A stretch of DNA of 64,000 bases, taken from Rhyzopertha dominica (taxonomy: Eukaryota; Arthropoda; Insecta; Coleoptera; Bostrichidae). Each line of letters opens with the position of its first letter. The first letter of the stretch is position 1. The translations under genes and the position numbers were made by a program. This document shows, in pieces, positions 1 through 64,000 of this stretch. The notes under the pieces are model-generated. The model was given only the letters and a program-made list of their open reading frames with translations. It was not told the DNA's origin and did not search any database. The stretch lies in the NCBI GenBank assembly GCA_025024175.1, contig QCXZ01000138.1:3348002-3412001 (forward strand), in the 5' to 3' direction.

Positions 1-2800
1 GCCCAATTTTTTTCATTGTTTGTCTGGCTTGTGTGTTGATAGTTGCTCTGCGTATATTCAGCAAACTGTATCGTTGCTAGTTTTTTTTTTCAAATAATTC
101 TGTTTTTGCAATATTAGGTGGCCGCTGAGACCTTAGGAACCCACTGAGTAGATTAATTTGTCAATACAACCGTCCAATGTTATACCCAAACATCAACTAT
201 GATTCTGGTCCTTCGAATATTATTTTATATATATTTTGCTTTTCTTAATACCTTTTATTAACAATCAAATGAAATATTTAGATTTTGTGAGCTAATTTTG
301 TGAAATGCACCCAGAAGAAGTACCTATTTAATCATCTGGCAAGCTTTTACGCTCTTTTTTTCTTCCATCTTTCAAAAAGTCGATTACTTCATTATGATGA
401 CGTGCTATTTTTGTCATACTATTTTGCGGATTGGATATAAACCAGGAAGTATTAGCATTCATATGGAGCGTTTTATTTAAATGAAAGTAAGATATATCTA
501 GCCTTGCAGAGCTTCACAGTTTCCAGAGTTTGCAACCTTTAGGGCATAAACGGATCTTGTCCTAAAATAAGTTATTTTTTAGAATGAGGAGTTTTTCTAT
601 TACATTTTTGTTTAGATGAAAATCTAGGTGTTTTACATCTTGGCTTTGACGTATTTATTGGTTGTTTATTGTGACTGTGGAACATGTTGTTATAAGATTT
701 GTTATCGTCTACTTTTATTCTCCACTACGAATAAGTCTACTAAGGATATCTGATATCTTCATCTTCTATCTAGAAAGAGGTTCAACATGTGACCGATAGA
801 TGGCGGCAGCTTATAGGTGTATAACTTTTACATTGCGCCTTATGGGAAAATTGATTTAATAATTCTTTATTTTCTTTTAATTTAAAAGGATTCACATACT
901 ATTATCTTATTAAAGATGTTGGAATGTTATATATATGGTTAAAAAGGAAGACATTACTTTCCATGAATAAGAATATAATTACTAGTTTTGTGTGTGATAT
1001 TTTCTTTTTTATCATCTTATTCACAGTGCAACACATTATAATGATCATCGTGATACGAAAACTGTATGGAATAGATTAGGTGCTTTTTAAAAAATGTATT
1101 TGCTTTAATAGTATACGTTTGAGTTTTAGTATTTACCTGTATGTGTCACCATTATTTTATTTAGGAATGCCCCTATCTTTCGCAAATGTTTATTATTTAA
1201 TCTTGTCTGCCGTCTTTCTGTTTTTATGTCCACCCTAAATGTGAGTTTAAAAACTAAATTATATGTTAAAGCCTGCCCACAATAATTCAGAAAAACGAAA
1301 AACTTATTTCTACAGCTAACCTACCGCCTATATTTTATACATTTAATCCAATTAAAATGATTTGGCACTAACTGAAGAGTCATGTAAGGAGGCAAAACAA
1401 TGCACACAAACTATCCAAGAAAAAGTTGCTAAAATCACAGCAAATTATGTGATAACAGAAGAAAATTTTTACAGAGAATGGACTAGTAGTGATTGTATTC
1501 ACAGAACATTTTTGGTCCCACAGTAACAAAGACATATTTTTAATCTAAGATTGTTTAAATGGAAATATGAAACTGATTAATTTTTTGAAGCTCTGCGAGG
1601 GTTGCTTCTAACTATATATACTACAAACTTAAATTTAAAACTATAGTTTTTTTAAATGCACCTTTTCATGTTTTTATGTTTTATCGCATAAGCAAACCTG
1701 AGGAAGCTTTCAATCATCTGCTTGTATTGGATCCTTGCGGTCTCCCAGGAAGCACTTGGGAGCGGCCCTGTAAAAAAAGTCCGCGTGCTACGCGCCCTTA
1801 TTCTCAGCTCCCTCGTCGCCATAATTCAGCAACTGTGTGTGGGCACTTGATACTGAAGTTACACCGCGAATTATACTTGGGCATAAGCTAAGGCGTTTAT
1901 ATATTGCAAAGCAATCTGTAGCCAGTTATAAATCAAGCCCTAGTCTGCACTAGACATCGGTTTTGGCCGGCGTTTCTAATGAGATTATTGCGGTGTGCTC
2001 CGAAGAAATCAATATCGCCAGATACCTTGAACGCCCCGTTTACGTGGCCAAGTGTAGCACTCGGGATACTGGGGGTAGGTATGTGAAGCCCGCACTGCTG
2101 CCACCATTGACGTTACGTTCTTGTTTGACTTTGGCTTGATTAGCTCAGGATAATTCAATATTACTGTCTGGCTTTGGAATATACGAGGGAATATTGATAA
2201 GTTTATAGCCTATCGGTATCAATGCAATATTTTAGACAGTGCTTCCGCTACCGACAACGGCACTAGCAAAATAAACCAATGGTTGCCGTAAATAAAATAA
2301 GAACTGAGTGGTGGTTTTGCATTGTAATCAAACTATAATGAATAAACCCTAACCACCATGATTTAGAGAGCTTAAATACGTATTTCGGCAAGCTGCCATC
2401 CTTAGTAGAGTGAAAGACTTCTTGAATGTCTAGGCGGATTACCAGGAGGATATTTTCATCACCAGATCTTCAGCGGAAGTGGAGTCAAATCAACAAACAT
2501 TATTATTTGTTGGTGTAGTTTTATACCTATGACTTTTTTACGCATTTTCAGCTGCTTGAAACTATATAAATTTATTAACAACGTTTATTAAAAACAACAT
2601 TTTCCCAGAGATTCATCGAGTAATTCTTGGACTTCTTGGCGATTCTAGAAGCGCTGCTCTTCCAAACCGTGAGCCATTGAACCGAAAGAGTGATAATCCC
2701 AAACCTGAACGTTCGCTAAGTTCGGAAAAAAGGAATGTTATGTTGCCTCAAAAAAATTAATGTTAAAATTTGTTATGCGGTTTAAAGTTACGCTTTTTGG
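1..2800. other. No recognisable gene; AT-rich intergenic DNA
   Basis: Both strands were read without finding a recognisable protein, RNA gene or repeat with clear ends. Stretches near 1730-1830 and 1920-2110 are richer in G+C than their surroundings, but I could not assign them to any element. The longest open frame here (71 codons from 1676) resembles nothing I know and is probably chance. Confidence 0.6.
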
Positions 2801-2815
2801 AAGGAAAGGGGTTCC

Positions 2816-2890
2816 GATCACGTGATAGATGTGAGGACTACACGTGATCACTTCATCTGTTGGGTGATCCTAGTATATAAGCCTCAACGA
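2816..2890 (+). promoter_or_regulatory. Candidate promoter: paired CACGTG E-boxes plus TATA box
   Basis: Two CACGTG E-boxes lie at 2819-2824 and 2841-2846. They sit inside a 9-bp inverted repeat, GATCACGTG at 2816-2824 and CACGTGATC at 2841-2849 (positions good to one base). A TATATAAG box follows at 2874-2881. Paired E-boxes bound by bHLH-zip factors (USF, MITF/TFEB or Myc/Max types) about 30 bp upstream of a TATA box are a plausible core promoter. No coding region was recognised downstream on the plus strand, so the site could serve an unseen non-coding transcript, a distant first exon, or be part of an old LTR. This rests on motif reading only. Confidence 0.35.
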
Positions 2891-4060
2891 GCATTTGACG
2901 AGCGGCAGTGGCGTGTTTCTTGAGTTGAAAAAGGAAGAGTAAAGCTTCCCGCAAATGACGTTTATCAGGCACAGAATTTGACATCTTTAACCTCAAATTA
3001 AAAAGTTTTAGATCATATAGCGAATATCATACATAAGTACAAAGCTGATAATACGGAGCAAACAATAAAATAAAATTCGTCAAATAAAATATATTTTAGG
3101 TTAGGGGTTTAGGTTTATCCTTTGGTGCGTCCAAATTGAATCTTGATAATACAGTATTGTTGTATATTATATTAGAATGCAATTTGCAATTATTCGGGAT
3201 GTTCTACGTACGAATACCGATACATTTTGATTAAGTTATACACCCTCCATATTTTCCGTTTTCGAGTCTCTTTTTAAATTCCAAGGCAGCTTTTCGGAAT
3301 AACGACACATGAATGTTTAAAATAAAGAATTCAGGTTTGTGTAGCGTATTCGATTATCATTTTAATTTCTCTACATATAATGCTATTGTAATATCACAGT
3401 TCTATAGCATCGCCTTCTTAAAGTTTTCTCCGACACTGCTAATATTATACTGGGTGATATTAAGTTACAAGAGACTAATTTGATTAGATAATCATAAACG
3501 GTTGAAAGCAAAACTAGACTTCAAAAAATGGATATTTAATAACTACAAACGCAAAAATTACATTGCAGTATTACGTAATTCATTTCAGAATGGCAAAATC
3601 AAATTCCCCACCCAAAATTTTACAGTTATTATATTCGAGAATGCAATTCCAAAAATTGTTTCGTTTTTGACAACAGTTTTTAATGAAAACAACAAAAAAT
3701 CTTGAATTCTCGAATTCTCTATCGTTGAAAATATTGTACACAATGAACCAAACTTTAATAATTTAAATGTCAATTCCTTTAAGAAAAAGCCAAATTTAGA
3801 TTTTTGTAAGTTACGTCTTGATCAATTTAGTACAGAATAATAAATATCAATCAAACACTTTATACGTGCAAAATTCGTGTCTATTCTAAAACATATAGCT
3901 GCATAACTATTCGACCTATTTTTAACCCATACGGGTGGTTCCAAAGAACTTGACGCCACAGGCAAGTAGAAATGCAGAGCGGAGAAGTCGCCATTGATTA
4001 TTGGCGTTATACGAAAATACTATCTATTATAAGCATACTCTACCGAATATTAATGATCCT
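2891..4060. other. No recognisable gene
   Basis: AT-rich DNA. The 67-codon frame from 3502 and its antisense partner are Lys/Asn/Phe-rich and match no family I recognise. No repeat ends were seen. Confidence 0.6.
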
Positions 4061-4065
4061 GGTAA

Positions 4066-4451
4066 ATTAGGCCGTTGCCAGTATTTCTCTACGCTAGACT
4101 TAGATAGCGGTTTTCATCAAATAGAAATGAATAAAAACGATATTCCAAAATTGCATTATTAACAAGATTTAGACGTTATGAATCCTTCCGCAGCCCCTTT
4201 AGCTTTTAAAGGATGATGATGTTAACGTTTTGAAAGGAATCCAGAATGAAAAACGTCTTCGCCTTTCTTGACGATATAATTATTTGTGCGTATCTTTACA
4301 AAAGCATATTAATAATTTGGGAATAGGTTTCTAAAGACTCCGTGACACTAAATTAAAAAAAAATAAATAAATCCCAGTTTCTTAGACGAGAAGTTGCGTA
4401 TTCTTGCCATATTATAATGCTAGACGAAACTAACCCAACAACAAAATATTA
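4066..4451 (+). pseudogene. Decayed Ty3/gypsy-type reverse transcriptase fragment
   Basis: Translated across several frames, the segment keeps the order of motifs of an LTR-retrotransposon (Ty3/gypsy) reverse transcriptase. A YFSTLDLDSGFHQIEM block comes first (about 4089-4136), carrying the first catalytic Asp. A FLDDIII block follows (about 4263-4283) with the catalytic Asp pair intact, then LRDTKLK-like and FLRREVAY-like blocks (about 4337-4410). The blocks lie in different frames and are separated by stops and deletions, so no functional protein is encoded. No LTR, RNase H, integrase or envelope region was recognised nearby, so this is an isolated internal fragment of an old insertion. 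The family call rests on motif spacing and is fairly secure; the lineage within gypsy is not. Confidence 0.7.
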
Positions 4452-5989
4452 GAGATATGAATTCAGGGTATATCGAAGATATTTTCATTGAAATGTAAAC
4501 TTATACTAGGCTTGGCATGTTGAAGGAGGCTTTGAAGTCCATTGTATAAACTATAATAGATTTTCTATTGCTCATGCATTGGATCTTGCCCTTTGCTTCA
4601 AAACAGAACGGTTAATCAGTCTACTACGCTGCGTCCATATTAGTGCACCATAAATAACATACATCACAAATTTGTTTACACAGCAATGGTGATCATATTC
4701 GATTTCACCTCGTACATCGCGCTTTGTTGTTTCAACACTTCGTTATTACCCATGGCCACGACGTCGATCAAATCAGTTCGAGCGAATCGTCAAATTCAAA
4801 TTCATGAAACAGTAGGTATAAAATATTAAATACATGTTTAATAGTCAAATGGCGATTGTTTGAAATGCGTTAATCGCTGGATGATGTGATATAGCGCATT
4901 GCGCTAATTATCGCTTCTGCTGCTAATTGTGCAACAAAGGCAACTGAAAATCGCATTGTTGCGCGGTTTAACTTAATTTGGCGCTTGAGTATCTAGTTAA
5001 CTGAAAATACCTGGATAATTCTTTGGCTTGCCTGCAATTTGTTTTGCTCTAATGACACCTCATCTGAAAAAGCTTTTTGATGCAAGAGGTTCCAGAGGCA
5101 ATATATTTATGGCGACGGCTTGATGTCTATTTACTTGTCAAACAACTAATAATATATCTATTTGGGTGCATTCATTTTACAGAAGCGTTGGGGATATTAT
5201 AATCTTATCAAATTCATATGGTCTAAAAAAGAAAGATGATATTTTTTAATAGCTTTGAATGCGGATCATTCAGATTGTGTGTCAATATAAATAAAATCCA
5301 TGATTTGACGTTAAAAAGCATCTCCAGCTCCAAATCAAAGAATTGATATGGGTATTATTAGGATTTCTTCCAAGTTGAAATCAGGACCCTTCTCTGTCGG
5401 CCATTAGCTCACCCTAGGGATATTGTCTTTTTCCTTGTCAGTTATGCGTCAAATTATGAGGACTGATTAACCGGAACTCGAAAAAGCGCTCAGTTTTTGT
5501 GAAACCGGGCATTTAATTGTGCACCCAATCACACTTCTAATATCAGTTGTCAAATCGCATTTTCCCCGAGCCAAAACGGATCGTACTGTAGTATGACGGT
5601 CCACGATGATGCTAGAGTTCAAATATACCTGAATTATTTTTCTACCACACAAGATGAAACTAGATGTAGTTTACTTGCTTGAATGTGCAATTGTTACTAC
5701 AAAATAATTCTTATAGACGAATTGAATCGCCTGCAGTACATAGCGCACGCAATCTAACAAGTGCGTTATTCTTGCTGGCAATAATAAACGATAAAAAACA
5801 GACATTTTACATGTAAATACGGCTTATGTCCCTTTCCCGAAATAATAAAGACGCTACTTCTAATTACGAGTATTGTGTTTTTGTTAAATATAACATAATT
5901 CTTGCTGATTGTCTTCAGCCATTTTCAGCAAAATATGTAATATGTATGAATATATTATAAACGTTCTTTTGTAAAAACTTTATATGTGA
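4452..5989. other. No recognisable gene
   Basis: Nothing could be assigned. RNase H and integrase remains of the upstream gypsy fragment were looked for and not found. The 61-codon minus-strand frame ending near 5467 is unrecognised. Confidence 0.55.
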
Positions 5990-5992
5990 CAC

Positions 5993-6930
5993 AATATACA
6001 AGGTGATTTTTTGAAAACTTCACACCTTAAATAACTTTAAATATAGCAAAAAATTAAAAAATTTGCAAAAACAGGTAAACTTTTGTTTGCAGGGGGACAA
6101 CTTTTGAGATAAGTTTTTAATGGATAGCGCTTACTCTCTGAGCAGGGTAGACACCCCTTTAAAAATTTTAAATGGAACTATCCATCTTGTGATACATCAT
6201 TTGAAAGCTTATTTCACAAAGAGTCTGGCCATGTAATTAGTTTTACCACGTTTAACTTATTGACGGGGTAATAGATTAATAGTGCCTACGAAACAGGTTG
6301 CTTATTAAATTGAATATTTTGGACTCTTTTCAACAAAATGTATTTTATTTTAGAGCGGAAATAAAATTTGTCCTTACGAGAACCCAAAATTTAAACAAAC
6401 AACTTGTAAAAAATATAACACTTAAAAAAAAACTCCCAGAATACTGAAAATTTTCTTTTAACATTATTATTAAAGTCCATGTTCACGAAAAAGAAAAATT
6501 ATTTATTTGTAACTCCAAAAACAGTGTGAACAAAACCATGGAAATTCAAACCTTACAATAGATTCTCAAAATGTGCACCACCTCTTTCCATACAATAATA
6601 CAGACGGTTCTCGAACTCCTGCTGCACTTTTCGGAAAGTTTCAGGTGGAATCCTCCTGCCACTCGTTAATAATTTTTTCTCGCAGATCGTCCAGGCTAGT
6701 AGGTTGTGTTTTGTAAACCACAGATTTGAAATGATCCCATAGAAAGAAATCAAAAGCAGTCAAATCGGGTGATCGTGGCGGGCATTCAATTGTTCCACGC
6801 CTACCAATCCAGTGAAGAGGAAATCTATGATTTAACCAATTTCGCACATTAATGGCGTAAGGCGGTGGGGCTCCATCATGTTGGTAAGGTTGAATTAGTC
6901 TATCTATTGCCGACAACCGCATGAAAATCT
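5993..6930 (-). mobile_element. Truncated Tc1/mariner (DD41D-type) transposon
   Basis: The minus strand carries the C-terminal part of a mariner-superfamily transposase (6553-6922), followed by about 550 bp of non-coding sequence. That tail ends near 5993 in an AAGGTG-type end next to TA, as expected for this superfamily's terminal repeat and TA target site. The N-terminal (helix-turn-helix) half and the other terminal repeat are absent; homology stops abruptly near 6925. It is therefore a 5'-deleted relic and not mobile on its own. The exact outer end is approximate. Confidence 0.6.
6553..6922 (-). pseudogene. Mariner-superfamily transposase C-terminal fragment, frameshifted
   Basis: This is the catalytic C-terminal half of a DDE/D transposase. 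The first frame (6922 down to 6641) shows YQHDGAPP with the second catalytic Asp, then WIGRRGTIE, PPRSPDLTAFDFFLW and SLDDLREKI. Counting from the Asp of HDG to the Asp of FDFF gives 41 intervening residues, matching the DD41D (rosa-like) group rather than the DD34D of classical mariners. Near 6650 the frame shifts and the terminal part continues as IPPETFRKVQQEFENRLYYC to a stop at 6553. The first catalytic Asp and the DNA-binding domain lie in the missing 5' part. The family is clear; the DD41D subgroup is inferred from spacing alone. Confidence 0.75.
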
Positions 6931-8247
6931 GTTTAATAGCTTTTGAGTTTATCGCTAACAGGCAGGACGACTTTGTTTTATAATATAGTGAATTATATAG
7001 TTGAGTGTATTATAATTGAAAGTACCCACCGCAGCTTATTGAAAGTAACAAGTATTAGAAATTTGTCTGGATTGAACGAGTCCACCTTCCACTCGCGTAT
7101 ATCAATTTTTTATTCTTATTTTCCCATAGCGTAATGGCTGTCACAACAAGCTAACACGCGTCTCAACCACTTATATAAAGCAGAATTTATGCATGACACG
7201 TTCGCATCAAGCATTGCCGGGCGAGAGGACATGAGAAACACGTGCCAACCTAACTGGGCTTGCCACAGGTGCGATCGGTCGCCACTCGTCAATCATACAC
7301 CTACACTCATCATTTTGTTATTACCATAATAGTGCCGGCTAAACTTCGTAGCTGTTCATCATTTATGTGCGAACCAGAAAATTTTGTAATCATGCAGTAA
7401 TAGTTTTGAACGTTGCGACATTGGAAAAGTCTGCTTCCGATTTATTTATACCTACCGCTCGGCCAACCTTGGACTGTAATTACTGCATTTACTGCATGTT
7501 ACGTCATCGAAGAGGTTATCGATGGATATCGATTGATTCGAGTTGGCTGGCTGGCAACTGATGCAAATTGGCTTTGCATTACGGAAGATGCATGTGCACA
7601 TGTTAAGAAAAAACGTCATTGTGCAGTATTTGCAACACAAATCCTTCCTTTTAGTTGAATCGTTGAAACGTGGGTGTAGGTAACAGTTCATAATAACTAA
7701 GTTTCAAAAAGGGAATTATCGACTGCTGTCGGCTTTGTTTGCCATTTTAGTCAAGGAATTGCCAAATGTTATTATTATTAGCTGGCTTAATATTTTTGTT
7801 AATGAAATCGTATTTTAGATAGAGCCTTAGAAATTGTCAACTACCAGTCCAGCAAGGTTTTAATGCACAAGAAAGTGTGCCACCTAATCAGCAGGATTTT
7901 TCAGTTTCAAATACGAGTATTCGGTTAATTTTGATTCTGATAAAAGCTTGTTCAACACAGATAAGTTTGGTTTATTTCGTCTAACTCTTAAATAAGTATA
8001 CATCTAGTGATTTTTTAATAACAAAGAAAGGAAATTTTGCTTTCAATTTCTATTTTATTTAAACCTGTGAACCACTAGAGTAGCTTCTCTTTCACTATAA
8101 ACTTGTTACAACTTTTGATTAACTAAAAATCAACGCAGTTACCATTGTAGTGGAGCAATATACCCTGATTATTTTATGAGTTCTTGAATACGATTTAATT
8201 CTTTCAAGTATAATATCTGAAGGACGGCATAAAAAATACAAATTGCC
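6931..8247. other. No recognisable gene
   Basis: No family recognised on either strand. Several overlapping open frames of 60-80 codons occur at 7367-7691, but they do not resemble known proteins and conflict with each other. A TATATAAA box occurs near 7170 without a recognisable downstream gene. Confidence 0.55.
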
Positions 8248-8249
8248 TT

Positions 8250-9170
8250 AATCTATAGGAAACTGTTGATTATCGGTGTGCAGGGCGGTAAAGTCAGGAG
8301 GAGTGACGGGGTATTTCCCCCGGGCCCGTAAAGAAATGTATTTGATATAAAACTTTTGTTGAATAGATGGTGCTGTCCTAATCACATGTTTCATAAATAT
8401 TTTCCTACATATAATAACCTGAAAACTCGTTTTTGGATAACAAAACTGTAGTGACATCTACCGAATTACTCCATATAATCACATGATTGACGATGTGACA
8501 ATAAAGTATTGAATAATATACTTTTATTAAAGCTTGACGAGATAAGTTTGGCTTAAGTCTACTTAAAGCACAGTAAGCAGAACTGAAGTGTAGCAAACTT
8601 TTACCTTTTACTGATACAACAACAGACAAATTATCTGCATAAATTACTACGCTGCCAGTACTAACGTACGTCAGTATATCGTAGAAGGTAGAAGATCCAG
8701 GAACTGAACCCTGAGTCACTCCAGTCTCCAAAAAGGTCCATTCTAACATAAAATCTCATATAGGTGCATAAATGATTTAATTTTTTACAAATCCATGTTT
8801 TACACTACATAACGCTGAGGTCAAATCAAAGCACAAGGCTGCAACACAACTACCACTGTCTAATTCCTGATGTACGCTTGTCAAGAAAGTCAGCAACGTT
8901 GATTTCAACGGATCGAGCTGGTCAAAAGTCATGCTGATTTTCCACTAGCAAATTTTTGGGGGTAACATAGTTAGCTATGCGATTATGATATACCATCTTT
9001 TCAAAAACTTTTGAAAAGCAATTTAACAAAGATATAGGTCGCTGATTTTTGAAGATTGTTTTTCCTCCTTTCTTACACATGGGAATGATGTCGGCGATTT
9101 TCAATGATTTTGGAAACCGTCCTGGTTGAACTCGATATATGAGATTGGCATGGAGCATCTGCATCTGCAT
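8250..9170 (-). pseudogene. Decayed non-LTR retrotransposon reverse transcriptase
   Basis: The minus strand keeps the order of reverse transcriptase blocks of an insect LINE (Jockey-like group). From 9170 come PKSLKIADIIPMCKKG and RPISLLNCFSKVFEKMVYH. From about 8910 to 8770 come LLTFLTSVHQELD and CFDLTSA, with the first catalytic Asp. From about 8749 come TGVTQGSVPGSS and VVIYADNLSVVV, where the catalytic YADD reads YADN. A thumb-like tail runs to about 8250. Several frame changes separate the blocks and one catalytic Asp is lost, so the copy is dead. No endonuclease domain, 5' end or poly-A/microsatellite tail was found. Clade assignment is only approximate. Confidence 0.8.
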
Positions 9171-9884
9171 TTAACTTTTCATATTATCAACACTAGCCGA
9201 ATTCTTTGGCTTTGTTGGGCACTAGGACGGTCTCCAATCGTGCAGAGAACGATCTATGATTGGCTTTTTCTCCATTTTAAGTTGAAGTCCAAATGTGTTC
9301 TAAGACGTATTTAGAATACATAGAATATGTTTAAAGGTAATTGCGGAAAGCAGGAATAAACTTCACTAGTCTTTATTTTGAAAGCTGTCGCCACAAAAGT
9401 TTTTGATTGTTGAGCACAAAACGGCTAGTATTGTACCAGTAAAAAAACGAATTATGCTAATTGACATAGAAATAAGTCCATGAAGAATGCGATAAATTTT
9501 GAAATCATCTAGCCTAAAATGTCCTAAAAAAAATCAACAAATTGACGTTTGTTTTTTTTTCAGAATAGTTGAAAGTAACTCTGGCTAAATGTGATCGTAC
9601 ATTATTTTGTTGAAAAGTGTGGGTGGGTTCTGTAGGTAGGCTACAGATTGAGATCGGGTCTTTCACCATGTCGTCTACACTTACATTGTGCTGATTTTAG
9701 TTTTAATGAAAGCAAACTTGCCTGCCAAAACTAGATCTTCATACTTTTATTGATCCTTCCATAATATGGAAATGTACCAGAACAATCATTTTAAGATTGT
9801 TTTATATATTGGTCCGGCCTGTCTTTGGCAGTTGCCCAACTCATTACTTATTATGATTTTTATTAATACCATAATTTTTATTTC
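9171..9884. other. No recognisable gene
   Basis: No repeat ends, RNA gene or protein family could be assigned in this AT-rich stretch. Confidence 0.5.
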
Positions 9885-9985
9885 ACATATAAAAGGACAA
9901 ATACGACACCCATGTCTTGGATGGGAGTCGAACCCCACAACGCTTGGGCAGGTACACTTACATCTATAGTTTCAACTACAACTCG
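9885..9985 (-). repeat. tRNA-derived SINE head
   Basis: The minus strand contains a near-perfect RNA polymerase III B box, GGGTTCGACTCC (complement of 9924-9936), preceded by a degraded A-box-like stretch (complement of 9951-9969). The sequence around it follows the usual layout of a tRNA-derived SINE head. No complete cloverleaf can be folded, so it is not called as a tRNA gene. The SINE body probably extends toward lower coordinates, but its end is not defined. Confidence 0.5.
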
Positions 9986-10166
9986 ATTTACTACATACTG
10001 TCCCAATAATTATATATTAAGTAAATAATACTCGGGTTAAAATAGCTTGTTCATAGTAAAATCCATACTAATGCGCACATATACGAGGTGTGGTTTTAAG
10101 TTTTCACCGTTTTCAAATATAGAAAAAAGGTATAGTTTTTGTCACAATTTTGTTGTTACATCTAGT

Positions 10167-11123
10167 CTACTTTTCTACATAATTACCACCAATATTAAGG
10201 CACTTACCATACAGCACAACAAGCTTTTTTTTACTTGACAGCCACTGAAACACAACCATTTTGACGCTTTCGTCCTCATCGTGATGCTGACCTAGATGCT
10301 TCTTCACATGCATAAACACGTGGTGGTCACTGAGCGCTAGATCTGGACTGTATTTGAGGCTGATCAAGTTGTTCCCAAACAAAAGATTTGATGAGATTTC
10401 GAGTTCGATTAGCCGCATGTGGACGGGCGTTATCATGAAGTAAAAAGGATTCCCTTCGTCAGCATGCCACGGCCTTTTTAAGGACTCACAGTACCTTGCA
10501 NAATTGCAAAAAAATCGACAAGCTACACCCCTTCTTCATCCCAAAACACGGTACACATCATTTTTCGGGCTGAAATTGTCTGCTTCACTCTTGTGGGTGA
10601 TGTTGAATGCCGCCATTCCATGGATTTCGGCTTTAATTCTGGCGTAACCTAGACTACCCACGTTTTATCGCCTGTGATAATTTGGTTTGAAAAACCATCA
10701 CTTTCGGCATGATAATGCTCAAGGAATGTCAAAGCGCTGCCTAAACGTTTGCTTTTGTGTTCCCCCATCCATCGTTCGCTCACAGTTTCATACAGAACAT
10801 TTCTTGAAACTTGAGGGAACGGCTGTGGCAATGAAGATATCATAAAGCGTCTGTTCTCTTTCACTTTGACGTCAATCTTTTGCCTCATATCGTCAGTAAT
10901 GACAGAAGGGTCGCCCGGACCGTTGCTCATCCTGGACATTCTGGCGACCACCTTTAAGAGCTCTAACCCATTTCCGTACAATTTCATCATCACTCATAAT
11001 GTTTTGTCTATATACTTCACGGATTTGTTGATGAATTTTAACTACTTTTAGGCCTTTAGCACTAAGAGAACGAATAACGGCGCGTGTTTCACAATAGACG
11101 GAATTCTCATTTGGTGATGCCAT
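10167..11123 (-). pseudogene. Mariner (DD34D) transposase pseudogene
   Basis: Starting at the ATG at 11123 (MASPNENSVYC), the protein begins with the paired helix-turn-helix region typical of mariner transposases: ENRAVIR-like start, then MSDDEIVRKWVRALKGG and DEQRSGRP. A frame change near 10900-10990 leads into PSVITDDMRQKIDVKVKENR, RLGSALTFLEHYH and ITGDKTWVV, the first catalytic Asp. After another break comes HDNARPH (about 10410-10440), then YSPDLALSDHHVF with the third Asp, and the typical C-terminus NIGGNYVEK with its stop at 10167. At least two frameshifts make it non-functional. The order of motifs and the length match the roughly 345-residue family. The ATG lies only 19 bp from the nested hAT insertion. 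Confidence 0.85.
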
Positions 11124-11141
11124 ATTAAAATCACACAAAAC

Positions 11142-11772
11142 TAGTGATGCGAGTATTCGAATACCAGAATCGCAAAGTTCTCGATTCTGCGCAGTTCTCG
11201 CGGTTCTCGAGAACTAAACTACCGAGTATTCGAATACAGAGTTCTCGGATGTCGGATGACATGCGCGGGGCACCCTGTTAGGTTTCGCACGCGTTTCTCG
11301 AGAACAAAATTGTCGAGTACTCGAGTACTTGTATAGAGTTCTCGGATATCACCGTCTCGCCTATCTTTTCGCGATTCTCTAGAACCAGAACTGCCATTGC
11401 CAAGGTGCGTGGACTACACAAATGTATATGTGTCGCTCGATGATGGGTGCCTTGTTGGTTTTTGTTTTCGTACTCGTTCCTGACAGAACCGAAACCTGGT
11501 TAATCTGAGTAATTGAATTCGTTTGTCTTTAAATTTGTTAGCACAAAAACAAACAATTTGCTAATGTTGTTATTAATTACACAGAACAACTTATTAACAA
11601 TACAGAATATATACAAATACAATAAAAATAAATCAGGTATACAAAATATTGTGTTCTGTTCTCTTCTTCCACCGGTTCTCGAATGTAAGTTCTCGCGTAA
11701 GTTATCGATCCTAAAAAGTATTCGAGAACCGAGTTCTCGATTCCATAAAGTATTCGATTCTGCCCATCACTA
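11142..11772. mobile_element. Non-autonomous hAT element (MITE), 631 bp
   Basis: The element starts TAGTGATGCG at 11142 and ends CCCATCACTA at 11772, giving short imperfect terminal inverted repeats of TAGTGATG form. It is flanked by an exact 8-bp target duplication, CACAAAAC, at 11134-11141 and 11773-11780. Eight-bp duplications and A/GTGATG-type ends are hallmarks of the hAT superfamily. No transposase is encoded. Both subterminal zones are crowded with copies of TTCTCGA/TCGAGAA and AGTATTCGA motifs, often palindromic (for example TTCTCGAGAAC near 11202 and 11297). They resemble the subterminal repeats bound by hAT transposases. It sits inside the 5' untranslated part of a mariner. Confidence 0.88.
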
Positions 11773-11912
11773 CACAAAACAACGTAAACACGGATTGTTA
11801 TTGGCTTGCCGTTAAATGTAGGTACCCAGTGCCCATGTGCGGAACACTGGACACAGCGCTGCAGCGATGGAATTTCTAACCGGTACTTACCTAAAACAAC
11901 ACGCCTCGTATA

Positions 11913-12990
11913 ACCGTTGTTGCCGATTATTTGAAATTTCAAATAATATTGAACAATCTCTCATTCTGTTCCATCTCTCACCAATGTTCTAATAGATCCC
12001 TTATGTATTTACTTCCGATGGTCAAAAGATCAGCTGTGGCTTAATGAAAGCATCTTAGTGAAACCACTACATACTTGTCTACCCCTTATTAACCAGAGAC
12101 TGTAACTAACGTAATAGTTATTAAAACGGAATAATAATCCCCGAGTCCGCATGAGGGTCGTTTAACTTAAAAATGCAGTGTGGGGTTACCACAAACGCAT
12201 TAGTCCTGCAAGCCTAGATAAAGAACCCATGTGTACTAGTGCTTCCAGGGTATTAAATGACGGCGGGAAGAGTATTAAGTGCTAAGTATGTTTTCCACAT
12301 CAGCGGCGGTAAACATTGCATTAGCAAGGACGAGGCAGGGCGCATTATACAAGATGTATGACATAAGAGATCGATTCCCGATGTTCAATCGGCGCGGACC
12401 ATGGCGTCCGGAGAAAAAGAAGTCCGGCAGGAAACGATGTAGTCTCAAATAAACGGTTCGATTATTGCCTTCGGGTATATGTCGACGGGGAGAGACCGGC
12501 CGGCATGAATCATTCACTGCGATTGATCTGCTCGAAGGAAACAGAAAGAAACCCAAGTACCCAAGACTATTAGACTTTTCGCTGCCCCGTTAGTATTTAT
12601 ACGGCTTTCTGCGGGCATTGGAACTGTTTACAATTTTCCGCTTCCTCGGTTACATTCGATCTTCCACTGAATGTATGTACTTATTTATCCGAAAAGGTTT
12701 ATAACGCTCCAAGTGAGAAATGCTGATGGAGGATCCAAAACAAGATTGCTGTTTGCGCAATTGACGATAAATAAAGAAAATAACACCACGATTTCCATGT
12801 TCATCCAATTGCAAGATGAAGACTCTGGCTATTGAAGAGGTTGGCCTATTGATACGTAAATGTACAATAATATCTATAATAATAACAGAAGAACATTCCT
12901 TATTAAGTGCCGACAGCACGGCCGAACACCAAAGTTCCTACAAGTTAAAACAAAACACGTAGTAGTATTCGAGTACAAAAAATGAAAACA
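11913..12990. other. No recognisable gene
   Basis: Nothing assigned. A moderately G+C-rich patch at 12250-12560 contains a 93-codon minus-strand frame that matches no family I know. Confidence 0.5.
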
Positions 12991-12995
12991 GCACG

Positions 12996-13032
12996 CCTGA
13001 GGAAGGCCCAACAAGAAGGGCCGAAACGTAGT
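12996..13032 (+). ncRNA. Hammerhead-like motif (Penelope type, probably decayed)
   Basis: CTGAGGA core at 12997-13003, an unpaired A, a GGCCC/GGGCC helix II (13005-13009 with 13018-13022), then GAAA at 13023-13026 followed by CGTA, giving a possible GUA cleavage triplet ending at 13030. The layout matches the ribozyme motifs attached to Penelope-like copies at 18.4 and 49.1 kb. Helix I is weak here (about two pairs), so activity is doubtful. No coding remains of the element were found around it; it is probably the residue of a truncated insertion. Confidence 0.4.
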
Positions 13033-13039
13033 AGATTAA

Positions 13040-14182
13040 CAAATAAATGAGTTATCATTTTGTCCCACAAAACCTAGAAAACCATTTACTAAGAAGAGTT
13101 CCACAAAAAGAAACAATTCAGATATATTATTTGCTTTTCTATATTCAGCTAGTAGTCCAGTTGATAAATACATTTTACTATACACAGCAAGAGTTCAGGT
13201 AGATGGTTCTGACGTCAACTCGTCTGATCTTTTGTTTTGGGGTACATTCCTTGAACTCCTCCCTACAGGCAGTGCCATCTAACGGTGCTATAGTCAGTAG
13301 AGCTATAGCGCCTTAGTACCACTTCGATAAAATTTTCATTGTTAATTTAAATAAATAATCCTGTACAAAAAAGAACAAAATTTAAGATTGCACTAATGAA
13401 ATAATTATTTATGCTATTTTCAAATGAAAAAACTCGCGAACAGTGCAGACTGAAAATAAAAAACCAGAGAGCTCTTACGTATAGATGAATTAAATGTTCA
13501 TAATTCGTTAGCTGTAATAGTCGCACTTTTTTTTAATAAAATTTTACATACGAGCTTCTCAATGCGTTATCAAGGGGGCCCATTTTTTAAATTTTTAGTA
13601 TCACCATCTTTTTTATTTGTTAAAAAATAATAGTGATAGATTTTCCAAGAATAAAAAATTGGGCCAATTCAGAACCATTCATTTAAAAAAGAATGAGTTA
13701 AAAACTCCTGTTGGTTTTGAAGATATTTGTTGTCAAGTTTACATTGTCCCATAATAGTCATGCTTCATTGTATACAAGGCGCAAACGGCAATATTAATTA
13801 ACGATACGGTTTTTGAATGCAAAAAAGCCATAAGTTCTTCTGCAATGCATTAGACGTGCGCAATATAAAATTACGGGCGTGTCGAAGATGCAGCCTACCT
13901 ACAGTTTTTATTATACTTTTAGTTACACATAGCTATTACTGAAAAAACCTCGAAATGTATCGAGCCAACTTTTGGTATCCAGGAAACACGAAATTATCGA
14001 ACTTGTCTTATCTTTTTTTTGAATACTTTTTTCGTAGATGATCATGGTTCTCAACAAATTCTACTTAGAAAATAGCTGTGTATTTTAAATCAAGCAGTAC
14101 AGTTTTATAAGGTTTCAGACTTTTATTCAATTATCGTAAATCTCAGACTATCTATATTTTCTCGTAAAATCGTTGATCTTGC
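13040..14182. other. No recognisable gene
   Basis: AT-rich sequence with homopolymer runs and no frames of interest. No repeat boundaries were seen. Confidence 0.6.
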
Positions 14183-14273
14183 GAGAATTACAGTGTGGAT
14201 GACACCATGCCAACTCTGTGGAGAACTAATTATTGCCACTAGATGGCATGGTATCATCCACACTGTAATTCTC
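14183..14273. repeat. 30-bp inverted repeat (hairpin)
   Basis: The arms at 14183-14212 and 14244-14273 are complementary over 30 bp with one mismatch (C versus T), separated by a 31-bp loop. It lies 11 bp upstream of the TATATAAG box of the ribozyme-bearing repeat at 14284. It could be the palindromic end of an inserted element or an RNA hairpin. No target duplication was found that settles this. Confidence 0.8.
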
Positions 14274-14283
14274 TACCTTGGCA

Positions 14284-14407
14284 TATATAAGGGAAGCCAG
14301 ATCTATGCCGTGTTGTCTGCGTTGGAACTATAGCTATGCTGAGGAGGCTTTATAAGCCGAAATAGCTGTCCACAGATTGTCTTCACACAGGCGACATGGC
14401 ATAGACG
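14284..14407 (+). mobile_element. Ribozyme-bearing short repeat, copy at 14.3 kb
   Basis: This is homologous to the 3' half of the 305-bp element at 24112-24416. It has TATATAAG at 14284-14291, then 18 bp from box start to the closing stem, which begins TCTATGCC at 14302 and pairs with GGCATAGA at 14398-14405. A hammerhead core lies in the middle. The closing stem continues inward with Watson-Crick and G-U pairs. The 5' half seen at 24.1 kb is absent and replaced by the 14183-14273 hairpin. A TAATTATT octamer occurs at 14227-14234 and 14408-14415 and could be a target duplication. However, it would split the hairpin, so I do not rely on it. Confidence 0.65.
14334..14375 (+). ncRNA. Type I hammerhead ribozyme, canonical core
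   Basis: The motif reads CTGAGGA (14339-14345), helix II GGCTT/AAGCC with a TAT loop (14346-14358), GAAA (14359-14362), a very short helix III, and a GUC cleavage triplet ending at 14370. Helix I is formed by CTATG (14334-14338) and CACAG (14371-14375): four pairs and one A-C mismatch. It is then extended by a long outer stem. All invariant core positions of the hammerhead family are present, including the G-C pair next to the core. Compared with 24.3 kb, helix II differs completely in sequence yet still pairs, and helix I shows two compensatory pair changes. Self-cleavage is inferred, not tested. The helix III of two pairs may need dimerisation. Confidence 0.8.
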
Positions 14408-14409
14408 TA

Positions 14410-15179
14410 ATTATTATGGTTGAACTTTATGTGATTTTTTGTAAACCAAAATGTAAGAGAACCTATTTAGTTTTCGAACTAAACTAATTGGTGAATTTTT
14501 CTCAAGTTGTTCAAAGTTGATAATGAACACCTTATTTACTACTTTTAGTTACCAAATCACATATAAAATGTTTGGTAGCGGAAGGGCTAAGACAAAAAAT
14601 CACTATACAGTCATGTGAAGCTTGTAAACACGTTAATTATTTGAATGTGCTTTATTTCACAATTTTCGTCAGATAGTTTTGAAAATAATAAAGAGCAAAA
14701 AATGTGAAGATCTTACACTTGTAAGTTGTCGCCATCTATCGGTGACATCTGAAACTTCTATCATCCTTCTTCTAAAAAGAGGCCCATTTTTGTAGCATGA
14801 CATATTATCCTTTTAAGTAGAGTTATCCATAGTGTATTTAGAAGGCGCGATTCTCGTATGATGCTTGATCAAGGTTTGTGTTGCAATTGAAACGCAAGTT
14901 GAAAAAGATCTTCGAAAAGGAAATAAATCCAGATTACAATTGTCAAGGAAGAGCGGAGAGCACTGATCGCATTTTTACAATTGCACACCTATAAGCCCTA
15001 AATACTTTTTTCACAATAGATTCCTTGGTTCTTTTACCAATCTTTGTCTTCACACCCTTATTGATATACGAGTAGTATAACAACCAAACAGCTCTGTCCA
15101 CATAGTAGACGACCATCAAATTGAACGTCGTATCGAAAAAGACACGAGGGATACACGAGAATAACACGTGATGCCCAAC
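14410..15179. other. No recognisable gene
   Basis: AT-rich; no family, RNA or repeat with defined ends recognised. Confidence 0.55.
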
Positions 15180-15560
15180 GAAAACATCTTTTTTCTCCCC
15201 GACATTTTACCTATCGTGCGTGTTTTTCGAACGGAAACGTATATTCCTCCTTGACCGGGTGGGTCCTTGGCGAGCGGCGGCTCGTGGGGTGGCGTCAGGG
15301 ACACCGTTCCATTTCCGCGTATATTCATAACCCCGAGAATCCTTTTCAGTGAAATTTCATTCCGGCAGTTCCGTTAGTATCGCTCGACGTAACGGCAGGC
15401 AAGGGTTTAAAGGGTCTGCGAGGTGTCGGGCGCGAGAGGGACGGGCTGGTAATTAGATTTGGCGCTCGCGTCTCCAGGTAGAGCAACACGTTATGCCGCC
15501 GCCGCGCCACGCCGTCCAGGGGCGTAGTTAACGTATACGCACGGTGTCACGATTCGTTTT
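15180..15560. promoter_or_regulatory. G+C- and CpG-rich island, possible regulatory region
   Basis: This block is conspicuously rich in G+C and CpG compared with its AT-rich surroundings (for example CCGCCGCCGCGCCACG near 15496). No coding exon could be recognised in it; the 70-codon minus-strand frame is unconvincing. In arthropod genomes such islands can mark promoters, first exons or conserved non-coding elements. It may be a piece of host gene regulation, but the sequence alone does not decide this. Confidence 0.3.
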
Positions 15561-18350
15561 GCTTAAGGGATGCTTACTAATCGGGTAAACTTAACGCATA
15601 TACAATTTTACTTACTGTAAAAAACCTTATGGATAAAGAGGCTTTAACGCATTTTCGATGCACAGAAGCAATAGAAGGCCAATGGCGCCTTTTTAAATGC
15701 ACTAATAACTTGCATTTCATTATTGATATCGTATTGTTCTTAAAGTTTTGTCCACGCAAGGAATGGATACATAATACATAATAATCCGATGATAGCAAAA
15801 TCTGGAAATTAGGCTGGGTATAGTAAAAGGTCAATCCCTTCCATTTCCTGTTTTTTTTTTACTGTTATTACCACTGTAGTTGTTATTTTACAAAATTTCT
15901 CACCTTCGATTAATCAAAACTTGATTCCTTTACATTAATATGTCATAATATACTCGCCACAATCACTCAAAATGAAGCGTAGCATGGCCAGCAGGTACCA
16001 ATACCTAACGAACTGGATCTTCAAAATTCTCACAACACAACTTTTTTTTTCAAATATTTCACGTTTAGTAACCATCGCAAGCAGAGTTTGATGCGGGGCG
16101 GCAGGAACTTTCTCGTGAATTTCCACCACTTGACAGCGAACGGTGGCTCGTTCGAAAACTTACTTATTGGTCGATTTGGTCGACTTAATTAGGATAGCAA
16201 CAACCTAGTGCAGTTTGATATATTTTTTGTGTACCACTTCCATGATGCGTACATCATAATTTACTAAACAGTAAAGATCATTATTATAATATTAACAAAA
16301 CAGATTAATAATTTAGAATCGTTTATATAAATTGCGCCGGAATTATAACAGACTTCAGCTCCCTGAATAGGAGTCAACAAATACAATTAATTTGAGTTGT
16401 AAGCCAGGAGCCGTTACTGCTTTTGTCGTATTTAACTCAAATTAACTTTGTAACTCAAAAATCTTTACGAAATACATCGTAACTCGACTTGTGAATTTTG
16501 TAGAAGACTATATTTGAATAACCTTGCATAAACTAAAACTACATAAACCTTTACAAAATCTCGACTGATATTGATTAAATCTAAACCTACATGACATTTA
16601 CGTATTTTGTTATTATTCTCTTGATCTTTTCTTATTTGGGAAAATCTCACTAAAAACCTTATTGGATACAGTTTTGTTCCTAACCAACTAAATTGCTGAA
16701 AGCAGATGAGCTAATCGCGCGTTTTTAATCATAGGACCGTTATTCTTCTTTTTTTAGAGACTTATAAGTTACTCGGCCACGTCCAAAAGGACATAAATGT
16801 TATTCTGGTTCGAATAATCCCGAGAATGATAAAGGCATCTGTTTCTCTGCGTTTTCAGATTACGGACGAAGACCGTGACTTATACATTTCCAAGACTTCT
16901 TCTTGCTTTCCTTGTAACACGTAGAATATCCGAGAAGATCTATGTATAAACTCTCACTAACAACATCAAGAATAGCAAAACAAACGCAAGGTAATCGGAC
17001 AGATCTCGACAACTGTACAGAGATGAAGAAATAGCCTTAGCAGAAAGGTGACGCTTTTCTGTGCAGTGTTCAAACCTCTGATGAGATATGGTTTGAAGTT
17101 TGAATCTTCTAAACTGGAGTTAAAATGATAGACCATTTAGTGGAAACCAAAAATCTAATAAAACTGAATATTGGTAGAGTTTACCTTATTTTAAGCCGAT
17201 AAATACTGAAGACACAGTAAGAAAAAGGTAGCACATCGGAGATTTGACAAGTTTCAGGAGAGACAATATGCCTTGGGTCACGTGGTAGTTTTCGATCAAA
17301 AAAGTTCATCACCCTTAGAGCTATATACATATATAACTGATTTACACCGGACACGCCTACGACTTAGAATTACGGCTGTTATAAGAGAACTCACGCGGTG
17401 CCTTTAATTACGTGGCGCTATATGTATAGCTGTCTTTTTCTTATGCTGGAGTCAGTAGTAGATGCTTATGCCCCATCCATATTAAGTTTTATTAGATCTT
17501 TGATTCCAGGCCAACCCATTAGCAAGCAGCAAAATGTCTACTACAACGCTCAAATTAACACAGCTCAGGTACCTCAAAAATCACCAAAAAATTGAAAAGA
17601 GATATGAAGAGCTGTGCCTCTGCCAACGCCCCGGATGCGACGACAGCGTGTTTGCGAGATGGTGGTGTGTGTTGGTGCTCCGATTTTGAACCAAGTGTTG
17701 CTCGGGGATGTCCAATTTATGTTTATAATATATAATATACGCGCGTGCACTCTCCTTGGCGTTCCGGCCCTTGTATTTCAGGCTGGATGGGTTATGCTTT
17801 AAATTTCTGCCGTAATATAAAGTTGGCTGGCGTTTTATGGTGTGTGTTTTTATAAAGTTCGTGTTTGGGTGCAGTAAAAGCCACTTTGTTTGCCCTTGTT
17901 GCGGGGCGCTTAAATTTTTCCGCGACACCGTTGTTACGGCGTCAGATGGCCCAGCGCTTATTTTGCATTTAGGCTTATTCCGGCTGTTTACGATTCCTCA
18001 AAAGGACGGCATAAACTGTACTAACGAGGACGCCATAGTACTCAAGCCCCACGAGCTTTATGCGCTGTGTTTTGAGTTCATGCATTCCTGCTGATGAAAA
18101 ATAATTCAAACACCAAGCAGGAAGACTTGTGTTAGCTTATATTGCTGGCTCTTACATTATTAGCCAAATATAACAAGCAGGTATGTGGAATTACTATAGG
18201 TATATTATGCCAACTATAATATTTGCGGTGACATATTACAAGACTCATTTAAAGAATCGAAAAGTTTAAGGCTTCCACACCCTTGCAGTTACACAAGCAA
18301 ACGCATATTGATTAACATTGATTCATTAATAGTAGTAGTACAATTTCCAT
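15561..18350. other. No recognisable gene
   Basis: Nothing assigned. A patch at 17600-18060, moderately G+C-rich for the window, contains open frames on both strands (up to 115 codons, minus strand) that I do not recognise. Confidence 0.5.
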
Positions 18351-18359
18351 CTTGTGCTT

Positions 18360-19807
18360 GACATGTTGTTTTCCGGGCTGGTTCCCACGTTGGTTATTAG
18401 ACCTTGACGTTTCGACACTCATGTCGGTGTCTTCCTCAGAAGTAGCTCTGAAACTGAAGTGTCCTAGCCTGCTCGGGTATTTATACTCGTCCGGGTCACT
18501 GACGCGTGGGCGTTGTTACGCATGACCGGTTTACAGATTCCAGGTAGGTCGATGCCCCGGTCTCGGTTGTAATTGTGCGGGTTCTTCTGGATTTCGATGG
18601 CTTCCTTGTACAGTCTCGGCCAGAATCTCGCTTCCCTCGACAGCATTTGTGCTTCCTCGAATTTGATGATGTGGCCAGTCTCCATTCGATGTTCTGCTAC
18701 AGCCGACCTATCACCTTGCCGCTCTCTGGTGTCCCTCATGTGCTCCTTGATTCTCGTGCTCATGTGCCTTCCGATTTGGCCGATGTAAACCTTCCCACAG
18801 CTGCATGGGATGCTGTACACACCTTGTGTTTGTAGTTCCTCAGACGTCGAACGATATTTCGGAAAGGCGTTAGCTATCTTTCTCGGGGCGGTGAAGATGG
18901 TGTTTATATGATGTCTTCTCAGCATCCGTCCGATCTTATCTGTACATCCATTGACGTAGGGCAGGTATGCTGCAGCAATGTTCTCCTTGGGTTCCTTCCT
19001 CCGTGGTTGCTTGTTGATAGCCTTCTCAATCTGTGCCTTAGGATATCCGTTCTTCTGTAGTGCTCTGCGTAGATGTTCTAATTCCTCTTCTAGGTGGTCT
19101 GGTTCGCTGACTAGCTTTGCTCGCTGTATCAGCGTGTTGATGACTCCTTGCTTTTGTGCGGGGTGGTGGTGTGAATCTGCATGCAGGTAGCGATCCGTGT
19201 GGGTTGGCTTCCTTTAGACCCGATATCCTAGCGTACCGTCTTGTTTCCTTGTCACCATCACATCCAGGAAGGGTAGGGCGCCATTGGTCTCCATCTCTAT
19301 TGTGAATTGTATGCCGCTATGGATACTATTTAGATGGTCCAGGAACTCCTTTATGTTCTGTTCTCCATGCGGCCAGACGGTAAAAGTGTCGTCCACGTAT
19401 CTAAACCAACACTTAAGTTTAAGCCGTGCCGATGCCAATGCAGTTGTCTCGAAGGCTTCCAAGTAAATGTTAGCTATCAGCGGAGAAAGCGATGACCCCA
19501 TCGGAGCACCTTCTGTCTGCTCGTAGTATTCCTCCTGGAACTTGAAGAAAGTAGATTTCAGGCAGATATTCGCAAGTTGGACTAGTTCTTCATCCAAGTC
19601 TTCTTCTTGTAGACGTTTCTTCAACTCCCTTAAGGCATCGTCCAATGGTATCTTCGTGAAGAGTGAGGTGATATCAAAGCTTACTAAGATGTCCTCCGGG
19701 TCCAGTCTGATATTCTTCATTTTCTCAAGAAGGTCTTCGGCGTTCCTGACGTGGTGCTCTGTCTTTCCTACGCGTCCTTTCAGGGTTCGAGCGATGTATC
19801 CAGCTAA
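18360..19807 (-). mobile_element. Penelope-like element, 5'-truncated copy 1
   Basis: On the minus strand the copy runs from about 19807 to 18360: reverse transcriptase, linker, GIY-YIG endonuclease, then a 3' non-coding part with a hammerhead motif (18399-18449). A 9-bp CTTGTGCTT occurs at both edges (18351-18359 and 19808-19816) and is a plausible target duplication, though the inner one overlaps the end of readable coding homology. The part upstream of the RT palm is missing, as is common for Penelope elements. The coding region is broken by a single stop, so the copy is young. The 3' region is nearly identical to copy 2 at 49.1 kb. Confidence 0.85.
18399..18449 (-). ncRNA. Hammerhead motif in the Penelope 3' region (copy 1)
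   Basis: Read on the minus strand: CTGAGGA (complement of 18433-18439), one unpaired A, helix II GACAC/GTGTC, GAAA (complement of 18410-18413), then CGTC with a GUC cleavage triplet ending at 18406. Helix I is CTT/AAG, an internal loop, then AGA/TCT. Helix III is only the self-complementary ACGU, so monomer folding would be unstable and a dimer is likely. Penelope-like elements are known to carry hammerhead motifs in their terminal repeats. The extra A between core and helix II departs from the textbook core. Confidence 0.7.
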
Positions 19808-19823
19808 CTTGTGCTTCCATTAT
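18464..19823 (-). pseudogene. Penelope-like RT / GIY-YIG endonuclease, one in-frame stop
   Basis: One continuous minus-strand frame begins at the truncated end (about 19823). It shows RT blocks: ILVSFDITSLFTKIPLDDAL with the first catalytic Asp, EGAPMGSSLSPLIANIYLE, WFRYVDDTFTVW with the catalytic Asp pair, and ALPFLDVMVTRK. A TAA at 19214-19216 interrupts it just after GTLGYRV. The same frame then continues through RKPTHTDRYLHADSHHHP, a linker, and a GIY-YIG domain (GVYSIPC, CGKVYIGQIGR, IKEH, AVAEH, ETGH) to a stop at 18464. The element would copy itself by target-primed reverse transcription, with the nuclease cutting DNA. Only the one stop and the missing N-terminus disable this copy. Confidence 0.88.
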
Positions 19824-19929
19824 TTGAATCGAAATAACTCGTATATACCGTGAAGAAAAATTGTGGAAATTGCAGATGCACTATTTTTGGTTACGTTAGG
19901 CATTCTCACTTGGAGAAATAAATTCATGG

Positions 19930-21526
19930 TGAGCTTTCCTAAAAAATTTTATTGAATTTGGTGCTCAGAATACGAAAGGCGATTGAAGAATTTTTCATGC
20001 ATCCTTATCATAAGCATATAAGTGGAAAAGACGTACTGGAAGCTGTCAGAACATTAAAGAACAAACAAACGGCAGGGATAGACTTAGTTCCATGTTTTCT
20101 TGTTAAAGATTGCTTAAGTGTGCTTGTTGAACCACTTTATTTTTTATTCAATCTAATCTCCATTTCCAGAAATGTGGAAGACATGTATTGTATGTCCTGT
20201 ATTCAAAGCTGGTGACTGTGGGGATGTGCGCAACTATAGACCGATTACGATTTAATGCAATTTTGCAAAATTATTTGAGGCTGTTGTTCATAAAAATATT
20301 TATTGTGAATTGCGACCACACCTGTCAGAAAATCAGCTTGGTTTTATGAAACATAGGTCCACTGTGACAAATCTTGCCACGCTTTTCCAATTCATAGCCG
20401 AAACTTTGGACGGTGCGGTGGTGGCCAGGTTGACACTATTTATTCGCAGTAAGGCGTTTGATCAAATAGATCACGACATATTGTTGAGGAAACTAGAGAT
20501 GGTGGGGGTTAATGCACCATTATTATTGCTTTTTAAGTCGTATTTGCTGAACACATTGTATTTTGTGTGTTACGGTAGATTTTGGTGTACCGCAGGGGTC
20601 TAACTTGGTGCCCTTACTGTTTTCAGTATTTGTTAACGACCTACCACTGATCATAAGATGCCCTTGTTTAATATTTGCAGATTATCTTAAACACAAATAT
20701 TAGTACTCTAAATGACTGTGTATTATTACAAAATCAAATTGATAATTTATATACCTGGTGTGTAAGTAACAACCTAAAATTGAATATTTCTAAATGCAGA
20801 GTAATTTCCTACACTCGTAAGAAAACTCCATTAGTGTATGATTATGTGATGAACGGCCAAATCTTAACAAGAGTAGAATCTAAAAGATTTAGGTATAATG
20901 TGGGATGTTTCATGTACATTTAGTGATTATCTTACTGCTCTGGTCTCGGAATGTTATAAAACATTGGGATTTGTTATTCGTAACACCAAGGAGTTTGGTA
21001 ATATTTTTGCATTGAAATCTTATTTTGTTGCACTAGTGCGATCCTAAAATTGAGTATGGATACAAAGACGGTTCCTAAAGTATTTGTTTTTTAAAATACA
21101 TGGTGTATGCCCTGAGAGGGGTATAGAGTATGGTGTTCTATTAAATATGTTTGATTTCTAATTTCTTTTGCACAGAAGAGTTAAAATAAGCATATCATTT
21201 TATTACATGATAACATTGATTGTTGTTTGCTACTGACTAAAGTTAATTTCTCTATTCCACGTATTTCTAGCAGAGATGCACCGCTTTTCTATTGTAATGT
21301 GTGTAAGAGTTGTTATTATGACGAGGGCTCCCGTGAATCTAATGTGTAATAATTTTAATTGTTATGGCAGCTCTCGCGATATTAATTTTGTATCACGTAG
21401 ACAGTTGTTGAGCGGGGTTTGCTTTGTAAGGTAATTTTATATTGTCTATTTGTCTGGAACTATAGAATAATTGTCCTGTAATTGGTGTATACCATTGGAC
21501 AATAAAGAGTATTATTGTTATTATTT
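19930..21526 (+). pseudogene. Non-LTR retrotransposon (LINE) reverse transcriptase, decayed
   Basis: RT blocks appear in order across several frames: VRTLKNKQTAGIDLVPCF (about 20050), LSENQLGFMKHRST (20310 onward), RSKAFDQIDHDILLRKLEM, GVPQGSNLVPLLFSVFVND (about 20583-20640), and IFADYLK, where YADD/FADD has become FADY. Then comes the thumb region, NLKLNISKCRVISYTRK (about 20771) to the YKTLGFVIRNTKEFGN block (about 20956). The 3' end has AATAAAG followed by a TATTATTGTTATTATT microsatellite-type tail at 21500-21526, typical of insect LINEs. Frameshifts and the lost Asp make it dead. It begins about 110 bp after Penelope copy 1 and is 5'-truncated. It resembles Jockey/R1-group elements, but the clade was not tested. 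Confidence 0.8.
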
Positions 21527-21529
21527 GAA

Positions 21530-22540
21530 GCTGAAAATGGAATTGCCGCTAGCGATAATTTACTTCGATATCGGGAATTATTTCAATCTTTTATGGGCTC
21601 CCATTAATAATATTGATATGGAGGGGATGCTCTGGTTTCAATAGAATGTGTAAGATGTAATTATTGCAAGAAAAATTTAATTGTTATGTTGTCTTGCAGC
21701 GTGACTATGTAAAACAATTTAACTCGAAATATTATGTTTTAAATCGAACGCAGACTGCTCACTAAATGATTAATTACTTGAGCCTAGCTTCGAAAAACCA
21801 GAGGCTCGAGTGTGGCGGATCTAAAGAGTTGAAATAAAGGAGTAATCTTCCAAGGAAAATTCTAGATTTCAACTAATTTTTCCACACAAGTCTATCGAAA
21901 GTATGAACGTGTATTTTGTCAGCAGTCCGAAAAACGGATTGGCTTTAGTAGCACGAGTGGATAAGTATACATATATTATCCCCAGGGGTCGGTCACTCAT
22001 AAATTTACCTTCATTTTGCTCTTCACCAATGTACTCTTTAACAACCATCTTTCGAGGCTTGTATGCGAAAATGGGGCACATAAATCTGTCACTATCTGAA
22101 GGTATAAAAGGTACTTATTTGAAAAAAGGCGACATAAGGATATTTAACCTACAATCCTAGATATAAATTAATTACAGTTACTCAAATTATACCGAACAAG
22201 AAAGAAGTCTAACTAACCAGTCATGTGTCCAGATATGATCCCAATGGGTAATAATTAAAACTATAACAGGACCACTCCAGAAATCAGTTTTCACTGGTTT
22301 ATAGAGTTTATACTAATATTTGCGTGGCCACAGTGTGTAGAACGGAAGTACCATTTCTTCCGTGCAAATCACCATGGCCAACTATGAAAGCTCTCGAGAA
22401 CAGTCGTGGTTATCGAGAATAATAACTGCGAGATACACTATGCCGTATCATGGCAATTTAACAGTGCTACCCACCCGTCAATGTGGGGAACCTTTACCTG
22501 CACCTTGTATACAGGCTCTCTGCGTTGGGACTCTAGCTGT
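21530..22540. other. No recognisable gene
   Basis: No family recognised. Overlapping short frames at 21869-22160 on both strands look like chance. Confidence 0.5.
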
Positions 22541-22541
22541 G

Positions 22542-22563
22542 CTGAGAAGGCTTTATAATACGA
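22542..22563 (+). ncRNA. Decayed hammerhead core related to the 14.3-kb copy
   Basis: The sequence leading in (TGCGTTGGGACTCTAGCTGTG, from about 22521) closely resembles the 14.3-kb repeat. It runs into CTGAGAA at 22542-22548 and GGCTTTATAATACGAGG. The core has lost an invariant G, and the helix II 3' strand and the GAAA are mutated, so it should be inactive. It marks another copy of the same repeat family. Confidence 0.5.
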
Positions 22564-22654
22564 GGGTGAATGCTTTCAGCGTCCATAATATAAGATAATA
22601 TTTTCTCGGAAAGATCGCTGTCTCTTGAAAACACGGACAAAAAATTATAAGTCT

Positions 22655-22687
22655 GACGTTTCGATTACACCTGTAATCTTTGTCAAA
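22655..22687 (-). ncRNA. Decayed Penelope-type hammerhead motif
   Basis: On the minus strand: TTGACAA in place of CTGANGA (complement of 22680-22686), one extra base, helix II GATTAC/GTAATC, GAAA (complement of 22659-22662) and CGTC. Helix II and the 3' half of the core are intact, but two core positions are changed, so cleavage is unlikely. No coding remains were recognised next to it. Confidence 0.4.
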
Positions 22688-22689
22688 GA

Positions 22690-23122
22690 CGAAGAACCTC
22701 AAAATTTGCCTGACACAAGTTCAAATAAGATTTTGAAAATGCTTTATAATGTCTAACAGCAGTCCACAGCATAGACTTATTTTGCTGTCGTGGTTTTATC
22801 AGTATTTATAGGAACAGCCAACTAGAAAAGGGAATGGGAAAAAGCACGAGCACAATATTTCTGCATAGCGAGCCAAATCGCAAGCGCAAAAACTAATCAA
22901 CGAACAAGAAGAAGTGTGCATCCTACGCTATTCCATGGATTCAGCCTAATTGTTCTAAATGAAGTGTAAAAAAGCCCTCTAAGATCTTGTAACTTTTTCT
23001 TCCTTTGGCATTATCTTAAGGATAAAGTGTACGGTAATAAACCGCAAACTTCTGAGTACAAAGATGAAATACGACATAGCATTACCTACATTTTCAAGCA
23101 ATTAATGGACACCACGATGTAT
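22690..23122. other. No recognisable gene
   Basis: AT-rich sequence with no recognised feature. Confidence 0.5.
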
Positions 23123-23130
23123 CTTGTGGA

Positions 23131-23395
23131 CAGTGGCGTAGCCAGAAAATTTACTTGGGGGGGGGGGGCAAAGCTCCAAACACAAGAAAAATGTCATTAC
23201 AAACACAAGAGAAAACCAGAAGAGGTGTGACTTAAATTTTAATGTTTAATTTGCTAAAATGTTTATTATACAACAAATAATAGTTTGTACTGTTAAATGT
23301 AAAAAAGCTGCTATTCCATTATTAAAATAATTTAGTTCCTGGGGGGAAGGGGGGGCAGAAGGCAATTGCCGCCCCCCTCCCTGGCTGCGCCACTG
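23131..23395. mobile_element. Non-autonomous hAT-like MITE, 265 bp
   Basis: Terminal inverted repeats start CAGTGGCGTAGCCAG at 23131 and, on the complement, CAGTGGCGCAGCCAG at 23395. The 8-bp flanks are CTTGTGGA (23123-23130) and CTTATGGA (23396-23403), a target duplication with one substitution. Eight-bp duplications and CAGTGG-type ends point to the hAT superfamily. Both ends carry G-runs just inside the repeat (12 G at about 23157-23168, and G-rich blocks at 23341-23355). No transposase is encoded. Confidence 0.8.
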
Positions 23396-23403
23396 CTTAT
23401 GGA

Positions 23404-24098
23404 TATTATCGTATATACTGAATTCATATAACACTTTATTTTCCACACTGTGACTAGATTTAATGAACGGGTCCGTGCAATAATCAACGCGCAGCGATAA
23501 CATTTTTATGCATAGCTCGCAATCGCCCGTCGGCGGCAAAAGGAAGGATCCGTCTTCCGGCTTTATTATACCTGCTCGGTGGATCCGCGGTCGCTTGATA
23601 AATCCGCAGAGAAGTCTTCGGTTTTCGCGTAATTCGTCAGCGTTTTCCCGGCAACGCTGGATTGCGGCAGCAATTAATTTCTCTTGCTTTGCAAAGTGTA
23701 TACCAAGTAATACCTAACGTAGCTCGCGGCCCTCTTATCCATTGTGCTTCACTGTAGCTTGCGCCTAGCAGCATCACTCAACGTGCTTGCACTGCAGAGC
23801 GGTCTGGGGATATGAGGCGGTGCCATTGTGTACACGTTTCATCGCCAGACATCATTTATTCCAAGTTTTTGCCTTACCTTGCAGAATGCTGTAATAAGTA
23901 TTGCGGTCGCGATTATGCCAACGTGCTCTCGAAGACGCCTAGATAACTTATGGAGATGATTTCGTTTAGATCATTGGAACAAGTGACGTTTTTCAAATAA
24001 GCTCGTTATGTTATGATAGAATGTCGAGAAATTCTGAACTAATCGAGGGCTGGCAAAGCGTAACACATAAATACAAATAAATCAAACATTGGCGAAAC
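23404..24098. other. No recognisable gene; moderately G+C-rich patch
   Basis: At 23500-23720 the G+C content rises, with repeated CCG/CGG trinucleotides. No exon, RNA or repeat was recognised. It may be regulatory or the relic of an unknown element. Confidence 0.4.
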
Positions 24099-24284
24099 AT
24101 CTTACCTGATAAGAAATTAGGATGGCAATGCCATCTGTCAGCATTACACTGACATGATGACAAAGCCACCTAGCCGCCTTAACGGGTACTACTTCCTAAA
24201 GGAAGTGACCTGTAGCCTAACAAATTGGCATGCAACTGCATACTTCAGTTTGACAGCAGGCCCCCACGGCACTTTTTGTTTTGG

Positions 24285-24292
24285 TATATAAG
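24285..24292 (+). promoter_or_regulatory. TATA-like box of the ribozyme element
   Basis: TATATAAG begins 18 bp before the closing stem at 24303. The 14.3-kb copy has the same octamer with the same 18-bp spacing (14284 to 14302), and the 47.2-kb copy keeps a mutated version. Conserved spacing suggests a promoter role, but no transcript start is known. Confidence 0.4.
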
Positions 24293-24333
24293 CAAAATCA
24301 GTTCTATGCCGTGTTGTCTACACTAGACCTAAA

Positions 24334-24376
24334 CTACACTGATGAGCTGTAATGACAGCGAAATAGTTATCTGCAG
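24334..24376 (+). ncRNA. Type I hammerhead ribozyme, canonical core
   Basis: CTGATGA at 24339-24345, helix II GCTGT/ACAGC with an AATG loop (24346-24359), GAAA at 24360-24363, a two-pair helix III with an AGTT loop, and an AUC cleavage triplet ending at 24371. Helix I is CTACA (24334-24338) with TGCAG (24372-24376), four pairs and one A-C mismatch. It is followed by internal loops and the 21-bp outer stem. All invariant family positions are present. The innermost helix I pairs (A-U, C-G) are G-C and U-A in the 14.3-kb copy: compensatory change. The tiny helix III suggests weak monomer cleavage or dimer action. No other RNA class fits as well. Confidence 0.85.
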
Positions 24377-24429
24377 TTGGTTGAGGTGTAGACAGCACAG
24401 CATAGACATGCATTTTATCTTACCTGATA

Positions 24430-26480
24430 GTTAACTTACGGCACTTCACTGGCCCTTTGGAACTTGATGAAGCCGTCAACCGGCAAGTTGTAGCAAGNAN
24501 TGGCATTCCTAGGCCCCAGTCTTTCGATCAGGCANTCCATACATTGTATGGTGCCTTGCTGTACTAATGGTGTTTATAGTATGCAGAGGTTTCTGATCAA
24601 CTTAGGAGGTACTCTATAGGAAACCTCCTTAGCTACTACCACTTGACTTGGAATTAGCTGAGTATCCATGGTGCGCACCAGGCACCACAATTATAGCAGT
24701 ATATCCCCTTTTGATAAGCATATACCTCTCGGGAAATTCATAAGTACTGCTTCATTTTCCAGAACAGAACTATACTATCGTGAAAAGTTTTAGTTGTTGG
24801 CCTTTAACTTAACCAAAGAATTAACTCTTGGAAGTTAAATAGAAGAACGGCTTCTTGAATGAGAGAAATGTTCACTAGCATTCTCATTCATCACTACGAC
24901 GTATGTTAAAAATATATTAATATTCTTACATATTTACTGCTGAATATTCATTATTAACAACAGTTTCTGGCGAGCACAACAATTATTTTTTTTTGCTTTA
25001 GGATAACTGTTACTACAAATGTAGTAAGCGATTTAAGGTGACTGGTGGAATTATTACAATTGGACGGTAATGCTCGGAGAAAAGAGCAATCCTTTTCTTC
25101 TTTGAGCTTCTACTGTAAACAACTTTTTGTGGCCGTTCCTCATTTTCAATCACAATACACTGACAGTTCCTTTGCCCCGAAAACATAAATATTCATCATT
25201 CAACATGCACCTGTTTTGTGTTATTAGATTGGAAAATGCTGTATCCATGCCAGATTTTGCTGTATTTAGTTACAAAAAGTTGCTACTAAGTTTGGTGACT
25301 TTTCATATGTTCATATGTCACATCACGAAAAAAGTAGGGTCGCCATTAATTCCAGAAGCTAGAGTCGTTTATTTCATGAAACGATACTAAAATATTCAAA
25401 TGAATGTGCAAGAATTGCACTTGTACTATGGTGCTGAAATATATTTTCAACGCTTCCTTGAATACGTATACTAATACGTTTGTGGTAGCTGCACGAAACT
25501 TACTGTGTATCTATGCAGTTTAATGATCCATAAAAACCCAGAGACAACATCATAAACGGTAAAGCTTCAGAACAAACGACGTAATATTTTATACTTTTAC
25601 TTCTTTGTAAACATGTAATTGTGGATGTACAGTAAAGAAAATATTATGTACATTGCAGTATCCATTACATTCTAATCAACCCGTAACAAGAAGTCTATTA
25701 ATCGTAGAATGCAGACAACGCAAGTTGGAACGAACTGCATAAAATTGCTATGGAATATTAAGGTGTCTTATGTATTTAACTGACGTGAGGCTTTCTCAAT
25801 GGATTTTAAAGCGGGATGGTGAGGCAGTAAATCCAAAACTGTATGTTTTCGATTTTATAATAACATGTCAAATTTCTGGGTAATGTATTGTTTCTTGTGG
25901 CGATGTATGATTTCGTATAATTTGAGTTTCAAGCTATTTGGGCTATTTAACTATATCAGCTTTCTTAGAATTCAATGATAGTGCTGGATTTGTCATTATG
26001 CTAATGGTGAGGTATCAACAAGAACTAACAAATTCTTCGGTAAGTTGAGGATTATCTTGCTGCCGTTTTCCATCTCTGAATTAATCTTGAAGTTATAGTT
26101 TAAACATTAAGGGGCATTCTGGTAAAAAAAATACGTTTTCCCACCCAGCATGTACGTACCATAATAAATTTATGTCCTTTCAATATATTCGCAAATAACC
26201 ATTTCTTTAAATCATCGTCCACTTTTCCGAGAAAGTGTATCCATGGTGTAGATAAGTATTGTAGAGGTAGAAAATCGGCACATCTCGACTACGAAGATAT
26301 TCATTTTTGCGAAGTGATCTGATCTCATGTTTCTCAAATTGTTCTGTATTCTACGCCAAATGGACCCTATAATAAGCCACGCCATTCTATTTTTGTCTTT
26401 ATTTTGTTCTTAAATCTAGCTAAGCTAACACATATACAATAAGAGCTGGGTGTAGTTTATTGTTCTAATTAAACTGTAAT
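24430..26480. other. No recognisable gene
   Basis: Three ambiguous bases occur at 24498-24533, pointing to poor assembly support. The 87-codon frame at 25127 is unrecognised. No repeat boundaries were seen. Confidence 0.5.
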
Positions 26481-26488
26481 AAAAGACC

Positions 26489-27050
26489 CTAACCACAACA
26501 TATAGTATTTTGGCAGTAAAAGCCAGTTTTAAACGAAAAGGCTTTAGGTTGCTTTGTAATGCTTTGGTAAGCCCAAATTCGAAGGGAATTTTGATAAATC
26601 TGTATTCCACAGAAGTAGTAGGTAAAGACAAAGTGGTTGGTGTCTTGAGATTTTAGAATTTTTTTCAAAGTTAGCTTTGATAATGGAAAATTGACTAATC
26701 TATTAACTAGGAAGTTCACAGTAGAAATTTTATGCTGATAAGAATATTAAGACTCATTGATATAAACGTATTTGTATTTTTTCTGTACGCATATTTCGTT
26801 GTTCTTTCTTGTCACCAGTACATGTAAAAACGGAAGACTTCCTTGTCCTTCTTTTTCCATTGTGAAATTGTGAAGAGGGAATATAAGTTTTCTAAAAAGT
26901 TATCCATATCACATTTATTGATGTCAAAGACGGCAAAAACATCATTGAAGTAACGCAACCATACGCGAGAGAAATACTGGTTGTTATTTTTTAAACCTGT
27001 TTCGAATCGACCCATAAATAACTTAGCCAGTGTGCTGGTGTACTTACTTA
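26489..27050 (-). pseudogene. Decayed Penelope-type reverse transcriptase fragment
   Basis: The minus strand shows RT blocks in two or more frames. First is FSRVWLRYFNDVFAVFD (27015 frame), where the catalytic YVDD reads YFND. Then come the SLFTISQW region and a VTRKNNEI-type segment near 26812. A second frame (26719 down) reads FLVNRLVNFPLSKLTLKKILK, like the linker after the RT in Penelope-like elements. The GIY-YIG domain and terminal repeats were not found. Divergence from the copies at 18.4 and 49.1 kb indicates a different, older family. Open alternatives are other RTs with the same RYVDD and LPFLDV arrangement. Confidence 0.6.
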
Positions 27051-27240
27051 TCTAGTGACTTTGCCCAGCGGTTGTCTGTATTGTAGATAACAATAAGAAG
27101 TTAGTATAGCCTACTGGCTATCGTAGTCTCTGAAACGTGGGCTTATACTCAGAGAATATTCAGCAAGAGCCACGTTTTTTAAGAAATCAGTTTTTACGAT
27201 AGTTATTATTTCATGAAAATGCTAAATAGTTTATACTGAG

Positions 27241-27582
27241 TTTCTATAAATGATCCATGCATCCAGGGCGCTTATGGAAATTATCAACTAAATAAATTTG
27301 CCGCCTCTCAGGGAAGTGACGTATACTTGTCGATTTTTGAATTATTTGATATATTTTAATATGAGAAAACGCCTGGGAGTGTGTATTTTCAACATATTCT
27401 GTAGTGTTTTGTGGGATAATTAACTTTAAGGTTGCAGAAAGCTCACATTTCGGAGCTGTGGTGTGACAATTATCTGCAACTACTATCGCCATGCATATTG
27501 CAGCTTGGCAGCAGTTACATAAAGGCGGCATAAAGAATTCAGAAATTAAAGCCGTCCGCGTTGCATGAATCATTTATAGAAA
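27241..27582. mobile_element. Candidate MITE with 21-bp terminal inverted repeats, 342 bp
   Basis: TTTCTATAAATGATCCATGC at 27241 is the complement of 27562-27582 over 21 bp with one mismatch. Weaker pairing continues inward. No clean target duplication was identified, so superfamily is undetermined. A 109-codon minus-strand frame fills most of the interior but resembles no transposase and is probably chance. Confidence 0.5.
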
Positions 27583-27949
27583 TCCCGTATTTAGACGCAT
27601 ATTAATTACTAAGGGGATTAAAATACCTTTACTTAAATAATGTTTATAAGAAGAAGATAATTATTGTCCTATATGTTGAACCGCTTTAAGTATGATCGCA
27701 TATGTGGAAGGTCAAATTTCAGATTTGAACTACACTGTAATTGTGCTTATGTATGTTTTTTGATCCAACTACCTCCATATATTATTTTAAACACAAATGT
27801 TTTTTTTTTATTTAACCTACACTTCCTTCAAAAGTCTAAGTAAGCCTTAATTTAGGTTACCCATTCTGCAGAGAGATATCTAATAGTAATTAAATTAGCC
27901 TTCCCCTTCGTTCAGTTCTTAGAAGCTGTATTTATTACATACCCATTAA
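27583..27949. other. No recognisable gene
   Basis: AT-rich with no recognised element. Confidence 0.5.
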
Positions 27950-28760
27950 ATAAACTCCGGCGGGCGGCGTGAAATCAAAAAATCTCGGCAGCGAGCATCC
28001 ACGTGCGTGTGGAGTTACGCTACGATTACTAATAACAAAAACCTCCCCGGCTTCCGCGTTGATTTATTGACTTTGTTGTTGGTAAACATTCTCATTGTGC
28101 CAGGATGAATACGCGTTTATCGTGAAAGAAAATCGGCCAACCCAGTGGGAGTAAATGCAGGAATATGAATTGTGGTAGAAGTTTGTTTTTTTGCCGTTTC
28201 CATTCTCCCTTTATTTCCTGTTTATTTATTATACACGAGCCCGGCCTGAAAGGAATCCACATTAAAATACGGAACGCAATGAGTTAAGAAGTTGAACAGT
28301 ACGGTTAAATCGAATGGAAGCAATACGGCGCGAGTCGGGCGAATTTCACTTATTAAATAACAATTTTGAGCTAATCTGGAAGCTGAGCATCAAAGGGATA
28401 AAAGAGCAACAAAGTGAAGCGCGTTAATCTTTATTTAATTAAACTAATCGCCAAGTGCGGTTGCCTGCAGCAGTTCGAACCGACACGTGCTGCGGCCCGT
28501 ACCAAATAAATTAAGTTTTATAGGCCCGTTTTATTCGAATATCACTTATTAAATCATTCTCTGTTTTGTGCCGGGGGCCGGCGTTGGCTTCCAAGTTTGT
28601 TTCTTTGGGCTACCTTTAACGATTTAGTTCCTTTGCTGTCTATTACTCAACGTCGATAAATCGAAAGTGCAAACATAAAAGATGCATTGGTTTGTTATTC
28701 GCGCAGTCGTCGTCTGGAAAATATCCGGCACACAACGATGGATCAGGGTTCATTTTCTGT
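27950..28760. promoter_or_regulatory. Candidate conserved non-coding / cis-regulatory block
   Basis: Compositionally distinct from its AT-rich flanks: G+C-rich patches (GGCGGGCGGCG near 27961, CCGGGGGCCGGCG near 28572) alternate with homeodomain-like sites such as TTTAATTAAA (about 28433) and TTTATT repeats. A TCACTTATTAAAT 13-mer occurs twice (about 28347 and 28540). Such blocks are typical of enhancers near developmental genes. No exon was recognised. This is inference from composition and motifs. Confidence 0.25.
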
Positions 28761-30530
28761 CCTTCGAACAGCGTGGCTCAAGTACCTAGAGACGGCAGCC
28801 ATTGTGGGTAGTTGCATCAAAATGCAGACAATTAGGGGGATTTCCGATCTAGCGTAAACAGCCTTTCTTTGAACCTGCAATGCAATGCAATTTTGGATTT
28901 TATATACTTATTATATTTCTATTTTACAGAATACGAATTGCAAGCTTTGCCAATTACAAATAGTAAACATTTCGATGAAAATAAGCTTTGAAATCGACCT
29001 AACTTTTCAAACAACAATTATTTTTTATACAAGACATTAAAACTGAGATTTATTGATCGAGTAAGTTGAATAACTCAGTTTAATGGTCGTAGGCCAAATT
29101 CTGTTTATTTTTCTACCTATAGCAGAATTCACATAAAAACTAATGTTAGTTAAAAATTAACTTTTATTAAGCGCGCTTATAAATCGTAATACTATAATGG
29201 TGTGAATTCCAATAACAATTTTGTTTGCATCCTTTTTCGTAAAAATTAAGACAGGATGTGTACAATGTGCAAAGACGAATTTTGAGACGAAAAACTTCCA
29301 TCAGATGCGCAAAAAATTTATCAGAGGTAGTATTCAATCAACACTTCAAAAACAGTAAATGATGTGCGAAAAATAGTACCTTAAGTATGATGTCCTTCTG
29401 ATGAACTACATATATTTCAAGGAAAGCATTCGAATAAGCGAGAGCAACTGGTCTTCGACAAGAGGTTAGGCCTTATTTATTTACTTTAATTAGAATTAAA
29501 TTTTACATTATCTTGAATTTAGGCTTTTGAGTGGTATAATAAGAACACTAGTTGTCATTAAGGGTCTATATAAACATACAAACATACAAAAGCTGTACTC
29601 TGTTAGTAATAAGAATTAATGAATTTAAATTTGGTGTAATAAATCTTTGATCTATTAATTTGTCACGGAAAGAAGTGAATGTATTCAATAAACATTCCAG
29701 AAACTTCGATACATCATTTAGCAGCGTACACGGATTATAGTTCAGGGTAATAGTAATACATGACAACTATACTTTAGTTGATGAAATCAACAATACTTTC
29801 AACAGATATGATATGTAAGTCAACACAAAATAGAAATTCCAATGATGGTTTTAGTACTCTTGTATTAAATAAAACTTTAAATAGTAGCAACCTCATCCTA
29901 ATTAAGTGTAATAATTGATAAAGATAACAACATAACCATGTTTGAAAAGCCAACTTATATTCCGAGAGTTACAAATTTTGTTGACAGAACTCGGAATCTC
30001 TGATATAAATGACTTTATGGTGTTCATTAACTTCGTCAGTAGTATCAAATCTATTTTCTAAGGAAAAGAATCAAGCAATTTTTAGAATCAAAAATTACGA
30101 AAGCTAATACTGGCTTTAAATTTTACATTTATATAAAACCAATCGCGATTGATATCATAATTTATTCTCTATGATTCCTGTAATCTCGAATGTCGTAAAT
30201 TTGCCCTATTCAGTAGTTCACCTTTTGCTTACCTTACTTTTGATTGCTGTTGTCCTTGGGATTCAATATGATGTCATCCGACAAATAGCTATCAACAATA
30301 GATTTCTCTTACAATATATTCTCATAAATACAAATTTTTTTTCTTGATCTTGATAACAAACCGTAGGTTTCTATCATTAATTTTGGCAAAATTACATATT
30401 ACAGTTCAAAAATTTAAAAAGCATAATCTCAAAGCTACATTTGACGCTAACGAGGCTCATTCAGGAGTTTATAGATTATAATAGCATGAATGCATTTTAT
30501 TTTACTTCTAACAGTTAGGGATCTGAATGA
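28761..30530. other. No recognisable gene
   Basis: Nothing assigned; short chance frames only. Confidence 0.5.
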
Positions 30531-30534
30531 CAAC

Positions 30535-30569
30535 CTGAAGATGCCACCAGATTCGAGTGGCGAAACATT
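30535..30569 (+). ncRNA. Hammerhead-like motif (Penelope type, weak)
   Basis: CTGAAGA at 30535-30541, an unpaired T, helix II GCCAC/GTGGC (30543-30547 with 30557-30561), GAAA at 30562-30565, then CATTT. The core and helix II are good, but helix III and helix I are poor, so it is probably a relic. About 20-30 bp downstream an ACAACAGACCACGG segment resembles ACAACAACCACGG following the motif at 50.0 kb, supporting a Penelope origin. Confidence 0.4.
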
Positions 30570-30619
30570 TGCGCTACACCAGTAAAGACAACAGACCACG
30601 GCAAAACAGCCCGATAATT

Positions 30620-33074
30620 TCAACAAGCTGTTCGCTTTTTGATGTTGATTATACACGCTGAAATGTCTCATATTAACTCATAAACTAATGCTTTAACAGA
30701 TTAAAGATTAATTATTTTATTTAATTATTATGGACACAGAAGAGGTATTGAAATTTTTGATACATAAATCCTTTATTAAAATGATGCATTAACTACCAAT
30801 AAAATTTCTTTTAAAATTCCTAAAAAGGCTGACGAATTACAGGTGCTATATCTACTTACCATAGCGATACAAATTACCAAGGCGGTTATCTTCTTCTTAT
30901 AGTGCCCTTCCTTTTCTAACCAGCATCATGATAATCACACTATAAGGATTTAAAGGATTAAAGGTTAACTTTGTCGTCAGTACCTTTCTTTTGTCGTGTA
31001 AAAAGCATTCGCTTAGTTTTCACAGTAGGCAAGCCACGGGAATTAATGAAAATTCTTCTTCTGAACTTTCAAACAGAATGGCCGGAATTATTATATTTTC
31101 CAGTAATATACACAAAATAATCCGAATTATTGGTAAATATTATATGAGAGATTACACACAGCACTACACTTAGTAAATTAAATGTACAATATAGTTAAAA
31201 ACTGTCAAATGCAGAATATGCTCCCTAATCCGTCTTCAGGAGTATGTGGTTCAACAAGAACACAATAAAAGGAACTCGAAAAGTAAATACTGCCTTCAGA
31301 TTCAATTTATCGCGTTCTTTGTGCCCTTTCTACTGTCCGTGAGGGGTGGCTTCATTAAAGAAGGAGCCTCTTTGGTTCCTAAGACCTCGACAAGGATTTG
31401 ACTGGCTTATTAATTCTTTTGTAAAATTTATCCCGATAAAATTAATTTTAAGATCCTCTCGTGGAGGACCCTAAAACAGCTAAAAGTTTCACTGTAACAG
31501 TTGCTAAATAACGAAGTTCTAAAACATGCGACTGATGCGTAGTATTCTTAAATGCTGGATTCTTCAATGAACAAGAATAGTTCCTATTAATTATATTTAC
31601 CTGATGCTGTTTTTATGTTTCAAAAGACTTCCTGAATTATCTGCAATCCAACGTATCGTATTCACTGTGTTTAATCTCTCCTTACAACTTTATTGAACCT
31701 GAAGAAGTAATCGCTACTACTGCTCGCTTTCCTAAAATTAAATCCTGAATCTAGGAATTGTTATTATTAATGTGCCTAGATACACACTAAAGCAGAGAAA
31801 ACAATTGAAGCATAGCTGAAAATACAATGTTGAAGGTTGTATTGTTAGAAAGAATTCCCTAACTTCGAGTAATCCATGTAAGCTCGACAACTTGACCATT
31901 TATGGTAGCAACGTATCATTTTCTCTACGAACATTCGATACCATTCTAGAAAAAAATGGATTAGAGGTATATAAGGGCGACATAGCGAGGATCAGATTAG
32001 TGCAAACTTGGTTAGTTCGTGTGAGAATTTTAGTTATGGCTCGTGCTGTAGGTGTCAAACAAAGTACCATCTTGGCTGAAATATTTATACTGGTTACCTA
32101 GAAATTCTGTGCCACTAGAAAAAACTTACAGAATTACCGTGCGATTGATAGGTTGTTTCGAAACTTTTTCCTATCCATTTACTATTTAATTACTTGTTTA
32201 TATAAAACTAATTAGACTTTCACGTAAACACACAAATGTAACTCAATATGACGTCATCAATTCAAGGTGTGCCAAGGGTCACGACGTAATATGATCACAA
32301 ATTACAAATAATTTGTGTAACACGCGTTAAACGTATACCAATAAATAACTTCGTGAGCAAATCGATGCTAATGTGTTTTGTTTGTTACAGGTATGTGAAA
32401 CGTGACTTGAGAATTTACCATCTGAAAACACCGCTACGCTGTCCAATGGACGAATGACGACGTCATTCATCACGGTATTTATATTGAGTGTTAAGCTGTC
32501 ATGTTGCAATAATTATGTAAAAATTATCATGTACGATGTCACTGACACCTAGACGAGATGTTGAGTGCTATCGGCATAAATTATTGTTATAATTAGCTGT
32601 CAAAGATTTTTGCCGGATTCAATCATATTTATCATAATAATTTACTGTTAGATGCAGCTTTCAATTCAGGGGGGGGTCAGCTAACAGGCTCAATAGTACT
32701 TTATTGTTATAAGTCGAAATAATTTAATCAAACAGCAAAATTAATTTCTCGTTTTCTTGTTTGGTCGCTAGAGATTAATGCGCATCACACCCGCTCGCAG
32801 CCGATTGTTCAGTTATTTTTTATGTGAACATGTGACACGTACTTGTATGTTTATATTTAAAAAGGATTTAAGTAAAAATATAAGTAGGGTAGTGCTTGTA
32901 GAATTGCAAGAGCAATAGCCGCATTACCATGACTTTCAGTTTTTCGTTTTCCCAAAGATGCCAAAAACGCTATATATATTAATTTTTGCTTATTTATTTT
33001 CTGAAGCAAGCATTTTGTTAGATATTTAGCGCATTTCTTTGTGACAGAGCAGTTTTAGGAGAAAAGAACACACT
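30620..33074. other. No recognisable gene
   Basis: AT-rich. Frames up to 69 codons (31892) are unrecognised. No repeat ends were seen before the assembly gap. Confidence 0.55.
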
Positions 33075-33174
33075 NNNNNNNNNNNNNNNNNNNNNNNNNN
33101 NNNNNNNNNNNNNNNNNNNNNNNNNNNNNNNNNNNNNNNNNNNNNNNNNNNNNNNNNNNNNNNNNNNNNNNNNN
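33075..33174. other. Assembly gap, 100 N
   Basis: A run of exactly 100 N, the conventional size for a gap of unknown length between contigs. The left arm of the palindrome starts at the first base after it, which matters for judging whether the palindrome is real. Confidence 0.98.
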
Positions 33175-36100
33175 TTCATATAGTAATTCAATTTCAGGAT
33201 AACATCTCATAAATATAAAAATGTTTACTAGGAAATCATACCTACAGAAAATATCCCCTTCACAGCTTCACTTACAATATATTGCAGAGAGACCCATCTC
33301 GTAGGCACATTAGCCACATAAATTACTTCTCTTTGTAACCACCGTATATTACACATTGCTCCTAAAATACCAGGAAGGACTGCTTATTATCATGTAATGA
33401 TTTAAAATACATCAAGAATAACGTAAAATTTAGAAGCATAAATACGTGAAATTTTCTTTTCACACAGTTAATTGTAAAGATAAGTACAGAAGAGCATTGT
33501 CATTGTAATTACACGAAAATCTTTAAATTATTTTATTTTACTTAGAAAACAACACTTGTCCCTAGAAAAGTTAGCTTTAATGTATTTCGGAAAGATCAGT
33601 ACATGCATGACTACCTACATTAGATGTAAATGTTAACAATTCATTTAGGAATGTGAGCAAACTAGATCTGAACCTTTATGTTCTTGCTACAGAATGGTAT
33701 ACTTTTTCAATGACATAGAAGCGTTATTGACATTTTTTCTGCAAATTAAAGCATTAAGGATTCACACCTGAGACCTAGATTGACATAGCGACATGCACTT
33801 TATTAACCTTTAACTGCAGGTACAGGTGCATTTCATTCACTTAGAAACTTCAGTACTGCCTCTGGTTGGTTATAATGTCAGATATCATTGGTTCACTCAG
33901 TAGGAATGTATTAATCTTAATTAATTTTAGGTCAAATATTTATAATTCAGTGTGTAACATTTTAAAACCAGTTTTGCTTATATTATTAGATGGATATTGT
34001 GTATGCTATGAAGTGTATGACGCACCTGAAAGATAACAAACAATCATGAATAAGGTAGTTAATTATCTCAAAACTTTTAAAATTCTTAATAACCATATAG
34101 TCTATATAGGACATAACAATGCGTTCAGTGCTTACCAGACTTTTTATTGGATAATAAGGAATAGTTGCTAAAGAACTCAACTGCATCATATGGCAATACT
34201 TTTTGAATGGATCTTAAAATAACTTTAACCTTTCATTTTAAAGAGGCACTTGAGACACTGCAAGATTAATATCACAACTGACCCCAACAGATTTATCCCA
34301 CGACATGAAATTTGTAATCTAGGCGTTCCCTACAGGATAATCTTGTTAAGAAAAGCATTTGCTAGTAATAGCATACGTATATTAATAAGTGTCAGACATC
34401 TTAACATAAGTACAACAATTTATATGCCATTGTTTACTTATAGGTATTATTTTGCAATCATATGCCATTTTCTGATAGTTTACTCTTTCATTTTACAATT
34501 TGGACTTATTATGCGAAAATGTATACCAGTGTACATGCTATTGAGCACTTGTAGTTATCTATAATCACATTTTTCTTTAGAATTAGCTACTTAGGAAATT
34601 ATAAAAGCACAAATTTATTATACCTTCTTCTCTGTTAGCTTGTGTCTATAGATTTAGTGTTATTTCTGCCATTGTAATATTTTTAAAAGGAGGTACTCAC
34701 CACAAAAGAAGTGGAGTTCATATTCAACGAATATGTGCTCCTTCTCAACTACACCAAAATATAAATATTTTACTACGGTTAAGCAGGTTAAAGAGGAATA
34801 GTTAATCGAAAATTGAGACTTAATATGGAAAATATCGATCATTGTTATGAGATTGGTGTAATTTTATAGAAAAAGACCATACATAACCATCCTATATCGG
34901 GGCTCAAAATTTCATGAGACATTGCGATTTCTTAATTTCCTTAGTGGTTATGATTCTATTGCCATGCAGAATATGTTATGTAGACTTCTTACGACTATCA
35001 AAGCTACTTTATCTAAAAGTATAAAAACTCATGTTCGTTTATAGCCAACTAGTCAAATATATTGAGAAATCTTACACTTCCTCTGATAGGTAAATGTTAT
35101 TTTATTACGGAATATTCTTATTACGCCATTAAAACAATGTTAAAATTTGATTATTTAGTTGCATTTCACATATGAGTACTAGAGGTGCTTTGAGATTTGG
35201 TGTTTTTCGTTCTATAAAGCATGACATCAACACATAGATTGATTTAATACACACAGAAAGTAAAATATTTGGAATATATTTTTTTGCAGTAGCCGGTTTT
35301 CTGATACCTATCCACATCTTAACCCACAGAACTGGAGCTGTACGAATCGAAAATTTTGATACGAAACCGTTTTTTTTTATACGTGGAACGCATTTTTCTA
35401 ATAAAACCTGTTTTAGAAGATACCTAGTAGGCAGCGCATACCTTTACAAAACTTCTTTTATACTTCTGGTTAGATTTAAGCAAGCCGCATTTGATGTGAT
35501 CCCCAGGGGAGCAAGCATGCATCAGCAATTTGTATAAAGAAGATGATCGATTTAAATACATATTCTTTTATGTGAAAACACGGAGAGGAATGCTGAATTT
35601 TACCTTAAAATAATGCAACCCAGGCCCTACACCTGCCTGAAAAACAGAGTTTTGTTTTAATTCTTCTCTTCTTCCAGCTGAACCAGCACTAAATCACTTC
35701 TAATGAACAACAACTGTGAGAAAACAAAGTACGGTATACACCTGGCTGCTGATTACTTTAACATTCTGCATATTCATTGTGATCTAGTCAAACCCCGAGA
35801 TTAAGGAAGTTTATTGATTTTGTTGAAAGAAATTCTATAGCTTGCATATACCTTGTTTCATATATATTTAGACCTGGCTCTTTTTTTTTTCAAATCACGT
35901 AAAGTCGATAAATTCAAGACAATTGATACATAGCTGTTTCTAAATCCAGTTGTGGCAGTGGAGAACAAACGAAACTCACAATGCATACAACGCTACATCG
36001 ATCTTAATCTGTACCTATCAGAAGCATTTTAGGTGGAAATTAAACAGTAATTCTATGAAATGTGTGTGTTTTGCCAGTTTTCCTAGTATAAACTGCAAGA

Positions 36101-36283
36101 GATAGTTAGTTATGCAAACAACATAAAAAAGCCTGTTCATCAAAAGAGGCTTTAGCATATTTTCCTCGTATCATTGATATGTATTTCAATCCATTTTAAG
36201 TAATAAAAAGAAAGACATGTTGATCTTCAACGAGCCCAATCCATTGAGTCATTGATGAGATATGCAATTTTGGGTAAATTAAG
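33175..36283 (+). repeat. Large palindrome, left arm (about 3.1 kb)
   Basis: This arm is the reverse complement of 36446-39557. Paired positions sum to 72728 over most of its length, 72729 near the centre and 72732 at the outer edge, so only a few small indels separate the arms. Single-base differences also occur (for example near 35940 and 36212). The arm contains no recognised gene; the identical frames mirrored in both arms (34250-34564 and 38164-38478) match no family. It begins directly after the N gap. Confidence 0.93.
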
Positions 36284-36445
36284 GAAAAATAGCTATTTGT
36301 TTAATAAGGTAATGAAGTAAATTATTTAACACCGAGGCTGGCATTCAGGATTACGATTTCTTAAAAAAAAATGTAATAAACATGAAACTGCAACCAGCTA
36401 TATGTGGATATATAATGTAATCTCTAACTTCAAAAAGCTGTTTTG
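36284..36445. repeat. Palindrome spacer (162 bp)
   Basis: Complementarity breaks at 36284 (G opposite G at 36445). The unique 162-bp centre contains a T/A-rich stretch and no recognised feature. A spacer of this size is compatible with a real inverted duplication, but also with a fold-back join. Confidence 0.85.
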
Positions 36446-39400
36446 CTTAATTTACCCAAAATTGCATATCTCATCAATGACTCAATGGATTGGGCTCGTT
36501 GAAGATCAACATGTCGTTCTTTTTATTACTTAAAATGGATTGAAATACATATCAATGATACGAGGAAAATATGCTAAAGCCTCTTTTGATGAACAGGCTT
36601 TTTTATGTTGTTTGCATAACTAACTATCTCTTGCAGTTTATACTAGGAAAACTGGCAAAACACACACATTTCATAGAATTACTGTTTAATTTCCACCTAA
36701 AATGCTTCTGATAGGTACAGATTAAGATCGATGTAGCGTTGTATGCATTGTGAGTTTCGTTTGTTCTCCACTGCCACAACTGGATTTAAAAACAGCTATG
36801 TATCAATTGTCTTGAATTTATCGACTTTACGTGATTTGAAAAAAAAAGAGCCAGGTCTAAATATATATGAAACAAGGTATATGCAAGCTATAGAATTTCT
36901 TTCAACAAAATCAATAAACTTCCTTAATCTCGGGGTTTGACTAGATCACAATGAATATGCAGAATGTTAAAGTAATCAGCAGCCAGGTGTATACCGTACT
37001 TTGTTTTCTCACAGTTGTTGTTCATTAGAAGTGATTTAGTGCTGGTTCAGCTGGAAGAAGAGAAGAATTAAAACAAAACTCTGTTTTTCAGGCAGGTGTA
37101 GGGCCTGGGTTGCATTATTTTAAGGTAAAATTCAGCATTCCTCTCCGTGTTTTCACATAAAAGAATATGTATTTAAATCGATCATCTTCTTTATACAAAT
37201 TGCTGATGCATGCTTGCTCCCCTGGGGATCACATCAAATGCGGCTTGCTTAAATCTAACCAGAAGTATAAAAGAAGTTTTGTAAAGGTATGCGCTGCCTA
37301 CTAGGTATCTTCTAAAACAGGTTTTATTAGAAAAATGCGTTCCACGTATAAAAAAAAACGGTTTCGTATCAAAATTTTCGATTCGTACAGCTCCAGTTCT
37401 GTGGGTTAAGATGTGGATAGGTATCAGAAAACCGGCTACTGCAAAAAAATATATTCCAAATATTTTACTTTCTGTGTGTATTAAATCAATCTATGTGTTG
37501 ATGTCATGCTTTATAGAACGAAAAACACCAAATCTCAAAGCACCTCTAGTACTCATATGTGAAATGCAACTAAATAATCAAATTTTAACATTGTTTTAAT
37601 GGCGTAATAAGAATATTCCGTAATAAAATAACATTTACCTATCAGAGGAAGTGTAAGATTTCTCAATATATTTGACTAGTTGGCTATAAACGAACATGAG
37701 TTTTTATACTTTTAGATAAAGTAGCTTTGATAGTCGTAAGAAGTCTACATAACATATTCTGCATGGCAATAGAATCATAACCACTAAGGAAATTAAGAAA
37801 TCGCAATGTCTCATGAAATTTTGAGCCCCGATATAGGATGGTTATGTATGGTCTTTTTCTATAAAATTACACCAATCTCATAACAATGATCGATATTTTC
37901 CATATTAAGTCTCAATTTTCGATTAACTATTCCTCTTTAACCTGCTTAACCGTAGTAAAATATTTATATTTTGGTGTAGTTGAGAAGGAGCACATATTCG
38001 TTGAATATGAACTCCACTTCTTTTGTGGTGAGTACCTCCTTTTAAAAATATTACAATGGCAGAAATAACACTAAATCTATAGACACAAGCTAACAGAGAA
38101 GAAGGTATAATAAATTTGTGCTTTTATAATTTCCTAAGAAGCTAATTCTAAAGAAAAATGTGATTATAGATAACTACAAGTGCTCAATAGCATGTACACT
38201 GGTATACATTTTCGCATAATAAGTCCAAATTGTAAAATGAAAGAGTAAACTATCAGAAAATGGCATATGATTGCAAAATAATACCTATAAGTAAACAATG
38301 GCATATAAATTGTTGTACTTATGTTAAGATGTCTGACACTTATTAATATACGTATGCTATTACTAGCAAATGCTTTTCTTAACAAGATTATCCTGTAGGG
38401 AACGCCTAGATTACAAATTTCATGTCGTGGGATAAATCTGTTGGGGTCAGTTGTGATATTAATCTTGCAGTGTCTCAAGTGCCTCTTTAAAATGAAAGGT
38501 TAAAGTTATTTTAAGATCCATTCAAAAAGTATTGCCATATGATGCAGTTGAGTTCTTTAGCAACTATTCCTTATTATCCAATAAAAAGTCTGGTAAGCAC
38601 TGAACGCATTGTTATGTCCTATATAGACTATATGGTTATTAAGAATTTTAAAGTTTTGAGATAATTAACTACCTTATTCATGATTGTTTGTTATCTTTCA
38701 GGTGCGTCATACACTTCATAGCATACACAATATCCATCTAATAATATAAGCAAAACTGGTTTTAAAATGTTACACACTGAATTATAAATATTTGACCTAA
38801 AATTAATTAAGATTAATACATTCCTACTGAGTGAACCAATGATATCTGACATTATAACCAACCAGAGGCAGTACTGAAGTTTTCTAAGTGAATGAAATGC
38901 ACCTGTACCTGCAGTTAAAGGTTAATAAAGTGCATGTCGCTATGTCAATCTAGGTCTCAGGTGTGAATCCTTAATGCTTTAATTTGCAGAAAAAATGTCA
39001 ATAACGCTTCTATGTCATTGAAAAAGTATACCATTCTGTAGCAAGAACATAAAGGTTCAGATCTAGTTTGCTCACATTCCTAAATGAATTGTTAACATTT
39101 ACATCTAATGTAGGTAGTCATGCATGTACTGATCTTTCCGAAATACATTAAAGCTAACTTTTCTAGGGACAAGTTGTTGTTTTCTAAGTAAAATAAAATA
39201 ATTTAAAGATTTTCGTGTAATTACAATGACAATGCTCTTCTGTACTTATCTTTACAATTAACTGTGTGAAAAGAAAATTTCACGTATTTATGCTTCTAAA
39301 TTTACGTTATTCTTGATGTATTTTAAATCATTACATGATAATAAGACAGTCTTCCCTGGTATTTTAGGAGCAATGTGTAATATACGGTGGTTACAAAGAG

Positions 39401-39557
39401 AAGTAATTTATGTGGCTAATGTGCCTACGAGATGGGTCTCTCTGCAATATATTGTAAGGTGAGCTGTGAAGGGGATATTTTCTGTAGGTATGATTTCCAT
39501 AGTAAACATTTTTATATTTATGAGACATGTTATCCTGAAATTGAATTACTATATGAA
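36446..39557 (-). repeat. Large palindrome, right arm (about 3.1 kb)
   Basis: Reverse complement of 33175-36283 at roughly 99 percent identity by eye. Differences cluster toward the outer end, near 39150-39180 and 39450-39530. The arm continues without a break into single-copy DNA beyond 39557, whereas the left arm stops at the gap. Confidence 0.93.
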
Positions 39558-40490
39558 ACACTAACCAAAATAACAACTTATACTCATTATGTAACGCATA
39601 TTTACACTCTTTTTATTAGCTTAAATTTGCAGATTTATAAATGCAATACAAGATTTTCTGTAAATTTACAAAATTGTCAGTCAATTACGCTTTTCTCCGC
39701 AAATATACGTCTTTTTGTACAAATTCTTAGTATTTAATACAGGCATATTTGATCCTTTTTCTTATATATGCACTCATTTTCCCTGTAAGATGACACCAAT
39801 TTGTCTATTTATGTATTTATTGTTTCATAAATTTGGAGGTTAGCCTTTAAAAAACAAACTAGATGGCACACAATTCGATTATGCCCATTGATTTTAAATG
39901 ATATAATTTTTGTCAGAAGTTCATTTCCTTAACGAATTTGTAGACATTTATAAAGTGATCTCCATTATTTGGTAAAAAAAGACATGATAATTTGATAAAA
40001 TAAGAAGAAGGCATAGCATTAGTATAGGCACTAAAAATCAAAGTAAATATATCTGCGATATATTATTGTAGTTATTTGATTTTCGTTTATTTTTTATATT
40101 AGAACAATAATAGTATTAATGCTGCTGGACTTACAATAGGTAACTGACAGCGTTTTCTAGCTTTAACTATTACAATGAGGTTCAGTGACGGATATATAGG
40201 ATTATAAATAATGCATAAATGTGTAAGTTTTAGGGAGAAAAGGCATGAAAAGTTTTCTAATGCACATAAAAACTACTTGTTGTCTAATGTTTCTCCTGTG
40301 TAAAGCTCGTGTGTATGCATATATATCAATGCGTATCTTAGCTTCCCCATAGCTCCCGCTATCACTACGCAGAAATGAATGGCAAATGAAATGGGCACGA
40401 TATTGTCCAGTTCGGTAGTTTCAAGAAAATAAAATATTAATTTCTTATTTCCTTCGACGTTAAACTGTGTATTAATACTTATGAAATAAT
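39558..40490. other. No recognisable gene
   Basis: AT-rich; the 101-codon frame across the arm edge (39432) is unrecognised. Confidence 0.55.
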
Positions 40491-40493
40491 GCC

Positions 40494-40925
40494 AGTTTAA
40501 CACAATAAGTTTAATGCCCCCTTGGAATGCGAGCTAACTAGGAGGCTTTCGATATTGAAAATTTGAATACTTTTCGACAAATATCCCTTATATTTCTCGT
40601 TACCTTTTTCAAAAATTTACTGTGGAAACAGATTTTTCTTTAATGCATTGCTACATATTACGAGTTGTAAGTTTCAAAACGTTAGCAAGAAATTACATCC
40701 ACACGACATTACTACAAGGCTTTCATGTCAGTTTAACAAAATAAGTTTAATGCCCTTGGAATGCAAGCTAACTAGGGTGCTTTCAATATTGGAAATATAA
40801 ATTTAATGAAAATATATAAACAGATTTGAATATTTTTCGACAAATATCCATTACTTTTTTTAAGAATTTACTGGAGAAACAGGTTTTTCTTGAATTCTAT
40901 GCTATGTTGTAAATTTCGAAATGCT
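40494..40925. repeat. Diverged tandem duplication, period about 236 bp
   Basis: A unit starting CAGTTTAACACAATAAG near 40494 is repeated from about 40730 as CAGTTTAACAAAATAAG. Both continue through TTTAATGCCC, GGAATGC and CTAACTAGG blocks to TTTACTG and AAACAG blocks. The second copy carries a short insertion. No coding content. Confidence 0.75.
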
Positions 40926-41259
40926 ACCTATAATTTGTTAGACTTACTTGCTCTAAGTATCTATATCCTCAGCATAATTTCCATAAGACTGTTTTGATCA
41001 GATAATGCATTCATGTTCAAGAAACAAAAACGCAAGTGGTCTTAACTTCTCCACATCTTTACCATTTCAACCTTTTTCCAGCTGAAATAGGAGGAATTTG
41101 GGGTATACTAAGTACTAAACAGGAGTATTGTTGATGAATAAATTGTAATACTTTATAAAGCAAATGCCTTATAACGATTATCTTCTACCAATTCACCCCT
41201 AGAGCTCCCTGTGTATTCGATTACGGTCTTTAAACCAACCGATTCTGCTGGTTATGGTC

Positions 41260-42960
41260 ATAATCTTGTTCGAAACCAATTGGTATGCTTATTCGGCAAA
41301 CGTTTCTGGTTTTAATTTGTTTGTTGTAGATTATCAAACATTTTTATCACATAAATGTAATAGCAATATGTATTTTTCCCACAATCATTAAGACCGGTTT
41401 AAGTATAGCACATTATAAAAGAAACAGGTAACACCATTGTCTAAACAATATAAGTAAGGGATTATGACAAAGAAATCTCGTTATATTTTCTATCCATGTC
41501 AAACGCCATATATGCTATATGAGCATAAAATACAGAAAGAGATGTGATTAAAATCAAACATTATTTAATGTTAATTAATATACCGATTGCTAGTTGATGA
41601 AACTATATTTACAACACATCATGAAGTAGATTTTTGAGTAGTTTAGTTCTTTTAAACACATTTTCATCGTTCCTGATCGACTGTTTGCTTCTGCTCTCTC
41701 GATTTGTTTCTTGTATAATTATCAAATACATTTATCAGCATTGGTACTACTAAGAGACATATGTACTGCTAATTAGACAAAACGTATGCTGTGTCATAAT
41801 TTAAATAAGCAAGTGTTAGGGAGAAAAACAAGGAAATCGCGTCATTTTTCTATTTGTCAATTACCGTGAATGCTATGATAGACGATGGTAATAAGCAAAT
41901 CCTCAACATATAATAAATTCTAGTTATATTTAATAAAGTCCAAACAGCACTCATTTAAGTAAATTATTTCAATTTAATTGCAATCTCAAGAAATATATGC
42001 CTTTAGATGAACAGAATTAGTTAAAAAGCTGAAAATATTAACATTATTTAATATAATTAACACGCAGAATCTAGTAAAAAGGGGAATCACGATATACAGC
42101 GAAGTATGAACACAGTATATTTTTCAGCAGTCTAGTTGTCTTAAATGAATTTTTACCGTGCTTCAGCTTGCTCCATTTATGATTATCAACATACACAGCA
42201 GCAAGTATTTTTCCATTATTAGTAAGTTAAGTGAGTATTGTTCATTATAGAGAAAAAAAGTATGTAGTGGCATAATTTAAACAATCTAGTGCAAAAATAA
42301 TGAAAAAAACTCGCCAATTTTTTGTATATATTTAAAACGTTCCATATGCTGTGAAAACACAATTTCGTTTATTCTAATTGAACTTCAATCGCTTGAAATC
42401 CATTCTTTTATATAAAAAGAAGTGGCTACAAGTTAATAAGGCCGTATCACGACATATGGAGTACGAGGGTGGTTTTAGCAAATCGTAGATTCTTGCTAGT
42501 TTTATAGCATGTAGTTGGTTATTCTCAACCTACAAGATTGGTAACTGACATGCGAGTTATATTTAATAAAGTACAAACAAAACTGAATTAATTATTTCAA
42601 TTTAATTACAATGACATGAAACATATGCTTTTTGATGGACCGATATAGTTAAAAAGATGGCAATTTTAATATTATTTAATACAATTAGTACGCATAAGCT
42701 AGTTACAAGGAAATTCACGTTATACAACGAAGTATGAGCATAGTGTGTATTTTTAGTAGTTTAGGTACCTGCCTTAAACACATTCTTACTGTGTGTGTTT
42801 TGGTCTTCAGCTTGTTCCTTCTATGACTATCAATAGACATAATAGCAAGTATTTAATTTATTCTAATTTAACTTCAACCACTTGAAATCCATTCTTTTAT
42901 ATAAACAGAGTTGACTAACAGTCGTAGATTTATGCTAGTTTAGTAATTTTAAACTTATAT
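41260..42960. repeat. Ancient tandem repeats, period about 630 bp
   Basis: Segments beginning GTTATATTTAATAAAGT at about 41924 and 42556 align over roughly 240 bp. Shared blocks include TTATTTCAATTTAATT, AGTTAAAAAG, ACGAAGTATGA-like sequence and AACACATT. A third, more diverged copy covers about 41400-41690. A second pair of blocks, ending CTTGAAATCCATTCTTTTAT, lies near 42395 and 42881. No reading frame is conserved. Confidence 0.65.
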
Positions 42961-42985
42961 TCACCGTTTTGCTCAGCTATCTGAA

Positions 42986-43579
42986 CCTGCTGTGGTTTAG
43001 CCTAGGTTGTGAAATGACAGTTATTTAGCTCAATTAAGTCGTGCTGTAACCGTTATTTGACGTTTTTGCCACAAAATCACGGTTCAAATCTAGGAATACT
43101 CTTAGTATTAATTTGTTTATTCTCATTCCAGATAACTGATAATCATTGCATGCTGGTGGCTTTAATTTCTTATCTAGTGCATTTTTAAAGAAATCGTAAA
43201 CCTGCTGTGGATTAGCCTAGGTTGTGAAATGACAATTATTTAGCTCAAATAAGCCGTGCTGTAAACGTTATTTGATGTTTTTGCCACAAAATCACGGTTC
43301 ATATCTATGAATACTCTTAATATTAATTTGTTTATTCTTATTCCAGATAACTGATAATCATTGCATGCTGGTGGCTTTACATTCCTATTTAGTGCATTTA
43401 TTTAAGAAATCGCAAACCTGCTGTGGATTAGCCTAGGTTGTGTAATGACAGTTATTTAGCTCAATTAAGTCACGCTGTAACCGTTATTTGACGTTATTGC
43501 CACAAAATCACGGTTCAAATCTATGAATACTCTTAATATTAATTTGTTTATTCTTATTCCAGATAACTGATAATCATTG
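42986..43579. repeat. Three tandem copies of a 215-bp unit
   Basis: Units start CCTGCTGTGG at 42986, 43201 and 43417 (periods 215 and 216). The third stops short at GATAATCATTG near 43579. Each carries an ACGGTTCAAATCTA-type segment (ACGGTTCATATCTA in the second copy), resembling a polymerase III B box, about 100 bp into the unit. It may therefore derive from a SINE. Copies are roughly 93-95 percent alike by eye. Confidence 0.85.
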
Positions 43580-43810
43580 AAACCCTCCAGCAGGCCACAA
43601 CGAAAATCCATTGTATGAAATATGACAAAAAAATAGTATAAAACCATAGAAAAACATGGGCATAGGTAATTATTAACCATTTACTGTCAAAATGTGCTCC
43701 CTAAGCGGACTTAGCGGTAAGTTTTACCTAATATCCCATCTCAGTTTAAAAATGATAAATTGATGAGTGGCCCTACTCTTAAATAGACAAGAATAACTGC
43801 CGTTAGGTAA

Positions 43811-43985
43811 GTTTGCGTTTGGCGCAGCGGTAAGGTGTTGGATTGCCATACTGGAGGTAGCGGGTTCAAATCCAGCATTCGGCATAGTAAAAAAATCCCA
43901 CCTACCCCTGTCCTGGGGGTTGCCTATATATAGAGCATGGACCGCGGTACCAACCCCCACCATATCATAACAATGGTTAGGAGTA
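43811..43985 (+). repeat. tRNA-derived SINE
   Basis: A-box TGGCGCAGCGG at 43820-43830 and B-box GGGTTCAAATCC at 43862-43873, 32 bp apart, form a tRNA-like head. A G+C-rich body follows (ACCCCTGTCCTGGGGGTTG near 43903). The acceptor stem pairs poorly, so this is a SINE head rather than a tRNA gene. The 3' end is approximate. Confidence 0.65.
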
Positions 43986-44308
43986 CATTGGTCATATCGC
44001 CATGCATATTATATACAAAAGCAATATGTGGTAATAGCAAATAAATATTTCATATCAATTACACATCAGCAACCCACCTTCGCTGATATTGTCCCCCATC
44101 TCATTAGGGCGTAAAAGCCTCAGTCAGAAACAGGCTGGTATAAAATACAAATGTCAGTCACAACAGTTCACATCTCATTCCATCACACCAAATTCAAAAA
44201 AGTCGAATAAAAATAATTGACACTTAATAAATTCGCTAATTACCGTATGAACGTCATATTTCTCATCCCGTCACATTCAGCAAAAATAATCGAAAATTAA
44301 AAAAATTT

Positions 44309-44690
44309 TTGATTTCGAATTACACACATGCTCGATTGGACTAATATGCAAATGCGTAATTTTGCGCCCTCAAACGCCCCCTACTGGCTAATATGCAAAT
44401 GAGTGATACAAATCTCTCAAACTAGTACCCTAAAATTTAATAAACAACTCGAAAAGTATTATTTTCAATATAGCAGCAATATTGAATCCGGGGAAAATGA
44501 ATGCATCTAATAAGATACTATTTATCAACATGCAAATTCAAATCATTTTTTTAATAATAAGTTACTATTTATCAACATGCAAATCCAGTCATATTTCACA
44601 TGTAAAAAAAATCGAAAAAAAATTTTTTGGCCCAATTTTTTGATCGCGATAGCGAATTACACATGCTCACAGGCTAATATGCAAATTGGT
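44309..44690. repeat. Cluster of ATGCAAAT octamers in internal repeats
   Basis: ATGCAAAT occurs five times in 342 bp: 44345, 44393, 44530, 44577 and 44679 (start positions), all on the plus strand. Two lie in a 22-bp direct repeat (44516-44537 and 44563-44584). Others lie in a repeated module with GAATTACACA, CATGCTC and CTAATATGCAAAT (about 44315-44352 and 44654-44686). The octamer is the classical POU/Oct site, but the repeats may simply be internal structure of an unknown element between the two tRNA-like heads. Confidence 0.7.
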
Positions 44691-44740
44691 CCAGCTGTCT
44701 CATCAGAGGTCTACTTCTAACTATTTTCAAGAAAAGCTTC

Positions 44741-44813
44741 TGGCCTCATAGCTCAGTGGCAAAACAAGTGAGCATAAATCTGGAGGCTTGGGTTCGATTC
44801 TCGGTAGGAGCCA
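44741..44813 (+). repeat. tRNA-like sequence (SINE head or tRNA pseudogene)
   Basis: This 73-nt stretch has A-box TAGCTCAGTGG (44749-44759), B-box GGTTCGATTC (44791-44800), an acceptor-like pairing of TGGCCTC with the 3' GGAGCCA (six of seven), and a D stem GCTC/GAGC. The anticodon arm is poor and the T stem relies on wobble pairs, so a working tRNA is unlikely. The stretch CTGGAGG between the boxes is shared with the head at 43.8 kb. Confidence 0.5.
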
Positions 44814-44819
44814 ATAAAA

Positions 44820-45540
44820 TGTTATTGATAAATTTGCCTCAGTTCCCACGAAAATACACAATTTAAGAAAAGTTAATAGTCACAACTGTCACTAATGGTC
44901 AGAACAGAATGCACACTGTTTTCGGGATTTCAATTTTCAAAATATTTGAATAAATTTGTATTCTTTTGATTGTTTATTATTATTTTATCATATTGCGGTA
45001 TATTCAAAATTAAAAATAAATTATTTAACAAATGCTGTAAAAAATATACAATAAACCTTGACATCACATTTATGAAAATATATAATGCCGAAGTCAAACA
45101 TCTGGTATATCAATAAATAGTTTATTAGCCATGTTTTTATTACCAGATCTATTACTAACGAGTTTATGCCCATCTTAAGCTGTAGGTATTCGTTCTGCCT
45201 GAGAATATTCCCACAATCAGTCAAATAACCATTATTGAAGGTATGAAGGACAGGCATTAATCTTATCCGTATATTAAACATTCATTTACGTTATAATTTA
45301 TTAACCATACATCTATCAGCAGTAAAATGTAGGCACATAAACTTTAACAAGCATTTAAGATAACAGATAATTTTGTCAGGTAAGTGCATATTACTCAAAT
45401 GAATATGATAAACTTAATGAGCGTTAGTAATTTTGTATATACATGTTCAGATGCAACATTGTTTACGCTTGGTGTAGCGTTGCAACATTATTTTAAAATT
45501 TCATTACACTATTAGTTACAAGAATAATTTTTGTTGCGTC
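44820..45540. other. No recognisable gene
   Basis: AT-rich; an 86-codon minus-strand frame (45021-45281) is unrecognised. Confidence 0.5.
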
Positions 45541-46968
45541 ATGAACATTATTGTAAGCATAGCAAAAACTGGAGATTTTTATGCTATACCCATGATCTGT
45601 TATAAAGCATTAGTGGTGCCACTGCCTAAATCTACCCATGTAACAGGCTTAAAAGATCTAAGACCGATAAGTATTCTCCCCGTTATGTCAAAACTATCGG
45701 AATCTGTGATGAATTGTCAGTTGCGAGAGTACTTGTTAGCTTGTGATATATTGCCCGCTCATCAGTCTGGTTTTAGACAAAATCATAGCAGTACAAGAGC
45801 ACTAATTCATGTTACGGATGATATCATGCGCGCTACTGATAATGGCTTGCTAACAGCATTGGTTTTGTTGGACTACAGCAATGCTTTTGATTCTATTGAT
45901 CATGATATATTAATGACAGTTTTGAGCTTTGTTGGTTTAAGCAGGAACGCCGTTCTAATGCTCAAAAGCTATATTTCAAATAGGAAGCGAATAGTAAAGA
46001 TAGGTGACAGCTTGTCGTCACCACTTTCTTCGAATTGCGGAGTACCTCAGGGTTTCATCTTGGGACCGCTCTTGTTTACACTATACACTATACTATAACT
46101 TGCATGGTTCTTTAAAATGTTGTAACATTCATGTGTATGCGGATGATACGCAGCTGCATTATTCATTTAATGATAGGGATGTAGGTATTGCGGTGCAGCA
46201 GATTAACAATGACTTGACATCCATTTACAGGAGCGCCACTGATCACTGTTTGTCATTAAACGCTAAGAAGACTGCTGTGCTCTTGTTCGGTAATAGAAAT
46301 AAGCGTGAATCTGTAAAACATCATGCAAAGGTTTTGCTAAACAATAATGAGCTGCTTATCTCTGACTACGCACGCACTTTGGGTCTTGTTTTGGACAACT
46401 CGCAAGGAACCTGCATATTTGTACAACAAGTTATGTTTTCGCAACGAGGTACATTCTGCCAACAAAAAGTCAGGACACCTCGTGTCTTGTTTTGCACATA
46501 AAACCGCTCTATTCCCAATCTTTTTCATATTGTATGTACAAATTTTATAATCGGTATTTTGGAGAGATCACGTCCAAGAAAAAAGGTGGATTCAATAAAT
46601 TTATCTTTGGTTGCCTGTTTGATGCACAACGTGCTTATTTCAAACTGGCTGTTATACTGTTATTGCGTACTGTTTGTTCTTTTTTCGTGCATAATTTCTA
46701 CCTTTTATATCGAGGTTAAGTGGAAGAAGAGTAAAGCATATACTTTGCTTTACACCTGAACTTCGCCACGAGATTTTTTTGTTTCTCCAGTTGTATTCTT
46801 TTTGTATTAGGTATTTTTTAAATTTTACATTATTATTTANTTTTANTATTACTTTACATTTTATTTTTGTGTCTACTATAAAATATGTCCATGTTCTAGC
46901 TTATAATATTCTGTATATACAGCGGGGAAATGGAAGAATAAAAGACTATTATTATTATTAGTTTGGTG
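45541..46968 (+). pseudogene. Non-LTR retrotransposon (LINE), 5'-truncated, frameshifted
   Basis: The first frame (45541-46098) carries RT blocks VVPLPKSTHVTGLKDLRPIS, HQSGFRQNHSSTRALIHV, LVLLDYSNAFDSIDHDIL with the first catalytic Asp, and NCGVPQGFILGPLLF. A frameshift near 46090 moves to the second frame, with HVYADDTQLHYSF (catalytic YADD intact, about 46134-46170), HCLSLNAKKTAVLLFG and RTLGLVLDN. Homology then breaks near 46400, apparently by an internal deletion. The 3' end near 46938-46966 has AATAAAAG followed by ATTATTATTATTA, the microsatellite tail typical of insect LINEs. The endonuclease domain is absent. It resembles Jockey/R1/I-group elements. Confidence 0.83.
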
Positions 46969-47198
46969 GATGTGCAACAATGCAATCATGATATTATCAT
47001 TAATTCTATCAAACTTTTTACCGTAATCTAGCATATGGGCATTGATGGCATACCTTCATCCTAGACATGATGTTGCTAAACATTAGGTTTATTCTTTAAC
47101 GCAACTTTTTGGTCTAGATGGCTTTGTCATCATGTAAGTTGATTGCCTATAGAGGATACTGCCATCTACTTTTCTACTTGCATCATACCATTGCTTTG

Positions 47199-47340
47199 AT
47201 AAATAGGCAAAACCAGTTGTATGTCATGCTGCCTGCACTAGACCTAAACTACACTGACAAGCTGTAACAATAGCAAAACAGATCTGTTTGTAGATGGTTG
47301 CGGTGCAGACAGCATAGCATAGGCATGTACTCTAAAATAA
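47199..47340 (+). mobile_element. Decayed copy of the ribozyme-bearing repeat
   Basis: Homologous to 24285-24410. It keeps the pre-stem segment (AAATAGGCAAAACCAGTTG), the closing stem GCTGCCTGCAC (47229-47239) with GTGCAGACAGC (about 47302-47312), and the same loop sequence TAGACCTAAACTACA. The ribozyme core is damaged: CTGACAA at 47254-47260 for CTGATGA, and CAAAA for CGAAA. Helix II still pairs with one wobble. Predicted inactive. The 5' limit is uncertain. Confidence 0.7.
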
Positions 47341-47344
47341 ATTA

Positions 47345-49050
47345 GTATTTCGTGAGGTTCTAATATTTCCCGAGCTTCTTACATGTTTATTACAATATCA
47401 CTTATACTTCCCAACCTTTTTCTACCAGGAAGTATACTTGTAAATTTATTACTCCATAATAAACCACATAATCTATGTCCGTACTGTACTGCTTGAATAT
47501 TTCCAAGAAAACAGCAATTGAAAAACCCAGTAGATGATATTAATAATCAAGCGAACAGCTAATGTGCAATTTATGCGTTATTTATATCAATTAAAGCATG
47601 TAAACACGCGATATGGTATACACAACATGCCGCATCTGTACAGACCGCTAACGTCAAAGTTCACTAAATCCGCGATAGCAATCTTTTCCGTGAACCTTGA
47701 TCCCAACCTTGACCAGCCAATCTCCATTTGGAATTGAGACTACATCGAATATCGCATTTAGCAGTTAGTAGACTGTGCTCTTATTTCGAACAAGGCAAAC
47801 GTTTCAGCCGTTTCTTCATAAGACTCGAATCTGGGTTCCAGTTCCCACGAATTTCAGCCAAACAACGAATAATGAAAGTCGGTTTATAATACTGATTCAC
47901 ATAATTTCGTCGGTAGAATTATAGCCCGCACTCGAAAAAAGCATTTCCACAGCAGGCCGGGGATTTGTTGAAAACTTTTTCCATAATTATTATCCGGGGC
48001 ATGCATGAAAGTTTTGTGTACGCAGAAGAGGTTCATAACTAAGGAGCGCGCGGCACAAAGTTTTTAAGCCAATTTGTGTAATTATGTATAAAAAGTTGAA
48101 AAATTCCCACATAAAGCGCAATTTACTTGCCATATTAAATTATCATGCCCCTTAATATTCTCGCTGTATAATACTAGAAACTAGAATGGCTGATGATTCA
48201 TTTTACAGCGGCGGTAATTTAAAACTGTCAGAAGCACTTCTTTTTCTAGCTTCTCTCCTTCTCCCCGACATAATTGGATTTAATACAGTACACTTAGGAT
48301 AAGTATCGTGCTGCGGAATAAAGAACTACGACAGGGCATATCCTAAGCCAACGAGAGGGTTTCGTGCGGGTGTCTACCGCAACAGGAAACGTGAAGTCGT
48401 ACCGTACTGTAAAAGTTAAATGGACAGGTAAAAGCTTTAGCAGGCGATAAAATGTTGCACGCTCACGCGTCTCAAATAAAATAACGGCAAAGGTCAACAG
48501 ACAATATCCGATGGTGCAATCTTAACGCTCTTTAAAAAGGGCTCAAGTATTTTAATCACAGCTAAATATAGGTCGTGTTTAATTTTTCCTATTCGCGATT
48601 CAAATTAAGTTTCCCGCGTTCGCTCAGTTGATGGTGCAGTACACACGTGGATTTCTTTGCTAGATTTCAAACAAAAGTTGCAAAATGAGCGATAAAAGTT
48701 TTAAATAAAATCACGATCGTTCTTTGAGCCAAGGGCTTTTAAATATCGATCGTTTAATCCGTATGGCATACAGAAAAAATGAAAATAGGGTAATAGTGTC
48801 TGTGTTATTATGCTTGTACATGTTGGCATTGTCAGCAGATTCTCACGAATTCTTAATCACGAGTATTTTAAAGGTCACACAACACGGCAATTGTTTCACA
48901 TGTAACATGCACTCGCAAGGCAGGAATTGAGGAAAAAGCCAAGCACATTACGTCTACATAGCAATAATTCTAATTACAATTTATAATTACTCCTGCAATA
49001 TCAAGAGCAACACACTTTTGACTTGTTCTGTCGAATGTCTTTTTTCTAGG
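47345..49050. other. No recognisable gene; possible regulatory stretch
   Basis: Around 47930-48080 and 48290-48500 the sequence is less AT-rich and non-repetitive, as in conserved non-coding DNA, but no exon was recognised. Confidence 0.4.
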
Positions 49051-49107
49051 GAATTCAACTATATTGATGACATGCTGTTTTCCGGGCTGGTTCCCACGTT
49101 GGTTACT

Positions 49108-49158
49108 AGACCTTGACGTTTCGACACTCATGTCGGTGTCTTCCTCAGAAGTAGCTCT
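49108..49158 (-). ncRNA. Hammerhead motif, left end of Penelope copy 2
   Basis: Identical in its core to the motif at 18.4 kb: CTGAGGA (complement of 49142-49148), extra A, helix II GACAC/GTGTC, GAAA (complement of 49119-49122) and GUC ending at 49115. The same cautions about the extra A and minimal helix III apply. Confidence 0.68.
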
Positions 49159-49172
49159 GAAACTAAAGTGTC

Positions 49173-49770
49173 CTAGTCCGCTCGGGTATTTATACTCGTC
49201 CGGGTCACTGACGCGTGGGCGTTGTTACGCATGACCGGTTTCCTGATTCCAGGCAGTTCAATGCCTCGGTCTCGGTTGTAATTGTGCGGGTTCTTCTGGA
49301 TTTCGATGGCTTCCTTGTACAGTCTCCGCCAGAATCTCGTTTCCCTCGACAGCGTTTATGCTTCCTCGAATTTAATAATGTGGCCAGTCTCCATTCGATG
49401 TTCAGCTACAGCCGACCTATCACCTTGAAAGTCTCTGGTGTCCCTCATGTGCTCCTTGATTCTCGTGCTGATGTGCCTTCCGGTTTGGACGATGTAAACC
49501 TTCCCACAGCTGCATGGGATGATGTACACACCTTGTGTTCGTAGCTCCTCAGTCGTCGAACGATATTTCGGAAAGGCGTTAGCTATCTTTCTCGGGGCGG
49601 TGAAGATGGTGTTTATATGATGTCTTCTCAGCATCCGTCCAATCTTATCTGTACAGCCATTAACGTAAGGCAGGTATGCTGCAGCGATGTGCTCCTCTGG
49701 TTCCTTCCTCCGTGCTTGTTTGTTGATAGCCTTCTCAATCTGTGCCTTAGGATATCCGTTCTTCTGTAGT
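49173..49770 (-). pseudogene. Penelope GIY-YIG endonuclease fragment
   Basis: The minus-strand frame begins LQKNGYPKAQIEKAINKQ at the junction 49770. It continues through the linker (AAYLPYVNGCTDKIGRMLRR) into GVYIIPC, CGKVYIVQTGR, IKEHMRD, AVAEHRMETGH, then meets an in-frame TAA at 49356-49358. The same frame goes on to a natural stop at 49173. Relative to 18.4 kb, the G of YIGQ is V. The RT is absent. Confidence 0.82.
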
Positions 49771-49985
49771 GGCCACATTATCAAATTCGAGCAAGCACAT
49801 ATGCTGTCGAGGGAAGCGAGATTCTGGCCGAGACTGTACAAGGAAGCCATCGAAATCCAGAAGAACCCGCACAATTACAATCGAGACCGGGGCATTGAAC
49901 TGCCTGGTATCTGGAAACTGGTCATGCGTAACAACGCCCACGCGTCAGTGACCCGGACGAGTATAAATACCCGAGCGGACTAGGA
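49771..49985 (+). pseudogene. Inverted GIY-YIG C-terminal segment
   Basis: The plus-strand arm encodes the last part of the same protein, from GHIIKFEQAHMLSREARFW to RTSINTRAD and a stop, without interruption. It lacks the catalytic GIY-YIG core and has no start of its own, so it is a partial duplicate produced with the inverted insertion. Confidence 0.75.
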
Positions 49986-49997
49986 CACTTCAGTTTC

Positions 49998-50048
49998 AGA
50001 GCTACTTCTGAGGAAGACACCGACATGAGTGTCGAAACGTCAAGGTCT
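49998..50048 (+). ncRNA. Hammerhead motif, right end of Penelope copy 2
   Basis: CTGAGGA at 50008-50014, extra A, GACAC/GTGTC helix II, GAAA at 50034-50037, GUC ending at 50041; helix I CTT/AAG and AGA/TCT as at 18.4 kb. Beyond it, 50049-50085 does not match the left end and contains ACAACAACCACGG, also seen after the 30.5-kb motif. Confidence 0.68.
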
Positions 50049-50100
50049 ATATCTTCGACAACAACCACGGAAGCCTTCAAACCAAAATTCAACTATATTG

Positions 50101-53100
50101 TTAAGATTCGCCAAATTAACTACAACTTCATGAACAATACTTGGTATTCACAGTGAAAACACATGCGTGCTACAAGCTAGGTACGGTCGCTTGGAGTAGT
50201 TGTCAAAAACGACACCAGGATGCGTGTTGCTTAGCTAGAGTCGTTTTTCTTCTTCTAAATATGAGCTGCCTCGAAATATATCTGACGATATGGAGATATC
50301 CTAATAATAATGTCGGTAAACAACAAGCAAGTTCTGGTTTTATTTTAACTGATCAAGGATCTTAGAACCTATTATATGAATGTAACATTTTAGTATCGTT
50401 TAAACAATTTGTTCAATGTAGACTGATTATAATAACGTACTCTTTGAAATAGTTGCTGCATTCAGATTTAGAAAGTCAGAAGGAACCAAATCTGAGGAAA
50501 TTGGATGCAGCAGGAAGTCCGCCTGTCTAATTTTGTCCATCGACAAACACGCAATGAGATATTACCATGGAGCACTACCTTAACGAAACAAGGCTCTACC
50601 CTAATGGGTTTAATTAACATTACGTGTTGATGGTACTGCTCTTCTGATGGTAGCCCTTTGCATCCCAGAAAAATGCTCGACATAGCTTTACCAGATAATG
50701 GGACGGGCTTGGCTTTCTCTGGAACGGGTTCATGCTCGGTTGTTTTTGGGCTCCTCCGAAGATCTCGGAAGGACACTATATTTCAAGTATATTATTCATT
50801 TATTAAAAAATAATCGTTTTACGTTATTCGACAGATAACGTGAATGTAAATTCTGGTCGTTAACATTCTGTATATCCACTGAATGTACTGTTTATATGAT
50901 ACATGGTAAAATACGGTTTAGAAATTTATGTCCTTAATAAATTTAAAAATATATTATACAGTCGACAACACGGCTATCTTTATATCTTTCAACTGAAAGA
51001 TTACTTCGCATTTTCCATACGTAAAAAGTTATTTCACTTCCTTTGAGGACATTTCCCGGTAGTGCTAAACATATACTTTCTAAGTACTCGAATAATATTG
51101 CTACTACCTACTACTGCTAACCAGGAATGCCCTTTAAATATGTTATTACCTAGTAAAAGGACTTGAGTAGATAAATCTTGTTTGCCTTGATACGTTTCGA
51201 AATGACATACTCCGGCTAAATTTTGTTAAAGCTGATCAAAGTAAACCCTTCTCTCTTTGCTGTTTCTAGGAAAGGAATAAAACCCCGTTGAAGTTTGAGA
51301 ATTTTTTGTATGCAGGGCAGGCGTTTTTTTTTTGAAATAACAGAGTTTTCCGCGTCAATTCCCTAGATTTATATCACATTTCCTCACAGCTACTTATAAT
51401 TGGTTGATACGGTGGCTAAATTTCTCATAATATCAGATATTAGTTACGATTGGCAACACTTGTGGTTTTCCTACGCTTATAAGGTTAACTAAAGGAAATC
51501 GGAGGTCGAAATCGTTGCCATTTTAAGTGATATACAAACTCACGATTTCAGGTGATCCAGAGGGTATCTAGAGATTGAGCTTTGGTTAATTTTGGTTAGA
51601 TTAGATTAGGCAGGGTGGGGGCTCACCAACCCTAGTATAGACCAATCACGTTCCCGCAAATAAATCAGGGGAGTAATGTGTTTTGACGAAATTTAAAGTG
51701 TGCTCCGTTCTATGCCTAGTACAGAATGGTAGGTCGTGTTATTTTAGTCCAGCTCGCGATGTGGAGTGTCTAATGTAAGATTTGGCAAAGTCCATTACAA
51801 AGAAATCACCGTAAAATGTGAAGTTATGTTGAAGACGTAGATTCTTGCACCTGTTTAATGTAGTTCACGTAAATTTCGGGTCAGTCACGCTTCCCTGTAT
51901 TTTTTTTATCCGAGTTAATCAATGTAATTACTGTAAGGTGCAAGAGCAGTTTCTGTCAACTTTATCATGTGTGATCGGATGCAACTCTACGACAGTTATT
52001 TTCCTGTCGTTTTGACTCATATTATGTAAAAGATAGTTTAGATTTAATTTGTTCATTGTCTTTTTTAAGATTTCTTCAGTGTTAACAGTCTTTTGGCCAT
52101 CCCGTTCACAATGCTTGAATCACAGTAGAATGACACACTACAAAGTAGAGTACAATGTACAGTGCTTGCAATTATTTAATATATGTACACTGGGAAGGAC
52201 AGACCAACACGAATAACTGATTAAACTGGAGCTTTATAATCCAGAAGCTTCAGTTTCAAATTTGACAAAATTAGGACGCAAATAAACACAATATATTTTA
52301 TTACAGCAGAATTATTTATGTATGATACGTTAATGTATTTGAAATTTTCATTATTTTGGCCAACAAAACCAATAAAGTTAGCAGAATTAAATTTTTGCGA
52401 TTTTTTACATTTAATATTATCTTATAACTGTGAAGTGTAGTTTAAAACGAAAAAATTAGGACTATGCATAGAAACAATAGTATTTGATATGACTGCACAC
52501 AAAACAGCCTAACAATACACTTTAAAATCAATAAACGAACGCCATCAAGTTTTCACAAGTCACTGCAAGACCATATTCATTTATGCTACTTCTTAATATG
52601 TACACACTAAACAAGTGATCGACACCACAAATTGGAATGTTAGATATAACACGAAAGTGAATGACAAGAACAGAAAATAAATAAACATCATCAANATTCT
52701 CCTTATAAAACACACAACTCATTCGTACTGTGTACTAAAATATACCGTACAAGATTAATCAAATAACTGATTAGGTTTTGAGATGGAGGAGTCAGCAAAA
52801 CCAAAATAACATCATGATACGTTTACTTCTTGTGTTCTTTATAAAATCCACTTAACGTTTTTAAATACTTTTCGATTACAGTTCTGCGCCAAGAGAATTC
52901 TAACTTTTAACGCTGCTATTATGATGTTAAAGACTTGCAAAGCGACCAGGTAGAGTGATACGAGGCAATCTTCGCGTAATGACTTTAAAAGTTTCTCCGC
53001 TCACAAATTACAACATAATTACAAATAGTAGTGAACATTTCATTAGCGCACCGCTCACTGAAAGCCGCAAATTTATTTCTTAACAAACCGTTAATAGAGT

Positions 53101-53478
53101 CTGTTGTATTATGCAATTTGCAAAGAGAAATGCCCTGAATCGTTCGGAGGTGCCCAGCATGATGACACATTTACCACTGCTAAATAGACTAAAATAAATG
53201 CAGATCTCTGAAACTGGAATAACAAGTAGTTTGTGATTAATAAACTAAGGGTGTCGATAGCAGATGCTTTAAACTCTCACTATAAAATACGGAATCAAGT
53301 TAACTTAATTGGAGAAGATAGCGTTCGTTACCTTGCTTGTGGCTCTACAGATGTGTTAAAATTAAAAAAAAAATGTAATTAATTTTAATGCATGTTCCTA
53401 CAACGATTTATACAAAACCTTTCAGAATATCCTACACTCAAATACTGATTAACTATCGCCATGCCTGATGACATTCCT
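50101..53478. other. No recognisable gene
   Basis: Nothing assigned on either strand. The 102-codon minus-strand frame at 50468-50776 is unrecognised. One N occurs at 52695. Confidence 0.5.
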
Positions 53479-53840
53479 TTATCGCATGTAGATAATTAAG
53501 ATGCAGCTCTGGAATATCTGTTTTTTTTTCATAAACAGCTTCCGATTAGTTTGTGTCTTCCCACATCGAAAACCCATCTTCTTCATCACTTGTCTAAAAC
53601 TAGTTTCTTCAGAATCGTTTTGGCCCCTTTTAGTTGCAGTCTTTTTTCGTTTTTTGCCTGGCTTCAAAAAACTTCCTTGTTCACCATCTTCAATTGCTTT
53701 CGTTTCCTTAGAAACACTCTGCATGCTCCTCAGACTGACACCAGTCGCCAGGGCAACACACTCCTGAACTTTTAGAGGTCCTTTAAGGGTTGATTCGATT
53801 TCAAATTTATTAAAGATTTCTACCCCTATCTTCTAATGAA
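53479..53840 (-). pseudogene. Transposase-like helix-turn-helix fragment
   Basis: From about 53840 the minus strand reads VEIFNKFEIESTLKGPLKVQ, then ECVALATGVSLRSM (helix-turn-helix), GEQGSFLKPGKKRKK, and after an apparent internal deletion SFRQVMKKMGFRCGKTQTNR with KLFMKK. This order resembles the N-terminal DNA-binding region of a DDE (Tc1/mariner-related) transposase-like family common in insects. The usual segment between the basic patch and the RQVMKKMGF helix appears lost in frame. No DDE catalytic domain follows. Recognition is from memory of the family pattern. Confidence 0.5.
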
Positions 53841-53849
53841 AATCATTAG

Positions 53850-55630
53850 ATAGGTATAACTAACTCATTCTATGTCCTTGCTTAAGCTTAGTACAGCAGC
53901 CCAATAGAGTAAGGAACGAGTACAGTAAGGAAGGAAACGATCAATAAAATCATTATCGAAATCCATGGTAAATGTACTATTTAGAAAATTAGCAAATGCA
54001 TTTGCAATGGAACCTGTTTGCCAAAGGCCACACTCTTGTATTTTGGAATTCCTGGTATTATTGTCTGCCCTTTCATATGACTAAATATGTTAATATAATC
54101 TGTAACATGATGTAACACCGTCTTTAGATTATTGCGGGTAGTTCATAAAAAATATATCTACATAGTTCAGAGCTGTCAAACTTTTTACATCTTCTACAGG
54201 ATAACGATAGGAAAAATTTATTTAATGATAGTCAAATCAAATCATTTTATTAATGGGATATTATTTCCAGAAAAGACAAGGTCCCAGCGTTGAGCTAGTG
54301 GAATGCACTCATTATATAAAAGGTTGTGAAATGCTGTGAACAACGGCGAAGAATAATTAGAGCTAGAGCAATAAACTGGAAGCATGAAAATCACCTAATA
54401 AAATATCAGCGGCCTTGTAGCCTCGCTTGATTATTATGGTGAATCAGGTGATGACTAACTCATTTAGAGCTGGTTCGAGTTGCCAAGTAATATTGATGGC
54501 GTTTGTGCAGTGAAGTCTCACTTTGAATCATTAAGGATTCTGCAGCATCAGAAAATTTGCATCAGGATTTTATGCAAGCAGGTAAAAGACGAATGGCGAT
54601 TGAGGAATGCACTCTTAAAGTCAAGTCTCCCATTCAACTTTAGTGTTAGTTTCCAGGTATACGAAGAGCAACAGAAATTCATGGTTAATTTTATATTCAC
54701 TTAGAGCTGGGGTAAAAATATGAACGCAAAGTTACTATTTTTGTCGCTATTGTTATGAGAGCAAAGCGACAAACAAAACAAGCTGGTTTAAGAAATTGTA
54801 TGTGTTTCAAAGGGACTATAATGGAGTCGAAGCCACCTGAAAAATTCGTAATTCCAAAGAACGAGAAGACTAATTTCAAAAATCGGAATTGGAAATTCTA
54901 ACATAGAACTCAGGGAGAACTACAGTTGTTAATATGGAGGAAGTATGCCAAAGTGTCGAACGCAGTCCTGTCACGCACAAACGCATATTGTCAGTCACTT
55001 TCACTCTTGATGTGTCAAGATCATAAGTGCACCGCAAGTTAAGAGTAATTCTCTTATATGTCGCCGGCTTCTGGATTATACACAAGGTGACCGATTCATT
55101 CGGCAAATTATCACACGTGAAACACAAAAAAATCCTGCTGCGACACGAAACTCGTGGCTAAACCCTGGAGATAAGCCTAGAACCGTTGTTAAAGCAGAAT
55201 AATGAGGTGTGGAGACAGTGTCAGCAATATGTCACATGTGGGGCTGTCTAGTCCTCGTCAAATTTTCTAGAATGTTTTCTGACCTTTAGAAACATCGATT
55301 TTTGAGTTCACCGCCGAGGGAGAATTTCGCCAAACTGCCAAACCTGAGGATTATCTCGTCTTCTAGTGAATCTTCCAGAATACTCTATGACATTCTCTAA
55401 AAGTCAGACATTTCACTTCTCCCCTGGAATTAATTTTCCACAATGTTCTATGACCTTCTGGGAAGGCCAATTTTCAATTTCTTCACCTCGACATAGTTTC
55501 AGCAATACAATGTCACACTTGTAGGGTACCCTAGCCTCGAAACAAGAAGTTTTGGGGTCCATCATTGCGAGACGATTTCAGCAAACTCCACTGTAATGGA
55601 CAGGACAGTTTGGCCCCAAGGTTAAATATT
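53850..55630. other. No recognisable gene
   Basis: Short frames only. The 74-codon frame at 54480 has a faint LINE-tail look (FESLRILQHQKICIRILC), too weak to call. Confidence 0.5.
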
Positions 55631-55639
55631 TTATATATG

Positions 55640-55990
55640 TTGTAAACGAGATTGACCCCTTCCAACCCCCACATCACCCAAACTACAGGAGCCCCAACAC
55701 GCAACCACCATAGTGCACGATGGGAGACTGGAGGCAACCAACTCACACACAAAAAGATTAGGAAGAGAGAAGGTACAAGACTTAGATTTAGTAAAATCAA
55801 CATTGACACAAATTTCAAATCGTTGTTCTTGAACGGATAAGAAGGCTCTGAACTGATTAATGCGACCAAAGCATCTGCCAAAAGCCAAATGGTAATGATT
55901 ACAAGAAGAACTTCACTTACCAGCTTTGACTCGGAATCGAACCCGGGACCTGTCGATTGCTAGTCAAACAGCCCTGAACTACAAAGCCCT
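55640..55990 (-). repeat. tRNA-derived SINE
   Basis: On the minus strand a tRNA-like head (55990-55922) has A-box TAGTTCAGGG, B-box GGTTCGATTCC (complement of 55933-55943) and a 7-bp acceptor-type stem GGCTTTG/CAAAGCT with one wobble. A body without coding sense follows to about 55640. The acceptor pairing is unusually good for a SINE, so a tRNA pseudogene is the alternative. The body boundary is a guess. Confidence 0.6.
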
Positions 55991-55999
55991 ATTCAGCTT

Positions 56000-56855
56000 A
56001 ACTTCAGCTGCTCAAGCACAGTTTACAACAGATTTGTGTTATAAAGGCTTGTGGATAGTTTATATAAGAATAAATTCGATTTTTTCTATATGAAGATAAT
56101 GCCTTTATTATACAAAACCTTTATTTTAAGTATTTATCCTGATCCCCTTGAATTATAACAAAACAATGCACGGTAGGATATTCATCTTATATAGATCTAC
56201 AAAAATGTCCGGGATAGCATATATCTATTTTTTAAGGATAACTTACTATACATATAAAAAATCGTCACGTACAATGCGGTAATTGGAAAGCGATTTATAC
56301 GGATACAGTATTAATTATGATCCTGTTCCCATAAAAGCCAAACATAACTCGCGCGTACTCCTATAATAAACGGACTTTTGGAGCAAATGGAGGTAACGAC
56401 TGGAAGGTATTTGTTATAGGTAAAATATGCTCTACTAACCGTGCGAAGCCGCAGAGTCGCTAGTTTTGCGAAGACAACCCAGTAGTAGCAATTTGAGTAC
56501 TTTTTGTACTTCCGCATGTATTTGCGGTGCATTCTGATGGAATTAGGAATACCCTAAAAATCTAAATACGACTAACAAGTTCGATAATACGATGACAAGG
56601 AGGCGCAAGTGAAATTGCGAACGAAAATGCTACACTGAAAAGTTGGGAAACCACTAAAGCGTTCTGCATGTTCATTTCAAAAAATCACTATGCAATAGTG
56701 GATATTCTTTATCTGCGCTGCATACTTTCCCCTTCATATCAATTACGAGTACACCCCTTAAATCCCCTAATCCCGACCTTCATCTAGGCCCTAATACAAT
56801 GCAAACAGCGTAATGCTCGCCTTGGTTCGTCTTAAAAATGGGGGAGGCGTTTAAC
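56000..56855. other. No recognisable gene
   Basis: AT-rich with no recognised element. Confidence 0.5.
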
Positions 56856-56859
56856 TGTT

Positions 56860-57180
56860 ATGTTTGTAAACACTTTCGCAAACGTGAGAAGAGGCGGCGG
56901 CGGCGGCGGGCGGGGGCCGAGATTGTCTGATTCCGCGTAGCGAAGCAGCTAAACTGGGACTAAACAACCGGGTGTCAAACGTGACGGGCATATGAACCAC
57001 TTTAAATACTTCCCTCTTCTCTTCCATTACGCCGGCAGAACTTCCTCTCTCTATCGCCTGGCGATCCACCCATCACTCAACGAGATCGGGAGGAAAACGT
57101 GAGAGACGCGTGTACCGGGAACGTGCCGTGCCCTGCGCTTGATGCTGGTTGCACAACCTGAGTTTAGTTCGTTTAGTCCC
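56860..57180. promoter_or_regulatory. G+C-rich island with GGC repeats
   Basis: Contains a GGCGGCGGCGGCGGGCGGGG run near 56892 and many CpG, against an AT-rich background. The antisense frame reads poly-Ala, which can occur in real exons, but no protein was recognised. Possibly a promoter, first exon or conserved element of an unseen gene. Confidence 0.3.
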
Positions 57181-57428
57181 CGGTAATGGAATAACACGGC
57201 TGATCTTTAAATGGCAAACAGGGCGGTTGCACGTTCGACGTGATCCAACAGACAGAAGCTCCGCTGAATCTGCACAGTTGGTCATCATGAAGAGCTGGCG
57301 GTGGTAACGTGACCACGATCTGCGTCTTTACAAAACAGGTGCAGATTTGTAGCATATAAAGGATGGCCGGGGTATTCCCTGCCTTTATGCCATAATTTAA
57401 AAAAGAGAAACCATAAATAATTAAGAAT

Positions 57429-57590
57429 TTAGGATGGCAATGCCATCTGCCAGCATTACACTGACATGATGACAAAGCCACCTAGCTGCCTTAACGGGTA
57501 CTACTTCCTAAAGGAAGTGACCTGTGGCCTGACAAATTGGCATGCAATTGCATACTTCCATTTGACAGCAGGCCCCCACGGCACTTTTTG
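57429..57590 (+). repeat. 5' half of the ribozyme-element family
   Basis: Matches 24117-24278 over all 162 positions with about seven substitutions and no indels, and ends exactly at the CTTTTTG run. The TATA box, stem and ribozyme are absent. Ending at a T5 run would fit a transcript stopped by RNA polymerase III and then retroposed, but no target duplication was seen. Confidence 0.8.
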
Positions 57591-57675
57591 CTAGCGGGCA
57601 AGAACCAACGTAACAAATTCTTCAGTCGAAATCTTGGTCTCTTTGTGACAGACCGCGTCGATTTTGGAAACGCGT

Positions 57676-57710
57676 CGCGTTTCGTCCGCTCTTATAAAGG
57701 ACATCTTCAG
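57676..57710 (-). ncRNA. Decayed Penelope-type hammerhead motif
   Basis: On the minus strand: CTGAAGA (complement of 57704-57710), extra T, helix II GTCC/GGAC, GAAA (complement of 57680-57683), but followed by CGCGAC, which lacks the U of the cleavage triplet. Predicted inactive. Confidence 0.4.
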
Positions 57711-58215
57711 GACAGGAATATAGAATACAGATATGGTACAACGCGAGAAACACGTCCTAGCTGAACCAAATTTTAGGGAAGAAAGACAGAGGATGATAAA
57801 GTGGAACTGAGCCTAGTATTATACAGAGGCTGTGGATGCTTGGGCGGCGGAGGGGAGAGGCGTGAAGGTAGGGATAGCCGTGGGCCCTTCAACAAAGCCG
57901 CGGCCATAGTAAATGGCAACAGCACATTTGTTGTAACGCAAGGTCGACTCACCGCGATCGCAAAGTCGCGCACGTAAAATATATAACGTCATATTTACTT
58001 TGTTGATAAAACTTTTAAAGTATTTTTTTCAGGATATTTCTCAAATTTCGTAAAAACTGACATCCGTTTTAAAAATGCAAATCACTTGCCATACTCGCTT
58101 GAAACGGAGCGAAATAAAATTGAGGTAGGTAGTGTTATTTCACGGTATCGACGTAATTGGTATACGAGGATTATCTCATAATTCCTGCACATATCAAGTT
58201 GGAACTGAACTGTCA

Positions 58216-58420
58216 ATGGTGAAAAAACGAGTGCTGCGCGAAAAAACGGCTACCGAAATTCACGGTGCCATACAAGAACTTGACGGAGTAAGCGTTCCAG
58301 AGCATTGAACTAGCGTTAAAAACGACCACAAAAGTTTGAGGCCTCATACTGCTACCGACAACACTTTTGCTGTTATTGTGGCTACAATAATGGAAGAAGA
58401 CCACATGGACAAATAAGCAA
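58216..58420 (+). pseudogene. Mariner-like transposase N-terminal fragment
   Basis: MVKKRVLREKTATEIHGAIQ begins at 58216, followed by ELDGVSVPEH and a stop. A continuation reads SLRPHTATDNTFAVIVATIM and EEDHMD. This resembles the helix-turn-helix region and the GRPxTATxENxxAVxxxIEED stretch of mariner-type transposases. Catalytic parts are missing. Confidence 0.45.
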
Positions 58421-58429
58421 TAAACAAAT

Positions 58430-60385
58430 ACTAAAAGACAAATGCATTTGTCATCTTTGTAGAAAATTTAAATGCATAAATTAAACAAATGGTTTCCATC
58501 ATTTTAAAGCGGTCTTCAAAATTTAAATAGTGCTACTTCAAGATGTAATATTCTCTCAGAATCCATAATAAAATAATGTTTTATTAAAAATAATAAAGTT
58601 AGAAGAGCGCTACCACAAAAACGAAGCAATGTTGTTAACTAAAATATGAGTTTTATATGTATCGCAGGGTGTCCCACCCTTCGTGTCTATACATGGGTTA
58701 CTTTAGGTATTATTTGAAGAACTACAAAAATGCCGATTTGTTAAATTGAGTTTTAACTTCAGTTTTTTACCTTTTGGTAGCTTGTAACCATCATCTAGCT
58801 TATTTATTCTTATGGAGCTTTACCTCACTTTTAAAGTTAAAAAAAATTCTTTGTAAGTTCAACGATATGTAACTTCTTACCATTTGACTATAATATAACG
58901 CCTTAGGAATACGGAAAAGGAATAAGAGAAACAAACTTTTGAACTTTGACGATGCGGGCGCCCTTAATGTGCATATTATCTAGGTAAAATTAACGGAACA
59001 AATCAGTTAGATTAGCTAGGCAATCTGTACAATAATGGTCTTCGAGCTTTAAACTCCAAAAAAGACGGCAGGAGGGACTCACAGAATTTGCTGGTTGGTC
59101 GATCTAGTTCACGTATAAAACCTGGATTCATTCGTATGTCGTTATACCAAAATATACATGTACAAATTATTTTTATAGCAATCTAAAATGCTGAAGGGTA
59201 TTTCGCGTCCAAACAAAATCCTTATGCCCCAATACAGACGTAAGAAGTCAATACACCACTACGACATAAAATATAGTACCGCTGATTTGTATCTATGAAT
59301 GTACTCATGCTCGAGTTAAGTGTTGTTCTAGACGTATGGTTCTGAAATATAAAATAAGAGCAGTCCTTAGTTGACAATAATAGGCAATTTTCGGTGCGTT
59401 TAAATTTTAAAGAAAGCGTGCTTTCCACTAATCTTTTACAGATATGAAACAACACAACAGTACAAACAATTCATTAAAATATGTACTAGCATTATGCGCC
59501 TCTTCTTTTTTAAGCCGTGTAAATAGAAAATGGTTGTCATATAGGGTTTGCTAACAAATTAAATAATAATGTGCTTGAAGGCAAAATGTACAAAAATGCA
59601 GACAAACAAAGCTGTTAAATTTCTCTTACAGACATGTCCTATTTTTTTGTTTACCAGTTTGCAAACAAATACTCAAACTCTTTACAATAATTGTTGAGTA
59701 GCACGCACTATACCAACCTCTTATTCCACACCATTAGCACTTTAAGGTAAATCACGTAGATCTAAACATTCGACAAGGCAAGCTGGCAGCATTATTGCAT
59801 TTAGTAGCCATCAAGTAGCAAAGGTTCAAGCACTGAACGACCTAAGCTAATTACTTCTGATAGTTTTAGTACTCTTAAACAGCCATTATGCTTAACAACT
59901 CAATAAATCACCCACTGTATTTTTCACAACGGCTCGCAATTTAATCTCACATTAGCGATATAGCATTACAACACCGTCTCTGCAATTTTGTAGGCCATAT
60001 AATGCAACCGATACGATGCAGGATGTGAAGTTAAAGAGTAGTTATATGTATGGGTAAGTAAATAAATAGTAATTGCTGCATATACGACCTATCAAGCTTG
60101 ATGAAATGGTATGAGTTTTTTATAAACCCGATAGGCTTTGTGTTCAGCAACAGTCACAGCCTTGAATTATGTCAGGGGACATGAAAATCTATTAAAGAAA
60201 GTAGCTCTTCAAAAAAACTTTACCATGTATTATTTTAATCAAGAAGATGACATAAAAAGCCATTCTTTTCAATTCAAGTGGGTCAATGTCTAATTGACTC
60301 AAAAGTTGTATTCGGTTCACATTACGTGGTTGATAGTGGTTATGAACTCTAAAAAACAAAAAGTTCAAAGACAGTCTTTGAACTT
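58430..60385. other. No recognisable gene
   Basis: AT-rich. An AGGGTGTCCCACC segment near 58667 resembles the end of a DNA transposon, but no partner end was found. Confidence 0.5.
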
Positions 60386-60394
60386 TTTACAAAG

Positions 60395-60930
60395 CAGTTG
60401 AACTAATATTATAATAAGGAGACCAGACTATCCAAGCATACTCAAGATATGAACGGAGAAGTGAGTAATAGAGACATTTTATTGCACCTATGTTATTAAA
60501 TTATTAAAAGACCTATTTCTGATCAAAATTCCCAGTGTCTTATAAGAAGCTGGTACCATTTGAGTTGACGTAATCATAAAACATTAGTTTTGCGTCAAAA
60601 GTTACTCCCAAATCTTTTATGCTTATCTCTCAAGCGTTGCACCGTTTATGTTATATTGACAAGTGTGGATGTTTATATTTCTTGTAAACGACACTAGATA
60701 CCTTTTGCAGTATGCAGTTCCAAACCATTTGCATAACATCAGTTCACAACAGAACTTAAGTATTCCTGCAGATGAAAAGAATCAACATCATCATCAATTT
60801 CCTTATAAATTTTAAAAGAAGAGGATTTGATTGCCTCGCTGATGTTATTAATGTACACAAGAAAGAGTATAGGACCCAAATTAGACCCTTGAGGCGCACC
60901 TGACACTTGTGTAAATGGTTGAAAAAGAAA
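60395..60930 (-). pseudogene. LINE reverse transcriptase fragment A
   Basis: Minus strand, across frames: VSGAPQGSNLGPILFLVYIN (about 60915-60856), NISEAIKSSSFKIY, then INGATLER and LGVTFDAKLMFYDYV-like blocks (about 60650-60575), and LYYSLLRSYLEYAWIVWSPY (about 60475-60417). This is the order of a Jockey-like RT from the palm to the post-RT region. The catalytic box is degraded (IDDD). Dead copy. Confidence 0.75.
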
Positions 60931-60977
60931 GCCATTGCAGGTTATAATTTGTTATCTATTGCATAAAGATGACTACA

Positions 60978-61320
60978 TCAAAAGTTACTGCAGCGTACAT
61001 TAGATAGGATTGAATAACAGTCGGAAATTCGAGAGTTAAATGATTTTGGTAATTTTTGCTTAAAGCTATTAGGAACTTCTTGATAAATTCCGCTCATGTT
61101 ATAAGAGAATGATTTTTTAAAGAAAATGTGGCTACGTGTTGGTAATGCAAGCATGCCTATTCTAACGATTCTACGTAAATATATTAATATTATGTGCAAT
61201 ATTTCAACATTATCTACGTAGAGAAATAATACTCTCCCCTTTTTATAAAATCCACAAGGCCGATATGCACAAACAAAATAGCAGCTGTCCAAATATTGAT
61301 CCCTGTGGTGTACGAATGTT
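60978..61320 (-). pseudogene. LINE reverse transcriptase fragment B
   Basis: Minus strand: RTPQGSIFGQLLFCLCISAL near 61305-61250 in one frame. The overlapping frame gives FYKKGRVLFLYVDNVEILH (about 61240-61185), where YADDVKI-type catalytic sequence reads YVDNVEI. It repeats the same RT region as fragment A with different sequence, so two unrelated LINE copies lie end to end. Homology fades below about 61180. Confidence 0.65.
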
Positions 61321-61329
61321 AGGAATAAA

Positions 61330-63060
61330 TCTGTTATAGTCCAGTATCAGAGTTGAAGTTGGCAAGTAAAACAAAGCACCTGCAGGTAGAATTGCAAAAA
61401 TTGTTCACCATTTATCATTGAGAAATTGAAATATGTAATCAAATCAACCTAAGACATTAATGTTCATTAATATATGTTAACTGCCTGTTTAAATATTAAT
61501 CATAATTGGCAGTATAATAAATCAAGCAACAGAAACTCATTTATTCTATTTTGCATAAACAAACATAACCACCTCCTAAAAGTATCTAACAAAACACCAG
61601 CAGCGTACGTCAGCCAGCTTTCACAGGTTAATCCACTCTCCGTCAAAGACGTTTACGTAATTTAATACTTTTCGAAGTTTTAATCCAAATATCAGTATTC
61701 TCGTTCACGCAAGGTATAAAATTTAAGAGCCTTATCCAGCGTTTAGCGGGGTATTATNCGGAAAACGTCGGTGGGACAATTAATTTCAGCCCTCAGTGCC
61801 CGCTTCCGTTTGTTTATGTACGTTCTTAATTTGTTTTTGGGCTCAANTCGGACAGTTGTGTCAGGGACACCGTGAAATACGAAGCGTTTCTTTTTTAATC
61901 ACTCCAGCAATTTCCGGCACTCCCCAGAAGATCCTTTTTATAATTAAAATTAAGTCCCTTTATGTACACGCGATTTCAGCTCTTACAGAAGTTAGAGCTA
62001 TGGGGTGAAAATGCTTTCGACGAAGGAACTCCTAAAAAAAGGGAGTCTGTTTGCTAGTTGTACGCTGGAAGTGAGAGCAATACTATCTTTTTTCACGTAA
62101 CAATAATACTTCTTACTCACAAGTTAGGAGGATCTAGACTTTTCATAAAGGACATTGGCTATTTCAAGTTTTTAAGATACAGTGGCGACATAAATGTGTT
62201 ATCTGTAGAAAGAAGTGATATTCCTACGATGTTATAGTATTCCAAATGAAACAAGGTTATATTGCTCTACTGAATACTAGTGCTACGCATCTATTTTGCT
62301 TTTAGATTAATTCAACTTGTAACAAACGGCGGTAGAAAAATTACCCTATTTCAAACAGTTTCTTAAATCCGCCAACAACTACGCAAAAGGTTCCTAATTC
62401 CGTCATGCGCACTGTTACAGCCCCTGGGTAACAAGATGCTCACTGTTGTCAGTTTTATAAATAGCTAGAGAAATACAATAATGCAATGGGAGTGAGAGAG
62501 GCGAAGGTATAACCGTCAACGTCAATATTATAATGTAAACATATGAATAACCTGTAACTGTTTATCAAAACACTTCCTAACGTAAGCCAAGCGTACCTAC
62601 ATTTAAAAAAAAACAACAGATTACCCAAATACTTCGACAACATCTTACTCCACCACTTAATCTGACAAACAAAACTAAACAAAAATGCGTGGCTAGAGTT
62701 AGGTTAGGGTTATTATGTTGCACATGAGACACATGCAGCACGTGCGAACGTGCGATGTTGTCTGTGGTACTTTACCGTTTTCTTCCTAACGACGGCCAGA
62801 GACGATCCTGACAATTTCAAAATTTATCATATCGTTCTCATACGTAAGCATACAAACTTTAAACATTATCAAGCGTTAAGCGTCGTTTAATTCCTCATAA
62901 TAAAAACATTGGTTCAAAAGCAGGTTCGATTATTAAAGTGCTTTCGTGTTTCGACAAAAGGCCAGTGAATGCGCTTATTATATTGAACTGCTCAATATAG
63001 AATAAACTGACTAAAAAATGATTAAAGTTATTTTCAGAAATACGCCTTAAGTTGACCTAG
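61330..63060. other. No recognisable gene
   Basis: Ambiguous bases at 61758 and 61847. A patch at 61740-62020 is less AT-rich with an open frame of 70 codons, unrecognised. Confidence 0.5.
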
Positions 63061-63066
63061 GTATCA

Positions 63067-63261
63067 ATGTCACAATGTCAGTTTACGAAAACTTTCCTCA
63101 CGGTATCGCGAAAATTTGCCCACATTGGCAACGCGACGCAGCTCAAAAAATGTAAAGAAATATTACTTGCAATGCCGCAAAAGCACTGGCTATTATTGGC
63201 GTTTCTCGCTCTCGTCACCTTGACAACCTTTTACGTCATATCCGTGGAGGAATATCGAGGT
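63067..63261 (+). CDS. Possible first exon with a type II membrane anchor
   Basis: An open frame from ATG 63067 or, more plausibly, ATG 63172 encodes MPQKHW followed by a hydrophobic stretch, LLLAFLALVTLTTFYVIS, then EEYRG. A short basic N-terminus, about 18 hydrophobic residues and an acidic stem are the pattern of Golgi type II enzymes (glycosyl- or sulfotransferases) or of signal anchors. The frame meets GAG|GTATTT at about 63258-63260, a usable splice donor. The enzyme family is not recognisable from this piece, and no downstream exon lies in the window. Chance cannot be excluded. Confidence 0.3.
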
Positions 63262-63269
63262 ATTTGAAA

Positions 63270-64000
63270 CGGATATTGAAAATCCATAGTTAAATAAAAT
63301 AGTTTAGTTTAAATTAAAAAAAAACTGTGTGACGACCCCATTTTGTAAACATGTATCATTAGTTCAGTTTAACAATTACGTAACAACTATAACATCACGG
63401 AGAAGATACTGTTCCATTGATAAAAGAGCAGGGAGTTTAAGCAGTTTCTTGAAATCAAAAACTGTTTCACGGAAAAACCAATATATCATGCGCTAAACAG
63501 AAAATGCAATTTTTAATGTCAGATCTCACTAGATATAAAAATCCTAGTTTATAGTCACACAACAAAACAAACAACTAATTATTAGAGCCCCGTCGTTTTT
63601 AATCTATATTTAGCACCCGCAAATGAATAGACTTATAGCACCTCTGCTGCAACTCTTTAAATGATGAGAACGACCACTGTTACGAAAGCTTTTTCGAAGA
63701 ATTTGTGATAAAAATTATACATCATCAAACAGCAACCATTTCATTCATCGTGTTTTTCACCTTGACATAACTAAACATCTCCCATAGCTTAGCATTATTA
63801 AATATGCGGCACGGGTGTCCAGAGGCGGCAATTTATTAGCAAACTTGAAAGAATCCGCCGACTGAACTACCTAATGCCTGTAACGTTTCCGAACTAAATA
63901 CATAATTTAATATAACCGTCCAGCTGAGTAGATTAATCACAAATGCCAAGAATTTTGAGTGGGCACCGCGAAGACGCCTGCAATATGAAAAATAGCATGC
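63270..64000. other. No recognisable gene
   Basis: AT-rich to the window end; no catalytic exon continuing the possible membrane-anchor exon was found. Confidence 0.5.

Follow-up and report, generated by a model that had tools for sequence, protein, structure and literature searches.

A type I hammerhead motif in a small insert with retroelement features in the beetle Rhyzopertha dominica

A hairpin at positions 24303 to 24406, on the plus strand of a stretch of Rhyzopertha dominica DNA, carries the letters of a hammerhead ribozyme, which raises the question of whether this is a real ribozyme motif and, if so, what kind of element carries it. The window, by which we mean the whole stretch analyzed, spans 64,000 bases, has a GC content of 31 to 42% per 4-kb block, and holds abundant broken transposons. 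The published genome has a GC content of 35%, and both this value and its Penelope content fit the window (PMC8956072). The hairpin, referred to as c24, was recognized from its sequence, a descriptor scan, its fold z-score, and an Rfam match to HH9 below the gathering score.

In c24, the 5′ arm of a closing stem (24304 to 24324) faces its 3′ arm (24385 to 24405), and 20 of the 21 pairs form, the single mismatch being C-A at pair 7. Inside the stem, the inner strand of helix I, ACTACA (24333 to 24338), is partnered by TGCAGT (24372 to 24377), with five of six pairs formed and an A-C mismatch at the third. The catalytic core consists of CTGATGA (24339 to 24345) and GAAA (24360 to 24363), separated by helix II, GCTGT-AATG-ACAGC (24346 to 24359), in which 24346 to 24350 pair with 24355 to 24359 to give 5 bp. 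The last A of GAAA begins a weak helix III of 2 bp, closed by an A-U pair around the tetraloop AGTT (24363 to 24370), and C17, the end of the AUC triplet, falls at 24371. The initial annotation had described the motif with a paired helix I in a 21-bp stem; the core, the 5-bp helix II, GAAA, and AUC are as it reported, but helix I and the stem each carry a mismatch. Its cut site, placed after 24371, coincides with the self-cleavage position that we predict from the motif. Beyond an internal loop, helix I is prolonged by the long closing stem. With helix I open-ended, helices II and III closed, and a C at position 17, where H is expected, the layout is that of type I. A UA bulge in helix I might touch the AAUG loop that caps helix II, as a candidate loop 1-loop 2 tertiary contact. 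Judged by its letters, c24 is a real hammerhead motif of type I.

Two genomic copies had been annotated; BLAST within the window recovers three hairpins, c24, c14, and c47, and one 40-bp fragment. Copy c14 (14303 to 14404, plus strand) has the core CTGAGGA at 14339 to 14345, GAAA, and a GTC triplet that places C17 at 14370, as annotated. Read directly, its helix II is GGCTT/AAGCC where c24 has GCTGT/ACAGC, and the innermost helix I pairs A-U and C-G of c24 become G-C and U-A, both in agreement with the annotation. The claim of a shared invariant core held for the invariant bases and GAAA, although the letters are CTGAGGA rather than CTGATGA, and the sole difference falls on the seventh core position. 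This position is free in the consensus CUGANGA, as given in a passage of PMC8490949, and the c14 core is therefore counted as intact. The A-C mismatch at the third pair of the inner helix I is present in both copies; c14 has one further mismatch there, leaving four of six pairs, and two mismatches in its closing stem. In copy c47 (47219 to 47322, plus strand), the structure is kept, but the core is broken at G8 and G12, reading CTGACAA with GAAA changed to AAAA. According to the relevant passage of PMC3088659, G8 normally pairs with C3 in hammerheads; since c47 retains C3 while G8 has changed, it is not a compensated variant. Thus, c24 and c14 retain all invariant core bases of CUGANGA and GAAA on the two sides of helix II, whereas c47 does not.

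Compared with c24, c47 is 79% identical over 47195 to 47327 and c14 is 76% identical over 63 bp, and the fragment (22519 to 22558, plus strand) is 90% identical to 14316 to 14355 of c14. The sequences fall into two subfamilies, c24 with c47 and c14 with the fragment at 22.5 kb. The c47 region (47195 to 47337) lies about 0.5 kb downstream of reverse transcriptase (RT)-like reading frames at 45478 to 46719 on the same strand, and c47 may be inserted in, or be part of, the 3′ region of that RT-like element.

The motif was searched for on both strands with a strict descriptor, comprising the core, helix II of at least three pairs, an A-U-closed helix III, and five of six inner helix I pairs. One locus was found in the window and none in 40 first-order Markov shuffles. 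A relaxed descriptor, asking for the core, helix II, and GAAA, matched exactly two loci, at 24339 and 14339, and again none in 40 shuffled windows. All three hairpins are more stable than each of 200 shuffles, with fold z-scores of −6.5 for c24 and −5.4 and −4.4 for the others. The inner 64 nucleotides (nt) of c24 alone reach a z-score of only −1.7 (11 of 200 shuffles equally stable), and much of the hairpin's stability therefore comes from the closing stem. In an energy model that takes no account of tertiary contacts, the fold with the hammerhead pairs enforced is less favorable than the best predicted one by 6.4 kcal/mol in c24, 10.6 kcal/mol in c14, and 1.4 kcal/mol in c47. By these predicted energies, c14 probably misfolds. 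Only c24 combines an unbroken core with a helix I that could function. It looks like the youngest copy and is the sole copy likely to be active, while c14, c47, and the 22.5-kb fragment look older and decayed.

The check proposed with the annotation, an Rfam score above threshold, came out negative: the search of the whole window gave no match at the gathering score. Up to an E value of 10, the sole hammerhead match was HH9 on c24, with 21.7 bits (gathering score, 52) and an E value of 0.84. When 151-base stretches were searched, a hammerhead was the best of 4,227 Rfam families for all three copies, each time below threshold. The top family was HH9 for c24 (E = 0.002), Hammerhead_3 for c14 (22.4 bits against a gathering score of 48.5; E = 0.0078), and HH9 for c47 (18.3 bits against 52; E = 0.025). 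The alignment of c14 to the type III model runs through a competing UAGCUA/UAGCUG helix, and this match therefore points to hammerhead-like letters and not to a functioning type I structure. Hammerhead_HH9 (RF02275) shares its layout with c24, with a helix I of six pairs followed by an internal loop and an outer part of helix I, and with a similar start of helix II; unlike c24, this 77-position model has no long closing stem. A covariance model built from the three copies found only those three above noise on the plus strand. Its minus-strand matches at the copy sites reflect the palindromic stem, and two further matches of 13 bits are noise. A viral relationship was also considered and rejected: a 16-base piece of the stem occurs in four viral contigs by chance, as these show no further BLAST similarity to the window at an E value of 1e-3 and no match to the covariance model. 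No viral contig matched an 18-base piece taken from helix I and the beginning of the core.

Pairs with changes on both sides were counted between the copies. In a hand alignment, 11 of 35 pairs had such a change (5 of 21 in the closing stem, 2 of 6 in helix I, 3 of 5 in helix II, and 1 of 3 in helix III), and 95 of 105 cells pair. Since that alignment was fitted to the structure, the count was repeated on an unsupervised MAFFT alignment of the three copies. Here, 10 of 35 pairs changed on both sides (closing stem, five; helix I, two; helix II, two; helix III, one), compared with 4.6 when the 3′ letters were shuffled, and 90.4% of 104 cells were paired, compared with 84.6%; none of 500 shuffles was as high in either measure. 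Sliding the partners by one to three columns left at most three two-sided pairs and 42% of cells paired, although deriving the structure from c24 already favors it over slid versions. Between c24 and c14, eight two-sided pairs were counted on the hand alignment, compared with 2.4 under random placement of the substitutions (0 of 5,000 as high), and between c14 and c47 there were eight, compared with 2.6 (P = 0.0004). For c24 and c47, the count was three against 0.7 (P = 0.02), and the number of broken pairs was not clearly low (P = 0.054). All these counts come from three sequences in two subfamilies, among which separate events are not distinguishable. Together with the best Rfam families, the pairing counts support the view that the type I structure has been kept while the sequence changed, in line with the initial reading of covariation around an unchanged core as a sign of selected structure. 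The shape of the RNA seems to have mattered; if there was selection, its targets were the active source elements, and c24, c14, and c47 themselves need not have been under it.

We then considered what carries the ribozyme. The c24 hairpin, about 102 nt long, makes up the 3′ third of an insert at 24112 to 24416 (plus strand) of 305 bp, with a GC content of 43.6% and no long terminal repeat (LTR). The insert is flanked by exact 13-bp direct repeats, ATCTTACCTGATA at 24099 to 24111 on the left and ATCTTACCTGATA at 24417 to 24429 on the right. A search of the 700 bp to each side of the hairpin for exact direct repeats of at least 9 bases returned only this pair and one of 9 bp. When 220 bp upstream were loosely compared with 60 bp downstream, 23 of 2,000 random placements shared at least 13 bases; when the 3′ edge was held 11 nt past the stem, allowing 1 nt of leeway, 4 of 1,500 random placements agreed at 12 of 12 positions. 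The 5′ edge agrees with the start of a repeat of the element's 5′ part at 57422 to 57590 (plus strand), which is 169 bp long and 95% identical to 24110 to 24278. Neither end of the insert coincides with the cleavage site, the 3′ end being 45 nt beyond the predicted cut. A 235-bp insert around c14 (14181 to 14415, plus strand) is suggestive; its imperfect repeats at 14169 to 14180 and 14416 to 14427 agree at 10 of 12 positions in the same 3′ register as in c24, but 84 of 1,500 random placements were as good. Moreover, a rival exact 13-bp pair (13914/14540) lies further out, and 83 of 1,000 random placements have at least 13. No duplication was found in register for c47 (best, 8 of 12), nor was any found for the 57.4-kb repeat.

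Behind the 57.4-kb repeat there is no ribozyme, and a different sequence follows. Retroelements normally lose their 5′ ends, and a lone 5′ part is unusual for one; module exchange or a later break is a possible origin. Among the copies, the 5′ parts contain inverted repeats with letters that are only partly alike; directly upstream of the c14 hairpin, an imperfect palindrome spans 14183 to 14273 (83% over 94 aligned positions). Each of the three copies has a plus-strand TATA-like box beginning 19 bp ahead of its stem, reading TATATAAG at 24285 to 24292 and at 14284 to 14291 and TAAATAGG at 47200 to 47207. Its role as a promoter is doubtful, because an RNA polymerase II start about 30 bp on would fall in the 5′ arm of the stem.

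The insert and its 13-bp duplication support a retroelement setting. As outlined in PMC7229834, metazoan non-LTR retrozymes have units of 150 to 450 bp with one type I hammerhead, a GC content below 50%, no LTR, and a duplication of more than 4 bp; they occur as tandem repeats, their RNA is highly self-paired, and their genomes also carry Penelope-like elements. The c24 element resembles them, within that outline, in length, GC content, lack of an LTR, and duplication, and likewise in its strong self-pairing and in the Penelope-like sequence of the same window (PMC7229834). Folded as a circle, it reaches −104.3 kcal/mol, compared with −70.0 (SD, 8.8) in 60 Markov shuffles, the best of which gave −95.7. 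It differs from the tandem retrozymes of that account in that the copies in the 64-kb window are single, and from metazoan retrozymes in the 21-bp stem that extends its helix I (PMC7229834). Retrozymes seem to be devoid of promoters according to a review (PMC7761336), whereas a TATA-like box recurs here. In addition, the weak helix III with a palindromic loop, AGCU in c14 or GATC in c47, recalls hammerheads that cut as dimers, as sketched in PMC7229834 and PMC6155905. Taken together, we consider it likely that the c24 locus is a monomeric copy of a small nonautonomous 305-bp retroelement of the animal type I hammerhead group, which takes in non-LTR retrozymes and SINE-like elements. The element joins this known group and founds no new one. 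Its build is retrozyme-like, but its membership is incomplete, as tandem copies were not seen in the window and circles are only predicted.

Tandem Repeats Finder returned two rows for the window, neither on a hammerhead copy, and the copies are all single. Elsewhere, at 42984 to 43615, a unit of about 215 bp, within the size range of retrozyme units, occurs three times in a head-to-tail row (second and third copies 93% and 81% identical to the first). This array (42984 to 43579) was rejected as a retrozyme array, as the relaxed scan found no hammerhead motif in it. A near-perfect inverted duplication at 33231 to 39498, with arms of about 3 kb (33231 to 36288 and 36441 to 39498; 97 to 100% complementary in pieces) around a 152-bp center, begins just past a gap of 100 N at 33075 to 33174 and is either a recent giant palindrome or an assembly artifact.

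The strongest competitor to a retrozyme-like element is a SINE-like one, in which the hammerhead trims the 3′ end of its own transcript or is merely inherited. The element would then spread as a linear RNA whose 3′ end is fixed, and circles would never form. The distance from the closing stem to the 3′ edge is 11 nt in c24 and, with less certainty, in c14, which sets the edge apart from the cleavage site; tandem copies are lacking in the window, and the 57.4-kb repeat begins at about the same 5′ base, all of which fits a linear route. On the other hand, only two 3′ edges are available, that of c14 being weak as described above, and the two-sided changes in helices I to III would argue for selected catalysis. 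We regard this reading as possible, though probably not the correct one. Sm-alpha elements of Schistosoma have an RNA polymerase III promoter. Described as SINE-like repeats with a type I hammerhead, and with a related element of 335 bp, they resemble the c24 element by description, within what PMC8490949 relates of them. The repeat pDo500 of the cave cricket Dolichopoda is likewise an insect repeat with a hammerhead-like structure; by the description excerpted from PMC2808323, it is satellite DNA.

A Penelope-like origin was suggested by the RT sequences of the window. On the minus strand, the region at 18464 to 19819 is taken by us, from its sequence and from the usual layout of the family, to be Penelope-like with a GIY-YIG-like part. 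Positions 19214 to 19819 match RVT_1 (E = 1.3e-12), a Pfam search of 18464 to 19213 gave no family, and no hammerhead is adjacent. Of 359 relatives of this frame, the best 120 include 43 rows with a species name, representing 16 beetles (including the top row), 23 other insects, 3 reptiles, and 1 entry labeled E. coli; a Rhyzopertha dominica protein matches the frame at 83 of 87 residues. A second Penelope-like fragment, at 49356 to 49874 on the same strand, was identified by DNA and frame similarity, and further RT frames at 20256 to 20603 and 45478 to 46098 (plus strand) were taken for LINE type. A second RT search gave 813 relatives, few of them named among the best 120. No relatives were found of a supposed host exon at 55531 to 55959.

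The Penelope-like RT sequence in the same window would fit a remnant whose coding part was lost, leaving a pseudo-LTR hammerhead. Moreover, Penelope-like elements carry minimal type I hammerheads with a weak or missing helix III and an association with RT, in the account that PMC7761336 gives of them, and helix III of c24 is weak too. Against this, both fragments lie on the opposite strand at about 2 kb or more from every copy, and the relaxed scan found hammerheads neither close to these fragments nor anywhere on the minus strand. The pseudo-LTR layout, with terminal-repeat hammerheads flanking an RT gene on the same strand, was not encountered in the window. Unlike those hammerheads, which sit in pseudo-LTRs and are often tandem in that account (PMC7761336), c24 is a stand-alone, complete 305-bp insert with its own duplication. 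A Penelope-like remnant is therefore unlikely. The family at 18464 to 19819 is a possible candidate for the mobilizing enzyme. A literature search on hammerheads with Penelope-like elements and Coleoptera returned no beetle hammerhead among the matches listed.

The two-sided changes might also have arisen by template switching in the hairpin or by mixing of subfamilies, without selection on an active ribozyme. With three sequences in two subfamilies, the changes may stem from few events, and fold-back copying is able to alter both arms at once. Further pair types on the MAFFT alignment were reached by 45 of 500 shuffles, and the comparison of c24 with c47 alone is weak, as given above. The changes are, however, spread over four separate helices, and c24 and c14 keep the invariant core, differing only at its free position; we hold this origin to be improbable. 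A miniature inverted-repeat DNA transposon or microRNA-like hairpin, with the 21-bp stem as palindromic ends and the hammerhead letters present by chance, would accord with the long stem and with weak Rfam microRNA matches to the c24 hairpin (E = 0.068, 0.37, and 0.51, far below gathering), but is highly improbable given that the insert neither begins nor ends with the stem, that core letters with helix II occurred in none of 40 shuffled windows, and that helices I, II, and III change two-sidedly like the stem.

For the preferred reading, a retrozyme-like element, a cycle can be proposed. Transcription would either start in the element's TATA-bearing segment or reach the element by read-through, and the RNA would cut itself after C17 (24371). 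In multimeric transcripts, as in related elements, two cuts would free a monomer that a host ligase could close into a circle. A Penelope-like or LINE reverse transcriptase may then copy the RNA into new sites, where insertion would create target-site duplications of about 13 bp, as seen once, around c24. We also entertain, as a rather unlikely extension, that the ribozyme switches the RNA reversibly from a linear form with a primable 3′ end to a circle and back, under a TATA-driven promoter; the conserved extension of helix I would serve to rejoin its pieces, which about 20 bp would hold together after the cut.

Overall, these results add an insect case in which a hammerhead lies within an insert of exactly defined ends, and they show pair-for-pair change across copies of one genome. 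The element is unusual in that helix I is prolonged by a long stem, in that its 3′ end may be fixed, and in that a TATA-like box recurs at one distance from the stem in three copies. If true, a rejoining switch with its own TATA-driven promoter would set the element apart from the described retrozymes. The element also poses the puzzle of a self-cutting RNA that keeps a stem that should hinder the parting of its pieces.
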